DNA of 64,000 nucleotides from Hymenobacter canadensis (lineage in GTDB: Bacteria > Bacteroidota > Bacteroidia > Cytophagales > Hymenobacteraceae). This document shows positions 1 to 64,000 of the stretch, one piece after another. The stretch is from assembly GCF_027359925.1 (NCBI RefSeq), contig NZ_CP114769.1, positions 1 through 64,000 on the forward strand, in the 5' to 3' direction. Position numbers and translations under genes: made by a program. Within the stretch, counting starts at the first letter, position 1. Each line of letters begins with the position of its first letter. Below the pieces are notes generated by a model, which was not told the origin of the DNA, did no database searches, and worked only from the letters and a program-made list of their open reading frames with translations.

Positions 1-1253
1 GCCCTGGCCGGCCCGCGGCTCTTTGTGAACTTTCTGCGAAGCCAGCAAGGCCTGATCCTTAGACGAGGCGTACAGCGTGATTCCGCCAAAACGGTTGCTG
101 AGCTTAGGTGCGATCTGCTCGCGGAAGATATCGGCATCGATGTCCGGGGCGGCGAGTACTATCTCCTTGATTCGGGGGGCCAGGGCCGGGTTTTCAGCTA
201 CCAGATCCACCAGTGCGGCGGTAAGTCCCCGGTTGCCCATGCTGTGCCCAACGATGTAGAGCTGCTCGATGCTCCCCGTCGTCAACGCCTCCACGATAAA
301 CTTCTTTAAGTCGGGCGTAGCCCAGGCAATGTTGTTCTCATCCACGGTATAGCCCAGCGTGTTGCCCTGGGAAGGCCAGCTGAACAGCAGGGCCGGCCCG
401 GCAAAACTCAGGTCGCTAGCCATCTGCGCCGTTCGCTTCACGGCCGCGTCAAACCCCACGTTGTAGCCGTGCACGAACATAAAGGCGCTTTTGGAGCGGG
501 CCGCGTCCTTGCGAATGTTCTGAAAGAAGACATCCTTTGGCCTGGTAGATGACTGCGTAACAAACACGTGCTTGTCGGGGTCGTTGCTGCCTATTTCGAA
601 GCCCAGCAGGGAGTAAGGCGATTCGATCTTGCCGATGCTGTGACCGGGAGGGATGTTGACCACGGCCATCCCGTACGTGACTTTAGTAGCGCTGGTCGCC
701 CGGTCGCCCGCGAACTGCAGTACTTGCCGCTCGCTGCCATTTGCCTTTCGATTGGTCGCAAAGTAGACCACCACGTCCTTAGCGTAGCGCAAATTCACTT
801 TATCCTGGGCGTACTTGCGTGTCCGTTCCAGCTGGGCCTGGGTGGGGGCTGGCCCGGGCTTCTGCGAAGGCATTGGCCCGGGAGCTGATCCCAGAACAAG
901 CGGGGGAGCCAACTGCAGCGAATCCACCGTGGCCCAGGTGGCCAGCACTTTTTCCTTCCCGCGCTCTCCGTCGGCGGTCACATACTCTCCTTCCCGCAGA
1001 ACAGTGCGCGAGCCATTCAGATCCACGGTTGCGGTTTTATGTTCCAGCCGGGCCCCATTAGCCAGCACGACATCTTTCAGCAGGGCTCTATCGCCTCGTC
1101 CGTTACGCGCATCACCGAGCCAAACTGCATCACATACCGCACTGGTACAGCAGTAGCCTGGTGAGAGCCCCTGGCTGTTAACGTAAATGGGGCCGGCTGC
1201 AGGGTGGCAAGAGACAAGACGAGCAGGGCAGACCAGCGGAAGGGGAAGTGCAT
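1..1253 (-). pseudogene. alpha/beta hydrolase (DUF900-like), frameshifted and cut by the window edge
   Basis: Reading the minus strand from an ATG at 1253 gives a hydrophobic signal-like N-terminus, then a short segment like the DUF6799-type repeats of Bacteroidota exported proteins (YVMQFGSVMRVTDE). Around 1091-1100 this frame stops and the open frame continues one base out of register with LLKDVVLANGARLEH, the expected continuation, so one base appears to be missing near a GG pair. The rest is a serine-hydrolase fold: MFVHGYNVGF fits the oxyanion strand and IVGHSMGN the nucleophile elbow, as in DUF900 hydrolases. The C-terminus lies beyond base 1. It is either a true pseudogene or a sequencing error. 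The substrate is unknown and secretion is inferred from the leader. Confidence 0.72.
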
Positions 1254-1533
1254 GAAGTTAGGGGAGCGTACTAGGTACTATATGGAAGAGGATATAATAG
1301 GGTAAATATAGAGGATTAATCAGATATAATATAATTATTAAAATAACTATCTGTACTTGATGAAGGTTGGCTACGCGGCTCACCAGGCCCCTTGCTATAG
1401 CCGGGGGGATGAAGCAGCAACTGTAATATCCGGCATGGTAAACCAATTGGTCTGCAGCGAATGGTGGCATTGACCTCCGCAGTTTTACAGCAGTATTGGC
1501 ATTGCTTTGTCAGCCCAAGTCAAGAAGTGGGCA

Positions 1534-2598
1534 TCAATCCAGCCGCGAGAGAAGTTCAAAGAGCGGCTGATTAACGTAATAGTTAGAGTTTACCTGCTTA
1601 TGCTTAACCAAGATGCCGTCTTGAGCCAGCTTATTTAAGTAGCTGGCAGCGGTAGGACGGCTCACATTGAGTTCCTGCTGTAAGAATTCGATGCGGGTAT
1701 AGGGATGCCGATATAAGTTATTGAGCAGGTCCTGGCTGTAAAATTTGTAAGTGCGCAGCTGTTGCTTGGTCTGCTGCATTAAGCTGCGCATTTCCGTGAT
1801 TAATAGTATGCTTTCGCGAGCCGTTTGCTCGATGCCTGTAAGCATATAAAGCAGCCACGGCTCCCAGTCCCCGGTATCACGCACCGCTTGCAGATAGTGG
1901 TAATAGTCAGCCTTATTGTGCGTGATAAAGCGACTTAGGTACAGCACTGGGATATCCAGCAGTTCTTTGAGCACGAGGTACAGAATGTTGAGAATCCGCC
2001 CGGTGCGCCCGTTGCCGTCATAAAAGGGGTGGATGCTTTCGAACTGAAAATGCAGCACGGCCATTTTCACGAGTGGGTCGACATCGTGTAGGGAATCATC
2101 ATTGAGGTACTGCTCTAAATTTCCCATCAGGTCGAGAATGGTGACCGGGTCTTGTGGGGGCGTATACACCACCTCCCCACGTTGATTTTTAAGCGTTGTA
2201 CCTGGTAGCTTGCGGTATCCCCCGCTATCACGCTTCAGCTCTTCCTGGATTTGGGCAATGTGATTAGCACTCAGAAAACCAAACTGCTTTACTAAGCGAG
2301 TGCCCAGGCGCAGGGCCGCCGCGTAGCGCTGCACTTCTTTGGCAGCCTGTGAGACCCCCAAATTAAGCTCGGCATTAAATAGCTCATCGTGCGTTGTGAT
2401 GATGTTTTCGATTGCCGAACTGTCTTTCGCCTCTTGCAAGGGCAGGGTATCCAGCAAGATGCTCTCGTTGGGGATGGCCGCGACCAAGCCTTTTAGCTCT
2501 GCTAAGGCCCGATGAGCAGCCGGCAGCTTTTTCAGTACGGCTCGTGTTTCTAGTTCTATCGTAGGCGGAAGCGCGGAAGGTTGCCAAGTAGTTTGCAC
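1534..2598 (-). CDS. fic: Fic family protein with N-terminal inhibitory helix and C-terminal winged helix
   Basis: Fic enzymes transfer AMP or another nucleotide moiety to target protein hydroxyls. The core motif HPFYDGNGRTGR lies at residues 190-201, with the catalytic His and the phosphate-binding loop intact. Residues 60-66 (SSAIENI) match the [S/T]xxxE[G/N] autoinhibitory motif placed N-terminal to the core, so this is a class II, self-inhibited Fic. The last 80 residues look like a winged helix that could bind DNA. At 354 residues it has the usual length for Fic proteins of this layout. A 13-bp perfect inverted repeat lies just upstream of the start and may be its operator. No partner antitoxin gene is adjacent. 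The target is unknown. Confidence 0.93.
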   Translation of the reverse strand: MQTTWQPSALPPTIELETRAVLKKLPAAHRALAELKGLVAAIPNESILLDTLPLQEAKDSSAIENIITTHDELFNAELNLGVSQAAKEVQRYAAALRLGTRLVKQFGFLSANHIAQIQEELKRDSGGYRKLPGTTLKNQRGEVVYTPPQDPVTILDLMGNLEQYLNDDSLHDVDPLVKMAVLHFQFESIHPFYDGNGRTGRILNILYLVLKELLDIPVLYLSRFITHNKADYYHYLQAVRDTGDWEPWLLYMLTGIEQTARESILLITEMRSLMQQTKQQLRTYKFYSQDLLNNLYRHPYTRIEFLQQELNVSRPTAASYLNKLAQDGILVKHKQVNSNYYVNQPLFELLSRLD

Positions 2599-2634
2599 GC
2601 AGAAGGGAAATAGTCAGGAAGAAAGCCAGCCTAG

Positions 2635-2667
2635 CTTTGTAAAGAAACTTGATTTTTCTTTACAAAG
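2635..2667. promoter_or_regulatory. 13-bp inverted repeat upstream of fic, candidate operator
   Basis: CTTTGTAAAGAAA at 2635-2647 is matched exactly by its reverse complement at 2655-2667, with a 7-nt spacer. It begins 37 bp upstream of the fic start codon, where an autorepressor would bind. The winged helix at the end of Fic is an obvious candidate ligand, but that is inference. Confidence 0.5.
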
Positions 2668-2769
2668 GATCACGACCTATATAAAAGAAGAGTAGCCTTT
2701 CTTTCTATAGGCACTGTCATCGCTTTGACTGGTGGATTGGTGAGACCAATGAGAAAGCAAAGTAATAAG

Positions 2770-2794
2770 GTCCGATAACTCTTACTTATCGGAC
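2770..2794. repeat. 9-bp inverted repeat upstream of the integrase
   Basis: GTCCGATAA at 2770-2778 and its exact complement TTATCGGAC at 2786-2794 flank a 7-nt loop, 64 bp before the integrase start. It may be an operator, a weak terminator for incoming transcription, or part of a recombination site; the sequence does not decide. Confidence 0.45.
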
Positions 2795-2857
2795 TCTATT
2801 GCTATCTTCGCTTTTGCCAGCAAAAAGTCGCGTTTTACTCCTTACTATATAGGCTGC

Positions 2858-3820
2858 ATGGAAAACTCCGCCGAGCTCTCAGTTCCCGCTCACGCGTCGG
2901 CGGCACTGGCGCACCTGACCGAGCACACCAACCGCTACGTTGAGGCCGGACTGAGCGGCGCCGCGAACACGGCCAAAGCGTACGCCGGGGATTTGAAACG
3001 GTTTGGGATTTGGTGTGCCGAGCACGGACTCGAGCCGCTGCCGTGCTCGGTGGATACGCTCGCCGGATTTGTAACGCACCTGGCCGAAACCGGCAAAAAG
3101 GTGTCGACCATTCAGCGGCACTGTGCGGCCGTGACCAAGGCGCATGCCTTGCGGGGGATTGACTCGCCCACGGACGACAAGAAGTTTAAGGTGCTCATGG
3201 AAGGCATCGCCCGGATTAAGGGCGTGCGCCAGAAACAGGCCCCGGCCTTTACGCTGGCCAACTTCAAGCGGACGGTGAGAAGCATCAATGGCAAAACGCT
3301 GGCAGGCATGCGCGACCGGGTGATTCTGCTGCTGGGGTTTACCGGAGCCTTTCGGCGCTCTGAGCTGGCCGCGCTGAATATTGAGGACTTGTCGTTTTCG
3401 GAGGAAGGGTTGATAGTCAACCTGGCGAAGAGCAAGACTAATCAGTACAGCGCGGCTGAGGAAAAGGCCATTTTCTACTCGCCGGATTTCAAGCTGTGCC
3501 CGATCCGAACATTGGAGGCATGGATTAAACGACTGGACCGAACCACGGGGCCGGTTTTTGTATCCTTTCGTAAGGGTGAACGGCTGACGGAACGGCGGCT
3601 GACCGATAAGCACCTGAACTTGATTGTGCAGCGCTATCTGGGGCCGAAGTATTCTGCTCACTCGCTGCGAGCATCGTTTGTGACAGTGGCTAAACTAGCT
3701 GGAGCAGATGATTCAGAGGTAATGAATCAGACCAAGCACAAGACAAGTGAGATGATTCGGCGTTACACCCGTCTTGACAATGTGCGCCAGCACAATGCTG
3801 CACAGAAATTAGGACTCTAA
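2858..3820 (+). CDS. tyrosine recombinase / phage-type integrase
   Basis: The enzyme cuts and rejoins DNA at specific sites through a 3'-phosphotyrosine link. The catalytic set is complete: R166 in GAFRRSEL, K193 in KSKT, H268 and R271 in HSLRAS, H294 in TKHKTS and Y303 in RRYTR. Residues 15-110 form the SAM-like core-binding domain. The length of 320 residues is normal for XerC/D-like and small plasmid or island integrases. It is followed after 130 bp by a degenerate serine recombinase and then the SIR2-STAND gene, so it may mobilise that cargo or resolve replicon multimers. Nothing specific to integron integrases was recognised, although no alignment could be made. Confidence 0.93.
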   Translation: MENSAELSVPAHASAALAHLTEHTNRYVEAGLSGAANTAKAYAGDLKRFGIWCAEHGLEPLPCSVDTLAGFVTHLAETGKKVSTIQRHCAAVTKAHALRGIDSPTDDKKFKVLMEGIARIKGVRQKQAPAFTLANFKRTVRSINGKTLAGMRDRVILLLGFTGAFRRSELAALNIEDLSFSEEGLIVNLAKSKTNQYSAAEEKAIFYSPDFKLCPIRTLEAWIKRLDRTTGPVFVSFRKGERLTERRLTDKHLNLIVQRYLGPKYSAHSLRASFVTVAKLAGADDSEVMNQTKHKTSEMIRRYTRLDNVRQHNAAQKLGL

Positions 3821-3884
3821 ACAATTGTTCATTCTTGGACATTTTGCAACATCCCATCTAGAGGCTGGAAACGACATTTATTGC

Positions 3885-3911
3885 GCCGTTTTTCAAGACC
3901 GTTTATTGAAC
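3885..3911 (+). repeat. isolated copy of the cassette-type repeat
   Basis: GCCGTTT, a 5-nt spacer and GACCGTTTATTGAAC resemble the element repeated in the 56-63 kb array. The copy lies 39 bp before the serine-recombinase-like ORF, the same geometry as in the array, but more than 50 kb away. A chance match is not excluded. Confidence 0.4.
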
Positions 3912-3950
3912 GGCATTTCCGACCTTACCAACTCAACATTTAAGTAACAT

Positions 3951-4487
3951 ATGCAGATCGCTTTGTACACCCTCGTCCCAACTAAGGACAAGGTGCAATC
4001 CGTCGAGAACCAGCTGCCGGAACTACGCCGCTTCGCCGCGGTCCACGGTTGGACAATCCATAAAGAGTATTTGAAAGAGGAGTCAGCTGGTATCGGCCAG
4101 CGGAGCCAGTTTAAAGCAGTGTTTGCCGATGCCCACCATCGACATTTTGATATGGTACTCTTTTGGAACATATACCGCGTCAACCATGAAGGAGCCTTTC
4201 CAACTTTGATGTATCTGAACATGCTGGAAACTCATGGGGTCAGCTATAAGTCACTCATTGAGCTCCTTGATTCAATAATGCTATTCAAGGATGCTATTAT
4301 CGCAGTGCTGGCTACTACTGCTAAACAAGCGCTGACTCGGTTAAGTGAGCGCACCAAGACTAGATTGGCAAGAGCAGTTGCAAAAAGGAAAACTTTAAGC
4401 CGGCCTACTATGACCTCGGAAGTAATGTCAACGCTAGACAGATGGAAGATCTGGGAACATCTATTAAAAGATTACGTTTGGTACTAA
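3951..4487 (+). CDS. degenerate serine recombinase (resolvase/invertase fold), probably inactive
   Basis: The whole length follows the resolvase catalytic fold: ALYTLVPTKDKVQSVENQ aligns with the N-terminal strand and active-site loop, FDMVLFWNIYRVNHEG with the usual DRLxR segment, and LSERTKTRLARA with the E-helix (SERTKAGL). Key residues are replaced. The nucleophilic Ser of the R-V-S-T motif is Pro10, the preceding Arg is Leu, the Asp of DRL is Tyr75 and the following Arg is lost. The C-terminal helix-turn-helix is short and poorly conserved. The frame is nevertheless fully open over 178 codons, suggesting either recent decay or retention as a DNA-binding or regulatory protein. Confidence 0.7.
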   Translation: MQIALYTLVPTKDKVQSVENQLPELRRFAAVHGWTIHKEYLKEESAGIGQRSQFKAVFADAHHRHFDMVLFWNIYRVNHEGAFPTLMYLNMLETHGVSYKSLIELLDSIMLFKDAIIAVLATTAKQALTRLSERTKTRLARAVAKRKTLSRPTMTSEVMSTLDRWKIWEHLLKDYVWY

Positions 4488-4538
4488 ATCTATTTCCTAG
4501 TACAATTTCAAAATACGCCTTAAATCGTTAAGCACGCC

Positions 4539-7500
4539 ATGCATACTGAAGCTTCATCTTTGCCTTTCCCCAATGAGTTGAAAAAAGCTATAGAGACTGA
4601 TAGCTTAATCGTTTTTACAGGAGCGGGAACATCCAGAAAATTTGATCTCCCAAGCTGGAATAAGCTAGCAATAGATATAATTAATGATTTGGACGATGAG
4701 AGTTTTAAAACGCTTATACCAGCAATAGTGTCCGGTAAGATATCAGCGCTCTATGCTTTGACTTTACTTGAGAATGAAAAATATAAAATAAGACAATATA
4801 TTGAAAATAATTTTTGTTTAACAAAGGATAAAGATTTTGGATTTCATAATAATTTAATTGAATTAAGTGGCAAGATAGTTACCACAAATTATGATAATGC
4901 ATTTGAACTAGCTAACAGTGATGTTTATTCTGCTGTTCATAACTCTGCATTCAAGATATCAAGTCTAAAAAATAAGCAAGAATTTATATTCAAATTACAT
5001 GGATGTGCAAAAACTGATTCATCATCATGTGTTGTTTTTGAGAATGATTATGATAAGTTATATTCTGATGAGACTGCGGCAATTTTTAAATTAAAAGAAC
5101 TATTTATTAATAACACTTTTTTATTTATTGGCTTTAGTTTGAACGATCCATATGTAGTTAAAATATTTCAACATATTGATAAGATATTTGACGGAAATTG
5201 CAGACATTATATATTATCAACATCAGAGTTAAAATTCCCAAACCTAAATTGTATTAAAAGCTTGGTAATAGATGATTATAATCAAATTGATGCTTTAGTT
5301 GATTATTGGCTAGAGTATAAAAGGAGTGTAATAAAGAGTCGAGAGGTTATATCATTTAGTATAGATAAGACTTTGCTTAGGCGTCCAAAAGTGGCAGTAC
5401 TTTCACCAAATCCTGTGGATTTATCTATAAAAAGTGAGCTACCTAAATTAAGCACTTTATTAGATTCATTAGATGTTGATATTTATAATGGCTATCTCAA
5501 TGTTAGAAACATGCAACTAATTGAAGATTATGACTACGTATTCATAGTTACCAAATCATTTAAAGACAAGATATATATTGAGGATGAAAATTTAAAAAGT
5601 ACTCTAATATCATTAGACGAACTTGATAAATATTTGCTAGATGATAGCATTCCTGTTATATTAATTGTTGATAAAGAAATTTCTTTTTCTGGCAATATTA
5701 ATCTTGTTAACATCTGCACTTACAAGAACAATATAATAAACAGATTTATTTTTAAATTTATAAGACGTGGGTTAATTAATGTAAATGAGCCTGAGATTAA
5801 AGTATTCAATATGAATAAAGTTGATATAACAATAGATAAGGGAAAATCAAAAAATCATTCTATCAATGAGCAAAACAGGGTTTTAGATTTTAATGTTAAG
5901 GGATTTTCTGTTATAGGAAGAGTAGAAGAGCAAAGCAATATTGCTTCAAGGATGATCGATATAATTCACTCTCATAAACTTCTTAATGTCAAAGGTTCTG
6001 GTGGCATAGGGAAGACTACTTTAATTCGTAAGATTAGTTCTGAACTTTATGACAGGGGTTACTTCACACAAGGGGTAACATTTAATTCATGTGAGTATAC
6101 GAACACTTTTAGTGATTTTAAAGATTTATTATCTAAAGGATTTAAATTAAATGAAGTAATTGACTTAAAAGAGTATCTACAAGAGATAGGAAGTAAAATC
6201 GATATGATGATTATACTCGATAATTTTGAATCCATATCAACTATTGATGATCGAAGTGAATATGAAAAAATAATTGATCTTCTCGAATTTGCTACTGATT
6301 ATGCAAATATTGTATTGACTTCCAGGGAGAACTTGAACACTCATTTTGAAGATATTTACACTCTGTCTTCTCTCAATACTGATGACGCAGTAAAGTTATT
6401 TATCAGCAGTTATGGCGAGGTAAAAAAGGAGGAACTGTCAATTTTAAGAATTGATATACTTGAAAATATATTAAACAATAACCCGCTAGCGATTAAACTT
6501 GTTACTAAAACCATAGTCCCTCAAAGCGGAATATTAAATTTAAAGAAAAATTTAGAAGAGGATCTATTCAAAAATACAAGTGAGGATTTTATAAATATAT
6601 ATAAGAAAGATGTCGACATGAACATAGAGAAAACAAGATCTATTTATCAGTCTATTAATTATTCATACTGCAAACTTAATGTAAGAGAAAAACTTGCACT
6701 TGAAATACTGAATCTATTTCCGGATGGTATATCTGTTTCCAATTTTAAAAAATGTTTTGAAGGCAAAAAATCATATAATAACATTAGTGAAACAGAATTA
6801 AGAAATTTGCAAAATAAATCATTAGTCGAAGGCTTTAATGGCCTAATAAGATTGCAGCCTATAATTAGAAAATTTGCTGAATTTCAGTTCAATAAAAGAC
6901 CAAAGGAAATCAGAGATAAATTTTGCAGCGACGCATACAGTTATAATTGCTTTATTGTTGATGCTCTCAATAAGGTGAGTATTACAAAAGGTGCTTCAGC
7001 TGCATATATTCTGCAGAATAATTTCAAAAATAATTTGTTGAACGTTCTGGATTTTGTAAATCAGATTGAAATATCGGACAAATCTATTTTGCCTGAAAAA
7101 AAATATCTATTAAACTATATATATGAAATGGATAGCTATGTTATTGGGGAAAATCAGGTTGCTAAATTTGTCGACAAATTAGAGGAGATCAAACCCTATT
7201 TCAATGATATTGATGATGCTGATAAGCTTTTAGACACATTAAAATATCATCTTATTTATTACAATAAAGATTTTGATTATTCTTATAAAAGAATGCAGGA
7301 ATTATATCCTGCTTCTGAAGTAATTAATAGAAGTGATTTTCATGAAGATTATGTAAAACGAAGATATGTAAATATGATATGCGCCATTCATAGTATGGAA
7401 GGTCATACTCTTGAATATGTCCACTCTTGTATTGTAGCATTTAATAAGATAGAAGGTGAAGCAAAAAAGCTATTTCACGTTGCTGATAATCATTTGTTTT

Positions 7501-8078
7501 ATCTAGGCGTGCATGTTGATTTAGATAGGCATGACAAGAGTTTTTACACATTTGAAAAACAAGCTGCTAGAGGCACTGATATTATCTCTGGAGTAGAAAA
7601 GTATATGAAAACATTATTTGAGGAAGAGCATCTGGAGAGAATTCAGTGTGTTTATACCTTATCCAAGGTTACAGATGTTGATAAGAATTCGATAAGGTCT
7701 TTGGTTGTGACTAACCCGTACACTCGAGGTCTAAAAGAGCTTATGCATGCTTTCGTTGAGAAAGACCCAGAAGCTAAAAGGAAGTATTTCGATAAGGCGT
7801 TGAAATACCTAATGCATATAAAATATTACTATCTAGAAGCGTTGTATTTTTATTGTAAGTTTTTAATGGAAATTAATAATGATGATTTTACTAAGAATTA
7901 CGAACTAGGATTAGAGCTCAGCAAAAAATACTTCTACCAATTTTTAGTATTCAAATTTGAATCATTGTTAGATAATAGTAAAGAGTATTCATTTAGCTAT
8001 AATTATTACCCCATAGAAGGTTTGGAATCATATGCAATTATTCATAAAAAATATTGGGACGAGATAGCATTAGACTAG
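4539..8078 (+). CDS. SIR2-STAND (NB-ARC-like) protein, candidate anti-phage NADase
   Basis: Residues 12-250 form a SIR2-like domain with GAGTS (28-32), TTNYDN (115-120), KLHG (152-155) and GFSLNDP (198-204); such domains usually deplete NAD+ on activation in defence proteins. Residues about 290-430 are an extra unassigned alpha/beta segment beginning PKVAVLSPNPVD. Residues about 465-720 are a STAND ATPase with Walker A GSGGIGKTTL, Walker B MMIILDNFE, the sensor-like VLTSREN and an NPLAIK motif equivalent to GLPLA. The remaining ~450 residues are helical and repeat-like, as expected for a ligand-sensing tail. The gene is very AT-rich beside GC-rich neighbours, so it was acquired horizontally. 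It appears to be a single-gene system of the SIR2-STAND (Avs-like) type. Confidence 0.88.
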   Translation: MHTEASSLPFPNELKKAIETDSLIVFTGAGTSRKFDLPSWNKLAIDIINDLDDESFKTLIPAIVSGKISALYALTLLENEKYKIRQYIENNFCLTKDKDFGFHNNLIELSGKIVTTNYDNAFELANSDVYSAVHNSAFKISSLKNKQEFIFKLHGCAKTDSSSCVVFENDYDKLYSDETAAIFKLKELFINNTFLFIGFSLNDPYVVKIFQHIDKIFDGNCRHYILSTSELKFPNLNCIKSLVIDDYNQIDALVDYWLEYKRSVIKSREVISFSIDKTLLRRPKVAVLSPNPVDLSIKSELPKLSTLLDSLDVDIYNGYLNVRNMQLIEDYDYVFIVTKSFKDKIYIEDENLKSTLISLDELDKYLLDDSIPVILIVDKEISFSGNINLVNICTYKNNIINRFIFKFIRRGLINVNEPEIKVFNMNKVDITIDKGKSKNHSINEQNRVLDFNVKGFSVIGRVEEQSNIASRMIDIIHSHKLLNVKGSGGIGKTTLIRKISSELYDRGYFTQGVTFNSCEYTNTFSDFKDLLSKGFKLNEVIDLKEYLQEIGSKIDMMIILDNFESISTIDDRSEYEKIIDLLEFATDYANIVLTSRENLNTHFEDIYTLSSLNTDDAVKLFISSYGEVKKEELSILRIDILENILNNNPLAIKLVTKTIVPQSGILNLKKNLEEDLFKNTSEDFINIYKKDVDMNIEKTRSIYQSINYSYCKLNVREKLALEILNLFPDGISVSNFKKCFEGKKSYNNISETELRNLQNKSLVEGFNGLIRLQPIIRKFAEFQFNKRPKEIRDKFCSDAYSYNCFIVDALNKVSITKGASAAYILQNNFKNNLLNVLDFVNQIEISDKSILPEKKYLLNYIYEMDSYVIGENQVAKFVDKLEEIKPYFNDIDDADKLLDTLKYHLIYYNKDFDYSYKRMQELYPASEVINRSDFHEDYVKRRYVNMICAIHSMEGHTLEYVHSCIVAFNKIEGEAKKLFHVADNHLFYLGVHVDLDRHDKSFYTFEKQAARGTDIISGVEKYMKTLFEEEHLERIQCVYTLSKVTDVDKNSIRSLVVTNPYTRGLKELMHAFVEKDPEAKRKYFDKALKYLMHIKYYYLEALYFYCKFLMEINNDDFTKNYELGLELSKKYFYQFLVFKFESLLDNSKEYSFSYNYYPIEGLESYAIIHKKYWDEIALD

Positions 8079-8698
8079 TGCATTGTTTGCAATAGCGCCG
8101 GCTCACCAGTATTTTACTGGTGGGCCGTGCTGCTATTACCATCGTACGCTACCTTTTGCATCCGCATTGATTATCAGCACTAAGAGCAAGCCCGAACCAT
8201 CTCACATTAGTCATGTCCGTATCCATTCCGCTGAACGACATGTTAAACAGAAGGTCTCAATCCCCATAGAAACGAGGTCTTTATAACCGGCATTAGAAGA
8301 GTAATGTGCAGCACTGTAGTATAATAAAGCCCCCACAGCGGACCATGATACAGTCAAACCAGAATGAGGTTGACGACGATGCCCCGGATCTGCCGTTAGT
8401 CCAGCCAGCTTGCATCACAGACCAAAGGATGGATGTGGCATCTTTGCAAACGGTATAGCTTAGTCCTCACGCCACCTATCGCTCGTGACTTATGATTAGG
8501 TAGCATCAATATGGCGCTGGAGTAAATGGTTGAACGCCTGAACCGCCGCCTGAAAGAGGCAAGCAGTACTTACCCATTGTCTGAACTTATTTATAGCAAC
8601 GACTGCCTGGCCACACTAGTTGAACTCATTTGTGTCCTTTTTCTAGCATAGAGCAAGGTGGAGTTTTGGGTTCTTCGACTCATTATTCACCCTATTCT
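8079..8698. other. intergenic region without a supported gene
   Basis: Short ORFs exist (for example 8083-8286) but they have no recognisable motif, no clear ribosome binding site and mixed composition. The region reads as decayed DNA between the SIR2-STAND gene and the remnants that follow. Confidence 0.5.
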
Positions 8699-8791
8699 AT
8701 GAGAACATTACTCAGGTTTGCAATACTCAGCAGGCTACTACTTATCGCAATGGTCATGGTGCAAACTCTGGCCCAGCCTCATCCCAAATAG
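8699..8791 (+). pseudogene. signal-peptide fragment of a lost exported protein
   Basis: A 30-codon ORF starts MRTLLRFAILSRLLLIAMVM and ends VQTLAQPHPK before a TAG. It has a basic start, a hydrophobic core and a TLAQ-type cleavage site, the form of a Bacteroidota signal peptide, with nothing attached downstream. It looks like the 5' end of a gene, possibly a TPR-type sensor protein, whose body has been lost. Confidence 0.4.
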
Positions 8792-8931
8792 GCATCGCCG
8801 CCACCTTGCAAGCTTAACTACTCCGATTTGGTAATGACCTGTAGACAAACCATATTGAAGCCATTCCTCTATGCAGGTTCATGAGTGTTGATAGTAGCTG
8901 AGTAACTTATGTGTTAAACAATGAACGCAGA

Positions 8932-8986
8932 AAAGCCCCTTTCAACCTGCGTTTCCAGCTTGGAAACGCAGGTTGAAAGGGGCTTT
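8932..8986. terminator. 26-bp perfect hairpin, probable bidirectional terminator
   Basis: The arms 8932-8957 and 8961-8986 are exact complements with a 3-nt loop. The base is A/T-rich on both sides (AAAGCCCC ... GGGGCTTT), the form of a factor-independent terminator usable in both directions. It lies just after the possible tRNA fragment on the minus strand. Confidence 0.6.
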
Positions 8987-9010
8987 AAAGGTGCCCAAAA
9001 GCTAAAAAGC

Positions 9011-9031
9011 ACCAGAAAAGGGACTCGAACC
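9011..9031 (-). other. possible 3'-terminal tRNA fragment (attachment-site-like)
   Basis: On the minus strand the sequence reads GGTTCGAGTCCCTTTTCTGG, which contains a T-loop-like GGTTCGAGTCCC and a possible acceptor strand, directly followed by a strong terminator. No tRNA body can be folded upstream. This is what remains of a tRNA 3' end after integration of an element, or a chance match. Confidence 0.3.
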
Positions 9032-9134
9032 AGAATACAAATCTTAATTTTTGATATCCTCGCTTACTGCCCATTGGTACCGATAAGTGAAGGATTATCG
9101 GTACTAATGATGAATGTAAAAGCAATAATGAGAT

Positions 9135-9978
9135 TTATCCGACCAACAGAGTCAATACGACGAGGTATTCCAATTCGATAGCCTGGGCTGCTTTACCAAG
9201 ATACAGGTAGCACACGGCCAGATTTTGGAAAGCATTATGATCAGCAGGTTTCAGTGCCATTACTTGCTGAAATAGACGAATAGCCTCTGCATAAAGCATT
9301 TCCAGAGAGGCTTGGTAGCCCTGCTCAAATAACTCATCAGCGGTAAGGTGAGCAGATCCAACAGAAGCAGCGTCGGTGGGAAGACGACTAAGAGACTGAT
9401 CAGTGGCCGCTTAGTCTATCAGATACGCTTCTGCAACGGGGGTGGACACTGCCACCCGAACGGGCTGCGTTTGGGGAGTGAGCGTGGAGACAAGCCGCTG
9501 AAACTCCTGCCCGAACCGCTTGATCAGAGCCGACTCGGTGGAGAACACGCAGTTCTCCTGATTGCGCTGCTCGGCCATATACGTCCAGTTGTACGACCCT
9601 GACAGCAGCAGGTGCTCGTCGATGAGGCAGAACTTTTGGTGCAGAGCATGAGCATCGGGACTAAAGTAAAGCACTACACCCGCATCAATGAACTGTTTGT
9701 TGCTAAGGCAGGCTTTCGGGGCGGTTGTTGATGTAATCATTGCGGATCAGCAGGCTGACGGCTACCCGTCGCTGGAGCTGGCTGATCAAAGCCGTAAACA
9801 GATCCTGATCGGTAAACCAGGCTACTGAGACTTTGATGCTGGTCTTTGCCTGTTTGATCTCCGCCAGAATAGCTGGTTTAATTGACTGAAAATGGGCGAC
9901 GGATTGCATGTGGGGTAATTGAGAATAGATAGAAATCAGGCTTCGGGCCAGTGAGAGCATAAGGTAGACTGAAAGCAC
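9135..9978 (-). pseudogene. broken PLD-TPR protein next to mcrBC
   Basis: Three pieces of one gene can be joined. The first (9978 to about 9725) holds the N-terminal PLD fold with AKTSIKVSVAWFTDQDL. After a frameshift near 9725 the second (to 9411) holds the HKD motif in HALHQKFCLIDE and LSGSYNWT. A TAA at 9411-9413 interrupts the frame, but the same frame stays open afterwards with a TPR unit (ADELFEQGY, LYAEAIRLFQQVMALKPADHNAF). The similarity breaks off near 9170. PLD-like nucleases with HKD motifs often accompany restriction systems, and this one starts 5 bp after the mcrC stop, so it was probably the third gene of that operon. It now carries at least one frameshift, one nonsense codon and a lost 3' end. 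Confidence 0.78.
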
Positions 9979-9983
9979 TCAAG

Positions 9984-11405
9984 TTACCCCACCAGCAGAC
10001 GGTGCAGACGGCTGGTGAGCTGCTGCTCCTGCGAGCTAAAGCAGGCAGCCATGTCAGTTGGTGGCTGGAAAGCGGCCGATGCTATGACGGGCAGACGGTG
10101 AGCGGTAATGGCAATTGCAGTGTCCGCCAAGCGGTTCGGCACGAGGAAGCCCAGGCAGTTGGAATCTGGCTCAGTAGCAGGCTGGGACAAAGAATCGGGG
10201 TAGAACAGGTGGTTTTGCACGCTGCCCCGCCGAACGGCGTAGCTGACCAGCTGGTACATATCTGCCTGGGCAATGCCTTCCGGGTCGGGAGTCCCATTCA
10301 CCAGTTTCCAGGACTTGTATTTGCAGTCGATGACTACAGGCGCGGCCGGGGGGGCACCGGCCGGGACCTGGGGGCGCAGCAGGATGTCGTGCTGCAGGTT
10401 GAACCGCTGGCGGGGCGGGCCGCCGGCCGCGGAAACCACCTGGGCCAGATACAGGTCGCTGGCTTGGGGTGTGATCTTAAAACCGGTGCTCAAGTGCCGC
10501 TGCAGAAAGCCCGCGACGAAGTCCTCGAAGATCTTCTCGGTGGGCAGCAACAGGGCAAATACCTGGTCGTTGGCCTCGGTACTGGCCAAGGGGCTGTGGC
10601 TGGCCAGGAAGAAGCGGCAATAAGCCAGCACCACGTTGAACTCGGCAAACAGGGGCGAGAGCTGCACTTGGTCGCAGTCGGCCAGGCAGGCGGGCTGATC
10701 GGCCACGTCGGCGAGCAGGAAGCTGATATCGTCGAGCAGCCGCCGGCTGCCGCTATGCCGGGTGAAGTGGTGAAGGCGGCGGACGACATCTTTCAGAATG
10801 CGGTTGAACCGGTTGTCGGGCTGGAAGGAGTCAAAGGTGCAGGGCAACACCTGTTGCCGGCCAACGGCACGGTTGCGCACGTAGTCGGAGAAGTTGAGCC
10901 GCCCCCGCAGCGTATTGAGCTCCTCCCCTACTTCCTGGTAGTACTGATACTGGGTGCGGTTGAGCAGTTCGTGCGTGTACTGGGCAAACAGCAGAACAAG
11001 CAGCTCGAGCCAGTCGGCGGGGGCCTGGGAGAAGCTGGCCAGAGAGCGGGGAAACTGCAGCCGCTCGGAATAGCTCAGCCACCAGAACAGGTGCGCGTGG
11101 ATAGCTTCGAGGCTACCTGGAGGAGGCTGACTGCTGCCCTGGTAAAACACCTTGGGCAGTAGATGGAGGCGGTGGCCCTGGTACTGGATCAGGCCGACAT
11201 AGTTGCGGGCCCGAACAGTGCGGTGCCCACGCGCGTCGACGCAGAATTCCAGGTAGCGCTGCCGGGTGCTGCCACTAGTGCTGGCCCCAAACAGGCCGGG
11301 GGTGCGCGGGCGCTGCTCCCAAATGGTCTGCAGGTAGGCCTCCAGCCCCGGGGGCAGCTCGGCCAGGGGCAGGTGGTTGCGGTATTCGTAGAGGTAGTGA
11401 TTCAT
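9984..11405 (-). CDS. mcrC: McrC-type nuclease subunit of an McrBC restriction system
   Basis: McrC is the nuclease partner of the McrB GTPase and cuts DNA carrying modified cytosines. The first 200 residues match McrC (DUF2357/LlaJI-like) with FGASTSGSTRQRYLEFCVDARG and the tract LRGRLNFSDYVRNRAVG. The C-terminal half holds a PD-(D/E)xK core: EKIFEDFV, then HDILLRPQ at about 338 and VVIDCKYKSW at about 360, giving the D-x(n)-DxK pattern. The length of 473 residues is typical. It starts 25 bp after the mcrB stop, so the two are cotranscribed. The third gene of the run is a broken PLD protein. Confidence 0.92.
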   Translation of the reverse strand: MNHYLYEYRNHLPLAELPPGLEAYLQTIWEQRPRTPGLFGASTSGSTRQRYLEFCVDARGHRTVRARNYVGLIQYQGHRLHLLPKVFYQGSSQPPPGSLEAIHAHLFWWLSYSERLQFPRSLASFSQAPADWLELLVLLFAQYTHELLNRTQYQYYQEVGEELNTLRGRLNFSDYVRNRAVGRQQVLPCTFDSFQPDNRFNRILKDVVRRLHHFTRHSGSRRLLDDISFLLADVADQPACLADCDQVQLSPLFAEFNVVLAYCRFFLASHSPLASTEANDQVFALLLPTEKIFEDFVAGFLQRHLSTGFKITPQASDLYLAQVVSAAGGPPRQRFNLQHDILLRPQVPAGAPPAAPVVIDCKYKSWKLVNGTPDPEGIAQADMYQLVSYAVRRGSVQNHLFYPDSLSQPATEPDSNCLGFLVPNRLADTAIAITAHRLPVIASAAFQPPTDMAACFSSQEQQLTSRLHRLLVG

Positions 11406-11430
11406 CGGCTGACGGGTAGCGGTGGGCTAC

Positions 11431-13287
11431 TCAGCGAATGGATGAGCTGCTGCCGTAGCGCAGGCCGACGCTGGCATCGATATGGGCCGACACCCCGGCG
11501 GCCTGCAGCAGGGCCTGGACTTTGGGCTCGTCGTTGAGGAAGTACTCGTACAGGAGCGGGATGACCTTGCCATTGAAGATGGAGCCCAGGGATTCCTTGG
11601 GGTCGAGGAAGTAGGCATGGCCGATCTGAAAGTCGCGGGACTTCAGGCGGACAATCTCGCCGTTGAGCTTTTGCAGGACGGCGCCACGGTTGTCGGGCAT
11701 ACCGGCGAAAAGGTCGTAGCGCGGATAGAGCGGCCGGAACTCGAAGCGGCGGCGCAACGCAATATCGAGGAGGGCCAAGCTGCGGTCGGCCGTGTTCATG
11801 GTGCCGATCAGGTAGAGATTGGCGGGCACGGTAAAGCCTTCTTCGCCGGAAGGCAAGGTAACGGGCAAGGTGTTGGCTCCGCCCAGGCGCTTGTCCTTTT
11901 CGAGCAGGGTGATGAGCTCCCCGAACACCCGGGCAATGTTGGCCCGGTTGATTTCATCGATGATGAGCACGTAGTTGCGGGGGGTAGTGGCACTGGAAGA
12001 GGCGCTGGTAGCAGCCGGGGATGGAGACGGGAGCTGGGCAGCATCACCTTGATCAGAAACAGCCGTCGTGGCTGGTATTGACGCTGCGCCATTAGCACCC
12101 TGATGGGTATGGGCCAACTCCTGAAGCCGCTCAACTATGTAGACGTAATACACCTGCGGGCCACTTGGGGTAAGCTCCCGCGTGCCTTCATACAGCCCCC
12201 TAATCAGAGCTATCTGCACTTTATTTTCATGGCCGTGGGTTCCACGGCGGAAGGTTATGTATTTGGAATCAACGCTCAGGACAGGAAACTCATATCCTGG
12301 AGTTTTCATCGGCAGGGTTATTACTCCACCCGGAGAAGCCAAAGGAGCTATGAACTCCTGAAACACGGTTTCGAACGGTACTGATGAGCCTGAATAGTCA
12401 GCGTGAACGACCGGACTGGTGTGGATGAAATCAGCATCCGCCTGGGGAAACTCCTCCGGATCCAACTCCTGGTGCGATTCCCATTCCCGACGAGCCCGCT
12501 CCGCAATACGGTAGAAGACGCCGTCGGACTTCTCGAATACCATCTGTCCGTTGATGACTTTGGGGCGGAATCCCTGGACAAAATCCTCGTAGGTGAAGCT
12601 CTGGTGGAAGGTCACAAAGTCCAACCGTTTGCCTAACTCTTGCTGGAAAAGCTGCTGCGCAGCCATGTAACTGGGTGCTGGCTGGCCCATCAGGATTTCG
12701 TAGGCCAACTCCAGGGTGGAGCGGGTTTTGCCGGTGCCGGGAGGGCCGTACAGAATGATATTGGGGTTGGGGAACCGGGCGCTTAGCCAGTTTGAATCGA
12801 CTTGAGTATTGGTATCAGACACGAGGCGGAGGTTGAAATAGGGTTCGAATATGTCGGTATTAGCCCGGGCAAGGTTGTTGACGAGAGCCACCGTACGGTA
12901 GCCGCTGGGCGCCCACCAGCTCAACTGCTTGCTGAGGCTGGTAACATCTTCCCGGATGGGAGCTGCAATTAGCTCAGCCTGCCGGTAAATCCAGTTTTTA
13001 GAGTCAGTAATCTGATCCGCCAGGTCCGCCGGCAGGTCGGCCCAGTCACTCTGGACGCGGTAGATACCCCATAGTTGGAGGGAACCGGCGCAGGCGTAAA
13101 CGTAGTCCCCGGTTTGAATACCCGTCATGAACAGCTCACCCTGGTTGTCGGGGCAGAACTTGTCTACCACCAGCCAGTCGCGTTTACGAAACTCCGTTAG
13201 GAGCTTGCGCCCTGGGGCCGTGCTGTTGAAACGGCCCATGGATATTTTGTAGATCGGGCGGCCATTCAGCTGCAATAGTTCATTCAT
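11431..13287 (-). CDS. mcrB: McrB-type AAA+ GTPase of an McrBC restriction system
   Basis: McrB forms a GTP-driven ring that recognises modified DNA and drives McrC. Walker A YGPPGTGKTR lies near residue 181, Walker B VLIIDEINRAN near 443 and the McrB signature GTMNTADRS near 497, followed by the arginine-finger strand RRRFEF. The first ~150 residues form a small beta-rich domain (GIQTGDYVYACAGSLQLWG) that resembles the EVE/PUA-type modified-base readers used as McrB N-termini; this is inference. A long insertion (about 255-430), rich in Ala, Ser and Thr, separates Walker A and B. It is the first gene of the minus-strand mcrBC run. Confidence 0.93.
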   Translation of the reverse strand: MNELLQLNGRPIYKISMGRFNSTAPGRKLLTEFRKRDWLVVDKFCPDNQGELFMTGIQTGDYVYACAGSLQLWGIYRVQSDWADLPADLADQITDSKNWIYRQAELIAAPIREDVTSLSKQLSWWAPSGYRTVALVNNLARANTDIFEPYFNLRLVSDTNTQVDSNWLSARFPNPNIILYGPPGTGKTRSTLELAYEILMGQPAPSYMAAQQLFQQELGKRLDFVTFHQSFTYEDFVQGFRPKVINGQMVFEKSDGVFYRIAERARREWESHQELDPEEFPQADADFIHTSPVVHADYSGSSVPFETVFQEFIAPLASPGGVITLPMKTPGYEFPVLSVDSKYITFRRGTHGHENKVQIALIRGLYEGTRELTPSGPQVYYVYIVERLQELAHTHQGANGAASIPATTAVSDQGDAAQLPSPSPAATSASSSATTPRNYVLIIDEINRANIARVFGELITLLEKDKRLGGANTLPVTLPSGEEGFTVPANLYLIGTMNTADRSLALLDIALRRRFEFRPLYPRYDLFAGMPDNRGAVLQKLNGEIVRLKSRDFQIGHAYFLDPKESLGSIFNGKVIPLLYEYFLNDEPKVQALLQAAGVSAHIDASVGLRYGSSSSIR

Positions 13288-13313
13288 CTATATCAAACTA
13301 ACACTAGTGATAA

Positions 13314-14381
13314 TTACAGCTTTTTCGCGTCTTCATTCTGTTTTACAATATGGATCAAGTCGCGTAATAGCATCATTCTAATACTCATAAATACAGCAGA
13401 ATAACCAAATGGCTGAGGAACCACCGCTACGGTAGCCCCACGTCCTATCCATCGAGTTGATTCCCCGTCTTGTTCTTTATCGTATTCTACTTTCGTCGGC
13501 TCTCCGTAGGCAGTCCGTAACAATGCCAGCATATTATCCCGGTTATTATCTCCATTCAGGCTCATCTCAGCACATACAAACCTACCTTGATGATACGCAT
13601 ATGTAACCTTGGTGACAGTCGCTCTTCCCAGCTGTAGGGTGGTTTATCCTGGTATCTCGTAGATGACAATGTCCTGATCGATCGTGCGAATTCGTTTCGC
13701 CTGTTTGCCAAGGCTGCTCAATGGTGAACCAAATTTGAGCCCCCGAAAGCCATTTCGCCGATCCAACTCGACCAGACCTGGGTGAGAAAAGTAGACTGAA
13801 TCGTCATAGGCCTTTTTGACAAGCCGATTTTCTTCAGCCTCCTCAATAGCCTGCACCTTAGCAAGGGCTGCTAAGCTATCTAATTCAATTCTGTGCCGGC
13901 GCGCCAAAACGATTTGCTGCAGGCTATCGGCAGTATGGCGGGCCCGGGCAGCGATGCGAGCCTGTAATTCTGCTGCTTTATTACGCTCTTTTGCCCGGCG
14001 CAGGTCTTCCCGCTGATAGAAGGCAAATTCCTGCTCATGGGCGAGGGTAGACCATTTGGGACGGGCTGCGTGAATTTGTTTGGTGAGTAACTCAAACCGA
14101 AACAGCTCCTTCATTTCGTAAACCGGCCCATCATTGGAGGCGTGAAGCCGGGCGTAGCAGGTCTCCAAAATAGCTTCCATCTCTTTGATGAAGGTAGCTC
14201 CACCACCCTTCTTGAGGTCCTTTTCCGTTGCTCGCAGGCGGACTATCTGTTCGTTTCGATAAGTAAAATACTGTGTTGTTGGGTCCTCACTGTTCTTGGG
14301 CAAAGGCTGAAGTGAGAAAGCAAGGGCAGGATTGGCTAAAAGAAGCAATAAGCCTAGAAGCCACGCATTTACGCGGTACAT
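13314..14381 (-). pseudogene. exported coiled-coil protein split by a single in-frame TAA
   Basis: Two pieces lie in the same frame: 14381-13644 (245 codons) and, after a TAA at 13644-13646, continuous coding to 13314. Across the stop the text reads DIVIYEIPG, stop, TTLQLGRATVTKVTYAY, then GRFVCAEMSLNGDNN and the segment AYGEPTKVEYDKEQDG. This has the pattern of a common Bacteroidota exported family ending in a GLKFGSPLSSL-type domain, so the stop interrupts one original gene. The N-terminus is a signal peptide (LLGLLLLLANPALAF), followed by an Ala/Arg/Glu-rich coiled coil (about 125-190). The function is unknown. The stop may be a recent mutation or a sequence error. The downstream ATG at 13565 should not be taken as a real start. 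Confidence 0.72.
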
Positions 14382-14471
14382 GGAAATATTTAATAAGTGT
14401 GAGTGGTATTACTTAGTGCGACACCTGGAGAAGCAGGTGCAGCAGAAAGCTGTTCTTATGCCGGCATCTAT

Positions 14472-14786
14472 TCAGGGCAGGTCAGCAGCCCGCCTGACCG
14501 GGTGCTTCTCCGCGTTACGCGCCATCTTCTCCCGCATGAGTTCCGGGATATCCCAGTTGTACTTGTCGGCCAGCTGGAAGGCGTAGAGCAACACGTCGGC
14601 CAGCTCCTCGCGGACGCGGGCGGGGTCGGCATCTTCGGGCTTTTTCCAGAGGAATACCTCGTTGAGCTCGGCGGCCTCGATGCTCAGGGCCAGGGCCAGA
14701 TCCTTGGGGTTGTGAAACTGCGCCCAGTCCCGCTCGTCGCGGAACTGGCGCAGCTGCCGGAGTAGGTCGTCGATGGGATTACTCAT
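14472..14786 (-). CDS. MazG-like nucleotide pyrophosphohydrolase
   Basis: These all-alpha enzymes hydrolyse (d)NTPs to monophosphates. The motif is clear: SIEAAELNEVFLWK followed by VREELADVLLYAFQLAD, giving the EExxE and ExxD metal ligands on two helices. I take the start at 14786 (MSNPIDDLLRQLRQF) because a longer ORF to 14834 adds unlike residues and overlaps more of the previous gene. With this start the protein has 104 residues, normal for the small single-domain (iMazG/RS21-C6-like) form. It overlaps the stop of the TPR-HExxH gene by 8 bp, so the two are translationally coupled. Its role could be nucleotide housecleaning or nucleotide depletion in defence. Confidence 0.88.
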   Translation of the reverse strand: MSNPIDDLLRQLRQFRDERDWAQFHNPKDLALALSIEAAELNEVFLWKKPEDADPARVREELADVLLYAFQLADKYNWDIPELMREKMARNAEKHPVRRAADLP

Positions 14787-16833
14787 TGGATTTGCCCTTG
14801 TGCATGGCGCGGGCCATTTCCAATTCGCTGGCAAAGTCGAGGCCGGTGTCGAGGCTGGGGTCCAGCTCCTGGAAGCCGGTGTACATGCCGGTGAGCAGGT
14901 GCAGGGCCGAGTATTTCTTGCCGGGTACGGAGGCCAGGCTGTACTTCTGGGACGAGTCCTTGGGGTCGAGGCCGGAGCGGCCGAGCATGGCGATTTCGAA
15001 GGTGACGTCCTGCACCTGCTCGCGGGACTTGCCGTCGAAGTGCTTAAGCCAGTCGAGGCAGTAGAACATGACGGCCATGCCGCCGGCGGGGCTGTCAGCG
15101 AAGGACATGCGGCCCTGGTGGGCGTCGGCGGGCTCGGGCTCGTCGAGACCTAGGGGGTCGCGCTCAATGCGGGCCAGCAGGTCTTCGGGCGACTCCTGGC
15201 CGGCGGGCTCGTCGGTGGGCGCTAAGACAGAAGCAGCCTCGGGGCGGACGGTGGACTGACCGGATGCCTGCTGCTGACGCAGGCTCTGTTCGTCCTGCAG
15301 CTCGAAGTAGGCACCCATGCCGAGGTCTTCGCCCCAGTGCTGCAGCATCTCGTACTCCTCGCCGGGCTGGCGGTCGGCGCGGTACTCCAGATACTCGGCC
15401 CAGAGGCGCTCAGCCTCCTTCACCTGCAGCGTGGGAGCCTTGAAGTCGGGCACAGCGTTGTAGCCGAACAGGTCGCGGAACTGCAGGGCCATGACCAGGT
15501 TGAGGATGGTGCTGGCCTTGTGCACGGCCGGGGGCGAGTACTCGGCGGCCTGCTTGTTGCGGATGGCCTCGATGGATTCCTGCAGCAGCTTCAGCAGAGA
15601 GAGGAACTGGAAGGGCCGGGCTTCGGGATACTCCCGGTGGAGGAAGTCCTCGATGAATAGGTCGATGGGCTGGTTGTAAATCTGGCGCATCATGCCCTCA
15701 AACAGCCCGTCGATGAAGCCGGTAATGTTCTGCTCCTTGAAGCCGGCCTTCTGCAGCTTTTTCAGCTGGGGCTCGGCAGCCCGGATGAACTTCTCCTTGC
15801 CCCGGCCCGAGGTTGTGAAAAGCAGGTTACTCTCGCTCTCGCGGGCTTGGAGCACGAAGTCTAGGTGGACAATTTCGTGCATTATCAGGTGCTCGACGGC
15901 CGGGTAGTCGGGTTTGTACTTCACCTGGTGGTAGGCGCGGCCGTAGTTCTCGGCTATTTCGAGTTTGGCGGCAGTGGGAATGAGCGAGTCCTCGTTGACG
16001 CGGATCTCCTTGCCGGCCTGCTCCTGCACCCGCAGCTGGTACTCATTAGCAATGGAGAAGGTGTTGGTGTTATGCAGGTACTTGGTGGCCGTCTCGGTGG
16101 CCAGGGCCAAGCTGGCGCGCAGGATGGGGTCGCCGGGGCGGGCGTTGCGCAGGGCCCGGGTGGCGAAGTCGAAAGCGGCCTCGTAGTCCTGGCGTTGCTG
16201 GCGCACCATGGCCAGGGCGTAGAGCGTGTTGGGGTAGTCGGGCTCTATCTCGTGGGCAATTTCGAAGTAGCGCTCGGCCTCCTGGGGGCGGCCGGACTGC
16301 ATGAGGTTGCCGCCGATGTTGTTGATGGCAATGAAGTCGCGGGGATTGAGGGCCAGGGCCTGATCGTAGAAGGTCTTGGCTGACTTGAGGTCCTGCTTCT
16401 GGCGGGCGTAGATGTTGCCGGCCATGATGAGGGCGTAGCCGTTGCGCGGGTCCCAACGTAGGGCGTCGATGAGGGCGTCGAGGGCATCGTCGGGCAGGCC
16501 CAGTTCGGACAGCACCTGACCCAGGACGCGGTGGTACTCGGAAACGGTGGGGTTCTGCTGGATGAGCTGCTGCAGGCGCGGCAGGGCCTGCCGGAACTGG
16601 CCGGCTTCGCAGAGGCTCAGCACTTTCTGGTATTCGGCCTGCTGGGCCTGGATGGTCTTGGTATCGATCTTCACCTCCACCACGTCGCCTTTGACGGTAA
16701 CCGTGGGCCGGTAGGGGCCAAAGGTGTAGAAATCGGTCAGGTGGTCAACGAGCTGCTCCGGGTTCTGGCCAAAGGCCTGAGCTTCCGGGAAGAGGCTGTA
16801 GAGGAAGTCGTTGAGGGGGTGATGGATGATCAT
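14779..16833 (-). CDS. TPR protein with a HExxH metallopeptidase motif
   Basis: Residues 70-235 contain about five TPR units, for example ALIMAGNIYARQKQDLKSA and NNIGGNLMQSGRPQEAERYF. Around residue 315 the tract VEHLIMHEIVHLDFVL contains HEIVH, a zinc-peptidase motif, inside a domain of roughly 180 residues that I cannot assign to a family. The C-terminal third is acidic and carries a low-complexity linker rich in Pro, Glu and Gln. There is no signal peptide, so it acts in the cytoplasm. The MazG-like gene is coupled to its 3' end. Its position between McrBC and a peptidase/membrane pair suggests defence or stress, but no function is established. Confidence 0.8.
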   Translation of the reverse strand: MIIHHPLNDFLYSLFPEAQAFGQNPEQLVDHLTDFYTFGPYRPTVTVKGDVVEVKIDTKTIQAQQAEYQKVLSLCEAGQFRQALPRLQQLIQQNPTVSEYHRVLGQVLSELGLPDDALDALIDALRWDPRNGYALIMAGNIYARQKQDLKSAKTFYDQALALNPRDFIAINNIGGNLMQSGRPQEAERYFEIAHEIEPDYPNTLYALAMVRQQRQDYEAAFDFATRALRNARPGDPILRASLALATETATKYLHNTNTFSIANEYQLRVQEQAGKEIRVNEDSLIPTAAKLEIAENYGRAYHQVKYKPDYPAVEHLIMHEIVHLDFVLQARESESNLLFTTSGRGKEKFIRAAEPQLKKLQKAGFKEQNITGFIDGLFEGMMRQIYNQPIDLFIEDFLHREYPEARPFQFLSLLKLLQESIEAIRNKQAAEYSPPAVHKASTILNLVMALQFRDLFGYNAVPDFKAPTLQVKEAERLWAEYLEYRADRQPGEEYEMLQHWGEDLGMGAYFELQDEQSLRQQQASGQSTVRPEAASVLAPTDEPAGQESPEDLLARIERDPLGLDEPEPADAHQGRMSFADSPAGGMAVMFYCLDWLKHFDGKSREQVQDVTFEIAMLGRSGLDPKDSSQKYSLASVPGKKYSALHLLTGMYTGFQELDPSLDTGLDFASELEMARAMHKGKSNE

Positions 16834-17015
16834 GCAGTCCGAATGTGGTCCGCAGCCTATGTTTAGACTGCACCAACAAAGCTACACAGCTTCTCAATTA
16901 GTTGAGGATACAACTGCCTTTCTGGTCAACATAACAGATTTGATGAATTAATCCTTGTAAAGTACTTTTCAGCCGCCTTTACTAATTCAGGACAATGTTA
17001 GTGCAATGACTCTGT
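16834..17015. promoter_or_regulatory. AT-rich spacer, likely promoter region of the TPR-HExxH/MazG pair
   Basis: The sequence upstream of 16833 is AT-rich and non-coding and separates two minus-strand units. No confident -33/-7 pair or terminator hairpin was identified. Confidence 0.3.
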
Positions 17016-18464
17016 TTAGAAATATCCGCGCATCTTCTCTTTGATGATTTCGTCTTTTAGCCACTTTTGGAAGTCTGATTCAATATTCTCGAAAGACATC
17101 CCCATCGCTTGCGCTAACGTGTAGCAGCTGTTTTCCTCAATACTCATTGTTAGCAAATCTGGATCTCGCTCTTGAAATGCTTTATAGACGTCTTCAAGCT
17201 TTCTTTTCTCTTGCAAATAGAACATGAAATAGCGAGCAGTTGCATAATTAACAGCTTGCTGATTGAATCTTTGATTATCAATAACTTGCAGAGTATCAGA
17301 AGGCTGATACTCTGCATTATTGTCAAAATTTGACCAGTTCCACGATAGTAAGGTTTTTAAAGATGGACGCAGACTACCGAAAGTAAAAAGCACACGGCCA
17401 CGCCAGTTGGGAAGTCCTGCAATTTTTGTACTTCTAATCTCTGATACTTCATATAAGGCAGCCATGCCTTCGTCCATCCATGGAGGAATATCCCCGAACT
17501 TACTCCGTGATAATAAATGAAACAGTTCGTGGTTGAAAGTACCTTGCCCCACTCCAACGATTGGTACTACCGCTGCTATACTCAAATCATTTTGAAACGA
17601 ATAACCTATTGCGCCCTTAGGCAGGTTTAGGCCATGTAAAAGGCTTGCATTTTTTTTGAAATTATCTACATTTTTTGAGGCATATACTATAATAAAGTGC
17701 TGCGGTCGTGTCATACCAAACTGCCTACAATAAGCTTGTAGATATTTCTCTAATCTGGATGCAAAAATGTTTAATTCGGATGGCAAATAATCTCTTCCGC
17801 GGCTAACAACGATGAAATGTTTAGAAGCTTCTATTGAAGCTTCGGCGTCAAGTACAGAATCCTTCGCTTCTCTATTAATCCTCGCGCAACTGCTGTTAAT
17901 TCTTTTTCGCAGCATCTTAACAGCGTAAGCACCATTTGTAGTGGTGTCTATTAATCTGCTTTCAAAATCCTCCGTAGGAATGCGCTTGATGAAGGAGGCG
18001 GACTTGCCACCATCCGCTAAGCTACTCCCCCATTCATAGTATATTTTTCCTTTTACAGAAGGCTGGGCACCACTCACAAGGCTGGTGCGTGTTGTAGCAC
18101 TTGTCCATATGTAAGACACCTGCTGTGAGCCTACTGTACCGCAGTTTCTTTCCGCTCCAGCAATTACCTTGGCGGCATTGGGCTCAAGTGAATAGTGTGC
18201 TTGTATCCAGTCAAATCTTCTTCTAGCTTGCTCTTGCCCCCCCGGAATATTACACAGACTTGTCGCCATCATGTAATCTACTTCCAAGTTTCGGCCGAAA
18301 GGCCGAGACCTGAAAACGCGTAAAAGCCTTACCACACTGGGATAATCACCATTATCCCATGAGGCTCGTACCTGTTTCATGGGAACCTGACCAAATGCTG
18401 TTAATGTGCATCCGAAGCAGAGCCACAAGATAGTTATACCAGTAGTAAGTGTTTTCATTTTCAC
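17016..18464 (-). CDS. secreted or lipid-anchored DUF1570-type (gluzincin-like) peptidase
   Basis: The N-terminus MKMKTLTTGITILWLCFGCT is a signal peptide, with a possible lipobox Cys. Residues about 310-345 read NHELFHLLSRSKFGD and then PPWMDEGMAALYE. This gives HExxH plus a downstream Glu in a PxWxxEG context, the gluzincin signature also seen in DUF1570/peptidase-MA domains. Before it is a domain of about 100 residues with HFIIVYASKNVDNF. The base composition is lower in GC than the McrBC genes. It lies 30 bp after a membrane-protein gene in the same orientation, suggesting a two-gene envelope unit. The substrate is unknown. Confidence 0.82.
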   Translation of the reverse strand: MKMKTLTTGITILWLCFGCTLTAFGQVPMKQVRASWDNGDYPSVVRLLRVFRSRPFGRNLEVDYMMATSLCNIPGGQEQARRRFDWIQAHYSLEPNAAKVIAGAERNCGTVGSQQVSYIWTSATTRTSLVSGAQPSVKGKIYYEWGSSLADGGKSASFIKRIPTEDFESRLIDTTTNGAYAVKMLRKRINSSCARINREAKDSVLDAEASIEASKHFIVVSRGRDYLPSELNIFASRLEKYLQAYCRQFGMTRPQHFIIVYASKNVDNFKKNASLLHGLNLPKGAIGYSFQNDLSIAAVVPIVGVGQGTFNHELFHLLSRSKFGDIPPWMDEGMAALYEVSEIRSTKIAGLPNWRGRVLFTFGSLRPSLKTLLSWNWSNFDNNAEYQPSDTLQVIDNQRFNQQAVNYATARYFMFYLQEKRKLEDVYKAFQERDPDLLTMSIEENSCYTLAQAMGMSFENIESDFQKWLKDEIIKEKMRGYF

Positions 18465-18494
18465 CGCTTTGTCTTTTGCACATTTACAGTGATA

Positions 18495-19286
18495 CTACTC
18501 TCCTTGGCCGGCGGCTCTTTTTTTCGTGCCCATTAGTGCTGAATCTGCGCTAACGTTCGTGGTATCGAGTATTTCATCGTCTTTACCAGCACTGAAGCCG
18601 GAATTAGGAGGCAATTTTTCTGGCTTCGACTGTTCAGGCTGGCTTAAAGTAACCTTAGAGTAGGTTCCCCACTGATCTATATAAGAAGGGCCATCTTTAA
18701 CTTCTATATCATAATGAGTAATCATAGTTGTAAACATTAGTAATGTCCCAAGACCGGCCAGTATGAGCCCAGGTGATGCTGATTCAAAAGAAACTTTTGC
18801 TCCCGAAGTATCAATTGCGCCTTTCGTCGTTGTTTCCCTGAATTTCCCAAGCACAAATACAGCTCCGACCAGCGCGAGTATCATTCCAGTTACAAATCCT
18901 AAGTAGGTTATCCAAACCCGAGACATCAGCAGTACATTAGCTTGATGGTATCGTCGTTGCAATGCAGATGCTTCCAAAACTGATAGGGTTTGCCACCTAG
19001 TTGCTGCAATTAAATCCTGATTAGTTTGGTGAGATTGACTTTTTATTTCTGCTAGCTGATTAAAAGTGTTTCCCAAGGTAAAAGCTGGGCTATTATTAAT
19101 TCTTGCATGTAGATAATAAAGTTGTATAAAACTCCCTATGAAGAATACCATTGAGAAGCCAACGAGCATTCGTATAATAAATGGCAATAGTTTAACCTGC
19201 CATTTATATATTGACTCATCATTTTTTGGCGTTAGGGTTTCATTGTCGCTAATCTCTACTACCTTTCCTTGCTCAACATTATCCAT
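18495..19286 (-). CDS. membrane protein with three predicted helices, partner of the peptidase
   Basis: The 263-residue protein has a charged cytoplasmic N-terminus, a helix at about 33-55 (LLPFIIRMLVGFSMVFFIG), a soluble segment of about 65 residues, a helix at about 125-150 (WITYLGFVTGMILALVGAVF) and a third at about 173-192 (GLILAGLGTLLMFTTMI). A polar tail rich in Asp, Lys and Ser follows. No family was recognised. It is the first gene of a two-gene minus-strand unit with the downstream peptidase, so it may anchor or regulate that enzyme. Confidence 0.75.
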   Translation of the reverse strand: MDNVEQGKVVEISDNETLTPKNDESIYKWQVKLLPFIIRMLVGFSMVFFIGSFIQLYYLHARINNSPAFTLGNTFNQLAEIKSQSHQTNQDLIAATRWQTLSVLEASALQRRYHQANVLLMSRVWITYLGFVTGMILALVGAVFVLGKFRETTTKGAIDTSGAKVSFESASPGLILAGLGTLLMFTTMITHYDIEVKDGPSYIDQWGTYSKVTLSQPEQSKPEKLPPNSGFSAGKDDEILDTTNVSADSALMGTKKRAAGQGE

Positions 19287-19676
19287 GGCATCCGCTATAC
19301 TATAGCTGGGGTTTTCGGTGAAAAGAAATTGGGTGGTTACGCTAGGCGTAAAAACTGCACTTTTAACCTACAACGAAACGTCATACCACGCATTTTAACA
19401 GGGAAATACCAATTTAATCTACACATACCTATGCAGCATCAGTGCCAGCACTGAATTTTATAAGGCCCTTATAGTAAACACCTGCTAAGCATTATTAGTC
19501 GTAGATGCTTTTTATGCGCTGAAAATCGAGATCCACATACGCTGTCATCACTCACTCCCAATTCAGGTTGCTAGCACCTTGTCCCTATTAGTAAGCTGAT
19601 TAAAGGCCAAAATCATTTACTATCACTAGTTTCTGCCTGGATCGTGTATTGATAGGTCAGAGAATGTCTCCTGGGA
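19287..19676. other. intergenic region left of the IS3 element
   Basis: Nothing convincing is seen. It contains the promoter region of the membrane-protein gene and AT-rich DNA into which the IS3-like element inserted. Confidence 0.4.
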
Positions 19677-19694
19677 TGTGTCGTCCGGCAATAG

Positions 19695-20527
19695 CTATAC
19701 AATTGGAAATGAGTCGCAGCTGCCCTGTGGACGCAACTCGTTGTAAGCCTGCACCGCCTGGACTACCAGCGCGTCGGCCTGCGCAAAATCGGGCAGCGTA
19801 GTGCCCAAGCCGAATTCGTCTTTCAGGATGCCGTTGACCCGTTCGGCCACGGCATTTTCGTACGGGTCGCCGTGCTGGGTCATGCTCAGGGCCACGCCAT
19901 GGGTTTCAGCAGGCCCACATACTCGCGGGTCACGTATTGCAAGCCCTGGTCGGAGTGGTAAATCAGTGGCCGATGAGGCTGCGTACGGGCGGCCAGCGCC
20001 TGCTGCAGCGCGGCACGCTGGCCACGCAGCAGCAGGTCCGGGTGCATGCAGGCGCCTACGATTTTGTGCGAATACAGATCGGTCATCAGACTCAGGTAGC
20101 TCCAATCGCTTAGCACACGCACGTAGGTGATGTCGCTAACTCAAACCTGTTCGGCTTGGTGCACTGTCAGGTGTTCAATCAGGATTGGACGCCGAAATAA
20201 AGGCAAGCACGTCTGCGTGGTCACCACGCGCCGTTTGAGGCGGCGGATGAGTAGGCCGTGGCCAGCCAGCAGAGTGAACAGGTAGTCCCGGCCCCGCCTG
20301 GGCAAATACTGCTTGCGCGTGCCCAGGCGGGGCATGTCCGCACGAATGTCAGCGACCAGAGCCAGTACCAGGCCGTCGAGCAGGGCTTGGGCCGTGGGCC
20401 AGCGTTGATGGTCATAAAATGCGTTTCGAGTCTTGCCAAACAGCCCACAGAGCACCCCCACGCCTACGTGCGGGTACTTCCGGCGCATTATTTCGATGGC
20501 TTGGCACCAGCCTTTTTCGGATGTCAA
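19695..20527 (-). pseudogene. IS3-family orfB transposase, broken
   Basis: The DDE integrase core is recognisable: VSDITYVRVLSDW, IYHSDQGLQYV and YENAVAERVNGILKDEF supply D, D and E. The gene is interrupted twice. At 20141 the codon before VSDITY is TGA where the family has TGG (normally VWVSDITY). Near 19900 the frame shifts between the HSDQG segment and HGDPYENAVAE. The N-terminal part (20527-20141) contains the usual helix-turn-helix preface (GLFGKTRNAFYDHQ). No functional transposase can be made. Confidence 0.88.
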
Positions 20528-20591
20528 TCTTACAGGTTACCTCCGCCTGGTAGATGAGCATGTGTAGTGCTTCAATTTGCCACTGCGCCTG

Positions 20592-20999
20592 CTACAGCTG
20601 CGCAGCCAACGGGGCACTGGCATCGGCGGGCGGATCCGCCTCGGCCGTGAGTCGCCCCGACTCGCTGGCCCGGTACGCGGCCACCCACTGGCGCAAGGTC
20701 TTTTTCAGGGGCAACTCATATTTGAACAAGGCCTCGTCTTCTCTAATGCGCCCGTCGAGTAACTCCTGGGCAATGTGCTGCTTCTGGACAGCGGTGAATT
20801 GCTTGCGGCGCATCTGCGCGTATACGGCCGTGCCGTAGCACTGGAGCCACGCCAGCAGTGCCAAATGGCCCAGGCCGAATTGCTGCCGCACGGCCTGTTG
20901 CGACCAGCCCGACTCGACCAGCCGGACGGATTCTTGGCGAACAGAAATTGCATAATGGGAATTCCTGCTCCTGCGCGGAGCCTGCTTCGGTGTAAGCAT
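20592..20999 (-). CDS. IS3-family orfA, HTH protein
   Basis: A 135-residue ORF starting near the right end of the element holds an HTH_29-like domain (RQESVRLVESGWSQQAVRQQFG) and an Arg/Lys-rich tract, as in orfA proteins that bind IS ends. The frame is open, but its orfB partner is dead. The usual -1 frameshift linking orfA to orfB cannot rescue the internal stops of orfB. Confidence 0.75.
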   Translation of the reverse strand: MLTPKQAPRRSRNSHYAISVRQESVRLVESGWSQQAVRQQFGLGHLALLAWLQCYGTAVYAQMRRKQFTAVQKQHIAQELLDGRIREDEALFKYELPLKKTLRQWVAAYRASESGRLTAEADPPADASAPLAAQL

Positions 21000-21060
21000 A
21001 CATCAACTGAGTAATGTATAGCTATTGCCGGACGAGACACTGTGATTTTGGCAGATTACT

Positions 21061-22950
21061 TTACTCCATGCGGCTTTGGAAGAAGCGGCGGGTTTCGTCG
21101 TCGGTGAAGTAGACGTAGCAGCCCTGAATGCCGCGGGTCATGAGGACTTTGTAGGTATTGCGCAGGTACTCAAGAGCCTCTTGCGGAGAGAGACGGTAGT
21201 TGTTGATGGCGGTATCGGAAGAACCAACTTTGTTGGCTACCCAGCCTCCTTCACTCTGGCGGTAGCGCAGGTCCGGGCCGACGATGACGCCCACATAGTC
21301 AAACTCGAAGCCCTGGGCCGTGTAGATGCAGCCAACCTGGTTGACGCCGCCGGGGTCGGTAGCCCAGAGGGAGGTTTTGGGGATGCCGGGCGCGAGGCGG
21401 CCGGCGTTGTCCTTGGCATTCCAGGGGCGGAAGTAGCTGAACTGGTCGGTTTCGATGATGACGTTGCTGACCAACCGGCCGTCGGGCAATGGGTCGGACC
21501 AGGGCCAGCAGAAGCCGGCGACGGTGCGGGCGGTGTGGCCCTGTTGGCGCCGCTGCTCGAGCATCTGCTCCATCAGGACGGGGGAATCCAGGATCTGGAA
21601 GTCGTAGCCTTGCTGCGGGTTCCAAAGGACGTTGGCGGTGCGCTGGATGCCCAGGGTGTTGTCGAGCCAGTTGATGAAGCCGGCGGAGCCGCTACAGCGG
21701 AACTGGGCTTCGAGCCTGAACTCGGCAATGGTAACGCCCTGGTCCTGGGCCGCCTGTTTGAGGGTGTCGTAGGAGCCGATTTCGCCGGGGCGGACGCGCT
21801 GGTGGTCGTCGATGAAAAAGACCGACACCTTGGCCACCTGCAGCAGCTCCTCGACCTGGGGCAGGGTGCTCTGGTGCTCGGGCTTAGTGAAGCGGGTGTT
21901 GCTTGAGCTGCGGATGCGGTGGGCCTCGTCGCAGATGACCACGTCGAGGGAGTTGGGGATGGCGCGGCCGTAGGCGTTGAAGTAGGTGAAGAAGCCGGTG
22001 CTACGGCGGCCGAACTGGTCGCGCAGGTTTTCGGTGAAGGCCTTTGAGCCAGTGGCGTAGTGGGCCTTGACTTCCTGGCGGAGCAGGTCGTGGAGCAGGT
22101 GAAGGGCAATAACGGACTTACCGGTACCGGGGCCGCCTTTGACCAGGACGGCTGTTTTGGTATCGTGCTGCTGAGCCTCCAGGACGGCCGTGCGGACCCG
22201 GTCGTAGACCAGGAGCTGGTCGTCGAGCAGGGTGTAGCGGCTTTTCTGGCGCATGATGTCGCCAACGTGCTCCAGCAGCTTCTTGCTGGGCTGGTAGCGG
22301 CCGGCGTCGATGCGCTGCAATACGGGCTGGCCGTTGCCGCCGGCGAGGTGTTGCTGCAGGTAGGCGCCCAGCTCAGCGGCCTGCTGCTGGCCGTAGATGG
22401 GACTCTCCTGGACTAGCTCGGTGAACTTGGGCTCGAGCAGGGCGTCGGTAGCGGTGAAAGTGTAGTTGTGCAGGTAGGCGCAGGCGTGCAGCTGGATGGG
22501 CTCTTCATCGGCGTTGAAGGCCGTGTGGACGTCGGCCAGGTACTGGCGGTACTGGCCCACCTGCGCCGAGGGGTGGAGCACGTCGGAGAGCTGACCACCT
22601 AGCCAGGTGACCACCTCCTGGGGGCCGGCAGAAGGCTGGACCTCGGACCACTGCTTGAGCTCAATGATGACGGCCTGGCGCTGCTGCTGGTCATCGTGGC
22701 CGCAGATGAGGCAGTCGAGCCGTTTGGAGGTTAGCGGGAGCTGGTACTCGAGCAGGACGCCGTGGTCGAGCAGGCCGGCCTGCTGGAATACCTGGCTGAC
22801 GCTGCGCAGGGAGTTATGCCAGGAAGTAACTTCGTTGGGCTGGGGCTCGGTGCGGTAGTAGTCGAAAAAGGCGGATTTCAGCTGGCCCACAATTGCATTG
22901 TGGGCGGTGGCGGTGATGAAGTCGGTAGAGGAGCCGGCGTAGAGGCGCAT
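21061..22950 (-). CDS. DUF2075 helicase-like protein with N-terminal PD-(D/E)xK-like domain (copy A)
   Basis: DUF2075 is a P-loop NTPase with superfamily 1 helicase features. Walker A VKGGPGTGKSVIA lies in the middle, Walker B VVICDEAHR and the motif FFIDDHQRV follow, and YTAQGFEFDYVGVIVG is the late helicase motif. The N-terminal ~180 residues contain a nuclease-like pattern, RLDCLICG then AVIIELKQW, as in PD-(D/E)xK folds. I start the gene at 22950 (MRLYAGSSTDF) because the longer ORF to 23142 runs through dispersed intergenic repeats. It lies downstream of a similar gene (copy B), with the repeats between. It is probably the last gene of the res-mod run. Defence or DNA repair are both possible. 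Confidence 0.85.
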   Translation of the reverse strand: MRLYAGSSTDFITATAHNAIVGQLKSAFFDYYRTEPQPNEVTSWHNSLRSVSQVFQQAGLLDHGVLLEYQLPLTSKRLDCLICGHDDQQQRQAVIIELKQWSEVQPSAGPQEVVTWLGGQLSDVLHPSAQVGQYRQYLADVHTAFNADEEPIQLHACAYLHNYTFTATDALLEPKFTELVQESPIYGQQQAAELGAYLQQHLAGGNGQPVLQRIDAGRYQPSKKLLEHVGDIMRQKSRYTLLDDQLLVYDRVRTAVLEAQQHDTKTAVLVKGGPGTGKSVIALHLLHDLLRQEVKAHYATGSKAFTENLRDQFGRRSTGFFTYFNAYGRAIPNSLDVVICDEAHRIRSSSNTRFTKPEHQSTLPQVEELLQVAKVSVFFIDDHQRVRPGEIGSYDTLKQAAQDQGVTIAEFRLEAQFRCSGSAGFINWLDNTLGIQRTANVLWNPQQGYDFQILDSPVLMEQMLEQRRQQGHTARTVAGFCWPWSDPLPDGRLVSNVIIETDQFSYFRPWNAKDNAGRLAPGIPKTSLWATDPGGVNQVGCIYTAQGFEFDYVGVIVGPDLRYRQSEGGWVANKVGSSDTAINNYRLSPQEALEYLRNTYKVLMTRGIQGCYVYFTDDETRRFFQSRME

Positions 22951-22989
22951 TGTGGGAACATGGTAGTAGGGTGTCGTGCTGGCGCTGGG

Positions 22990-23142
22990 CCTCATCCCCG
23001 GCCCCCTCTCCAGGGAGAAAGGAGCAGCCTGATGATAGGTGGATTGTTTGCTTCTGGCTAAGGGCTGCCTTGGCTGTTCCCGCAGATCGAAGCAGTGGTT
23101 GCTTTCAACGAAGCGGTAGAGATGCTTCGGCAAGCTCAGCAT
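22990..23142. repeat. dispersed REP-like intergenic repeats
   Basis: Two elements lie between the DUF2075 genes. One contains CCTCATCCCCGGCCCCCTC at 22990, similar to the copy at 29175. The other contains GCTTCGGCAAGCTCAGCATG near 23120, a sequence type that I recall as repeated between genes in many bacterial genomes. Both explain the spurious N-terminal extension of the downstream ORF. Confidence 0.6.
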
Positions 23143-23190
23143 GACGGGCTACCCTATCACTGCTGCATCCCGCCTTTGGCCCTACCCTAC

Positions 23191-25047
23191 CTAGGCGGAG
23201 TTTTTGATGCGGTGGCGGAGGTAGGCGGCGGTTTCGGGGTCGGTGCAGTAGACGTAGCAGCCCTTCATGGCGCGGGTCATGAGGGTGCGGTAGGTGTTCT
23301 TGATGATGAGGTCGAGCTGGGCGCGGCCTTCGGGGGATTTAACCAATTGCTTTTTACCCTGGACGGTTTTGTCGGCGCTGGCGCGGGCCAGGGCGTTGGT
23401 GACGACTTCGCCGTCGCGCACGAGCAGGTCGGGGCCGATGATGACGCCGATGTAGTCGAGTTCGAGGCCCTGGCTGGTGTGGATGCAGCCGATTTCGGTG
23501 ACCGAGTCGGGCTTCATCATCCAGAGGCCGCCGTCGTCGGTCAGGTTCCACTTGTGCTGAAAGGTGGGGCTCAGGTTGAAGTCGAAGGCTTTGGCGTCCT
23601 TCTTGCTGGCCCAATCCCAGCAGTAGCCGGCCACCATGCGGGCCCGGTTGCGCTCTTTATTCTTTTCGTAGATGAGCTGTTGCAGCTCGTCAGGGGTATC
23701 GACCACGCGGAAGTCGTAGTCGGTGGCGTCGAGGCTGGGGTTGGCGGTTTCGCGGATGTCGAGCACGTTGTCGAGCCAGGCCATGTAAGCGTCGGAGCCG
23801 TTGCAGCGGAACTGCGAGACTAAGTTGAGGACGTGAACTTCGGCGCCTTCCTTGTCGGCCCACTTGCGGATCTCCTCCTCGCTGCCCACGTCTTGGACGG
23901 CAATGCGCTGGTCTTCGTCGAGGAAGAACACGCTGAAGCGGCTGGAGCGGATGACTTCCAGGGGCTGGCTGATGCCAAGGTTGCTGAACAGACCGGACTT
24001 CTCGTTGAGGCGGTGGGCCTCATCGACGATGAGGGCGTCGAAGGTGTTTTCGGGTGTCTGGGTGAAGACGCCGGAGCCGACGAACAGGGAGTCGAACACG
24101 GTGCGGCGCATGGAGCCGGTGAGCTTGCTCTTGTACACAGCCCGGGGGGCCGAGTTCTTGCTCACGTACTTGGCCACGAGACCTTGCTTGGTGAGGTTCA
24201 CCAGCAGGTTGATGGCCACCACGGTCTTGCCCGTGCCGGGGCCACCGTGGACGATGAGCACGTGCTTCTTCTCGTCGCGGGACTTGGCGGCCAGCTTGCG
24301 GGCCGTTTCGTAGACCACCTTCTGCTCGTCGAGGAGGATGAACTCCTGGTTGCCCTTCATCATGGAAGCGAGGGAATCGGCGAGCTGCTTGGAGGGGCGG
24401 ATGCGGCCGCCGTCGATGCGGTACATGATGCCCGACTTGTCGCCGTGCTTGACATGCTGGCGGATGAACTCGCGCAGCTTCAGGGCGTCACTCTTGAGGA
24501 AGAGCGGGGCCTTGGCCACGTAGTCGGCGTAGTGGCCGCTGGTGAGCACGCCGTTGTCGGGGTGGTTGTGGAGGTAAGCGCAGGGTAGTAGCTGGATCCC
24601 GTCGGTATAGACCGTTTCGTTAAAGCCGTCGAGGTAGGCCGCGTAGGACCAGGCCTGGTAGGACGGGTGGTTAACTTCCTGCAGCCCTTTGCCCAGATAG
24701 GTGGAGACCACGCCGTCCTTGTCGGTGGCGGTGGATTCGGACCACTGCTTGAGCTCGATGATAATGGCCTTATCGGTGCCGTGCTCGTCCTGGCCGGTGA
24801 GTACGAAGTCAATACGCATGCCGGCGTGGGGCAACTGGTACTCGATGCTCACGCCGCTGTCGGCTGGAATCTGGGCGTCGCTGAGCACCTTGTCCATATA
24901 CATCATGGAGTTGCGCCAGGAGTTGATTTCCGGTTGGCCGGTTTTGCGGCCCAGCTTCTTCAGAACCAAGTCCTGGATGATTTCTTCGACGTTGTTGGAT
25001 AGAACGTCGTCGAGGAATTCGGACTTAGTTTTTTGGTATACGATCAT
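23191..25047 (-). CDS. DUF2075 helicase-like protein with N-terminal PD-(D/E)xK-like domain (copy B)
   Basis: This 618-residue protein is a paralogue of copy A but clearly diverged. It has RIDFVLTG and AIIIELKQW in the N-terminal nuclease-like domain, Walker A HGGPGTGKTVVA, Walker B LIVDEAHRLNE, FFLDEDQRI and HTSQGLELDYIGVIIG. The C-terminus ends with TRAMKGCYVYCTDP, matching TRGIQGCYVYFTDD of copy A. It begins 27 bp after the 4-TM protein gene and probably belongs to the same transcript as mod and res. Two copies in tandem suggest either specialisation for different DNA or simple duplication. Confidence 0.87.
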   Translation of the reverse strand: MIVYQKTKSEFLDDVLSNNVEEIIQDLVLKKLGRKTGQPEINSWRNSMMYMDKVLSDAQIPADSGVSIEYQLPHAGMRIDFVLTGQDEHGTDKAIIIELKQWSESTATDKDGVVSTYLGKGLQEVNHPSYQAWSYAAYLDGFNETVYTDGIQLLPCAYLHNHPDNGVLTSGHYADYVAKAPLFLKSDALKLREFIRQHVKHGDKSGIMYRIDGGRIRPSKQLADSLASMMKGNQEFILLDEQKVVYETARKLAAKSRDEKKHVLIVHGGPGTGKTVVAINLLVNLTKQGLVAKYVSKNSAPRAVYKSKLTGSMRRTVFDSLFVGSGVFTQTPENTFDALIVDEAHRLNEKSGLFSNLGISQPLEVIRSSRFSVFFLDEDQRIAVQDVGSEEEIRKWADKEGAEVHVLNLVSQFRCNGSDAYMAWLDNVLDIRETANPSLDATDYDFRVVDTPDELQQLIYEKNKERNRARMVAGYCWDWASKKDAKAFDFNLSPTFQHKWNLTDDGGLWMMKPDSVTEIGCIHTSQGLELDYIGVIIGPDLLVRDGEVVTNALARASADKTVQGKKQLVKSPEGRAQLDLIIKNTYRTLMTRAMKGCYVYCTDPETAAYLRHRIKNSA

Positions 25048-25074
25048 ATAACTGAGGAATTACTCAAAACTGAA

Positions 25075-25698
25075 TTAATCATTGGCACCTTGTTGATGAT
25101 CTGACTCTTTCTTGACCCTCTCGATAAATAGCACTTGGTGGTACAATTGTGAAAAGCCAAAAATATTTACAACAACATCTTTAATAACGCATAAAGAATA
25201 AAACAACATAAATAATATCAAGAAAGTAGCTATGTAATTTACTACAGAAAACAATAATAACGCCGTCTCTAGTGAAACATTTAAGTTAATAGTCAAAGAG
25301 AGCTTAATGAAAATTGCACATATCAATGTTAATGCATGCAATAATATGCTTAATCCAAAAAGCATACTCAGTGCTTGAAAGAAACTTATTTCCTCACCTT
25401 CCACATACTTAGTTGTCTTTAAGAGCAAATCTTTATTGCCGAAACCGATAAATATTGTATATCCGCCTAATAGAAATCCAAGCAAGCTTGGATATATTGA
25501 CGTTGCAATATTTGCAATTTCAGCCAGATGGATTACGATATTAGTTTTGCTGAAAGCAAATCCAATATTGAGTACCAAGGCCAATATTAAGGGCCACCGC
25601 CCACCTTTGTACAGTTTGCTTTTAGGATATAGTTTCCACAGATTACCTAAACCTGTACCATGTTGTTTCTTAATTTTATTTAAATCAAGATTCTCCAT
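25075..25698 (-). CDS. four-helix membrane protein, partner of the DUF4747-like protein
   Basis: The 207-residue protein has a short basic N-terminus and four hydrophobic segments, at about 35-55 (WPLILALVLNIGFAF), 65-90 (IYPSLLGFLLGGYTIFIGF), 110-135 (LSMLFGLSILLHALTLICAIF) and 145-175 (LLLFSVVNYIATFLILFMLFY). No family was recognised. It overlaps the end of the upstream gene by 14 bp, so the two are coupled. The pair is AT-rich inside a GC-rich run. A soluble sensor with a multi-helix membrane effector is a common abortive-infection layout (RexAB, Kiwa), which makes this the candidate effector. Confidence 0.75.
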   Translation of the reverse strand: MENLDLNKIKKQHGTGLGNLWKLYPKSKLYKGGRWPLILALVLNIGFAFSKTNIVIHLAEIANIATSIYPSLLGFLLGGYTIFIGFGNKDLLLKTTKYVEGEEISFFQALSMLFGLSILLHALTLICAIFIKLSLTINLNVSLETALLLFSVVNYIATFLILFMLFYSLCVIKDVVVNIFGFSQLYHQVLFIERVKKESDHQQGAND

Positions 25699-26563
25699 TG
25701 CTATTACTAAATTCGTTGATCATGAAAGCTGCCACATCTCTTGCTTGATCTGCAGGTATTTCTGAAACAACTGTTTCTACCCTTTGGTGCTCATCAATAT
25801 CGATCTTTTTTCTCCGTGCTCCTATTTGTGGTTTAACAGTAGCCGCGATTGACCCATTTCCAATTGCAAGTTTAAGAGCCTGTTCAATTAACTTACTCTT
25901 TTCAATATCAATACTACCTGTAGTGTCTGCTGTTGCAACAAGTTTCAATTTTCCAATACCTGCGTTTTTTAATTCGTCGTCAATCAATGAGTCGAAATTA
26001 AAGTCATTATTTGTATATGATATTTCTATTTCGAGTCTAGTTACTGCGGAAGCTTCCTTAAGTTCTTCGATATAATTCTTAGATGTTAATACTTCTACAT
26101 CTACTGCCTGATTTGAACCCAGGAGTTTAGAAATTGCTTTCACAAAAAATGTTGCCACGAACTGTGGCGTCAAAGTATTACTGCCTCTAATCAGTGATAA
26201 TCTGTGAATTGAGGGAATAAAGTAGAACACTGTATCACGCAGGCCTGGTGCTGCATTTTTAGGTGCAGCTAAAGTGGCTGCATCAGAATCTGGATTTTCA
26301 AGATCTATCCACTCTTGTCCCTCTACTGGAGTGAATCTTGATAGATATCCTACAATAACTTCTTTGTTGCCGAAAGTTGTTCTAAAACACCTTCTTATGA
26401 TTATTCCTGTTGTAGAGTTTATTTTTACTTTAATTTTTTTGTTGTACAACGCCATTATCATATCCGCGTTTTCCTGAGTCGTGCTCTCTCTCGCATCTGG
26501 CTGGCGCAGTTTAATGTTTATGATATTGAATGAAGTGCGAACAGAAGAAGATCTTTTGGCCAT
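25685..26563 (-). CDS. DUF4747-like protein, candidate sensor of a two-gene module
   Basis: The 292-residue soluble protein has the pattern I associate with DUF4747: an N-terminal strand with FNIINIKLR, a central FYFIPSIHRLSLIRG, the tract TLTPQFVATFFVKAI, then VTRLEIEISYTNND and GKLKLVATAD, ending in a polar tail. There is no signal peptide, membrane helix or catalytic motif. It starts 18 bp after the mod stop and overlaps the membrane-protein gene by 14 bp. The composition is AT-rich compared with mod and the DUF2075 genes, so the pair was probably inserted into an existing operon. The family has no known function that I can name with confidence. Confidence 0.65.
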   Translation of the reverse strand: MAKRSSSVRTSFNIINIKLRQPDARESTTQENADMIMALYNKKIKVKINSTTGIIIRRCFRTTFGNKEVIVGYLSRFTPVEGQEWIDLENPDSDAATLAAPKNAAPGLRDTVFYFIPSIHRLSLIRGSNTLTPQFVATFFVKAISKLLGSNQAVDVEVLTSKNYIEELKEASAVTRLEIEISYTNNDFNFDSLIDDELKNAGIGKLKLVATADTTGSIDIEKSKLIEQALKLAIGNGSIAATVKPQIGARRKKIDIDEHQRVETVVSEIPADQARDVAAFMINEFSNSNGES

Positions 26564-26581
26564 TGAAGTAATTCGTTAATA

Positions 26582-29164
26582 TTAAATTTTCACCACCTGG
26601 GTGGATTCTTCGCCGAACTGGCTGATGACGCGGACGGCGATTTGCTGGCCTTTGCGGGTGAGTTTGATGGCGCGGGACTGGAAGCCGTAGAGTTCGTCGA
26701 AGGCTTCTTCGTCTAGCTCGATGCGGAGGGTGTGCTCGGCGCGTTTCTTGGTGCTGAGCTTGGCGAGGTCGGAGATGCCGCGTTTCCACTTGCTGAACTC
26801 GTCCTGGTCGCCGCCGCAGAAGAAGACCTGCTGGACCACGAAGTTGGAGCCGTCGTAGTCGTCGTCGACCATCCAGTAGGCGATGTCGTTGATGTTGCGG
26901 GCTTTTACTTCGTCGCGGATGGGGTCATAGAGGTCCATGCCGCGGACTTCGACGCGGACTTCCTGGCCGGGCTGGGGCTTGGTGATTTCCTGGCCGGTGG
27001 CATCGATGAGGGCGATGTCGGGCTCGCCGATGGTGACGAAGGAGGCGGCTTTCTTGTCGTTTTTGATAAGGCCAGCCTGCATGAGGTCGTCGTGCATGCG
27101 GACGATGTCGACGCGGAAGGCACCCATGCTCGTGGACTGCTGGCCACCCTGAACGTCGGTATCGAACTGGAAGCCGAGGATGACGAGCCAGTCGGCATCA
27201 CCGCGCATACGGCACTCTTTGATGGCACCGTTGAGGGCCTGACGGCTGACGGCGCCGAACTTGGGGCCGATGTGGAGGTAGGCCTTCTTCTCACCGCCTT
27301 CGGCCTCATAGAAGCCCTCGGCGTGGAGGTAGCCACTGGAGGCAATAGCCTCGACGCGGCGGAAGACGGCCCGCTCGGTGGCGTCGCCGTTCTTGATGCC
27401 GGCGGAGCGGAGGTGGTCGTAGATGCGCTCCTCGAAACGGTCCTCGGAATCCGTAGCGGCAGCAGCTGTATTGGCTGCGGCTGGCGCTATTGGATCTAGT
27501 CCTTGGAGAGTTTCGACTGTAAAGGGACCAGCTACACGAACCTTTGACTTATCAATTTCGGGCTGGTCGTAGAGAGTTTGCTCCTCAGCAGGCTCATCAT
27601 TAGCAAGACTTCTCATAGTAATTCGAGAAATCTTCTTGTACACAAAGCCCTGACGTATATCACTTTCAGCTATTCGCTTGTAAGCTGGAAATACAGCTGT
27701 AATGAGCCGTGACTTAGCGATGTTAAGCGCAATACGAGAAGTATCTATTGTAATCCAGCGACGTCCCCACTGCTCAGCAACATAAGCCGAAGTGCCACTG
27801 CCACAAGTAGGATCCAGAACCAAATCCCCTGGATCGGTTGTCATCAGTATGCAACGCTGAATAACCTTAGTAGTAGTTTGAACTACATAATATTTCTCGT
27901 CACCGTACCCCCCAGTGCCGGTATCTGTCCAAACGTTAAGCAAGGGGACAGCAGGGAAATCATCTAAAAATCTAACATAACTGAGAGTGTTGCCTACAGC
28001 AACTAAACGCCTCTTCGATTCAAGCTTGGCTAACCCATTAGGACTAGTTGACCAATATCTTGCTCCTGGCGAGTAGCTTACGCCATTCATAACGTAAGGA
28101 AGTTTACCAAGAGAATATTCGTGACTTGAGGTCAGGTTATCCGCTCTAAACGCTCTGGCATATTCGGGTAGATCTTCTCCAGGTTTTAATTTACGCCGGG
28201 TGCCATCAGGCATTTCAATAGATCTGTACTGCTTCGCATAATCTCCTCCAAACTCTTTGGTTGAATATAAAGCACGTGCTTTTACAGTTGCTTTGTTTTT
28301 TGCGTACCAAATTATATAGTCTATAGAGGAGGATATGACGTCATCTGTTTGAGCCGCCGTTTTCTTTACTGCTATTTGTGTGAAGAAATTCTCACTACCA
28401 AAAACCTCATCCATCAGATTGCGCACTAAATGCACGTTCTCATCCGATATCTGCACAAAACATGATCCGCTCTCATTGAGCAATTCTTTGGCTAACAGAA
28501 GCCGTTCACGTAAATAAGTGAGGTAACTATGAATGCCTAACTCCCAAGTATCACGGAATGCCTTGATCTGCTCTGGCTCCCCACTAAGATTATCATCCTT
28601 ACCATCTTTCACATCCAGGTTATTCAGCCGCATCTGCCAGTTGGAGCCATACTTGATGCCGTAAGGCGGATCGAAGTAGATACACTGCACGGTGCCGGCC
28701 ATGCCTTCCCGCTCCAGCAGGGAAGCCATGACCAGCTCTGAGTCGCCCTGGATGAGACGGTTGGTCCAGCCATCGGGCGGGTGCTGATAGTACTCGCTTG
28801 TTTTGTTTAGTTCTTCACGGTCTAAGGCGTTGCCAAATAGGGCATTGAGGCTCATCTGGCCCGAGGCGGGCGCGGCAGTGCGGTAGAGCCCTTTAATGAG
28901 ATTCTCAGGCACAATGTGCTCGTGGCGGTAGAGGGAGCGGATATCGATGGAGAGGCGCTCTTGGCGGCCGTCCTTGCCGTATTTGTTGAGCCAGAACAGC
29001 TCGGGGTCCTGGCCCCGGGTGGTGACGGGGTTGAGGGGCAGGTCGGTCTGCTGATTGGGCTGGACTTTAGCATTTCCCTTCTCGTAGCCGGCTTCCTCCT
29101 GGGAGGGAATGTGGGCGCGGGTATCGGAGTGGGTGGTGGAGCGGATGAATAGATTGTCGGACAT
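26582..29164 (-). CDS. mod: type III restriction-modification methyltransferase (Mod)
   Basis: Mod both recognises the site and methylates adenine; with Res it forms the nuclease. [13 protein letters not shown] near residue 161 is motif IV and [16 protein letters not shown] near 450 is motif I. The order IV then I marks a beta-class amino-methyltransferase. The stretch between them is the target-recognition domain. The protein has 860 residues, long for Mod (usually about 650), and the last 300 residues form an extra domain. It lies 125 bp downstream of res, the reverse of the commoner mod-res order. A REP-like repeat fills that gap. Confidence 0.93.
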
Positions 29165-29174
29165 GGTAGGGGGA

Positions 29175-29222
29175 CCTCACCCCCCGGCCCCCTCTGCTTG
29201 GGGAGAGGGGGAGCCTGACGAC
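29175..29222. repeat. REP-like repeat between res and mod
   Basis: CCTCACCCCCCGGCCCCCTC followed by GGGGAGAGGGGGAGCC can fold as a GC-rich hairpin. It resembles the element at 22990. It may weaken read-through from res into mod. Confidence 0.5.
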
Positions 29223-29288
29223 TTGCGGCTTGGAGCCGCGACGTAGGCTGGGACGGGGGGATGGTGATAGTGAACTGAGAGGAATGGA

Positions 29289-32200
29289 TTAGCTGACGGG
29301 TTGGGCGACGACGGGGACCGGGTTGGCCGCGTACTGGACTTCCAGGTCCTGGAGGAAGGCCTGGAGCTGGGGGCGGATGTTGCGGATGTCGTTGGCGATT
29401 TCGAGGAAGTGCCAGGGGTCGAGGCCGAGCTGGGGGGCGACGTTGTTGACGGCCGGGAGCCAGCGCTCGGTGACGTACCAGCGCTTGTCGGTTTTGGCTT
29501 CGGCCATGCCGCTGATTTCGAGCACGACGTTGACCCGCTGGCCGGTGGAGAGGCGGCAGCGCACGATGAAGTCGGGGAAGTAGCGGCGTTCCTTGGCCTG
29601 GCTGACGTAGGGGATGCTGAAGCCCATGAAGTCGTTTTTGACGTAGGCTTCGACCTCGGTCATCTCCTCCAGTCTTTCGAGCTCCTTGGCGGCAATGCCT
29701 TCCCACTCGCTGTCCATGACCACGTAGTTGACGTGACTTTTGGTGGTGGGGTACACTTCGCGGCTAGTGGCGCCGCGCACCCGGGAGGTGGTGCCCACCT
29801 TGTCGTTGTAGTGGGAGAAGACGGGGCGGATCTGATCGGTGGAGCGGGGCTCGGTCCAGATGCCGCGGCCGATGTGCTCGACGACAGCCTTGTCGTCATG
29901 GAAGAGGAGCATGCCGGGGAAGGCACCGCCGAGGCAGTTGACGCGGGTGCGAAGCCACTCCCCTACCGCCTGACGCACGGGGCCGAACCAGTAGGTGCGG
30001 GGCTGACCGTTGGAGTCGGCAAGCTTGCTGGCCAACAACTGACGGGCGTAGTGGTACTCGAGCTGCTGGAGGCGCACCTGCCGGACGTTGTCGAGGTTGA
30101 GCTCCTGCTCGGTTTCGGTGAAGGCCGACCCCATGCGGGTGCGGGTGGGCAGCTTGTGGCCCTCGATAGGGAAGGGCTCGACGGCCGAGAAGTCAACGCG
30201 CAGCACGTCGCCGCCGGTTTCGAGGCGGTAGCCCTCCACCATGGGGAAGAGAATCTCGAATTCGGCCCGGCGGTCGGGCAGCGCGTGCACCTGGGTAAGG
30301 GGCTTAGGCGGCTCAGGGGGCATGATGGCGCCTTTGCGGAAGAGCTTGAACGGCACGCCGATGATGTGGGCGTACTCGGGCGGGAACTTGTACTCGACGA
30401 TGCGGCGCTTGTCCTTGGTGGGCTGGCCCTCCTTGTCGTAGCCGACGAGGTTGTAGGATTGACGACGCAGGGCGCGGCCGGCCACCTGTTCGCAGAGCAG
30501 CTGGGAGCCGAAGGCGCGCAGGCCCATGATGTGGGTGACAGTGTTGGCGTCCCAGCCCTCGGTGAGCATGCTCACGCTGACCACGCAGCGGACGTGGGAG
30601 CCCAGGGAGCCGGTTTTGCCGACCGTGTTGACCACCTCGCGCAGCAGGTCGCCGTCGGTGAGGTTTTCGACGGAGCGGCCGGGATGCATGATGCGGTAAT
30701 CCTGCTTGAAGCGCTCAATCTCGGGGCCGAACACGCGCTTGAACTGCTCGTCGACTTGGTCGGAGTTGTCGAGGGCGCTGGAGTCGATGATGAGGGTAGG
30801 CGGCTTCTGGCGGGGCAGACGGGTGTGGCGGTCGAAGTTGGTGAGCAGCTCGAACTGGCCCGGCATGATGAGTGGCTCGCCGTCGGCCGTGGCCGTTTCG
30901 TAGCCGGCAATGTACTTGAACACCTCGGAGGAGACGTTGGTGTTATTGCAGACCAGGATAAGCACCGGGGGCGTGGAGAAGAGGCCGCCGAGGCGGTGGT
31001 ATTCCTTCTCGTAGTGCTCGTAGAACTGGTGGAGGGCCGTCTTGACCAGGGTGGGCAGCTCGGGCTTGCCTTCCAGCTTCTGGGTGCGGGAGCCCCGCTT
31101 GGGCAGCTCGTGCTTGACGTGGGCGTAGATGTCGCGCAGCTTGGCTTCCTGCAGGTCCTGGGTGTCGTCGCCCTCGGGCAGGTAAGGAATCTTGACGAGG
31201 CCGCTCTCGATGGCCTCGATGAGGCCGAAGTCGGAGCAGACCCAGCCGAAAAGGCTGTAGGGTGTGTAGCCGGAGCCGCTCAGGTAGTAGGGCGTGGCGG
31301 AAAGGTCGTAGACCTGCTGGAGCTTGAAGCGGCGGCCGATTTCGACGAGGCCACGGTACCAGACGGCAGCCCGCTCGTTTTCCTGCTTGATGTCGGTGCC
31401 GTCCTCGGCCTTAACGGCTTTCTTGGCCTTGGGCAGATAGCAGTGGTGGGCCTCGTCGTTGAGCACGAGCAGGCGGCTGCCGGGGCGGAAGGAGCCCAGC
31501 AGGCGGCGGATCACCTGGCCGAAGTCTTCCTTGGCCTCCACCTTGAGGCCGGTGACGGGGTCCTTCTTGCCGTCGAAGGGGCTGCGCTTGTTGCCCTGGA
31601 GCTGCTTGGGCTCGAAGGCGTGGTAGTTGGTGAGGACGAGGCGGGCGTTGAGGCCAGCGAGGCGCTGATGCAGGTGGGGCGGCACGAGGCCGCGTTGGCG
31701 GTAGTAGTCCTTGGCGTCATTGGCCGTAGTGGCCTGGGTGTCGACGTAGAGCACCCCGAGCCGGTCGCGGATGGTGACGCCGGGGGTGACGAAGAGGAAG
31801 TAGTCGGCGAAGCGGGTGTCCTGGCGGTACTCCTGGCGGTTGAAGTAGTGGTAGAGCGTGAGCATGGCCATGACGACCGTCTTGCCGGTGCCGGTGGCCA
31901 TTTTAAATGCCAGGCGGGGCAGGTTGAAGTCGGCACCGTCGCTGACCTGCCAGGCGGTGGCCAGCTCGGCGAGGATGCTGGTGCCGCGGTTCTCGGCGCG
32001 GGCGGGGGCTACCTCGTTGAGCCAGACGGCCGTTTCGAGGGCTTCGCGCTGGGCAAAGAACAGGCACTGGGTGACGAGGCGCTCCTTATTTTCGAACCAG
32101 AACAAAAGCAGCTCCTTGGTGACGCGGGTGGTGTTGGGGTAGCCGTCGGCACGCCACTGGCCGACCTCCTTGCGGAGGCGGTTGATGAGGTGGTCCTGGG

Positions 32201-32417
32201 TGGCAGGCAGGTCGGAGACGTCGTAGAGCTCCTTCTGCTTGCCGACTTTCTTGGGCAGCACCTGGGCGTCGGGGGTGTAGGGACGGCGGCCGGACTTGAT
32301 GACGCTGTAGTCGAGGCTGCTGTCAGGCGCCATCTGGTAGGCTTTGCGGGGCTCGTCGTAAGGGTTGTTGAGGATGGGGTTATCGACGGGTGGGGTAGCA
32401 GAGGATTCGACGGACAT
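29289..32417 (-). CDS. res: type III restriction enzyme Res subunit
   Basis: Res is an SF2 translocase-nuclease that cuts after meeting another complex on DNA. Walker A MATGTGKTVVMAM lies near residue 175, the DEAH-type box LVLNDEAHHCYLP near 320, and the conserved LRAFGSQLLCEQVAGRALRR is helicase motif VI. The C-terminal nuclease is visible as FPDFIVRC near 942 and VVLEISGMA near 962, a PD-(D/E)xK pattern with LEISG in place of the more usual ExK. The start at 32417 (MSVESSATPP) is preferred over an ORF start 15 codons upstream. The length of 1042 residues is normal. It is the first gene of the minus-strand run. Confidence 0.93.
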   Translation of the reverse strand: MSVESSATPPVDNPILNNPYDEPRKAYQMAPDSSLDYSVIKSGRRPYTPDAQVLPKKVGKQKELYDVSDLPATQDHLINRLRKEVGQWRADGYPNTTRVTKELLLFWFENKERLVTQCLFFAQREALETAVWLNEVAPARAENRGTSILAELATAWQVSDGADFNLPRLAFKMATGTGKTVVMAMLTLYHYFNRQEYRQDTRFADYFLFVTPGVTIRDRLGVLYVDTQATTANDAKDYYRQRGLVPPHLHQRLAGLNARLVLTNYHAFEPKQLQGNKRSPFDGKKDPVTGLKVEAKEDFGQVIRRLLGSFRPGSRLLVLNDEAHHCYLPKAKKAVKAEDGTDIKQENERAAVWYRGLVEIGRRFKLQQVYDLSATPYYLSGSGYTPYSLFGWVCSDFGLIEAIESGLVKIPYLPEGDDTQDLQEAKLRDIYAHVKHELPKRGSRTQKLEGKPELPTLVKTALHQFYEHYEKEYHRLGGLFSTPPVLILVCNNTNVSSEVFKYIAGYETATADGEPLIMPGQFELLTNFDRHTRLPRQKPPTLIIDSSALDNSDQVDEQFKRVFGPEIERFKQDYRIMHPGRSVENLTDGDLLREVVNTVGKTGSLGSHVRCVVSVSMLTEGWDANTVTHIMGLRAFGSQLLCEQVAGRALRRQSYNLVGYDKEGQPTKDKRRIVEYKFPPEYAHIIGVPFKLFRKGAIMPPEPPKPLTQVHALPDRRAEFEILFPMVEGYRLETGGDVLRVDFSAVEPFPIEGHKLPTRTRMGSAFTETEQELNLDNVRQVRLQQLEYHYARQLLASKLADSNGQPRTYWFGPVRQAVGEWLRTRVNCLGGAFPGMLLFHDDKAVVEHIGRGIWTEPRSTDQIRPVFSHYNDKVGTTSRVRGATSREVYPTTKSHVNYVVMDSEWEGIAAKELERLEEMTEVEAYVKNDFMGFSIPYVSQAKERRYFPDFIVRCRLSTGQRVNVVLEISGMAEAKTDKRWYVTERWLPAVNNVAPQLGLDPWHFLEIANDIRNIRPQLQAFLQDLEVQYAANPVPVVAQPVS

Positions 32418-32462
32418 AGGGAAGCATAGCGAAAAAGGGGTAGTAAGGTAGCAGATTGACAC

Positions 32463-32699
32463 CTACTCGACAAGAATAGTCCGGGGTATACCATGTTGTT
32501 TTCAGTCCACAAATACAGTTAGTCTCTGATTATGTGCTGGTTTAGCTTAACTGCCGAAGGGTACGTGAGAATCGTGGACTTGTACTGTGTTGGCCAATGC
32601 GATAGATTGGCTGACTCACTGAAGATTGATGGCTCTCTAGCTAGTATGTATGGGTCCAGACAGCAAAGTCAGTGAAGAGGTGGCGTAACTCCTGCTACT
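32463..32699. promoter_or_regulatory. promoter region upstream of res
   Basis: A non-coding stretch of about 240 bp between res and the IS1595 remnant. It should hold the promoter of the six-gene run, but no confident element was picked out. Confidence 0.3.
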
Positions 32700-33390
32700 A
32701 CAGCCTGCTGACCGATCCTACAGGTGCGTAAAAATGATCGGAGGCTAAATCCCGTTACCTGCTGCGCCTGTTTGCGCTAGATTTGACGGCGTCGGACACA
32801 ATTCGGCTCACGGGCTTGCGCGAAACCGTTCAGCTAAGGCCTAGTTGCAGCGTCCGCGCCGTCTTTTGCAGAGCTGGTGCCTGGCCCGGTACCGACCGAC
32901 TTGAACTGGGTCCTAGAACTCGACGAGGGCTACTTCGGCCCACGGCCGGTGCGCAGCAAACGCGGGCGCGGCGCAAGTGCCAAACCCATCGTCTCTGGCT
33001 TGTGGAATCGCGGTGAGCAAGTCTACACCAAAATCGCCCCGGATTGCTCGAAAAAGACCTTGAAGCTAGCATCCTCCTCAAAATAGACGTTACCACGATG
33101 TTTCATGCCGACGGCTGGAGCGGCTATGACGGGCTCGTGAACGTGAGCTTTTACTGCTACTTTCGCGTCCGTCACCGCCAAGACAAATTCGTAGTGAGCA
33201 CCTAAGTACATCAACAGCATGAAGTCCTGCTAGAGCTTGGCGAAAGCCCGCCTTCCGCCCTTCAAAGGGCTGCTGAAACATACGTTTTGCCAGCCTCTGA
33301 AGGAGGCTGCATTTCGCTTCCATCATTGCCCACTATATCGCTACAAACTCCTGCATCCATCATTTAGGCAACAGGCCGTAAAACCAGTTT
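32700..33390 (+). pseudogene. IS1595-family transposase remnant
   Basis: Pieces in several frames read as one decayed IS1595 transposase: a zinc-ribbon-like preface near 32760-32860, then LNWVLELDEGYFGPR and RGRGASAKPIV near 32898-32990, WNRGEQVYTKIAPDCSKKTL, then MFHADGWSGYDGLV near 33100, and finally MAKARLPPFKGLLKHTF with FRFHH near 33237-33330. The DDE core residues can be seen but at least three frameshifts or stops separate the pieces. It occupies the gap between the type III system and the HNH gene. Confidence 0.72.
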
Positions 33391-33535
33391 GCTTGCTAAG
33401 TCCCTTGTATCTATACGATTCTTCACTCCCTAATTGCGTTTGCTTTGCTTGCCTACCTAACAAGCACAGTATTACTTGTAAGAACGATCAAGTAATTGGC
33501 CCGGTACAAACAAAGTATACCACTATCTTTTCCCT

Positions 33536-34552
33536 ATGCAGTATCAAGTCAATGACCCTTCGCTGGAATCGCAATGGCGATCTTTAATCTTATTTGGAAA
33601 GAACTCCGCTACTTACAAATTCGCGTTTGCTAAAACCCTGCTGGAACTGGCCGAACGCGAAACTTCAGCAGTTACTCTTTCGGATCTTGCGCAGCCCTTT
33701 GCACGACACCTGATTGAGCACCTTCAGCAGCACGACAAGCAAGGCAGCGCCGCTACCAGCAAATTTCTCACCGCCTGCCGACAGCATATAGCTGGGGAAG
33801 TTTCTCAGGAGCAACTTTTACAGCAAACAGAGCAGCTAGGCTTCGTCAATGTGTTAGACGCCTTTCAAGTCGTTAACGGGGGCATCATTCCGCATCCTTT
33901 TTATGAGCAGCACCGCGTGCACGGCAAGCTGCAACTGACACTTACCGATCACTTCCTGCGCCTGAAAGAATCGTTTCACTTCCAAATCCTGCCTCAAGAA
34001 GCTGAAGCTCGCTGGCGACTAGTTGAGACAGCCTGGAATCTGAAGATTAATCCCAACCTGCTTGAGGTGCAGTATGATGAAGCAGCCAGCATGTTTTTTA
34101 TCGAGCGCGATTTGATGCGCCGGGTGGACATTACCTCCGTGCGAGATGCGTTGAATGGTTACCAGAAGGGCAAGTGTTTCTACAGCTTCCAAGACATTAG
34201 CATTGTTGCAGGCTCAGCGCAACTGTGTACCGTAGACCATTTCCTGCCTCACCTCAATAAGCAGGCTCACTTGCCGGCCAATATCAACGGCGTGTGGAAT
34301 CTAGTGCTAGCCGACCGGACTACTAACGGGCACAAAAGTGCTCGAGTGCCAGCACTAAAATACCTACAGCGGCTCTACCAGCGCAACGAATTTTTTATTG
34401 AGAGCAAACACCCCCTAGCAGAGACAATCATCAACCAAACAGGCGCTACGCGCGAGAAACGACGCCACTTTCTACAGCGCCACTACCAGCTGGCGCTGGA
34501 TTATTCCATTCACCAGTGGCAACCCATCGTGGAACTCCCGGGTAGCTTTTAG
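33536..34552 (+). CDS. HNH endonuclease-domain protein
   Basis: The C-terminal third carries a reduced HNH fold: KGKCFYSF near residue 212, CTVDHFLPH near 231 (the catalytic DH) and INGVWNLVLADRTTNGHKSAR near 255, which supplies the N-x(8)-H part. The first ~200 residues are a helical domain with no assignment. The protein has 338 residues and no signal peptide. It is followed after 3 bp by a HIT gene in the same direction and, beyond an IS630 insertion, by Nudix and helicase genes. The set suggests a nuclease module acting with nucleotide-handling enzymes. Confidence 0.85.
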   Translation: MQYQVNDPSLESQWRSLILFGKNSATYKFAFAKTLLELAERETSAVTLSDLAQPFARHLIEHLQQHDKQGSAATSKFLTACRQHIAGEVSQEQLLQQTEQLGFVNVLDAFQVVNGGIIPHPFYEQHRVHGKLQLTLTDHFLRLKESFHFQILPQEAEARWRLVETAWNLKINPNLLEVQYDEAASMFFIERDLMRRVDITSVRDALNGYQKGKCFYSFQDISIVAGSAQLCTVDHFLPHLNKQAHLPANINGVWNLVLADRTTNGHKSARVPALKYLQRLYQRNEFFIESKHPLAETIINQTGATREKRRHFLQRHYQLALDYSIHQWQPIVELPGSF

Positions 34553-34555
34553 CTT

Positions 34556-34921
34556 ATGAGCATTTTTCTGCAACTGCCCCCTACTCGCATTCTGTATCAA
34601 GACGAGCTATTTTTCATTATTCGGGACGGCTTTCCCGTCTCGCCCGGGCATTTGCTCATCATCTCCAACGCCGTGCGCGCGGATTACTTTGCCTTAACGC
34701 AGGAAGAGCAGCAGCATTTACCACTGGTTCTTGCTAAAGCTAAGCAGTTTGTTGAGCAGGATTTTCAGCCCGACGGCTATAACCTAGGCATGAACTGCGG
34801 ACCAGCCGCGGGGCAAACTGTGCCGCACTTTCATTGTCATTTGATCCCGCGCTACGCAGGGGATATGACCGATCCGCGCGGCGGAGTACGTCACTGCATT
34901 GCGGGGAAAGGCTATTATTAA
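34556..34921 (+). CDS. HIT-family nucleotide hydrolase or transferase
   Basis: HIT proteins cleave phosphoanhydride bonds in nucleotide conjugates. VPHFHCHLIPRYAGD holds the histidine triad HxHxH at residues 91-95; the upstream segment SPGHLLIISNAVRADYF and YNLGMNCGPAAGQTV match the rest of the fold. The length of 121 residues is normal. It starts 3 bp after the HNH gene and must be cotranscribed with it. The ORF ends normally (GGVRHCIAGKGYY), so the IS630 insertion downstream did not truncate it. Confidence 0.92.
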   Translation: MSIFLQLPPTRILYQDELFFIIRDGFPVSPGHLLIISNAVRADYFALTQEEQQHLPLVLAKAKQFVEQDFQPDGYNLGMNCGPAAGQTVPHFHCHLIPRYAGDMTDPRGGVRHCIAGKGYY

Positions 34922-35097
34922 CTTGCCTATTTGCGCATGCTATTTCTTTGCCTGGCGCCAAGGAATTCCCCCTCATTCTCCTAGACCGAACTGCTCGGCC
35001 GCCAGACCGCAACACACGCATATACTGCAGCCGGCAGACAATACCTTGCTTTACTTATTGGTGGCACCAGGCTACCAGATCAGTCTTTAGTTGCAGA
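34922..35097. other. spacer between the HIT gene and the IS630 element
   Basis: No gene is supported. Together with 36123-36410 it forms the original intergenic stretch (about 460 bp) into which the IS inserted at a TA dinucleotide. Part of it is open in one frame (GAKEFPLILLDRTARPP) and might be gene debris. Confidence 0.4.
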
Positions 35098-36122
35098 TAT
35101 AGCGGATTCATGAACGGTGTACGTGATAGCCGCAGTGATTGAACCAGGCCCTGGCATCGTCGCTGCTGATCCAGTCGATGGCGTCCTGCACGGCTTCTTT
35201 CAGGGCTTGCCAGCTGCGGGCCTGGGCTTGTCGCAACCGGGTTTTGAGCTTACTCCAGGCTTGCTCAACGGGCGTAAAGTCGGGCGAATAGGGCGGCAGA
35301 AACAACAGCTCGACGCCCCGTTTGCCCAACCACTCCCGCAGCCCCGTCAGATGATGGACGCGCAGGTTATCGAGCACGAGCACATCCCCGCGGCGCAACT
35401 GCGGGGTCAGGATGCGGACGATATAGAAGGCAAAACTGCGGTGGTTGAGTGCCCCTTCCAGCAGTTGTACCCCGTGGAGCCCCCGCACGGACAGGGCACC
35501 GATCAAGGTCAGCGAGCGGCCCCGGCGCAGCGGTACGGCCCCACCGACGCGCCGACCACCCCGGGCCCGGCCATAGCGACGGGTGTAGTCTAGGCGCAGG
35601 CCCGTCTCATCCAAAAAATGAAAGCGGTGCACGTCGGCACGCGCTGCCACCAGTTCCACATGCTGCCCGCGCAGCGCATGCACTCGCTCACTCTCCCGCT
35701 CCGTGGCGTGCAGACTTTTTTTTGCGCCGCAGCCCGTGCTCGTCGAGCACGCGCCAGAGCACGGGCAAACACACCGGCCGGCCACCGGCCGCCACCCAGG
35801 CCGTGCGCAACTCGGCCAGCGTCAGGTCGGGCTCCTGTTCGATCCGCGCCACGAGCCAGGCCTGTGCCACCGCGTCCAGGTAGCGCGTGCGCCCGCCCCG
35901 GCCTGGCAGCGCGGCCACGGTGCCGGTCTGTCGTTGGCGACGCACGAGCTTGCCCACAAAAGCCACGCTCACGCAAAAACGGGCGGCTACCTGCACCTGC
36001 CGGGCACCTGGCAGCGCACACGCCTGCGCAATGCGCTGGCGCAAATCCAAGGAATAGGCTTGCATACCAGTTGCTTACGAAAGGGCCGCAAAACCAGCTA
36101 CACCGTTCACTAATCCGCTATA
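35098..36122 (-). mobile_element. IS630-family insertion sequence
   Basis: Terminal inverted repeats at 35098-35121 and 36099-36122 match at 22 of 24 positions (TATAGCGGATT then GTGAACGGTGTA at the right end). The outermost bases are TA, consistent with the TA target of Tc1/mariner-IS630 elements. The element is about 1.0 kb and carries one transposase split over two frames. Confidence 0.9.
35108..36065 (-). CDS. IS630-family transposase in two frames joined at an A8 run
   Basis: The first frame (36065-35688) holds the paired helix-turn-helix region, with SLDLRQRIAQAC and VAARFCVSVAFVGKLVRRQ. The second (about 35735-35108) holds the DDE core: HFLDETGLRLDYTR, GDVLVLDNLRVHH and YSPDFTPVEQAWSKLK. 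The switch falls on eight A residues (plus-strand T run 35716-35723). The second frame is +1 (or -2) relative to the first, so a full protein requires slippage or a one-base change. Both programmed slippage and inactivation are possible; all catalytic residues are intact. Confidence 0.85.
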
Positions 36123-36410
36123 TAATCCGCCTTGCGTGCCATAACGGCCAGCTATACTCGCCGAGCACTGTTGGCTTTCATCATCCGCTAAACCTTTCCC
36201 ACAAGCCCAGCCCGTTACGAGTGGTTTCCGCCGCAGAAAGGGCCCGTGACAAAGCAAAAACCTCGTTGCCCATCGTTGCGGAAGCGTCAATTCCAGTCTC
36301 CGTCCCTCTGCCATATTGGAAGAATTCTGTTCTTTGCTTCCTCATATCAGCCTCCTCCGCACTAGCGCCGGGAGTAGCGAACATGCGCTATAACCTGAGC
36401 CACCGTATTC
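36123..36410. promoter_or_regulatory. upstream region of the Nudix-helicase pair
   Basis: Non-coding sequence of about 290 bp to the right of the IS630 element. After the insertion it must supply expression of the Nudix and helicase genes, or the IS does so. No clear promoter was recognised. Confidence 0.3.
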
Positions 36411-36803
36411 ATGAAACACCACGAAGTTGTTGCTGCCATTATTGTTGATGGCCCCCAGATCCTATGCCTGCAGCGTGGGCCCAGCAAATACGAGTACATC
36501 GCCTACAAATATGAGTTTCCAGGCGGTAAGGTAGAAGCTGGCGAGACCCAGCAGCAAGCCTTGGTTCGAGAGATCAAAGAAGAGCTAGAGCTCGACATTC
36601 AAGTAGGCGAGCACTTCATGACGGTTGAGCACGAATACGCCGACTTCAAAATCACCATGCACGCCTTCCTCTGCCAAGCAGGCAAGGCTCAGCTCACGTT
36701 GCATGAACACGTTGCTTATCAGTGGCTGCCCGCTCCCCAATTGCCTACGCTAGATTGGGCGGCAGCTGACATCCCTTTCGTAGCTAAGCTAGTTGCCCAA
36801 TAA
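36411..36803 (+). CDS. Nudix (MutT-like) pyrophosphohydrolase
   Basis: The complete Nudix box runs from residue 38: GGKVEAGETQQQALVREIK followed by EELELD, matching Gx5Ex7REUxEExGU except that the last Gly is Leu. The protein has 130 residues, starts AAIIVDGPQILCLQRGP like MutT and the CTP pyrophosphohydrolase group, and ends with an aromatic/Pro tract. It lies 9 bp before the helicase gene and they are certainly cotranscribed. In a defence context it could clear damaged or modified nucleotides, or hydrolyse a signal molecule; the sequence does not decide. Confidence 0.93.
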   Translation: MKHHEVVAAIIVDGPQILCLQRGPSKYEYIAYKYEFPGGKVEAGETQQQALVREIKEELELDIQVGEHFMTVEHEYADFKITMHAFLCQAGKAQLTLHEHVAYQWLPAPQLPTLDWAAADIPFVAKLVAQ

Positions 36804-36812
36804 GTCGTTACA

Positions 36813-39698
36813 ATGCTCGCTACGTTCGCTACTGACTTATCGGCTAGTCTTTACAAAGGATTTATTGATGCTACTGCCCCCGCCCTTGATGCGCTCCTTC
36901 CTCAACTGCTCGTCAACGACAAAGCGCAGGGCAAGACTGTACTTAGTGCCCTTGAGCTAGAGTTGCACCAATGCGAGGAATTTTGGTTCTCCGTTGCCTT
37001 CGCTACTTCTAGTGGGGTCATTACCCTTTTAAATACGCTACAGGTGCTGCGTCAAAAGGGCGTAAGGGGCCGCATTTTGGTTTCCCAATACAATGATTTC
37101 ACCCAACCGGAAGCGCTGCGCAAGCTCTTGCAATTTGAGAATATCACTCTCAAAATAGCTACCACCGGGTCATTTCACGCTAAGGGATATCTGTTCAAAA
37201 AGCCTGTAGGCTACACCTTGTTCATTGGCAGTAGCAATTTAACTTCCAGTGCCCTGCAGCTTAACAAGGAGTGGAATTTACAGGTATCGGCTACGGCCGA
37301 CAGCCACTTGATGCTGGACGTGCTTAGCACCTTTGAGCAAGCATTCGATGAGGCTACTGCTGTTGACGATGCTTTCATTGCCAGGTATGAGCAGACTTAC
37401 CGCGCCCAAGCCAGCCTGCGAGGAAAACTGAATCAAAAACTGGCCGCCCTTAGCGATCAGACGATAGTGCCTAATACCATGCAACGGGAGGCTTTGGCTA
37501 ACCTGGCCGCTTTGCGCACTGCCCACAAGAACAAAGCCCTACTGATTTCGGCAACTGGCACGGGTAAAACCTACTTGTCCGCCTTTGATGTGCAGCAGGT
37601 TAACCCGACCAAGTTTCTGTTCATCGTTCATCGCGCAACGATTGCCAAGGCCGCCATGAAGACCTTCCAGCAGGTTTTTGGCACCAGTCGCACAATGGGT
37701 CTCTACTCAGGCGCCACACGAGAGCTTGCCGCTGATTTTCTGTTCTGCACCGTTCAAACCATGGCCTTGCCGCAACACTTGTCGGCCTTTGGCGCAGAGC
37801 ATTTTGATTATATCGTCATCGACGAAACCCACCGCTCCGGTGCAGCCAGCTACCAGACGATCCTCGACCATTTCAAGCCTAGATTCCTGCTGGGAATGAC
37901 GGCCACCCCAGAGCGAACTGATGGCTTTGACATCTTCCAGCAGTTCGATTACAACATTGCTTACGAAATCCGGCTGCAGCGCGCATTAGAAGAGCAAATG
38001 CTTTGCCCATTCCACTATTTTGGGGTGACTGACGTGAGCGTTGACAATAAACTGATTGACGAAGATGCCGCCTTTTCACTGCTGGTTGCGGAAGAACGCG
38101 TCAATCATATTCTAGAAAGAGCCGCCTTTCATGGCAGTGACTCGGGCTGCATCCGAGGCTTAATTTTTTGCCGAACTGTGGACGAGTGCCATGCCCTTTC
38201 GGAGGCTTTTAATATGCGGGGCCGGCGCACGTTGGTCTTAAGTGGTGCCAGCAGTGAGGCTGATCGAGCGAGTGCCATTGCCCGGCTCGAAAGTGAGGAC
38301 ACAGCAGTTAAGCTAGACTACCTTTTCACCGTCGACATCTTAAACGAAGGCATTGACATCCCTGGCCTCAACCAAATCATCATGCTGCGGCCTACTCAAT
38401 CAGCCATTGTTTTCGTGCAGCAACTGGGGCGGGGTCTGCGCAAAGCCCCTGGCAAGCAATACCTCACCGTGCTTGATTTCATTGGCAACTATCGCAATAA
38501 CTACCTAGTGCCCATCGCCCTATTTGGCGATACGTCCTATAACCGTGATACGCTGCGCAAACTAATGGCAGCCGGCAGCAGCATGGTCCCTGGCGAGTCA
38601 ACTGTTAATTTCGATGCCATTGCCAAGCAGAAAATCTACGACGCCATTGACTCGGCGAGCATAAATGGCCGCCGGGACCTGATCAAGGAGTACAACTTGC
38701 TTAAGTTCCGATTGGGTCATCCGCCCATGATGATGGACTTCTTCACCCAAGGCGCGCGCAATGCTTTCCAATACGTCCAACATTTTGGCTCTTATTTCAA
38801 CTGTGCCGTTTTGCAGGAAACGTCGCTGCAGGGCTCGCTCTCCGCTTCCGCCAGCAAGCTCTTGGAGTTGATTTCCGAAAATGTGGCCAACACCAAACGA
38901 ATTGAGGAAGTCATTATCTTGGAGTTATTGCTGCATCAGCAATCCGTCTCGTTCGAGCAAGTACAAACGTACGTGTCACAACATTGTAGCCCAGCTGTAA
39001 GCACGGCAACGTTGGCCTCATGCGTAAGTAATCTGAACTTTACTTTTCGCCGAAGGCCTGAGGCGGTGGTGACTGAACAAACCGGTTTGCTCCGACTGGC
39101 ACCAGCCTTTTTGACACTGCTAGACAACCCGGTTTTTAAGACTTTTCTCGAGGATGCGCTGCAGTTTGCGCGTGCTCGGTACGCCCAATACTGCGCGCAA
39201 TCCACCTTTGTCAAAGGCTTCTTCCTCTACCAGAAATACTCTCGTCGCGACGTATGCCGTATTTTAAACTGGGACAAAGACGAAAGCGCGACTGTATATG
39301 GCTATAAAGTTAAGGACGGGGCCTGTCCCCTCTTCGTAAATTACCACAAAGCCGAAGACATTGCTCAGAGTACTAACTATGAGGACAGCTTTCTTAACAA
39401 TCACGAGTTCAAATGGATGTCTAAGTCCAACCGGCGCAAAACCAGCGCGGACGTTAAGGCTATCCTGGAGTCTGGGCACCATTTGAGGCTCCCTCTCTTC
39501 ATTAAAAAGCACAACGGGGAAGGAGATGACCACTACTACATGGGGGACGTTGCTCCGCAGCCTAATACGGCCGAAGAGGATACTATTTCCACTGATACAG
39601 GAGAGTTAAAGCCCGTTGTTAAGATCCGCTTTACCATGCAATACCCAGTGGAGCAAAGCATTTTCACTTATTTAACTGCTCCGCAAGCGGATAGCTAA
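36813..39698 (+). CDS. PLD-nuclease / DEAD-type helicase / DUF3427 protein
   Basis: The order of domains is PLD-like nuclease (about 40-170; FHAKGYLF then IGSSNLTSSAL gives the HxK...GSxN half-motif), SF2 helicase (about 225-580; Walker A ATGTGKTYLSA, box II YIVIDETHRSGA, box III GMTATPERTDGFDI, motif VI QQLGRGLRKAPGK) and DUF3427 (C-terminal ~300 residues, with YQKYSRRDVCRILNWDKDE). The 961-residue length is normal for this architecture. Known relatives are found beside restriction and other defence genes. It is the last gene of the HNH-HIT-(IS630)-Nudix-helicase set and probably supplies DNA recognition, translocation and cutting. Confidence 0.93.
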   Translation: MLATFATDLSASLYKGFIDATAPALDALLPQLLVNDKAQGKTVLSALELELHQCEEFWFSVAFATSSGVITLLNTLQVLRQKGVRGRILVSQYNDFTQPEALRKLLQFENITLKIATTGSFHAKGYLFKKPVGYTLFIGSSNLTSSALQLNKEWNLQVSATADSHLMLDVLSTFEQAFDEATAVDDAFIARYEQTYRAQASLRGKLNQKLAALSDQTIVPNTMQREALANLAALRTAHKNKALLISATGTGKTYLSAFDVQQVNPTKFLFIVHRATIAKAAMKTFQQVFGTSRTMGLYSGATRELAADFLFCTVQTMALPQHLSAFGAEHFDYIVIDETHRSGAASYQTILDHFKPRFLLGMTATPERTDGFDIFQQFDYNIAYEIRLQRALEEQMLCPFHYFGVTDVSVDNKLIDEDAAFSLLVAEERVNHILERAAFHGSDSGCIRGLIFCRTVDECHALSEAFNMRGRRTLVLSGASSEADRASAIARLESEDTAVKLDYLFTVDILNEGIDIPGLNQIIMLRPTQSAIVFVQQLGRGLRKAPGKQYLTVLDFIGNYRNNYLVPIALFGDTSYNRDTLRKLMAAGSSMVPGESTVNFDAIAKQKIYDAIDSASINGRRDLIKEYNLLKFRLGHPPMMMDFFTQGARNAFQYVQHFGSYFNCAVLQETSLQGSLSASASKLLELISENVANTKRIEEVIILELLLHQQSVSFEQVQTYVSQHCSPAVSTATLASCVSNLNFTFRRRPEAVVTEQTGLLRLAPAFLTLLDNPVFKTFLEDALQFARARYAQYCAQSTFVKGFFLYQKYSRRDVCRILNWDKDESATVYGYKVKDGACPLFVNYHKAEDIAQSTNYEDSFLNNHEFKWMSKSNRRKTSADVKAILESGHHLRLPLFIKKHNGEGDDHYYMGDVAPQPNTAEEDTISTDTGELKPVVKIRFTMQYPVEQSIFTYLTAPQADS

Positions 39699-39848
39699 GC
39701 GCAATGGGTTACCCTCACCTTTGGGGCTGTACAAAGCAGGGCGTCATTCACCAGGCCTACTTGTTGGCCTCTACCCGTTAGTTCAGCGCCTTAATTCGCC
39801 ATAGGTTGGTCTTGACTCCTTAGGGCCGAGCGGACTACCGGCCAAGGC
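39699..39848. other. intergenic region after the helicase gene
   Basis: No gene or terminator hairpin with a clear T-tract was found. Confidence 0.3.
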
Positions 39849-40249
39849 TTGCTCAGCATAAACCCTAAGAACCAGCTGGTCTGGTGTCAGCTGACCCGTG
39901 TCCCGCTGGTGGGCGAGACTATTGAGCTTCATTTTCTCTGGGCTATAATCGGGCGGGACTTCTACTTTGTGAAGTGTATCACCTCGGAATACTTGGAAGA
40001 AAAAATCACCCTCTATCTACACCTGGCGGCCGGCCAATATGATCCTTACTTCCAGCTATTGCTGGCACGGTTCCGATTCGACATCCAGCTAGCTGCCCCA
40101 TTCTCTGGAGCGGCAGCTGGATCAAGAGCAGCTGCGAGCTTGGCTGCAAACTGCTGATGAGGTTGCCAAAGCGTCTCCACCGGTTCCAGAGCTCCTAGCC
40201 TGGCAGTCCTACAAGCCAGAATTAGCAGCAGTGTGTGTAGCAGTCTGAT
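39849..40249 (+). pseudogene. small unrecognised gene with a frameshift
   Basis: The frame from 39849 encodes NPKNQLVWCQLTRVPLVG and FHLAAGQ-like text up to FQLLLARFRFDIQL at about 40090. There the sensible continuation moves to another frame: PHSLERQLDQEQLRAWLQ, ADEVAKASPPVPELLAWQSY and LAAVCVAV, ending at a TGA near 40249. The two parts together give about 133 residues with uniform composition, so a one-base indel near 40090 is likely. No family was recognised. Confidence 0.4.
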
Positions 40250-40484
40250 GACTGCTATACACACTGCCAGTCGACCCGGTATCCACTCGAACTTTCACAG
40301 GTTGCTGCACGAGAGTAACTGTTGGCAGGGGGCCGCTGCGTCCAGGGTACAAGTCCCAACCAGCACTCAGGTTATGGGTGTCAGAGATATGAACGACAAA
40401 CACTTCGCTCCTTCCATTTCTCAGTTGGCGTAGTCTAGCGCAGTTTAAAAATGATGAACAGCAGATGTGGATATGCCCTATCTA
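40250..40484. other. intergenic region upstream of the regulator's 3' end
   Basis: A minus-strand stretch (40403-40209) reads VVHISDTHNLSAGWDLYPG without start context, perhaps debris of an exported protein. Nothing else is supported. Confidence 0.3.
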
Positions 40485-41141
40485 TCATTCCTGGATCATC
40501 ACGCTTGCTGTGATCATCTCACTCCCTACCCACCCTTGTGTTATCGCACGTACCACCAGCCCCACTAACGTCTTCGCGCCTGCTTTTTGCAATAAAGCGC
40601 GGCGGTGACTCTCCACAGTTCTAACGCTAAGGCAGAGGTGAGAGGCAATCTCAAGGTTACACATATCCGCTACAACCAAACGCAGTATTTCTATCTCCCG
40701 CTGGGTAAACGGGGTTGGCGGTGGCAAAAGTCTGGGGGGTCTACTCTCAGTACCTATTTTAGGGTAAGTGTCCTGAAGTAGCTTTTTGACAACTTCTCGG
40801 ACAGTAGCCGGGGGCGAGGTATACGACAGCCAAGCTCCTATTCCAGCTTGGTGCAGCTGTTGACTCAAAGTAGCCGATACATGTGGCCCACACAAGGCCA
40901 AGACTGGCAAGGACTGATGCGTTTGCCTAAGCTGAGTTAGCGATACAAATGCTTCCCTTGCCTTAATACAATCCAGGATAAGGAGCGCGTGTGGGTGCTG
41001 TTGAACCAGTAAAGGAAGCTGACTGCTATCGGCCGTAACCCGCATGGAATAGCTAGGCCACGTTTCCCGAATAGTAGTTATCAACCCTGTGCGGAATAAA
41101 GAAGGGGGAGCCGCGACCAGTATCGCTCGGTTACCTAACAT
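40485..41141 (-). CDS. orphan response-regulator-like LuxR-family transcription factor
   Basis: The C-terminal 65 residues form a LuxR/NarL helix-turn-helix: FTQREIEILRLVVADM, then EIASHLCLSVRTVESHRRAL. The N-terminal ~120 residues follow a receiver-like fold, with NRAILVAAPPSLFRTGL at strand 1 and LLILDCI carrying a possible phosphoacceptor Asp, but the acidic pair after strand 1 is absent. It is therefore probably not a normal phosphorylation-controlled regulator. An in-frame ORF extends to 41192; I prefer 41141 (MLGNRAILV) because receiver domains begin there. No histidine kinase gene is adjacent. The targets are unknown. Confidence 0.82.
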   Translation of the reverse strand: MLGNRAILVAAPPSLFRTGLITTIRETWPSYSMRVTADSSQLPLLVQQHPHALLILDCIKAREAFVSLTQLRQTHQSLPVLALCGPHVSATLSQQLHQAGIGAWLSYTSPPATVREVVKKLLQDTYPKIGTESRPPRLLPPPTPFTQREIEILRLVVADMCNLEIASHLCLSVRTVESHRRALLQKAGAKTLVGLVVRAITQGWVGSEMITASVMIQE

Positions 41142-41192
41142 AGGGTACATAGCCACAGGGAAAGTAAGTACGCACAAAGGGTTACAAAGCAA

Positions 41193-41571
41193 CTTCTAAG
41201 CAGGAGTTGCTACGGGGGCAATAGGGTAGAATAGGGCAAGAAAGCGCGACGCTAAATAAGCTGGCGGGCAAATCAGTGAATACAATATAACTAATATATG
41301 TTTAATTATTAATATACATGCATATTATTTTCTGGGGGTTGTCGCTGCTCTGTCATGGTAAGTGGAGTTTACCATATGCTTTATAAGCCCTTATTCCCTA
41401 TATCAACCACGGCAGAGGTCTTTATGGCCGTACAATCGGTAAGCAAATAATCATTGCTGCCCCCCTGCTCTCAAGCTCTATTGGGCAAGATTGCGGTTCT
41501 TGGGGCTAGTAATTCTGTCTTAGTCCAAGGCCACTCTCTGTTCAGCTGAACCGCCTTGTCGGGAGCATAGG
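41193..41571. other. AT-rich intergenic region with debris of a Fic toxin gene
   Basis: Near 41520-41590 the minus strand still reads YLTGFKQTMTYAPDKAVQLN, out of frame with the Fic fragment to the right, so the toxin gene once extended here. The remainder is AT-rich and non-coding. No Fic core motif was found. Confidence 0.4.
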
Positions 41572-41820
41572 TCATCGTCTGCTTGAAGCCGGTGAGGTAG
41601 GCTTGTCCCCTTGAAACTCCCGGTCGGCCCAGGTTTCGCCGGTCCACTGGTAGACGCCTTCGAATAACTTCTGGTACACCTGCTTGAGATGGGCGTGGTC
41701 GTAACGCCCGCCAGGAATGCCGCCCTGCGGGTTGAGCCGCTGCAAGCGCAGCAGCGAGGAGTTAATTTCGGCCTGGGTTAACTGCTGGGGGTCGGTATTA
41801 CCCAGCCTGTTGAGCCACAC
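41572..41820 (-). pseudogene. 5' fragment of a VbhT-like Fic toxin
   Basis: The piece reads LNRLGNTDPQQLTQAEI, then GRYDHAHLKQVYQKLFEG and VYQWTGETWADREFQGDK. It matches the N-terminal half of Fic domains of VbhT type, including the helices before the active site. The frame then shifts and the catalytic HPFxxGNGRxxR loop is missing. The product could not transfer AMP. It follows the antitoxin remnant directly, in the order expected for vbhA-vbhT pairs. Confidence 0.72.
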
Positions 41821-41850
41821 CCAATCCTGCGTCGCTGAATCGGTCGCTGG

Positions 41851-42130
41851 CTACCAGCAGCGCGCGGGGTTAGCCTTGGAGGTAGCGGACCCAGCTGCCG
41901 GCTTATAGCGGGCCAGCAGCTGCAGCTCGTCGGAGAGCACAATGGCCTTCTCAATGCTGATCTCGCCGTCCACGTGCTGCTGCATGATGGCGAGGGCTTC
42001 CGGGCTGGGTGCGGGCCCGTTGCTCATCAGGATGGCGATGGAGTTGTTGGCGTGCCGCTCCCGCTCCTGACGGGCAGCCAGCTGCTCAGGGTCAAAGCCG
42101 GCGGGGGGGCGTGAAAAAGCACTTCAGCAT
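41851..42130 (-). pseudogene. VbhA-type antitoxin remnant with a frameshift in a C7 run
   Basis: From 42130 the reading is MLKCFFTP up to a run of seven C (plus-strand G run 42103-42109), after which the sensible frame is one base off: GFDPEQLAARQERERHAN, NSIAILMSNGPAPSPEALA and MQQHVDGEISIEKAIVLSD. This is the VbhA antitoxin domain (PSPEALxxMxxyvdGEIsxE). In the inhibitory helix the expected Glu of the S/TxxxE(G/N) motif is Asn (MSNG). Both the tract and the lost Glu indicate decay, in parallel with the truncated toxin. Confidence 0.7.
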
Positions 42131-42208
42131 GAGTCTGAGGTTTAGATGCTAGGGCACATACTTAACAGCAAAAACGGCCTAAACGTCGATTTTTAGAGGA
42201 TTTCGAGG

Positions 42209-44464
42209 CTAATGCACCTCATTCTTTATCCCTCCTGCTAGGGTGTTTACATGCAGGGCCAAAGTTTCATTTACCTGCTGGCTGACCCGCCGGTAGTTCT
42301 CCTGCACCACCTCCGAGAGCGTGGCAGCGCTGTCCTCCTCACTGGTGCCAAACGTGGCCACGGGATGCAGCGGAAACCGCTCCTGCGTAGCGTCGGCCCG
42401 GGAGATGACGCCCTGGAAGAAGGTGCGCTCAGTTTCCACCGTCTGGCCGATAAACTCGCCCTGCTGCAAGCCGATGGCGTCCTGCACCCGCACCAGGCTG
42501 CGTTCTTGGTAGCTGGTGCTCAGGTTCGAGCTGTGGCTGCCGTGGCCTCCTCCCCCGCCCTGGCTCTTGCCGGTGCTGGTGCTGTGCATCTGCTTATCTT
42601 CCCGGCCCACAAGCTCGGAGATGAACTTCGCGGTATCGAGCGAGTTGACTTTGCCGAAAAACTGGTTGTTGAGGTTGCTCACCATAACCTTCATCTTTTC
42701 AGGGCCATAGGCATCAGTCATTTGAGCCAAATCCTGGGTCATGTAGATGGTGGCCACCTTGTTGCTGCGGGCCGTGGCCGGCAGCAGCTCCAGCCCCGGC
42801 ACGTAGACCGTGGCGGCCTCGTCGAGCAGCACGTAGCTGCGGTGCTTGTGCTGCTGGTTCATCAGCTTAATGGCCACCGTGATGATGCAGCTGACCACCG
42901 GTGAGAAGGTTTCCTTCAGCGTGGGGTCGTTGCCGATGCAGAGGAGCGCCGGCTGCTTCGGGTCATTCAGATTCAGCGAAAACCCCTCCCCTTTCGCCTC
43001 GTCGGGCGTGAGCACCCACACGATTTCCGGGGAGTTGATGCGGTTGAGAATCACTTGCAGCGTGCCTACGACGGCCGCGACCTGCTTCTCAGCCCGCTGC
43101 TCGACAGCCGTCACGATGCTGCGCACCATGCCGGCGCACTCCGGGTCGGTTTCTAGCATCGAGAGCACGTGCTTGAAGTCCTTGTGGACGGCCGTGGCCA
43201 CCACGTGGGGAATGGTGCAGTAGCGGGGAAAATGCTTTTTGTAAAACCAGATGATGCCCGTCAGGTAGGCCACGGCGCTGATATCAAAGAACTCCATCTT
43301 GCGGATGCTAGCCGGGTTGAGGTTGTTGATGATGGCCCGCGAGTATTCCTCGGCAAACGCCACCACCGGCATGCCCTCGGCCCGCAGCGGGTTTACCCGC
43401 TCGCTCCGGGTCAGGTCGCGGAAGTTGATGACGTGCAGCACCACCGCCGGCTCGGGCTCCCCGCTCGGCAACAACCGCGGCGGAGCCTGCCGGCGTCCGG
43501 CCAGCTCCAAGGCCTTCTGGGCGGTTTCGGCCAGCACTGGAAATTTAAAGTCGTAGATAAGCCCGGCAAAGTTCTTGGCCGCCAGCTGCTCAATGAGGGG
43601 CTCTCCAATAGAGTAGGTCTTGCCCGCCCCGGCGCCGCCCAGCACCAGCACGCCGCGGTAGGGATTGGGTACGTTCACCCAACCGCCCCCTTCCGTGGGC
43701 AGGTTGAACCCGTCCGGCGTCTCCAGCTTTTTACGCTCCACGCTCAGCCCAAACTCTGGGCTCTTTATAGCGGCCCGCAGCAGCCCCACCACAAAGCCGC
43801 TGGCCAGTGCTACCGTCGCCGCAGTAGGATACGCCACCCGGATAAAGTCCGGATTGTACATGGCCATTGTCAGCAATACGTAGGCACTGAGCAGAAACAG
43901 CCCTGCGCAGCTGGCCACGACGATGCGCCCGGCCCGGGGCTGCAGGGGCTTGCGCCGGACCCGTCCAGGTTTTCTTTCCGGTGCCGGCAGCACGAACACC
44001 AGCACCCCGGCCGCGAGCAGCACTAGCCCCCGCAGAAAGAGGCCGACCACGTCGTAGAGTCGGCCAGCTTTGACTAGCAGCTTGCCTTTGAACCCCTGCT
44101 CGGCGGTGGCCACGCTCAGTGCAGTAGCCCCTCCCCTGCTCTCCACCCGGTTGCCGGCCCGGCTCGTGGCCGTGGCCAGCTCAGCGGCCGGCTTGCCTAC
44201 CACCGGTGCCGCCTGCCGCTGCAGCCGCGTGCGGCGGGCTTCGGCTCGCTGCTGGTTAATGATGGCCATTCGGGCCGCCAGGCGTTGACCGGGCGTCAGG
44301 CGGGGGGTCTGTACAGCCTTGTGCTGGGCAGCCCGAGCCGCCGCCAGCTCCACCGGGTGCTGCAGCACGTACCATTCGCCAGCTAGCAAGGCCAGCAGCA
44401 GCAGGCCGATGAGCAAGCCAATGGATTGAGACTGGGCCGCCGGCCGAGGGGGTAAACTGGTCAT
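42209..44464 (-). CDS. TraG/VirD4-like type IV coupling protein
   Basis: Coupling proteins are membrane ATPases that bring the relaxase-DNA complex to the secretion channel. The N-terminal 240 residues carry several hydrophobic segments, at about 15-33, 135-158, 183-203 and 210-235. Walker A LGGAGAGKTYSIGE lies near residue 275 and Walker B SYVLLDEAATVYVPG near 545, followed by ATIYMTQDLAQMTDAYG, the TraM-recognition motif. The length of 751 residues is normal. It follows the relaxase gene by about 36 bp. No other transfer-apparatus genes are present, so the replicon is mobilisable, not self-transmissible, on this evidence. Confidence 0.92.
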   Translation of the reverse strand: MTSLPPRPAAQSQSIGLLIGLLLLALLAGEWYVLQHPVELAAARAAQHKAVQTPRLTPGQRLAARMAIINQQRAEARRTRLQRQAAPVVGKPAAELATATSRAGNRVESRGGATALSVATAEQGFKGKLLVKAGRLYDVVGLFLRGLVLLAAGVLVFVLPAPERKPGRVRRKPLQPRAGRIVVASCAGLFLLSAYVLLTMAMYNPDFIRVAYPTAATVALASGFVVGLLRAAIKSPEFGLSVERKKLETPDGFNLPTEGGGWVNVPNPYRGVLVLGGAGAGKTYSIGEPLIEQLAAKNFAGLIYDFKFPVLAETAQKALELAGRRQAPPRLLPSGEPEPAVVLHVINFRDLTRSERVNPLRAEGMPVVAFAEEYSRAIINNLNPASIRKMEFFDISAVAYLTGIIWFYKKHFPRYCTIPHVVATAVHKDFKHVLSMLETDPECAGMVRSIVTAVEQRAEKQVAAVVGTLQVILNRINSPEIVWVLTPDEAKGEGFSLNLNDPKQPALLCIGNDPTLKETFSPVVSCIITVAIKLMNQQHKHRSYVLLDEAATVYVPGLELLPATARSNKVATIYMTQDLAQMTDAYGPEKMKVMVSNLNNQFFGKVNSLDTAKFISELVGREDKQMHSTSTGKSQGGGGGHGSHSSNLSTSYQERSLVRVQDAIGLQQGEFIGQTVETERTFFQGVISRADATQERFPLHPVATFGTSEEDSAATLSEVVQENYRRVSQQVNETLALHVNTLAGGIKNEVH

Positions 44465-44500
44465 AGGGGATGAGATAAGGGAATTGGGGGGCGGGCGGGC

Positions 44501-45535
44501 TTACATCTCGATGTCCAGTTCCGCGCCGCGCCGCTTGGGTTTTTCAGCGACGTGCTCGGTGCGCTCGTCCTGAGCATTCTGGACTCGGCGTACCAGGCTT
44601 TGCACTGCATGCAGGGCAGTAGCGACCTGGCGCTGCGGAGCAACAGCTTGCTCCCTCCCCGTGCTCAGCAGCTGCAGGCCATTGTCGATAGGGCGGCCGT
44701 CGCGGGCGCGCTCCTCGACTCGGGCCAGCATCCGGTAAAAGGTCTTGTCAAACTCCCGGGCCACGGCAATGCGTTGCACCTTCTCCGGCGCCAGGCGCTG
44801 CTCATGGGGCACCAGCAGGTTGATGCGCGCCACGCGTTCGGCAATCTTTTCCAGCCGGCCGGCGTCGTGGGTGGTATCCCGCTGCCGGGTACTCTTGGGT
44901 CGTAGCTTTTCATGCTCCTGGGCCACGTAGCCAAACTGCCGCTCGAACTGCCGGCCGGCCGCGGCCTGCCAGTGCATCAAGTCAAACCGCTGGCGGCGCC
45001 CGCCGGGGTTGAGGGTTATCTTCTGCTCCACGTCGCGGGCGCTGACGATGACGTGCACGTGGGCCTGCAAACCGACTCGCTTCTCTCCGGCTTTGGCCGT
45101 GCCGGCCAGGACTTCGGGGTCCGTGCCCCGGTGGGTACGGTCCTGGTGCAGTACGGCACCCCACACGATGTCCTGGCGGCCCAGCTGCCGGCCGCCGGAC
45201 AGAGTAAAGTTCTGCGCGTACTGCTGCATCACTGCCCGGGTATAGGCCTTGAGCTTTTCGGGTTCGCTGCCGATGTGGGCCAGCTCCTGCTCGCTCGGGC
45301 TCAGCACCAGGGAGTAGAATTTGGCCTCGCTGGCCCGCAGTCCTTTAACGTTCGTGTCGATGGCCTGCCGTACTTGTGCGGCGCTCAACTCGTCCGTGGC
45401 GGCGCTGAAAAACGTGGCTTCCTGCCCCTCCCCTACCGCTTCGTGCTGCAGATACTGAAGCGTCTGCGCACTGCTGCCAGTGTTGGTGTAAGCCGCTTTA
45501 CCGTGTATTTTGGGATTGATTAGTTTAACGTACAT
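44501..45535 (-). CDS. DUF5712-like relaxase
   Basis: Relaxases nick oriT and stay bound to the transferred strand. The three-His motif is visible as QAHVHVIVSARD near residue 185, and the following NPGGRRQRFDLMHWQAAAG is characteristic of the DUF5712/MobB-like Bacteroidota group. The N-terminal MYVKLINPKIHGKAAYTN fits the strand that carries the nicking Tyr. The protein has 344 residues with a Lys/Arg-rich tail. It starts 69 bp after the BfmA/BtgA-like gene and is followed by the coupling protein. Confidence 0.88.
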   Translation of the reverse strand: MYVKLINPKIHGKAAYTNTGSSAQTLQYLQHEAVGEGQEATFFSAATDELSAAQVRQAIDTNVKGLRASEAKFYSLVLSPSEQELAHIGSEPEKLKAYTRAVMQQYAQNFTLSGGRQLGRQDIVWGAVLHQDRTHRGTDPEVLAGTAKAGEKRVGLQAHVHVIVSARDVEQKITLNPGGRRQRFDLMHWQAAAGRQFERQFGYVAQEHEKLRPKSTRQRDTTHDAGRLEKIAERVARINLLVPHEQRLAPEKVQRIAVAREFDKTFYRMLARVEERARDGRPIDNGLQLLSTGREQAVAPQRQVATALHAVQSLVRRVQNAQDERTEHVAEKPKRRGAELDIEM

Positions 45536-45604
45536 CCGAAAGTAAACGGTTATTTCACGTGCGTATCATAGGCAATTTGCTTTCTATTTCCCCTGCCCTA
45601 CTGG

Positions 45605-46099
45605 TCATCCATCTAGCTTGTTGCGCTTACCTGGCCCCGCTTTTTGGGCCGCTTCCAAGGCTTCTTTTATCTGCTTTTCCACTGCTTCCTCGTTGCGCTG
45701 CCGTAGCTGCTGCAGGGCCCGTTGCTGCCGTTGCAGCTGCGCCTCGCTGAGCGTTTCCAGCTGCGCATTCAGGTTGCCCACCAGGATTTCATTCAGGCGT
45801 AACACCCGCTCCAGCGTGATGCGGGTGCGCAGCATCTCCTCCAGCATGGCCGTGAGCAGCGTGCGCTCCTGCTCCTGCATAAACCCGAATACCCGGTCTC
45901 CAAGCTTCTTTATCTGCTGCATGATAAGCTGCCCCTCGCGGGCCTCCGTCTCGCGCGGATCCAGACCCCGGGTGGCAAAATATTCCACCGCCGCGCTGGC
46001 GTACACCCCCAGGCTGGCGCCGACTTCCGCCGCGGCCGCCTCGGCTTTCCGGTGGGCATTGTTGTCCAGGGTAACCCGCTTGCGTAGCTCCGTGCTCAT
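45605..46099 (-). CDS. BfmA/BtgA-like mobilisation accessory protein
   Basis: Small DNA-binding proteins of this group help the relaxase at oriT. The N-terminal RKRVTLDNNAHRKAEAAAAEVG and LGVYASAAVEYFATRG follow a ribbon-helix-helix-like pattern. The middle is a Leu-rich helix (EMLRTRITLERVLRLNEILVG) and the C-terminus a Gln-rich coiled coil. It is 164 residues long and the first gene of the minus-strand mob run. The oriT is therefore probably in the adjacent spacer above 46100. Confidence 0.82.
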   Translation of the reverse strand: MSTELRKRVTLDNNAHRKAEAAAAEVGASLGVYASAAVEYFATRGLDPRETEAREGQLIMQQIKKLGDRVFGFMQEQERTLLTAMLEEMLRTRITLERVLRLNEILVGNLNAQLETLSEAQLQRQQRALQQLRQRNEEAVEKQIKEALEAAQKAGPGKRNKLDG

Positions 46100-46489
46100 C
46101 GTGTTGTTTCTAATTTAGCAGCCTTATGGGCCATTTTTCATGCTTTAAATCAGGCACTTACCTGGACATGGCCCACAAATCAGCTCTGCTGATGCATAAA
46201 CCACTTGAGACTAAGGCGTTAGCCATAGGATAGGGTTGTTCTTCTTGCTGAGACTATTATATGATTAGCAAAAAGTTAGTTAAAAGCTAGTACGAGGTCT
46301 ATGCGGATAGTGTTTGTCCGTTCCGCTATCTGGACTGATTTGCTTTGTTTACCTCAGTAGCATGCAAGGGCAGCGAATTTCTCTCCTAGTCTATGGCACC
46401 CGTATTTCCCAATGGATTTGCCCGGGCTCAACTGCCCTTTACCGGTAGAATTCCAGCAGACTTACCAACAGCCCAGTAAACACAAGGAA
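46100..46489. promoter_or_regulatory. divergent spacer, probable location of oriT
   Basis: Non-coding DNA between the mobilisation genes (minus strand) and the repeat-rich region before parA (plus strand). Mobilisation systems usually place oriT next to the accessory gene. No nick-site sequence was recognised. Confidence 0.3.
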
Positions 46490-46519
46490 TGCCTACAGTT
46501 ATACAGTTCTACATTTCTA

Positions 46520-46965
46520 TTTTTCTGTTATCGATAGTAGATCCGCGCGGTCATGCCAGTGGGCACCAGCTTTCCCTCATCTGTTATTCTATATTTCTGT
46601 TATTTCATAATTCTGTTTTTTACCACTTCTATTATTCTACAGCTCTAGCATCCTATAGCTCTACTTTTCTGCGTTTGAGTTAAAGCAATACTCACCTTAA
46701 TCGATTTTTCTGTTGTCCTGCAATTCTGTTGATCTGCATCTCTATTACTCCTGGGAAAGCAAGCATCTCCGTTCTGCAGAAGTGAAAATTAACAGAACCG
46801 CATTTATACAAGTTTACAATTCTGCTTTTCTGTTGTTATACAAATATGTTTAACAACAGATATGTTTGAATACAGATTAACAGATTTACTATTCTATTTT
46901 GCCACTGAAACACAGATCTGTTTTTCAGCAAAAAAATTATTCTGTTGCTTTGCGGTTCTGTTTTT
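46520..46965. repeat. TTCTGTT repeat cluster, candidate centromere (parC) site
   Basis: At least eight copies of TTCTGTT (for example 46523, 46595, 46611, 46708, 46724, 46828, 46939, 46956), two inverse copies (AACAGA at 46791 and 46855) and many variants (ATTCTAT, ATCTGTT) occur in a pyrimidine-rich stretch ending about 80 bp before parA. There is no open frame. Repeated short sites upstream of a parA operon are the usual form of a plasmid centromere. Confidence 0.6.
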
Positions 46966-47041
46966 CTATTACATTTGACCTGTCGTTACGCGGGCCGCGT
47001 GAACGGCGCCTTCCGCCCACAACTTCAACCCCGTTCCGACC

Positions 47042-47809
47042 ATGTCTAAGGTTATCAGCTTTGCCACCCAAAAGGGGGGCTCCGGCAAATCCACGCTGGC
47101 CCTCGTGCTCGCCGCCCCGCTGGCGACCGAGTACGGCCTGCGCATCGCCGTACTCGACTGCGACTACCAGCAGAGCATCGTCAAGACCCGTGAGCAGGTG
47201 GACGCGGCCAACTTTGCCAAGCTGCGTGAAGCCAACCCTGATGCCCAGTACCCTTACGACGTATACCCCTGGCAGCTGAATCGGATTTTCGACTTCATCG
47301 ATAACCCCGAGCACAACTACGACCTCATCATCATCGACGTGCCGGGCCGCGCCGATGGCGACGACGTGTTCAACGCCCTAACGGCCTGCGACGCGGTGAT
47401 TGTGCCCCTGGTATCGGACTACCTGGACCGGGCCTCCACGGCCGAGTTCATGACCATCCTGGAAGCCATCAAGAAAGCAGCCGATAATGCCCAGATTGAC
47501 TTTCAGTACTACGGCCTGCCCACTAAGCGGGTAGCGGGGCAGCGAGAGGAGAAAGAGATGGACGACTACATCGACGGGCTGGGCCTCTCGCGCTTCAACT
47601 CCTCCCTGGGCCACCGCAAAGCCTACACCCGGGCCTCGACCCTATACAGCCTGCTTAACCCAGCCTGGGCGCGCTACGCCGGCGGCACCAAGGACACCAG
47701 CGACGAGATCCGCCGCGTCTGTGAGGAGCTCATCGAGCGCCTGGGCCTACCTGACCGCCGCACCACGGCCGCCGCTTCCGTATCCACCGCTTCAACCTCC
47801 GCGAAATAA
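47042..47809 (+). CDS. parA: ParA-family plasmid partition ATPase
   Basis: ParA positions plasmid copies by ATP-dependent binding to the nucleoid. The deviant Walker A KGGSGKST lies at residues 11-18, VLDCDYQQS is motif A' and LIIIDVPGRADG is Walker B. The length of 255 residues and the lack of an N-terminal HTH mark the short type Ib-like form, in which the partner protein usually represses the operon. The gene overlaps the next by 1 bp. Confidence 0.94.
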   Translation: MSKVISFATQKGGSGKSTLALVLAAPLATEYGLRIAVLDCDYQQSIVKTREQVDAANFAKLREANPDAQYPYDVYPWQLNRIFDFIDNPEHNYDLIIIDVPGRADGDDVFNALTACDAVIVPLVSDYLDRASTAEFMTILEAIKKAADNAQIDFQYYGLPTKRVAGQREEKEMDDYIDGLGLSRFNSSLGHRKAYTRASTLYSLLNPAWARYAGGTKDTSDEIRRVCEELIERLGLPDRRTTAAASVSTASTSAK

Positions 47810-48294
47810 TGGGCTTCGAGAAACCACAAATCACGCCGCGCCGCCGCATTGAAGTGCCCGAAGAAGCCCGCCAGCAGGCCCGGGCCGGAATGGGAGGGGA
47901 GGCTACCCGCACGGCCACGGCGCCACCCGCCCCAGTAGAGCCCATCGCGCCGCCGGCCGCAGCAGCAGCTCCTGCGTCTGTAGCTCCGGCACCCACCCCG
48001 GTAGAAGCCCCGGCTACAGGCACAGCTACCCCGTTCACTCCAGCATTTGCACCCACACGTGCCTCTACACGAGGCCGGAAGTCCGCCGCGGCAGCTTCGC
48101 CCGCGCCAGAGGCTGAAGTGCCGCTGCATACGGTTCAGATCGCTAAATCCGTGGTGCAGGAGATTAAGATGAGCTTGTTGTTGGCCACGCCCGGCCCGGA
48201 TACGCCTACGACCATCAAGAATTACCTGGAAGCCGCCCACCGGCACTACGACGCCTACCTGCGCAAAACCGGCAAGCTGCCGCCCGCCAAGTAG
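47809..48294 (+). CDS. ParA-partner protein, probable centromere-binding protein
   Basis: The start overlaps the parA stop (TAATG), so the two are translationally coupled. Residues 30-100 are a Pro/Ala-rich linker of low complexity. Only the C-terminal 60 residues look folded: HTVQIAKSVVQEIKMSLL, then TTIKNYLEAAHRHYDAYL. That size and position fit a small ParB-like protein that binds the TTCTGTT repeats, but no family was recognised. A strong terminator follows 20 bp after the stop. Confidence 0.72.
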   Translation: MGFEKPQITPRRRIEVPEEARQQARAGMGGEATRTATAPPAPVEPIAPPAAAAAPASVAPAPTPVEAPATGTATPFTPAFAPTRASTRGRKSAAAASPAPEAEVPLHTVQIAKSVVQEIKMSLLLATPGPDTPTTIKNYLEAAHRHYDAYLRKTGKLPPAK

Positions 48295-48313
48295 GGGAGG
48301 GACTCTCGGCCGC

Positions 48314-48341
48314 AAAACCAGCCTCTTCGGAGGCTGGTTTT
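48314..48341 (+). terminator. factor-independent terminator of the par operon
   Basis: AAAACCAGCCTC (48314-48325), a TTCG tetraloop and the exact complement (48330-48341) are followed by CGTTTT. It lies 20 bp after the stop of the parA partner. Confidence 0.9.
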
Positions 48342-49014
48342 CGTTTTGGGCGGTAGGGGAGGGGAGGAGTTGTCGGTAGCGGCTTCCATAGCGATGCCTT
48401 GCCCCAATTGCAACAAGCCCCGACTGCTGGTCGGAATGGGCGGAGTGTTACCCGCAGCAGGCGGCTGCACTTGCAAGCAGCCAGATAGTACTTGTCGTAG
48501 AGATAATCGCCCCCATGGACTTTTCCCACCTTCACCACCTGTCGGGAGCGCCTGCTAGGACGAAGGCTGGGAAATAGAGGGAGGAGCCCATGCGGCAACA
48601 TGCTGGTAGCTGACGCCCGAAGCATTTGCTGGGCAGCCTACATTCATTGGAAACAGGAATAAGCGAATTCGAGCGTTATAACGGAGAAGGGTTGGGCACC
48701 TTAAACCCATGGGCAATGGCCCAGTGGTTGTAAAAGGCTACCACAGCACTATCCGGGCGGTAGGTGATGGACCTGGCTGCTCGCAACCTGAAATCTTGCG
48801 CAAGGCGCCCATTCGGCACTGGAAGACGGACATGCCCAGAATATGCGCGTCGTGGCTGATGCGCGGGTCACAGGCGCCGACAAAGAGCGCCCGCAGCTGG
48901 CTCGTGTCCCTGGCTTGGCCCGCGGTATAGGCTCCGCGCATCACGTTCGTGGGTCTGGGGCTAAGCAGGAGCTCGTGGACGGAGAGGCCCACTTCCTCAC
49001 AGGAGGCCACCCGG
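48342..49014. other. non-coding or debris region after the par operon
   Basis: Several ORFs overlap on both strands without recognisable motifs. One minus-strand frame (49049-48738) reads SHDAHILGMSVFQCRMGAL and may be a fragment of an unknown gene. I cannot support a complete gene here. Confidence 0.35.
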
Positions 49015-49320
49015 CCCGCGCACGTACTGGGCCAGCTCGGCGGCCGCATTCCCTACGTGCTCTATGGCGGGCCGTGCCAGGCGGGTATCGAAAGCACGGT
49101 GGTAGGATTTGGGACTGCTGGCGAGCCGGTGGTGTACCGTGCCGGGGTGATTTCGCTGGAAGTGCTGCAGGCCGTGGTGCCGGCTGCCCGCCTGCGCAGT
49201 GCCCCGGAAAAGGACCGCCCCGCCGCCAGCCCCGGGTTGCTGCCTACCATTACTCCCCCCACACGCCGCTGCAGCTGTTCGGCCCGGGGCAGGCCGCGCT
49301 GCCCCCTTCGATGGGTGCTG
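49015..49320 (+). pseudogene. fragment of a Sua5/YrdC-type threonylcarbamoyl-AMP synthase
   Basis: The text LGQLGGRIPYVLYGGPC, then AGIESTVVGFG and PVVYRAGVISLEVLQAV, matches the end of the YrdC domain, where DGGPCxxGxESTVV is diagnostic. After a frameshift near 49240 the linker to the Sua5 domain follows (AAYHYSPHTPLQLFGPG). There is no N-terminal half and no start. The fragment is debris of a housekeeping-type gene carried into the replicon. Confidence 0.6.
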
Positions 49321-49748
49321 TTAAACAATTAGGGGGAAACCGCCGACTCAGGAGTTAGATAGCTTAAATGCCAGTGATAAGGCACAAATACGCTGTAAGA
49401 GTAGCAAGGCCCAATAGTTTTTCACGTCCTTAAGTACAATTGAAAGAATATAGCAAAAAAGCACGTCTACGCTATCGCCCATGCAGTTACACCGATTATT
49501 TGATTACTTGACAAGACGTTAAGCTCAAGAACTAGGCCTTTGAGCCCTAGAGTTGGCGATTTTTCCCTTTTTGTTTAACAACACCCTATAATCTGTACCC
49601 GATCTGGCTACAGCAATATGTGCGCCTTCGCTTAGCAGCTTTAAGTAAGCGCGCACTGTCACGAATTACTAAGCAAATCAGGCAGGTAGCATCTTTCGGC
49701 TGACTCGTTACGAATCTACATTAAGCTGTCCACGCACCGCGATAGGAG
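49321..49748. other. AT-rich intergenic region
   Basis: No gene is supported. The region separates the YrdC fragment from the toxin-antitoxin pair. Confidence 0.3.
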
Positions 49749-49774
49749 AAGCCCCGGCTAGCTGGTCGGGGCTT
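49749..49774. terminator. hairpin after the antitoxin gene
   Basis: AAGCCCCG (49749-49756) pairs with CGGGGCTT (49767-49774). It lies just beyond the stop of the antitoxin gene and has pyrimidine-rich flanks on both strands, so it may work in either direction. Confidence 0.6.
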
Positions 49775-49776
49775 TC

Positions 49777-50133
49777 TTAATGTGCTTGTGGTACCAACTG
49801 AATCTTAACCAGCGTCTGCATGGCCCCGAATACCTTGCGTAGGGTATCGAGCGTCACGTTGGAAGCATTGCGCTCTAACTTGGAGATCTGTGCCTTCTGC
49901 ACACCTACCCGCTCACCGAGTTCGGCCTGGGTGAGGTTGTGCTGGAGGCGGTAGGCCTTAATGGTGCTGGGAATCATAGCCAGCTCCAGCGCGGCGTCAT
50001 ACTCCATCCGGTCAGCCGTACCTGGGGCGCCGAAGAGTTCGTCTTCTAGGTCATTGAAGGTAACGGTATGTAGACTGGAAGAGGGAGTAGCGAGTGGTGT
50101 CTGTTTCTTAGTTTTCTTTTGAGGTGAGATCAT
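49777..50133 (-). CDS. higA: XRE-family antitoxin (HigA-like)
   Basis: The C-terminal 65 residues form a Cro/C1-type HTH: IKAYRLQHNLTQAELGERVG and VQKAQISKLERNASNVTLDT. The N-terminal 50 residues are a flexible arm with FNDLEDELFGAPG that would wrap the toxin. The protein has 118 residues. It follows the toxin gene by about 50 bp in the same direction, the toxin-first order of HigBA-type systems, and would repress the shared promoter. Confidence 0.88.
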   Translation of the reverse strand: MISPQKKTKKQTPLATPSSSLHTVTFNDLEDELFGAPGTADRMEYDAALELAMIPSTIKAYRLQHNLTQAELGERVGVQKAQISKLERNASNVTLDTLRKVFGAMQTLVKIQLVPQAH

Positions 50134-50186
50134 GTATTCTGTGAGATGGTGATGGTAAAAAAAAGCATCATAACCCGAAGTGGCTC

Positions 50187-50528
50187 TTACGGACCATCTT
50201 CGAAGTACTGCGCACGAATGCGGTCGGCCTTTTTCAGGTCAGCAGCTGGGGTCTTTTGGGTCTTCTTGTCTAGGCCGTGGGTACACACGATGAGCGTGTC
50301 GGCCTTGCTGCGTTTGTCCCAGAAGGCAAAGAGACGGTAGGTGTGGTTGGGAGCATCTACCCGGAATTCATAGAGATCGGTTCCGCTCAATTTCTTGAAC
50401 CAGTCGCCGGTCTGCCCGTCTTGAGTTCTGCGAATAGAGACACCGAATTTAATCCGGACTTCCTTGTCTAAAGCATGCAAAAAGGACCGCGCGTCGTCCG
50501 TTAAGCGGACGCTGATTGAGTTGGCCAT
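50187..50528 (-). CDS. higB: HigB/RelE-superfamily toxin
   Basis: The protein resembles HigB-type (Gp49-like) mRNA interferases: a short helical N-terminus, then GDWFKKLSGTDLYEFRVDA and YRLFAFWDKRSKADTLIVCTH, followed by a helix with KKADRIRAQYFED. The core LYEFR...YRLFAFWD pattern is typical. The length of 113 residues is normal. The gene lies upstream of the antitoxin gene in the same orientation. The reading frame is intact, so the pair is likely functional and could stabilise the replicon. Confidence 0.86.
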   Translation of the reverse strand: MANSISVRLTDDARSFLHALDKEVRIKFGVSIRRTQDGQTGDWFKKLSGTDLYEFRVDAPNHTYRLFAFWDKRSKADTLIVCTHGLDKKTQKTPAADLKKADRIRAQYFEDGP

Positions 50529-50684
50529 TGGGCGGAGGGTAAAATTTGCGGGGTGGCTTCATGAGGGGTGCTGTTTTGTTTGGATAAACAAATATACACA
50601 AAGTATCCATATAAGGATACTGCATCCGCAGTAGAATTACTGAAGCATTGCGTAGTTTTGGTGCAACTAGTTAGAATAACATAG

Positions 50685-51620
50685 ATGGTTAAACTCTACT
50701 CTCTACTACTCTTCAGTAGCATCTTATCCCATCACGAGGCTTGCGCTCAAACTAAGACCGCTACCCCTGTCACCACTCGGCAGGACACCATTTATTTCGA
50801 TCACGACTGGGAGCGAACGACGGAGTCTCAAGACCGGGTGTACGCGCGCATCGCCCGACGTAATCCAGAGGGCAAGACGGTTGGTACTGTCCGAGACTAC
50901 TTCTACCCTTCGTGGAGGAAGCAGTTTGAAGGCAAGGTGACCAGTGAGAGTCCGGACGTGGCCACCGGTCTGTGCACCGCTTGGTATGAAAGCGGCCAGC
51001 TGCATTTCAAGGGCACGTTTGCCCAGGGGCAGAAGGGCAGCGACTATCGGGAATGGAAGGAAGATGGCAAGGAAATCAAGTTGACCTACGTCTGGCAGGA
51101 AGTGCTGAGCACGGATGGTGTCAAGCTGCATTCCTACTATAACAATGGTAGCTCGCGGCAGGTCATTCCGATTGACCTACCGGAGGGCACAGTAGGTGTG
51201 GTGTATAAGTTCGATATCCGGGATGAAGACCAGCCGCCAGTCAACTGGACAACAGCTATTACCCTAACGGCCGCCCTGGCAAGTGCCCCCACCGGGCTGG
51301 GCCCCGCGTTGATGCTGTCAGCTGGGGCTAAAGCACTCAGTACCGAACGCCAACCGGCCGCTTCCGTCGCGACCAAGTGCCGGTTCTTTATCGTTGATAA
51401 TGAGGAACTAACCCAACCGTTCCTAGCATATGCGACGAAGGGTACCATGCCGGCGCCTGCACAGTGTTATCAGCTGGCCGTGAACCGGGCCCAGGAAACA
51501 CGGGAGCTGCTGGTGCCGACAGGTACCAAGCGGCTGTACTTCGCGGCGCAAAACGATAACCTGCGCACTTCTGCTAAGCTGAAGCTGACGGTAAGCGCGT
51601 TGGTAGCTAGCCGGCAGTAG
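50685..51620 (+). CDS. exported protein with MORN-like (YwqK-type) repeats
   Basis: The N-terminus MVKLYSLLLFSSILSHHEACA is a signal peptide. Residues 85-125 contain GLCTAWYESGQLHFKGTF and GSDYREWKEDGKEI, the MORN-type pattern of YwqK-family proteins. The C-terminal half has a short hydrophobic stretch (about 185-215) and a beta-rich end. It may be a surface or periplasmic protein. No partner gene is adjacent. Confidence 0.7.
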   Translation: MVKLYSLLLFSSILSHHEACAQTKTATPVTTRQDTIYFDHDWERTTESQDRVYARIARRNPEGKTVGTVRDYFYPSWRKQFEGKVTSESPDVATGLCTAWYESGQLHFKGTFAQGQKGSDYREWKEDGKEIKLTYVWQEVLSTDGVKLHSYYNNGSSRQVIPIDLPEGTVGVVYKFDIRDEDQPPVNWTTAITLTAALASAPTGLGPALMLSAGAKALSTERQPAASVATKCRFFIVDNEELTQPFLAYATKGTMPAPAQCYQLAVNRAQETRELLVPTGTKRLYFAAQNDNLRTSAKLKLTVSALVASRQ

Positions 51621-51635
51621 GCGGCTTACATCAGC

Positions 51636-52616
51636 TTAATTCGTCGGCCTTGCTGGGGCGCTGGCAACGCCAGGCCTTAGAAGCCGCCGTGCCCAGCAGC
51701 GCCGAGCGCGACGAAATCAAGCAGCTGCGGGCCGCATTCAAGCGCGTGGAAATGGAGCGCGACATGTTAAAAAAAGCCGTGACCATCGGAATGCTTTAGC
51801 CGCATTATCCCAACTACCTCCGTCATGAGCCGCTACGCCTTTATCGCTGCCTGCACGGAGCCGTGGCCCGTGCAGGCAGCGATAAAGGCGTAGCGGCTCT
51901 GCCAGGTGCTGGCCGTGAGCCCGGCTGGGTAGTACCAGTGGCGGCACCGGCCGGCCGCCGCGCCGGCGCAAGTGGCCTTTACGCGCCACGCCCGGCGCTA
52001 CGGCACGCGCCGGTTGCGGGCGGAGCTGCGCGCCGAAGGCCATGCGGTAGGGCGCTATGCGCTGCGCATCTGGCTGCGCCGGCATGGGCTGTGGGCCTTG
52101 AGCACCCGCCCCGCACGACGGTCGCCGACCCAGCGGCCGTCGTGGCCGAAAACCGCTTACTGGGGCTGCCGGCCCCCACCGCCCCGAACCAAGTCTGGGT
52201 CGGCGGGCGCTGGTGCTACCTAGCCACGTGGCGCGACGTCTGTGCCCGGCGGGTCGTGGGCTGGCACCTGGCCGCGTAGATGCCTACCGAACTCGTGCTG
52301 CTGGCCCTGGAGCAAGCCCTAACGCTGCGCCAGACCGCGCCGGGGCTCATCATCCACGACGACCGCGGCAGCCAGTGCCCTGCCCAGCTTCAGCCGGCCG
52401 GGCAATCCTTACGACAACGTCCAGGCCGAAGCCGGCTGGAGCACGCTTAAAACCGAGCTGCTGCCTCACGGCACCGCCTTTATTTCCTTGGAAGAGGCCC
52501 GGCTGCAGGTCGCCCATTACCTCGATACCTCCTTCAACCTCGACCGCCGCCACTCCGCCATGAACTACCGCTCGCCCCACCAATTTGAACAGGACCTGAA
52601 AACCAACCTACCTTAG
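51636..52616 (+). mobile_element. IS3-family remnant with damaged orfA and orfB
   Basis: The end of orfA is visible up to a TAG at 51797 (AERDEIKQLRAAFKRVEMER, then DMLKKAVTIGML), with an A7 slippage site. orfB follows in several frames: RYGTRRLRAELRAEGHAVG, NQVWVGGRWCYLATWRDVC where the DITY motif is deleted, LIIHDDRGSQCPAQLQ with the DRGSQ strand, and HYLDTSFNLDRRHSAMNYRS at the end. There are several frameshifts, an inserted palindrome near 51827 and a premature stop at 52277. Clear terminal repeats were not found. Confidence 0.82.
51827..51899. repeat. 32-bp perfect inverted duplication inside the IS3 remnant
   Basis: The arms 51827-51858 and 51868-51899 are exact complements around a 9-nt loop. 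The left arm is the normal orfB start (ATGAGCCGCTACGCC). The right arm is its reverse complement and replaces the codons expected next, before the reading resumes at LCQVL-like sequence. This has the form of a fold-back duplication by template switching. Confidence 0.8.
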
Positions 52617-52694
52617 CGCACTGTCCGTTTTCACTGGACCACCCCAGCAGTTGAAAGCACACCCCGGACGGAGGGTAGAATTCGTCGGCCATAC

Positions 52695-53255
52695 TTACGG
52701 GGTTGAGATGATCAGCCTTTCATAGGCCAGAGCCAGCGTCTCGATGGCTACTTCGTTGCTGCTCGACTTCAGATCTATTGCCGTAAACTTAACAACGAAT
52801 GCGTTGGTTAGCGTCCAGATCATGACCGCAGACCCGGTCTCGTCTAGCAGCTTGATAACGACGGTGTGACGTTTTGTGGTGTTCTGTTTAATTTGATTAA
52901 ACGAGTTGTAAAAGCTCCTCAAATCACTGTCCTTGGTCAGAATACCTTTTTTAAGCGTCACGGTGTGGCCGCTTTTGATACCCTGCATTTTGTCGGTTGT
53001 CTGTCCTTTGCTGGTGCCTTTGCGGTGGTCAATCACCTGGTCCTGCTCAGCAAGGCCGCTCACCTCCTGGAAATAAATGCTTCCCCTACCACTGAGACCA
53101 TTCACCTGGAAGTAAAACTTAGGTTGGGGCTGGCTGGCCGGGCTTTGTGCCCTCGCACCGTTTGCTACAGTAAGAAAAGTGAAAATTAGTGCCCGCAATA
53201 GATGAATACCGTTACGCCGGCCAGCGCGAAAACTACTGGTCTGAAGGAAAAGCAT
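52695..53255 (-). CDS. orphan tail-tube-like protein (T4 gp19 family) with a signal peptide
   Basis: From residue 50 the protein follows the inner-tube family of phages and contractile injection systems: FYFQVNGL, IYFQEVSGLAEQDQVIDHR, HTVTLKKGILTKDSDL, FNQIKQNTTKRHTVVIKLLDE and WTLTNAFVVKFTAIDLKSSS, then NEVAIETLALAYERL. Before it is an unusual leader, RNGIHLLRALIFTFLTVANGARA-Q, with the shape of a signal peptide. Tube proteins normally have no signal peptide and lie among sheath, baseplate and spike genes; none of these is present here. The gene is intact (186 residues). Its role is unknown. Confidence 0.72.
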   Translation of the reverse strand: MLFLQTSSFRAGRRNGIHLLRALIFTFLTVANGARAQSPASQPQPKFYFQVNGLSGRGSIYFQEVSGLAEQDQVIDHRKGTSKGQTTDKMQGIKSGHTVTLKKGILTKDSDLRSFYNSFNQIKQNTTKRHTVVIKLLDETGSAVMIWTLTNAFVVKFTAIDLKSSSNEVAIETLALAYERLIISTP

Positions 53256-53267
53256 AGCTAGGAAATA

Positions 53268-53470
53268 TTACCGGTCGCCCAACCACAGAACGCTTGCGGT
53301 TAGGTAAATAAAGACCAAAAAATGCGCATTAAGTCTATCGTAGCGAATGGTGTCTCGTGGAACTGCCTCAGACGGCTGAACAACCGCTCCACGGGATGCC
53401 GCTGGGCATAGCATATGCCGCTGCTTGCACCGGGATGGAACTACAGCACCGGTAAGCGGCAGGTCCAATC
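53268..53470 (-). pseudogene. 3' fragment of an IS5/IS4-type transposase
   Basis: Read in two frames the minus strand gives QRHPVERLFSRLRQFHETPF and then TIRYDRLNAHFLVFIYLTAS, VLWLG. This is the usual C-terminus of IS5-type transposases (VERLFSxLKQFRxIATRYDKL...). The catalytic part is missing and a frameshift lies between the two pieces. Confidence 0.65.
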
Positions 53471-54030
53471 AGGGGCCGTGGCAGGCCGGGTAAGGGCGCG
53501 TCGTAAGTGAAGGAAGATCGCGCGCTATGATTGGGCCTGCTGGCCGCCGCTAGTGCTGGCCTTTGGGGTAGGGTTCCACGTGGGTCGCTGTGGGGAGAAG
53601 GGATTCTCGCAGCCGGCTACGTCCAATCTTTGCATCTAATTTCCAACTAAGGGCGATCTAGTGCTCACCGACGTCCTGCGCTTTGCTCAGATCGCGCTAC
53701 CTATTGTTAAGTCCTATTGAAGGACAGGGGAGCAGTATGCCAAATACGAATTCTTTGACCAAGCTCTCAACCAAGGTCATATACGCTCCGGACTTTCTTG
53801 ATTCCTATTGCGTGATAAGCAAGTACTTACTCGCATGTTTCTCCACTGTTGTAGTCGCTAAGGATATAATTCCATCTCTCACATTTTATAAGTCTTACGC
53901 TCAATTCTTCTCTCTGAAGCGAAATAACTTCTAAATCAGTTCTGAAGCTTATACCTCAACTAATCCCGTTCAGAATACTCTAAACGTCGTTTTTGAGGCG
54001 AATGGGTGGTCGCACTGTTGTCGCTAAGCT
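53471..54030. other. non-coding region left of the replication origin
   Basis: Only short ORFs without motifs occur (for example 53683-53934). The sequence becomes AT-rich towards the iterons. Confidence 0.35.
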
Positions 54031-54039
54031 AGAGTTTCG

Positions 54040-54276
54040 CTTATAAAACGTGCTAGTTGGTATTGGTAGAGAGTAGGTGACTTATAAAACGTGGTAATTC
54101 ATTATTAGTTATAAGCTATTACAAAGTTAGTAATCATTATCAAGGTCCTTGAAAAAGTCAGCAAGGCTTATAAAAAGTGGCGCTGACACGGGAATAGCTG
54201 CCGCTTCACTAGTAACTGGGCTTACTTATGAAAAGTGGTTTTAAGTAACTAATATTATGTAAATGCTTAGAAAAGT
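54040..54276 (+). repeat. iteron block I
   Basis: Direct repeats of CTTATAAAACGTGG and variants start at 54040, 54081, 54167, 54225 and (degenerate) 54265. The last positions alternate between ACGTGG and AAGTGG. They are the reverse complement of the repeats in block II. Such iterons bind RepB/Rep_3 initiators. Confidence 0.82.
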
Positions 54277-54468
54277 GCAATCCCTGTAATCGTTAGGTCA
54301 GCCTGCTTTTTTGTTGTCTTCTTGTTTGCTTTGGCCCCAGGCTTGCATCCTGGTCCTGAAAGCTAGTCCGTCTGCGTATCAACAACCTTTGTGAATTTAT
54401 TTGTTAATCCTTGTCTATTTGTAGGGTTCATAAACCACTGATCCTCAATAGCATATAAAGGTATAAAA

Positions 54469-54568
54469 CCACTTTTTATAAGCGAAAAACCACTTTTTAT
54501 ACTCTTTATTACCACGTTTTATAAGTGAACTCTCACGTTTTATAAGTCTATAGACCACGTTTTATAAG
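54469..54568 (-). repeat. iteron block II, inverted relative to block I
   Basis: CCACTTTTTATAAG at 54469 and 54490 (the latter ending ATAC) and CCACGTTTTATAAG at 54512, 54534 (first C is T) and 54555 form five spaced copies. Together with block I they frame an AT-rich core of about 190 bp, the probable replication origin. Confidence 0.84.
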
Positions 54569-54570
54569 TG

Positions 54571-54602
54571 AAAAACCACGTCCAACTACCACTGTGGTTT
54601 TT
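54571..54602 (+). terminator. hairpin with T-tract in the rep leader
   Basis: AAAAACCAC (54571-54579) pairs with GTGGTTTTT (54594-54602), followed by another T. It lies about 55 bp before the rep start, directly after the last iteron, and could attenuate rep transcription. Confidence 0.45.
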
Positions 54603-54655
54603 TAGTTTCTGGTAACTTACATTTGCTTTATCCCCACCCCTTTATATCGTGATCT

Positions 54656-55606
54656 ATGAAATCCGAAGATACTACTACTGTACTTGTGGACTCGGCTCTG
54701 GTTCCCGTCGTTCGTCAGCACAACGCTATCACCCAGGCTCGCTACGACTATACGGCCTGCCAGCTTGATATCTTCTTCTATTTGCTCTCCCGGCTACGCC
54801 GGGATGATGCCCCGGACCAGGAGTACACCATCTACGTGAAGGACGTGGAGGCCCTGACCGGGCGGCAGTGGAACTACCAGCAGCTGCGCGAGGCGACGGC
54901 CGACATGGGCTCGCGCATGTTCGAGGTGGAAAACGAGCGTACCTACCAGCAGCTATGGATGTTTCAGCGGGTGGAGTACATCAAGGGTAAGGGCTGCCTG
55001 CAGATTCAGTTGGCGGCACCCATCCGGCCTTTCTTGTTCAACCTCAAGGAGAACTTTACTTCCTACCAGCTGCACTCGGCGCTGAAGCTGAGCAGCAAGT
55101 ACGCCAAGCGCATCTACCAGCTGGTGAGCCAGTGGAAGGATAAAACGAGTACGCGCACCTACCCGCTGGACGAGTTCAAGCAGATGCTGCACTTAAAAGA
55201 CCCCAAGGGCAAGGAACCGGAGCTGTTTCAGAACATCAGCCAGCTCAAGGCCCGAGTGCTCGACATTGCCGTGCGCCAGGTCAGCGAGCACACCGACCTG
55301 CGGATTGATTATCAACTGCTCAAGAAGGGGAGGGCCTACGACGCGGTGCGCTTCACCATCGCCCGTCAGCAGCCCCAGCAGCTGCCCATCCCTTTTGAGC
55401 AGCCCGCCGAAGATGCCCGCGCGCACGCGGCCCGGCAAAGCCTGGAACTGCTGGGCATCATCCAGCCCCAGCTGGTGGCCACCATCCTGGCCGACCCCAA
55501 ACACCTGGACCAACTCTTCAAGTTTACCTACCAGCTAAAAACCGACAAGGTGAAGGCGACCAAGAACCCTGGGGGGCTGTTCCTGAAAATCTGCGGGCTG
55601 CGTTAG
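54656..55606 (+). CDS. RepB-family (Rep_3) plasmid replication initiator
   Basis: The protein binds iterons and opens the origin. Residues 18-45 (QHNAITQARYDYTACQLDIF) and ALTGRQWNYQQLREATADMG belong to the first winged helix. SALKLSSKYAKRIYQLVSQWKDK and TYPLDEFKQMLHLKD form the second. The length of 316 residues is typical. The gene is preceded by two iteron blocks and a hairpin, so initiation is likely self-limited by iteron binding. It is the clearest evidence that this window is or derives from a plasmid. Confidence 0.94.
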   Translation: MKSEDTTTVLVDSALVPVVRQHNAITQARYDYTACQLDIFFYLLSRLRRDDAPDQEYTIYVKDVEALTGRQWNYQQLREATADMGSRMFEVENERTYQQLWMFQRVEYIKGKGCLQIQLAAPIRPFLFNLKENFTSYQLHSALKLSSKYAKRIYQLVSQWKDKTSTRTYPLDEFKQMLHLKDPKGKEPELFQNISQLKARVLDIAVRQVSEHTDLRIDYQLLKKGRAYDAVRFTIARQQPQQLPIPFEQPAEDARAHAARQSLELLGIIQPQLVATILADPKHLDQLFKFTYQLKTDKVKATKNPGGLFLKICGLR

Positions 55607-55683
55607 TCCCGCCGCCTGATCAAAGGAAATACGATCCCGCCCATCTAAGCAATAAGCTCTGAGCGGTACAGGATGCGTGCGTC

Positions 55684-55744
55684 GTATACCCTATCGGGTA
55701 TACACCTCATTAACTTGGTTCTCTCCACATCCGTTCGGGTATAC
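55684..55744. promoter_or_regulatory. GGGTATAC operator repeats before the HipB-like gene
   Basis: GTATACCC (55684-55691) and GGGTATAC (55696-55703) form an exact 8-bp palindrome with a 4-nt centre; a third half-site lies at 55737-55744, ending 3 nt before the start codon and covering the ribosome-binding region. This is the arrangement of an autorepressed antitoxin promoter. Confidence 0.62.
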
Positions 55745-55747
55745 AAC

Positions 55748-55975
55748 ATGAGTTCTTGCCTGGTAGCTTTTGTGAAGCAACGCCGCAAGTTGTTGCGTCT
55801 AACCCAGGCCGAGACGTCTGCCAAAGCTGGCGTCGGGCTGCGCTTTGTGCCTGAGTTAGGGCAAGGCAAAGCAACGCTTCAACTGGCTAAAGTAAATCAG
55901 GTGCTGCGTCTGTTCGGCCATCAGCTAGGCCCGAGGCCCATGGACCGTCATCAACTCTTGAATGAGTACGACTAA
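55748..55975 (+). CDS. solitary HipB-like XRE repressor
   Basis: The HTH of HipB type is visible in VKQRRKLLRLTQAETSAKAG, VGLRFVPELGQGKATLQLAKV and VLRLFGHQLGPRPM. I start at 55748 (MSSCLVAFVKQ) because this leaves the GGGTATAC sites upstream, whereas a longer ORF to 55673 would run through them. The protein has 75 residues. HipB genes normally precede hipA; here no HipA kinase follows, so it is an orphan antitoxin or repressor. It could regulate rep copy number or other hip loci. Confidence 0.8.
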   Translation: MSSCLVAFVKQRRKLLRLTQAETSAKAGVGLRFVPELGQGKATLQLAKVNQVLRLFGHQLGPRPMDRHQLLNEYD

Positions 55976-56215
55976 GATTTTATTGGTGTAAATCGCCCGC
56001 TCTGATGCGCAATATCATGAGCTATTATACCTATAGCTGTGCACTATATCGGGCATTATGTAAAGAGATGAAAATTAGATAGGAGAGGGGAGGAACTAAC
56101 GGTCCCAGGCCCGGAAAAGTCTTGTTTTCATCGAGGCATCGGCTCCCATAACTACGGTTTTGACGACCATTGCCGTCCTAGCTTTATCGCGGACGCCCAG
56201 GACTCTTTGTGATGC
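55976..56215. other. intergenic region before the cassette array
   Basis: AT-rich for the first 120 bp, then GC-rich. No gene is supported. A degenerate version of the cassette repeat may occupy 56216-56250 (TTATTTTGC, then GCGTTATTGCCCAT). Confidence 0.35.
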
Positions 56216-56263
56216 TACGCTTATTTTGCCGGCAAATGCGTTATTGCCCATTTCTTAGCCATT

Positions 56264-56710
56264 ATGCGGTCGCACACTCTGTTTTTGCCAATCCTCCTAG
56301 CCCTGGGTGCCTGTAAAAATACAGATCCAGCGCCTCCGACCCCGCTGGCCTTATTGACGGCGCATCCGTGGCACGTAGTTGCCTTAACGACTACGGCAGC
56401 AGGAATTACGACGGACCGATATGGTGCTATTCCCGCGTGCATCCGCGACAACCGCATCCAGTTTTACGCCGACCAGCGGCTGGTTACTGATGAAGGAGCG
56501 AGCCGCTGCGCCGCTACTGATCCTACCCAAACGACCGGCCAATGGTACTGGGCCGGTGGGGAGACGCAATTAACGGGATCGGTCCCTTACTTACCTTATT
56601 TGCTAGCTAGCACACTGACCATTAGCAAATTATCATCATCGATCTTGCAATTACGTTACCAAAAGACTAATTCGTCAGACTTTGCCGATGTGACCTTCCA
56701 AGCCAATTGA
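56264..56710 (+). CDS. small lipoprotein, lipocalin-like (cassette ORF 1)
   Basis: MRSHTLFLPILLALGACKNT is a lipoprotein signal with the Cys in an LALGAC lipobox. The mature part begins with a Pro/Ala linker, then TPLALLTAHPWHVVALTTT and IQFYADQRLVTDEG, the pattern of lipocalin-like domains in Bacteroidota lipoproteins. It has 148 residues. The first clear array repeat begins 20 bp after its stop. Confidence 0.72.
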   Translation: MRSHTLFLPILLALGACKNTDPAPPTPLALLTAHPWHVVALTTTAAGITTDRYGAIPACIRDNRIQFYADQRLVTDEGASRCAATDPTQTTGQWYWAGGETQLTGSVPYLPYLLASTLTISKLSSSILQLRYQKTNSSDFADVTFQAN

Positions 56711-56730
56711 AGGCCCCTGCGAACCCGGTG

Positions 56731-56763
56731 GCGCCTTTCGGCCATCAGAGAGTTTGACTGAAC
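56731..56763 (+). repeat. cassette repeat 1
   Basis: Ends GAGAGTTTGACTGAAC. It lies 20 bp after ORF 1 and 5 bp before the stop end of the minus-strand ORF 2. Confidence 0.65.
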
Positions 56764-56768
56764 AGCAT

Positions 56769-57053
56769 TTATCGAGCTGCCTGACTTTGCCTGGTTACGA
56801 AGAGTCGTTTAACCAGTCCCCATACACCGGTTGCCAATACGCCCCAGCCCAACGCGTTGATACACAGGGCAGCGAGAAAATATCCTTCCTTGGTAGTCGC
56901 CAAGTCGAGAGGATAGGAGCCGAGGAAGATGACCGCTTTTGCCCACCACGGCTTGGGAGCACCCCAGGTCACTAGAAACGGCGCGGATAGCGCCACCACC
57001 AGCAGATAGGCCAAAATGCAGAAAAGGGTACTAAGGATTAGCCGTGGGCGCAT
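56769..57053 (-). CDS. small membrane protein (cassette ORF 2)
   Basis: The 94-residue protein has a hydrophobic N-terminal helix (LILSTLFCILAYLLVVAL), a second weaker segment around WWAKAVIFLGSYPLDL and a third (YFLAALCINALGWGVLATGV). No family was recognised. It is the only ORF between repeats 1 and 2 and lies opposite to them. Confidence 0.65.
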   Translation of the reverse strand: MRPRLILSTLFCILAYLLVVALSAPFLVTWGAPKPWWAKAVIFLGSYPLDLATTKEGYFLAALCINALGWGVLATGVWGLVKRLFVTRQSQAAR

Positions 57054-57194
57054 GCGATGGCTGGTAAGCGTCGAAGTGGCGAAAGCATCCTACTGATTCG
57101 GGATGGTGTGACGGACCTCCGCCGCAGCGTCATTCCCCAGTCGCGAGGAGTGCTTGGTCGTCGCCCAATATAAGGCTCCTTCAACTGAGCCGAG

Positions 57195-57226
57195 CGCGTT
57201 TAACCTATCACCGTTTTCTTATAGAG
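57195..57226 (+). repeat. cassette repeat 2
   Basis: CGCGTTT, an 8-nt spacer, then ACCGTTTTCTTATAGAG. The final part is diverged. It lies 21 bp before the ORF 3 start. Confidence 0.6.
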
Positions 57227-57247
57227 TCCTTACTTTGGCTGTATCAA

Positions 57248-57790
57248 ATGATTAAAGCAGTTGGGACCCTTCTTCTCGCCTTCACGTTCGCCACGGGCCA
57301 TTGCTCTGGGCAAGGGTTGGTGTCGTGCAGCAGTGGCGTGGCCGACTCGCTAGACTGCCCGCAGATTACGCTGGATAGTTTCTTAGGGAAAGGCAGACGG
57401 CAACCCGCCCCTGACGCCGTGCTCTTCCAAGGCCGGGTCGTCATCAGTCGCGTGTGCTCCCTGGGAAACGGGCTGGTCTTGGTGGGCTTTGGCAACGAGC
57501 ATTCCAATGGGGAAGCCTTCACCTTGCCCTGCGCCACCCTCTCGCCCGACGCCCCCTTCAATAGCACCCGTAACGGGGTGCGCGAGGGCCTGTGGTTTCA
57601 CCAGAACGTCTTCGGCACTATCACCAACGCCACGGAATACAAGGGAGGAGAACGGCAGAGTGTACTACGTTTTTGGTCCAACGGGTTGCCCCGTCAGCGT
57701 ACCTTCTACAAACAGGGTAAGCCACGCTCATGGGGGCAAAAGCAGTATGATAAAAAGGGGTATCCACTGAATGGCATGAGGCCTTTCTAA
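57248..57790 (+). CDS. secreted protein with MORN-like end (cassette ORF 3)
   Basis: The leader is MIKAVGTLLLAFTFATGHCS, followed by a 160-residue mature part. The C-terminus contains LRFWSNGLPRQRTFYKQGKP, a MORN/YwqK-like unit. The middle is beta-rich (VLFQGRVVISRVCSLGNG). Its stop is 6 bp before the next repeat. The function is unknown. Confidence 0.7.
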   Translation: MIKAVGTLLLAFTFATGHCSGQGLVSCSSGVADSLDCPQITLDSFLGKGRRQPAPDAVLFQGRVVISRVCSLGNGLVLVGFGNEHSNGEAFTLPCATLSPDAPFNSTRNGVREGLWFHQNVFGTITNATEYKGGERQSVLRFWSNGLPRQRTFYKQGKPRSWGQKQYDKKGYPLNGMRPF

Positions 57791-57796
57791 GTTGCC

Positions 57797-57828
57797 CTCG
57801 TTTTGCTCTAATCACTCTTTTATTGAAC
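57797..57828 (+). repeat. cassette repeat 3
   Basis: CTCGTTTTGCTCTAATC then ACTCTTTTATTGAAC, 6 bp after ORF 3 and 33 bp before ORF 4. Confidence 0.7.
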
Positions 57829-57861
57829 AGCCTATCTTGAACTTAGCGGGCTAGCACTACT

Positions 57862-58572
57862 ATGGGAGCGTACCAAGAGGAATTGCACGCCCTGCGCCAA
57901 CGCACCCCCATTGGCGTGCGCCACGGGCTGGCGCTGTTACAGCAAACCAACGGCGATGTGGCAGCCGCCGAATCCCTGTTTCAGCAGGAACTCACGCGGC
58001 TGGTAGCCCACCAAGCACAGGTGCCCGATGCCGCGGCGCGCCACGCGTTGGAACGAGCGGGCTATGATGTACCGCGCACCTTGCAGCAGCTGGAGCAGGC
58101 CCGATACTCACTCACGCAGCGCATCCTGCGGCGGTATCCCGTATCCGACGATGCCGTGCGCCGGGTGGCCGACGCGGTGGAGCAGGCGCACCAAGTGCCC
58201 CGCACGTACTGGCTCGACTTCGAGGCCGCCCAGTTGTTGCCGCCCCCCGTAGCCTGTGTGCTGGTGGTGAGCGAGTGGCTGGCCTACGAAGACTGGGAAA
58301 GCTTGGAAGCAGCCGTGTATTTCTACCTCGAGCCGGTGCTCGCGTACGTCGACCAGCTGTTGGCGCTCCCACAGGTCAGCCAGGCCCTGCTGTCTGTAGC
58401 CGCGCTCGAACAGGCGCAAGCTGAGCCCCGTCGCCGCCAACTGGCCCGCACGGAAAGCTACAGCCCTACGCCGGAACTTGAGGCGGCCAGTGCTGCGTTT
58501 GAGGCGATGCGCCCGCGCATCGTGCAGCGCCTGTACGAGTTGATTGAACACCATATCGCGCTCTTCCCATAA
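57862..58572 (+). CDS. helical protein with UBA-like motifs (cassette ORF 4)
   Basis: The 236-residue cytoplasmic protein contains two successive segments like the UBA/TS-N three-helix fold: IGVRHGLALLQQTNGDVAAA and, at about 55-80, AARHALERAGYDVPRTLQQL. The rest is helical with a Pro-poor C-terminus. UBA-like domains are common in bacterial elongation factor Ts, but a protein built of two such units is unfamiliar. There is no signal peptide. Confidence 0.65.
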   Translation: MGAYQEELHALRQRTPIGVRHGLALLQQTNGDVAAAESLFQQELTRLVAHQAQVPDAAARHALERAGYDVPRTLQQLEQARYSLTQRILRRYPVSDDAVRRVADAVEQAHQVPRTYWLDFEAAQLLPPPVACVLVVSEWLAYEDWESLEAAVYFYLEPVLAYVDQLLALPQVSQALLSVAALEQAQAEPRRRQLARTESYSPTPELEAASAAFEAMRPRIVQRLYELIEHHIALFP

Positions 58573-58586
58573 GCAACGGTACCGGG

Positions 58587-58616
58587 ACCGTTTAGCTTCG
58601 GACCGTTTCGCTGAAC
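58587..58616 (+). repeat. cassette repeat 4
   Basis: ACCGTTTAGCTTCG then GACCGTTTCGCTGAAC, the best match to the consensus. It lies 14 bp after ORF 4. Confidence 0.75.
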
Positions 58617-58692
58617 AGTTTAAGGGACTACCCCTTGCCAGGTGGCTAGAACCTTTTCGCCTCGTTGCGTCCCTCCGCATTACTTTGTCGCC

Positions 58693-59115
58693 ATGTTCAA
58701 AAACCGCGTGTTCGCTAGTTGTTGTGTGGTACTCCTGACCACGTGTGGCGAGGCTGGCGACGGTGCGAATGGGGACTATCGCGCTGCGGCGCTCGTGTCG
58801 AGCAAAGGCGATACGGTGTTCGTCAAGAGCTACAATTGGGGCCTTATTGGCGACAGTCAAATCTCTACGGTCGCTGATAATGACCGCCCCATTGGGTGGG
58901 ACGACCAAGGTCATCCGGGCATCGTCAAAGGACTGGACCCATTTCAGTACCGCTTTGCCCACGACACGCTGACGCTGTACGCCCGCTCGCCACTCCCAGC
59001 TTTTGCCATTCGCTGTCCGTCCATCGTGATCCAGTACCAACTCGTGGACAATTCGCACTATATGCCCTTGTATCAACCACTCGGCAACTCCGCTTACCAT
59101 CGCGTGCCAGAGTAA
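58693..59115 (+). CDS. small lipoprotein (cassette ORF 5)
   Basis: I start at 58693, where MFKNRVFASCCVVLLTTCGE is a lipoprotein signal; a longer ORF from 58642 adds an unlike N-terminus. The mature domain has about 120 residues and is beta-rich (TVFVKSYNWGLIGDSQI, IVIQYQLVDNSHYM). No family was recognised. Confidence 0.68.
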   Translation: MFKNRVFASCCVVLLTTCGEAGDGANGDYRAAALVSSKGDTVFVKSYNWGLIGDSQISTVADNDRPIGWDDQGHPGIVKGLDPFQYRFAHDTLTLYARSPLPAFAIRCPSIVIQYQLVDNSHYMPLYQPLGNSAYHRVPE

Positions 59116-59125
59116 GCCTCAATCG

Positions 59126-59156
59126 CTCGTTTCGACGAATCACCCTTTCGCTAAAC
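59126..59156 (+). repeat. cassette repeat 5
   Basis: CTCGTTTCGACGAAT then CACCCTTTCGCTAAAC, 10 bp after ORF 5 and 56 bp before ORF 6. Confidence 0.72.
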
Positions 59157-59212
59157 TTTTCTCAGCTGTTGCCCCCTTGTTTGCGCGGTGCTGCTGACCT
59201 TGTGCCGTGCAA

Positions 59213-59872
59213 ATGAACAAGAAGACATGGTGGCTCGTGGTGCTGGGCGTGTGGGCACTGGCCGAAGTCGGCTACCGCACTTACGTGAATCACGCCTCCC
59301 ATTTCGGTGGCCGCCCCTACTGGCCCTATTACGCCTACTACCGCAACCGCGCCGCCATTGGGCGCCTCTACGCCCTGACCGCCCCAGGCCGGAACCAATA
59401 TGCCTCGCTCGAAGCCCGCGAGGGGCGGCTGGCCGACTCGGCGGGTCACCTGCCGCCGGCCGCCCGGGCCCTGGTGCAGCAGCTGGCCCGCGACATCGCC
59501 CCTGCCGGGTACTTCTATTTCGCCGTGAACCCGGTGCAACAGGGCGACTCCCTCATGGTTACGGTGTCGGTGCCGTGCCCGGTGTCGTGCGGCTGCTTTG
59601 AGTGGCTGCGCCCGGCCGCAGGGGGCAGCGTCTTGTTTACTCTCTCGGGTAGCGGCCCTGAACGCCGCCATACCCCGACCGAACTCGAGTACGTCCGGAC
59701 CGACAACGCCTCCGTGCAGGCCGCTTGGCGGCAGTACCCGTGCTACGCCCCCCTTGGGCCCGGAGAGTTCCTGAACGCCCAAGCACTGCGCGCGAATGGA
59801 CCGTTGCCCTACAGCGAGTACCAATCGGACCTACTGCTCTTCAAGCCCCTGCGGGCGATTGGACTTTTATAA
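59213..59872 (+). CDS. membrane-anchored protein (cassette ORF 6)
   Basis: I take the ATG at 59213; a GTG lies two codons upstream. NKKTWWLVVLGVWALAEVG is an uncleaved N-terminal anchor, followed by a 200-residue domain with a Tyr-rich start and a Cys-rich centre (SVPCPVSCGCFEW). The function is unknown. Its stop is 2 bp from the next repeat, the tightest spacing in the array. Confidence 0.68.
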   Translation: MNKKTWWLVVLGVWALAEVGYRTYVNHASHFGGRPYWPYYAYYRNRAAIGRLYALTAPGRNQYASLEAREGRLADSAGHLPPAARALVQQLARDIAPAGYFYFAVNPVQQGDSLMVTVSVPCPVSCGCFEWLRPAAGGSVLFTLSGSGPERRHTPTELEYVRTDNASVQAAWRQYPCYAPLGPGEFLNAQALRANGPLPYSEYQSDLLLFKPLRAIGLL

Positions 59873-59874
59873 TG

Positions 59875-59906
59875 CTCGTTTTACTATTTGAACTGTTTCG
59901 CTGAAC
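59875..59906 (+). repeat. cassette repeat 6
   Basis: CTCGTTTTACTATTTG then AACTGTTTCGCTGAAC, 2 bp after ORF 6 and 24 bp before the stop end of the minus-strand ORF 7. Confidence 0.75.
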
Positions 59907-59930
59907 CTGCTCGGTAGTTTGGCAACGCCC

Positions 59931-60353
59931 CTATCCGTAACGGAGGGATATACCACTGCTGCCGCCTTTTGCGTCATATACAACCTCCACGGTGCCCCAT
60001 GGGAAACGCCCTTCATGTCCCAGCTCGTCGCGTACCCACTGCTTATACTCCCCCAGTCGCTGCCGTTCGGCGCTTTCCGACCACGTATCCCAGCTGCTGG
60101 ATAATTCAAGTCGAGTGGGCGAAAAAACCAAATGGACTTGCCTTAAGCGGTTGTTATAAAAGGCAAACCCGATAGAGAAGTACTGACTTTCCTTGCGCAC
60201 GTTTTGAGTCCGCAACCATGTCCACCCGGTGCCCATGTCCTGCACCTGATGGCCCTCGCCTAGCGCAAGAGAGGCAACCGTTTCTAGCTGATCGCCGACG
60301 CAGACACGCACCGACGGGAAAAAAATCAAGTCTCCGGTTGAGCGGTCAATCAT
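59931..60353 (-). CDS. soluble protein of unknown function (cassette ORF 7)
   Basis: The 140-residue protein has no signal or membrane helix. Recognisable text is WLRTQNVRKESQYFSIGFAF and FSPTRLELSSSWDTWSE. The beta-rich pattern and size recall immunity-type or DUF proteins found in polymorphic loci, but no assignment is possible. Confidence 0.62.
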   Translation of the reverse strand: MIDRSTGDLIFFPSVRVCVGDQLETVASLALGEGHQVQDMGTGWTWLRTQNVRKESQYFSIGFAFYNNRLRQVHLVFSPTRLELSSSWDTWSESAERQRLGEYKQWVRDELGHEGRFPWGTVEVVYDAKGGSSGISLRYG

Positions 60354-60368
60354 GTCAGTAAAGGAACG

Positions 60369-60400
60369 CTCGTTTTGCTATTCAGGTCTTTTCCAGGAAC
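60369..60400 (+). repeat. cassette repeat 7
   Basis: CTCGTTTTGCTATTCAG then GTCTTTTCCAGGAAC, 15 bp from the ORF 7 start codon. The interval to repeat 8 (about 100 bp) holds no ORF: an empty or deleted module. Confidence 0.65.
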
Positions 60401-60502
60401 GGATAGAGACGGATGGCTAGGAAGATGGACCATACAATTTGGTCCCAAAGGCGTTGCGTAACCTCTGCCGGTAGAAGAGGCCGTACAAAACCAGGCTGAA
60501 CC

Positions 60503-60535
60503 CTCGTTTTGGCAAATTTGACTGTTTTGCTGAAT
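60503..60535 (+). repeat. cassette repeat 8
   Basis: CTCGTTTTGGCAAATTT then GACTGTTTTGCTGAAT. It lies 48 bp from the stop end of ORF 8. Confidence 0.73.
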
Positions 60536-60583
60536 GAATCAGCGCGTTTGCCCACTGCAAGCAGGAAGCCCCCGCTCTTTGGC

Positions 60584-61123
60584 TCAGTCGAGGGATGAGG
60601 CCATGAACCGCTTGTGGCGGGTATATCGTCCGGCCGTGGCGGCTAGCAAGTGCGAAAACGCCTGTTCCAAGGGGCGGTTTGCCAGCAAGGAGGTCAGCAA
60701 ATGGGTCTGGCCCTGATGCTGTATTTTCAGGTAGTGGTAGGACTGAAAAGCGTAATTCTCCCAATCTATTTGCAGGTACGTGGCCCCAGCGGCATGCAAT
60801 TCGACCGCCTCCATCTCCCTGTACGGCAGGACGACCATTGCTCCCCCCTGCGTCACCTCCAGTCGGTCCTCAAACGCGGCGACGGTTGTGTGGCGGTTGC
60901 GTAGATAATACTCCCCGTGCATGTAAAGCCCAGGGCCGAAGTAGGGCACCATGCCTAACAGAATGAAGCCTACCGGTAAGGCATAGTTCCCTGTCACGGC
61001 CAGTAAAATTCCGAGCGCGATGAAGGAATAGAACAGGTGCCGCAAGGCGTAAACATGCGTGCGCAGCGTAATTACAAAAGGGTTCATCCAGTAGTAGCTG
61101 CCAGCATAACGGGTACCCGACAA
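60584..61123 (-). CDS. membrane protein with a PH-like (YcxB-type) domain (cassette ORF 8)
   Basis: Two adjacent hydrophobic helices (HLFYSFIALGILLAVTGN and LPVGFILLGMVPYFGPGL) are followed by a beta-rich soluble part with TTVAAFEDRLEVTQGGAMVV and VLPYREMEAVELH, the pattern of YcxB/PH-type domains. A start at 61087 (MNPFVITLRTH) is an alternative. The function is unknown. Confidence 0.68.
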   Translation of the reverse strand: MSGTRYAGSYYWMNPFVITLRTHVYALRHLFYSFIALGILLAVTGNYALPVGFILLGMVPYFGPGLYMHGEYYLRNRHTTVAAFEDRLEVTQGGAMVVLPYREMEAVELHAAGATYLQIDWENYAFQSYHYLKIQHQGQTHLLTSLLANRPLEQAFSHLLAATAGRYTRHKRFMASSLD

Positions 61124-61150
61124 AGGTGCGTTTAAAAAGCGTTGTAATCC

Positions 61151-61180
61151 CTCGTTTAACGTCAGACCATTTTAGTAAAC
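61151..61180 (+). repeat. cassette repeat 9
   Basis: CTCGTTTAACGTCA then GACCATTTTAGTAAAC, between the two minus-strand ORFs 8 and 9. Confidence 0.65.
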
Positions 61181-61248
61181 TTAAGCGTTCGTGGTGGCCT
61201 GTAACACGTGACCCTGCGGTAGTGGCCGTAGGACCAGCACCCGTGCCT

Positions 61249-61863
61249 TTATAGCTTGCAAGCGAAATACTGCCCCCGCACGGATTGGAAGTACACCACA
61301 CGGCCGTCCGGCGAAAACCACACCCGGTCCCGTCCCCGGGCGTGGGTCTGGGCCTTTGCGAGCGGCACCGTCTGGGTGCGCACGACTTTTTGGGAGGGGG
61401 TGACGCGCCAGACGTAAAGCGTGTCGTGTGCGTCGGTGTCGCGCTCCTCGTTGAAGCAGACGATGACGTTGCGGTGGCGCATGGGGTACCCGCGCAATTG
61501 GTACGGCGCGCACCCACCGGGGGGGAGCAGCAGGTACGCGGAGCCGTGGTACCGTTCCTGTTCAAGAACGGCGAACCGTGGCGCCGGGCCGAGGGCACCG
61601 ACCGCCCGGTAGGTGAAACGGGAGTCGTCGGCGCGGTTGTTTTTGAAGAATGGACAGCCCGCCACCGCCACGCCAGCGCCGCGCGTTTGCAAGGCCGGGG
61701 CCGGGGTTGGTTTTTCCGGCGCCACGCTGCGTGCCCGAAACCGCGGGTCGGCAGGCATCACTTGACCCGAACAGGTCGCCCCGGACAACAGCGCCAGCAG
61801 CACCAGATGAGCGTTCAGCGAGGAAACCCGAAGCGGCGCGGAAGGAAGGAATCGAGTTGGCAT
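61249..61863 (-). CDS. secreted protein of unknown function (cassette ORF 9)
   Basis: The leader LNAHLVLLALLSGATCSGQV is a signal peptide, with a Cys that could be lipidated. The mature part (about 170 residues) has a Pro/Ala linker, then YRAVGALGPAPRFAVLEQER and RVWFSPDGRVVYFQSVRGQ, which suggests a short beta-sheet or propeller-type domain. No family was recognised. Confidence 0.65.
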   Translation of the reverse strand: MPTRFLPSAPLRVSSLNAHLVLLALLSGATCSGQVMPADPRFRARSVAPEKPTPAPALQTRGAGVAVAGCPFFKNNRADDSRFTYRAVGALGPAPRFAVLEQERYHGSAYLLLPPGGCAPYQLRGYPMRHRNVIVCFNEERDTDAHDTLYVWRVTPSQKVVRTQTVPLAKAQTHARGRDRVWFSPDGRVVYFQSVRGQYFACKL

Positions 61864-61984
61864 TGACGTGCTTTAACCGATTGCCCAAGAGGGGCAGTGG
61901 CGACCGACAATGTTACGGCACAGCCCCGGGTTGTAAAAGAAACTACAGAACGGATGACGTATATCCTCCTTCAACTGAACTGAG

Positions 61985-62016
61985 CACGTTTACCTTGCCA
62001 CCGTTTGACTGTTCAC
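61985..62016 (+). repeat. cassette repeat 10
   Basis: CACGTTTACCTTGCC then ACCGTTTGACTGTTCAC, 27 bp before ORF 10. Confidence 0.6.
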
Positions 62017-62043
62017 CTTTCTTTTTTCTGACAATCCTGAAGC

Positions 62044-62466
62044 ATGCGTAAGCAAGGATTCCTTACTCAGTTCCTCTACCTTATTCTCTACGCAGCAAGT
62101 GGGCTCTTCACCTTGTTCTGGGCCAGTGTCTTCTTTCTCGGGTCGGAGGATACCGTTTTCCGGCAGATTGAAGAGCACGGATTGTTGGTACTGTTTTTAA
62201 AGCGATTTCTAGGTTTTGCGATGCTGGGCGGACTGGTCGCCTTAGGCATCACGGTGCCTAGTATCCTGCTTCAGGTTTGGCGGGAGCAAAAGGATTGGTC
62301 GGAATCCAAAGAGGTATTTAAACGGGCCCTTTTCTCGCAAGTACTTTGTGCGTTGTTCGGTAGTGCGTTTTTCTCCCTTTCGGTAAGGGACAGTATACCA
62401 GATGTAAAATCTGCCATTGACCACTCCCTGATTAGTGAAGAAGCAAGCATGCCACTTCGGTCTTAA
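62044..62466 (+). CDS. small membrane protein (cassette ORF 10)
   Basis: Three hydrophobic segments are seen: FLYLILYAASGLFTLFWASV, LGFAMLGGLVALGITVPSIL and a weaker one at QVLCALFGSAFFSLS. The length is 140 residues with a short polar tail. No family was recognised. Confidence 0.66.
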   Translation: MRKQGFLTQFLYLILYAASGLFTLFWASVFFLGSEDTVFRQIEEHGLLVLFLKRFLGFAMLGGLVALGITVPSILLQVWREQKDWSESKEVFKRALFSQVLCALFGSAFFSLSVRDSIPDVKSAIDHSLISEEASMPLRS

Positions 62467-62482
62467 ATCCAGTCTACACACT

Positions 62483-62514
62483 CTTCATTCCGCTATTCGG
62501 ACCGTTTTCTTGAA
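62483..62514 (+). repeat. cassette repeat 11
   Basis: The left half is diverged; the right half is GCTATTCG then GACCGTTTTCTTGAAC. It lies 16 bp after ORF 10 and 45 bp before ORF 11. Confidence 0.68.
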
Positions 62515-62559
62515 CACAAGGTGAAGAGTTATTACTTGCCTTAACACCTGCTCTTGTCT

Positions 62560-63027
62560 ATGCACCCCGACACCATTGCCGCCAACCTTCTGCTTCAACG
62601 GGCGCTTGGCCGCTCGGCTGTCGAAAGTTTTGGCCTATCTCACCAGATTCACTTTCTGGAGTTTCGCGACGACGAGCCCCACGATCACGTACTGTCCATT
62701 GACACGGACATGTCCTCAAACGTCAGCTTCGACGGGGACCCTAGGCTCACGGCAGACGAACAACGGCTGCTGGTCTTTAACCGGGTTAACCTGCGCACCG
62801 TGACCCGGGTGGTCTGCGATGATGAAGCCAACCTGTTTCTCGACTTTGACAACGGGGTCCAACTCCGATTTGCCGGCACCTCGGCGGAGGGGTATGAACC
62901 CTGGCAACTAGGCAGTCGGATGCCCTTGGACGAGCCCGGCGGGTACTTGCTTATCGCCCAGTGCAGCGGTGGGTATGCTATTTGGGATGGGTCAGCGACG
63001 CCTACATCCCACCCTGAAAAGGTCTAA
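62560..63027 (+). CDS. soluble acidic protein of unknown function (cassette ORF 11)
   Basis: Start at 62560 (MHPDTIAANLLLQRALG); an in-frame TTG two codons upstream is less likely. The 155-residue protein is rich in Asp and Glu, with VLSIDTDMSSNVSFDGD and ANLFLDFDNGVQLRFAG. There is no signal peptide. The strand-rich pattern resembles small DUF or immunity-type proteins. Confidence 0.64.
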   Translation: MHPDTIAANLLLQRALGRSAVESFGLSHQIHFLEFRDDEPHDHVLSIDTDMSSNVSFDGDPRLTADEQRLLVFNRVNLRTVTRVVCDDEANLFLDFDNGVQLRFAGTSAEGYEPWQLGSRMPLDEPGGYLLIAQCSGGYAIWDGSATPTSHPEKV

Positions 63028-63044
63028 CTCACTCAGTTGCTTTC

Positions 63045-63074
63045 CTCGTCTAGCTTCCGACGGTTTGGCTAAAC
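63045..63074 (+). repeat. cassette repeat 12
   Basis: CTCGTCTAGCTTCC then GACGGTTTGGCTAAAC, 17 bp after ORF 11. This is the last clear copy; the sensor-kinase gene follows after about 130 bp. Confidence 0.7.
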
Positions 63075-63205
63075 TAACGAGGCAAAAAGAGATTTTACCA
63101 CTGACCAGCGGGAACGTGTCTAGCCGTTCTAACCACAGAAGTGCGAATCTGCATTCAGCATCATAAATACGATCTCGTTCGCCGGTTTTCTGTATTTTGA
63201 CTCCC

Positions 63206-64000
63206 ATGCTCCGCATCACAAACGCCGCCGCCCTTCCTTTTACCCGGCGGGACGCGGTATGGCTGGGTTTGTTTTACCTGGGGGCGGCCCTACTGGACCG
63301 CACGACGGTGTGGCTGCTGTGGGGCGGCAGGCAGGCGGCGCAGCCGCCCTACTGGGACCCTAGCGAATTGATGGCCAGCTCCGGAATTGACTTCCTGCTC
63401 CGATTTCTGTGCGCGCTCGGTATAAGCTACCTCGTGTGCGCCCGGCTGCACGCCCTCGCTCCGGGCGGGCAGGTCGTGGCATACGCCGTATTGGGGGTGG
63501 CTTTTGTGTTGATTTGCGGACTGCTAGGTGCGCAGATAAAGGCGCGGCTGGGGTGGGTGGAGCTGTTCGGCGGCAAGCTGGGGGTGTACGCCTACTACGT
63601 TTCGGCGCTGTTTTACCTGCTGCAGCTGGGCCTGATTCTGCTGCTGGTGCACATGCGCAAGTACAAACAGGCCGTGCACGCGCAAGCCGAATTGCGGGAC
63701 GCGCTGGCCCGCAGCCAGCTCGCCGCCCTCAAGGCGCAACTCAACCCGCACTTCATCCACAATACGTTCAACAGCATCAACGCCGCCATTGAGCCGGCCA
63801 ACGAGCGGGCCCGGGAGCTCATTATTGAGTTGTCGGACCTGTTCCGACACCAAAATGCCGTAGCCCAGCGGGAGTTCGTGACCGTGGCCGAGGAAATTAG
63901 CTTTTTAACCAAGTACCTGGGGCTGGTGCAGCGCCGGTTTCAAGACCGGCTGCATGTGACGTTTGCCGTGGACGAGACCATATTGTCGCGCCAGATGCCG
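63206..64000 (+). CDS. LytS-type membrane sensor histidine kinase (5' part)
   Basis: Starting at 63206 the frame stays open to the window end. At least four hydrophobic helices precede a dimerisation helix and the His_kinase box LKAQLNPHFIHNTFNSINAA, where NPHF is the hallmark of the LytS/YehU family; VTVAEEISFLTKYLGLVQRR follows. Such kinases phosphorylate LytTR-type regulators. The ATPase domain and any regulator gene lie beyond base 64000. Confidence 0.88.
   Translation, partial: MLRITNAAALPFTRRDAVWLGLFYLGAALLDRTTVWLLWGGRQAAQPPYWDPSELMASSGIDFLLRFLCALGISYLVCARLHALAPGGQVVAYAVLGVAFVLICGLLGAQIKARLGWVELFGGKLGVYAYYVSALFYLLQLGLILLLVHMRKYKQAVHAQAELRDALARSQLAALKAQLNPHFIHNTFNSINAAIEPANERARELIIELSDLFRHQNAVAQREFVTVAEEISFLTKYLGLVQRRFQDRLHVTFAVDETILSRQMP

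What the first reader, a model, noticed from the sequence alone, without database searches (positions are those of the whole stretch)
56216..63074. Candidate gene-cassette array of small exported proteins separated by a same-orientation repeat
Twelve copies of a 30-33 bp element (CTCGTTT, short spacer, GACCGTTTnGCTGAAC) alternate with single unrelated ORFs over 6.4 kb. All copies have the same orientation while ORFs 2, 7, 8 and 9 are reversed, so the element is not simply a promoter. After plus-strand ORFs it starts 2-20 bp from the stop, as attC follows integron cassette genes. One interval (repeats 7-8) is empty. The repeat shows no strong attC-like fold and no integron integrase is adjacent, so this could be an undescribed cassette mechanism.
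Basis: partly seen in the sequence, partly recalled or inferred. Interest (0 to 1): 0.92.

Follow-up and report, generated by a model that had tools for sequence, protein, structure and literature searches.

The report
Gene-cassette arrays with a serine recombinase
Plasmids of Hymenobacter bacteria carry long rows of small swappable genes joined at one short repeated sequence, and in many strains the rows point at a gene for a serine recombinase that probably moves them, so this looks like an integron built from different parts.

Summary
In detail: 11 strong same-orientation copies plus one degenerate copy (simulations average 0.06). The window shows only the start of the array. The genome's three plasmids give 128 matches; 80 kb of sampled chromosome gives none. 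The elements are recombination junctions: the same cassette occurs beside different neighbours, with identity mostly ending at ACC^[G/C]TTT. A second crossover at CTC^[G/C]TTT exchanges a linker of mostly 15-18 or 32-36 nt. Single cassettes are shared with H. yonginensis and H. swuensis plasmids. It is not an integron: no attC-like fold, no IntI above cut-off. In many genomes the arrays converge on a 204-aa invertase/resolvase-type serine recombinase gene: at 17 loci 94 of 97 elements within 10 kb point at it, and in three further named genomes 28 of 30. Its upstream region repeats the element motif; nine sister genes of another site type have no arrays. Cargo includes orphan-immunity families. 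Cassette exchange is near certain; the serine recombinase as the enzyme is inferred (about 0.65), since six of 13 array-rich genomes lack it. The window's own plasmid has an IS where it would sit.

The parts
56051..56211 (+). Leader block (type A) at the outer end of the array; shared with C4, C2 and H. yonginensis array starts
   Evidence: 83% over 161 nt with C4; 75-80% over 84-88 nt with C2 204 kb and H. yonginensis 177 kb
56264..56710 (+). Cassette ORF 1 (148 aa)
56732..56763 (+). Element 1 (weak, score 21)
56769..57053 (-). Cassette ORF 2 (94 aa), reversed
57195..57224 (+). Element 2, long-linker class
57248..57790 (+). Cassette ORF 3 (180 aa)
57797..57828 (+). Element 3
57817..58604 (+). 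Cassette with ORF 57862-58572; 98% identical to C2:283787-284581 beside other neighbours
58587..58616 (+). Element 4
58642..59115 (+). Cassette ORF 5 (157 aa)
59126..59156 (+). Element 5
59207..59872 (+). Cassette ORF 6 (221 aa)
59875..59906 (+). Element 6
59895..60384 (+). Cassette with reversed ORF 59931-60353; 95.5% identical to a cassette of the H. yonginensis plasmid, match 59892-60375
60369..60400 (+). Degenerate element 7, followed by an interval without a convincing ORF
   Evidence: read; below threshold
60503..60535 (+). Element 8
60584..61123 (-). Cassette ORF 8 (179 aa), reversed
61151..61180 (+). Element 9
61249..61863 (-). Cassette ORF 9 (204 aa), reversed
61985..62014 (+). Element 10, long-linker class
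62003..62503 (+). Cassette with ORF 62044-62466; 98% identical copies at C3:74978 and C2:155754; the three copies have three different right neighbours
62484..62515 (+). Element 11
62554..63027 (+). Cassette ORF 11 (157 aa)
63045..63074 (+). Element 12; the array goes on beyond the window

Best explanation
This is the outer end of a plasmid gene-cassette array. A cassette begins with [G/C]TTTNNNTRAAC and ends with ...CTC; a short linker ([G/C]TTT...ACC, mostly 15-18 or 32-36 nt) separates it from the next. Shown by comparison: cassettes are exchanged by site-specific recombination at ACC^[G/C]TTT, and linkers at CTC^[G/C]TTT, without homology outside. Shown: arrays carry conserved leaders at outer ends, lie in convergent pairs, and in many Hymenobacter genomes point at the gene of a small serine recombinase (204 aa, DNA-invertase/resolvase type) whose conserved upstream region starts with a CTC^[G/C]TTTNNNTRAAC-like half-site. 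Inferred: this enzyme binds the TRAAC half-sites and cuts with a 2-nt stagger at the C/C^G core; the non-palindromic core keeps all sites in one orientation and allows cassettes to be cut out and put in, probably at the recombinase end. Inferred: arrays without the gene, like the one in this window (an IS lies at the meeting point), were cut off from it and are served in trans or are fossils.
For: Same cassettes with different neighbours: 9 left-shared and 14 right-shared pairs among 134 own elements; in 334 distinct elements 12 of 13 left-shared pairs stay identical through ACC, and 15 of 29 right-shared pairs first differ at or left of position 0. Linker exchange. 20 of 36 same-family cassette pairs align end to end. 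Single cassettes shared with two other species' plasmids. 94 of 97 elements within 10 kb of the recombinase gene point at it at 17 loci, 0 elements at 9 loci of the other site type; 28 of 30 in three further named genomes. Conserved upstream block with GTTTNNNAAAC palindromes, also found without the gene at three other array meeting points or ends (C2:181.9 kb, C4:34.2 kb, H. swuensis 109.2 kb). Co-occurrence 13 of 14 against 25 of 67 genomes, p=1.8e-4. Protein class: Resolvase domain, nearest solved structures are DNA invertases and gamma-delta/Tn3 resolvases.
Against: Of 13 genomes with 9 or more matches, 6 have no TRAAC-type gene: G007, G005, G054, G069 lack any close copy and G021, G045 have only the sister type. 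14 of 29 right-shared pairs first differ inside the half-site (+5 to +11); some are single substitutions, but about six change the NNN and one clean crossover does not explain them. Left half-sites are not inverted copies of the right one. H. piscis has 2 of 6 elements pointing the wrong way, and 3 of 17 loci have no elements in the sequence held. One sister-type gene (L204) has a sister-like HTH but a TRAAC-like site. No block was found in the window's own plasmid beyond a weak 28-nt match. The genomes are related, so the p-value is optimistic, and the gene set was defined after seeing the arrays. No bench data.
Confidence: 0.65

Rival explanations
1. The cassettes are moved by the chromosomal tyrosine recombinases XerC/XerD at dif-like sites, as with Acinetobacter dif modules; the serine recombinase is a neighbour that uses the array end as a landing place.
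For: Two Xer proteins are in this genome and, judged by score only, in the 8 other genomes searched, including G003 and G069. Elements with a short linker have GTTT...AAC outer ends 27-30 nt apart, near dif length. A 7-nt region ACC[G/C]TTT common to all partners, and cassettes that keep TRAAC but change NNN, fit a two-strand exchange over a longer overlap. Leader blocks contain dif-like stretches.
Against: The genus dif is TGTCTTATAA-TTTATA-TTATGTTAA in 9 of 10 genomes and matches the element's right arm at about 5 of 11 positions (my count). Element spacing varies by 3 nt. It does not explain the pointing of arrays at the serine recombinase.
Confidence: 0.17
2. Another, unrecognised recombinase acts at the elements, for example a plasmid tyrosine integrase or an enzyme encoded in some cassette.
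For: Array-rich genomes without the serine recombinase exist. The 320-aa tyrosine integrase is common on these plasmids.
Against: That integrase is missing from G003 (36 matches), G069, G011 and G078 (best E 4.8e-4 or none), and is present in most of 81 genomes, with or without elements. No other family was seen to track the arrays in the 8 genomes searched.
Confidence: 0.14
3. The arrays are integrons (or integron remnants) with a degenerate attC.
For: Single promoter-poor ORFs, sites close behind plus-strand stops, one site orientation.
Against: No fold beyond shuffles on either strand (mean z from -0.74 to +0.27); no IntI above cut-off; the half-site GTTTNNNTRAAC does not fit GTTRRRY (recalled consensus); 62 of 164 longest ORFs run against the site.
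Confidence: 0.02
4. The elements are shared regulatory repeats, and cassettes move by homologous recombination between them.
For: The elements are intergenic and repeated.
Against: The common stretch at junctions is about 7 nt, and sites keep one orientation while ORFs do not; none in 80 kb of sampled chromosome.
Confidence: 0.02

Closest known systems
Integron / chromosomal integron (IntI, attI, attC)
   Same: Long arrays of single small genes, one site per cassette, sites close behind plus-strand genes, one recombinase gene at an array end, a conserved block at the array start.
   Different: Serine recombinase instead of IntI; no folded attC; recombinase at the inner (3') end of two convergent arrays; exchangeable linkers; many genes in reverse.
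rAID arrays of Bacteroidales (PMC12247911, preprint, passages seen)
   Same: Same phylum (recalled), arrays of short genes including orphan immunity genes, conserved intergenic motifs, recombinase association.
   Different: rAID has a predicted tyrosine recombinase and co-oriented genes; here a serine recombinase, 62 of 164 longest ORFs reversed, convergent paired arrays. rAID motifs were not compared.
Acinetobacter dif modules (pdif, XerC/XerD; PMC13141974, passages seen)
   Same: Plasmid-borne shuffled gene modules bounded by about 30-nt sites; both on Rep_3-type plasmids (for this one).
   Different: pdif sites keep dif arms and alternate in orientation (C/D, D/C); here arms differ from the host dif and orientation is constant within an array.
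Small serine recombinases: DNA invertases (Gin, Hin) and Tn3/gamma-delta resolvases
   Same: Protein family, length and domain; half-site length about 12 nt and GTTT next to the core recall gix/hix (from memory).
   Different: Known members invert one segment or resolve cointegrates (recalled); no array of many one-orientation sites round one gene was listed in my searches.
Staphylococcal SCC elements (Ccr recombinases)
   Same: Serine recombinases that integrate 'cassettes' which can stand in tandem (recalled).
   Different: Ccr are large serine recombinases acting at one chromosomal site (recalled); this protein is far below the Ccr cut-offs (for CcrB 56.4 against 900 bits).

Membership tests
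Integron | IntI integrase | tested here: not met
   6 Phage_integrase proteins; XerD above its cut-off, a XerC-like one just below its own; integron model 142.7 and 115.4 bits against a cut-off of 265, the other four not listed for it
Integron | attC site that folds as a single strand | tested here: not met
   Mean z -0.74 to +0.27 over 4 classes, 2 windows, 2 strands; 140 elements scoring above 24
Integron | Cassettes that change neighbours at a fixed point in the site | tested here: met
Integron | Primary site (attI) beside the recombinase gene | tested here: inconclusive
   A conserved half-site heads the recombinase gene and leaders occur at outer ends; capture there not shown
XerC/XerD dif module | Site arms like the host dif | tested here: not met
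   dif found in 9 of 10 genomes; about 5 of 11 positions agree (my count)
XerC/XerD dif module | Recombination depends on XerC/XerD | not testable with these tools
   needs mutants
rAID | Tyrosine recombinase at the array | tested here: not met
   No tyrosine recombinase was found within the arrays of G000; a serine recombinase lies at the meeting points
rAID | Array of orphan immunity genes | tested here: inconclusive
   SMI1_KNR4 in 4 and Imm53 in 2 of 108 own ORFs; at least 59 of 108 match no family, by arithmetic on the counts
Small serine recombinase (protein) | Resolvase catalytic domain and HTH | tested here: met
   PF00239 148.8 bits against 23.3; HTH_7 16.7 bits, below its cut-off of 23.8; invertase and resolvase structures
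Small serine recombinase (site) | Inverted half-sites around a 2-nt core | tested here: inconclusive
   Right half GTTTNNNTRAAC constant, left half differs by class; crossover interval fits a 2-nt core in most pairs but not in all

The most novel reading that the evidence does not exclude
A 'serine integron': a cassette capture and shuffling system, seen so far only in Hymenobacter, run by a small invertase-like serine recombinase encoded at the meeting point of two convergent arrays. It uses double-stranded half-sites instead of folded single strands, has exchangeable linkers between cassettes, and serves in part to trade orphan-immunity and other small accessory genes between species. It would be an independent origin of the integron way of life.
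Probability: 0.58. Interest if true: 0.95.

Novelty: categorically new. Interest (0 to 1): 0.88.

Why it matters
Integrons are the textbook gene-capture system and rest on a tyrosine recombinase and folded single-stranded sites. A system with the same logic but an unrelated enzyme family, a two-ended convergent layout and double-stranded sites would show that stockpiling genes as cassettes evolved more than once. It would give a simple model for how array order, orientation and the capture end are set, and perhaps a compact tool for inserting cassettes. The cargo links it to immunity between bacteria.

Tried and rejected
Element as promoter or terminator: rejected, because sites keep one orientation while ORFs flip, none were found in the chromosome sample, and junctions fall inside the element. 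attC: rejected on folding and lack of IntI; a hairpin I drew by hand in one class did not survive the shuffles. Xer/pdif: the host dif was located and does not resemble the element, but XerC/XerD stay the main rival. Plasmid 320-aa tyrosine integrase: rejected on distribution. A 361-aa IntI-like protein of G029 (likeness judged by eye) was not among the four tyrosine recombinases of G003. Other tyrosine recombinases: no common candidate seen. The first weight matrix drifted and was rebuilt with a stricter threshold. Model R1 scored only 75 (genus) or 38 (order) candidates per genome, so its counts are lower bounds. The recombinase in viral contigs: relatives at 67% or less, not followed. Literature: 10 searches listed no paper on such arrays in Hymenobacter or on cassette arrays with a small serine recombinase. 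They cover open-licence PMC papers only, in most of them no listed paper held the word Hymenobacter, and I judged by listings and abstract openings.
Full report
WHAT IS IN THE WINDOW. Eleven elements of about 30 nt score above 20 on the + strand between 56732 and 63074, and one degenerate copy lies at 60369-60400. Markov-1 simulations of the window give 0.06 hits on average. Single ORFs lie between them, four of them reversed. The window is bases 1-64000 of a 143-kb plasmid-like contig, C3, of a 5.09-Mb genome with a 4.53-Mb contig C1 (taken as the chromosome) and two further contigs, C2 (378 kb) and C4 (39 kb). A Rep_3 initiator with repeats before it stands just upstream of the array.

THE ELEMENT GENOME-WIDE. 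An iterated two-block weight matrix finds 87, 32 and 9 matches above 20 on C2, C3 and C4, and none in 80 kb sampled from four places of C1. Two of the C2 matches lie in 231 kb outside the arrays, and at least two of the C4 ones are isolated, one inside a tandem-repeat gene, so 128 slightly overcounts. They form arrays of one orientation: C2 148-181 kb (+) facing 183-187 and 202-204 kb (-); C2 257-269 kb (+) facing 272-289 kb (-); C3 57-79 kb (+) facing 82-85 kb (-); and a minus array on C4. Plasmids of H. yonginensis and H. swuensis that share cassettes with it show the same convergent layout (36 and 20 elements above 17 in the stretches read). A sequence-only model finds matches in 38 of 81 Hymenobacter genomes. 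At order level it finds 5 of 157, all five in this genus, of which 11 were examined; the 146 others have none. These are lower bounds, as few candidates per genome were scored.

IT IS A RECOMBINATION JUNCTION. Among 134 elements of this genome, 9 pairs share the left cassette but not the right, and 14 the right but not the left. Of 29 right-shared pairs 11 first differ at -6 to -4, 4 at -1 or 0, and 14 at +5 to +11; some of the last are single substitutions, but about six differ in the NNN of the half-site and are not explained by one clean crossover. In the window, cassette 62003-62503 recurs at C3:74978 and C2:155754 and the copies have three different right neighbours; cassette 57817-58604 recurs on C2 with other neighbours. 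Of 258 cassettes in the sequence held, 226 families were found, 28 of them with more than one member; 20 of 36 same-family pairs align from end to end, and only two adjacent pairs recur. Single cassettes match H. yonginensis and H. swuensis plasmids at about 95%, the matches ending at or within about 40 nt of the elements.

TWO CROSSOVER POINTS. When upstream regions are compared with gaps allowed, at least nine pairs (my reading, 39 shared-upstream pairs) share a cassette up to about ...CTC and then carry different linkers. So the unit between CTC^ and ACC^ is itself exchanged. Of 338 elements, 155 have CTC[G/C]TT 12-40 nt before the crossover; the linker is then 15-18 nt in 98 and 32-36 nt in 51. 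The grammar is: cassette [G/C]TTTNNNTRAAC...CTC, linker [G/C]TTT...ACC, next cassette. The linkers read like minimal empty cassettes; that is inference.

ARRAY STARTS. Outer ends carry one of two conserved blocks: type A at C2:204 kb, C3:56.1 kb (window 56051-56211), C4:3.7 kb and H. yonginensis 177 kb; type B at C2:148 kb, C2:290 kb and C3:85 kb. Other array starts showed neither in the same comparison. Type B holds a dif-like stretch in two of the three (C2:147975 and 290041, 2 and 3 mismatches) and type A a shorter one. Their role is unknown.

THE INNER END AND THE ENZYME. Six Phage_integrase proteins are encoded; two are XerD and XerC-like, and none reaches the integron cut-off. A Resolvase-domain search of 7 genomes found a gene between the convergent C2 arrays (269347-269958). 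Near copies sit in the same position in G003, G023, G029, G041 and others. I classed the loci by the region upstream of the gene. Seventeen have a TRAAC half-site and/or GTTT...AAAC palindromes; at these, 94 of 97 elements above 20 within 10 kb point at the gene (44 left plus, 50 right minus, 3 wrong), and three of the 17 have no element in the sequence held. Nine other loci hold sister genes 73-80% identical to the C2 one. Five of them have TGTAC in place of TRAAC by pattern, three by eye, and one (L209) is unclear. They have no element above 20, but L205 has one at 19.9, L209 one strict-pattern match, and L202 is a 3-kb contig. This genome helped to train the matrix. Of 16 Hymenobacter loci found later by name, ten are the same contigs (by length) as already used. 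Of six new ones, three with 90-96% identity gave H. arizonensis 17 of 17, Hymenobacter sp. BT770 7 of 7 and H. piscis 4 of 6, and three with 73-74% identity gave no elements. In 64 loci of relatives outside the genus there were 4 hits. TRAAC-type genes co-occur with elements: 13 of 14 genomes against 25 of 67, p=1.8e-4. This leaves relatedness aside, and a partial copy in G066 without elements was not counted in the 14.

THE UPSTREAM REGION. About 200 nt before the gene are conserved in most of the 17 loci. They start with CTC^[C/G]TTTNNNTRAAC or a near form (in this genome CTCCCTTTCTTAAAC) and contain three GTTTNNNAAAC palindromes; farther upstream nothing is conserved, as expected if the gene begins like one more cassette. 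The same block without the gene occurs in the other convergence gap of C2 (181.9 kb), beside the C4 array end (34.2 kb) and in the H. swuensis gap (109.2 kb); none was found for H. yonginensis, and only a weak 28-nt match on C3. In the C3 gap stands an IS with a 497-aa DDE transposase. The HTH differs between the two groups of enzymes (LSVDDMARSLRICKATFYKYL in most, against LGVNEIAQRLRISKVTLYKYL), with L204 as an exception and L199 and L203 between them.

HOW IT PROBABLY WORKS. The protein belongs with DNA invertases and resolvases. Such enzymes bind half-sites of about 12 nt, the HTH reading the outer part, and cut with a 2-nt stagger (recalled). The right half GTTTNNNTRAAC has that length; its outer part TRAAC is what differs from the sister group's TGTAC; and in most pairs the crossover interval is as narrow as a 2-nt core requires. 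A non-palindromic core gives direct repeats and hence excision and insertion. Beyond protein class and site position this paragraph is inference.

WHAT SPEAKS AGAINST IT. Of 13 genomes with nine or more matches, six have no TRAAC-type gene: G007 (32), G005 (13), G054 (9) and G069 (9) lack a close copy, and G021 (17) and G045 (11) have only the sister type. Left halves are not inverted copies of the right. Some cassettes differ in NNN. XerC/XerD remain the main rival, although the host dif is unlike the element.

CARGO. Of 164 cassettes on five replicons, median length 591 nt, the longest ORF runs with the element in 100, against it in 62, and is absent in 2. Pfam hits in 108 own-genome cassette ORFs (80 aa or more, lying within one fetched stretch) include SMI1_KNR4 (4), Imm53 (2), DUF416 (2), ADP-ribosylglycohydrolase (1) and transposases; at least 59 of 108 match nothing, by arithmetic on the counts. 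The H. yonginensis and H. swuensis stretches are annotated with Imm9, immunity 8, barstar, colicin-immunity and SMI1/KNR4 proteins. This resembles the rAID arrays of Bacteroidales, which however have a tyrosine recombinase (PMC12247911, passages).

VERDICT. Site-specific cassette arrays: near certain. Serine recombinase as the enzyme: likely, not shown. None of the systems compared here has this combination.

Noticed in passing
C3 about 79646-81250 (L034); also L038, L044, L072, L075, L151, L168, L175, L176: An IS (DDE transposase, 497 aa) has ends TTCTGCAACAGCCACG. In 9 of 31 distinct places listed the end abuts an ACC or CTC core, so the IS may hunt these sites, as ISAjo2 does with pdif (PMC10132070, abstract).
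   Followed up: partly
C2:147975-147995 and C2:290041-290061: dif-like stretches (2 and 3 mismatches to the query) inside the type B leader blocks; possibly plasmid resolution sites beside which arrays start.
   Followed up: partly
window 2858-3820: Tyrosine recombinase, 320 aa, with relatives in 76 of 81 Hymenobacter genomes; a weak resolvase match follows at 3960-4388.
   Followed up: partly
window 54036-55606: Rep_3 initiator preceded by repeats TTATAAAACGTG-like. The Acinetobacter dif-module plasmids are Rep_3 too (PMC13141974, passages).
   Followed up: no
C4:3767 (L035): A type A leader block with no array element directly behind it: perhaps an empty leader.
   Followed up: no
C4:19071-23930 (L035, L036): A gene region with about 156-nt tandem repeats (GCAGCACCGACACCGTGTTGCTG) that gives false element hits.
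   Followed up: no
L202, L205-L211, L159: Sister serine recombinases whose upstream site mostly reads TGTAC instead of TRAAC; no arrays of that type in the stretches held. What they recombine is unknown.
   Followed up: partly
L151, L155, L156 downstream of the serine recombinase: Three of six recombinase loci share the sequence that follows the gene, which looked to me like one Fic-type coding region; not searched.
   Followed up: no
window 63197-64000: Start of a sensor protein with a His_kinase domain behind the last element of the window.
   Followed up: no
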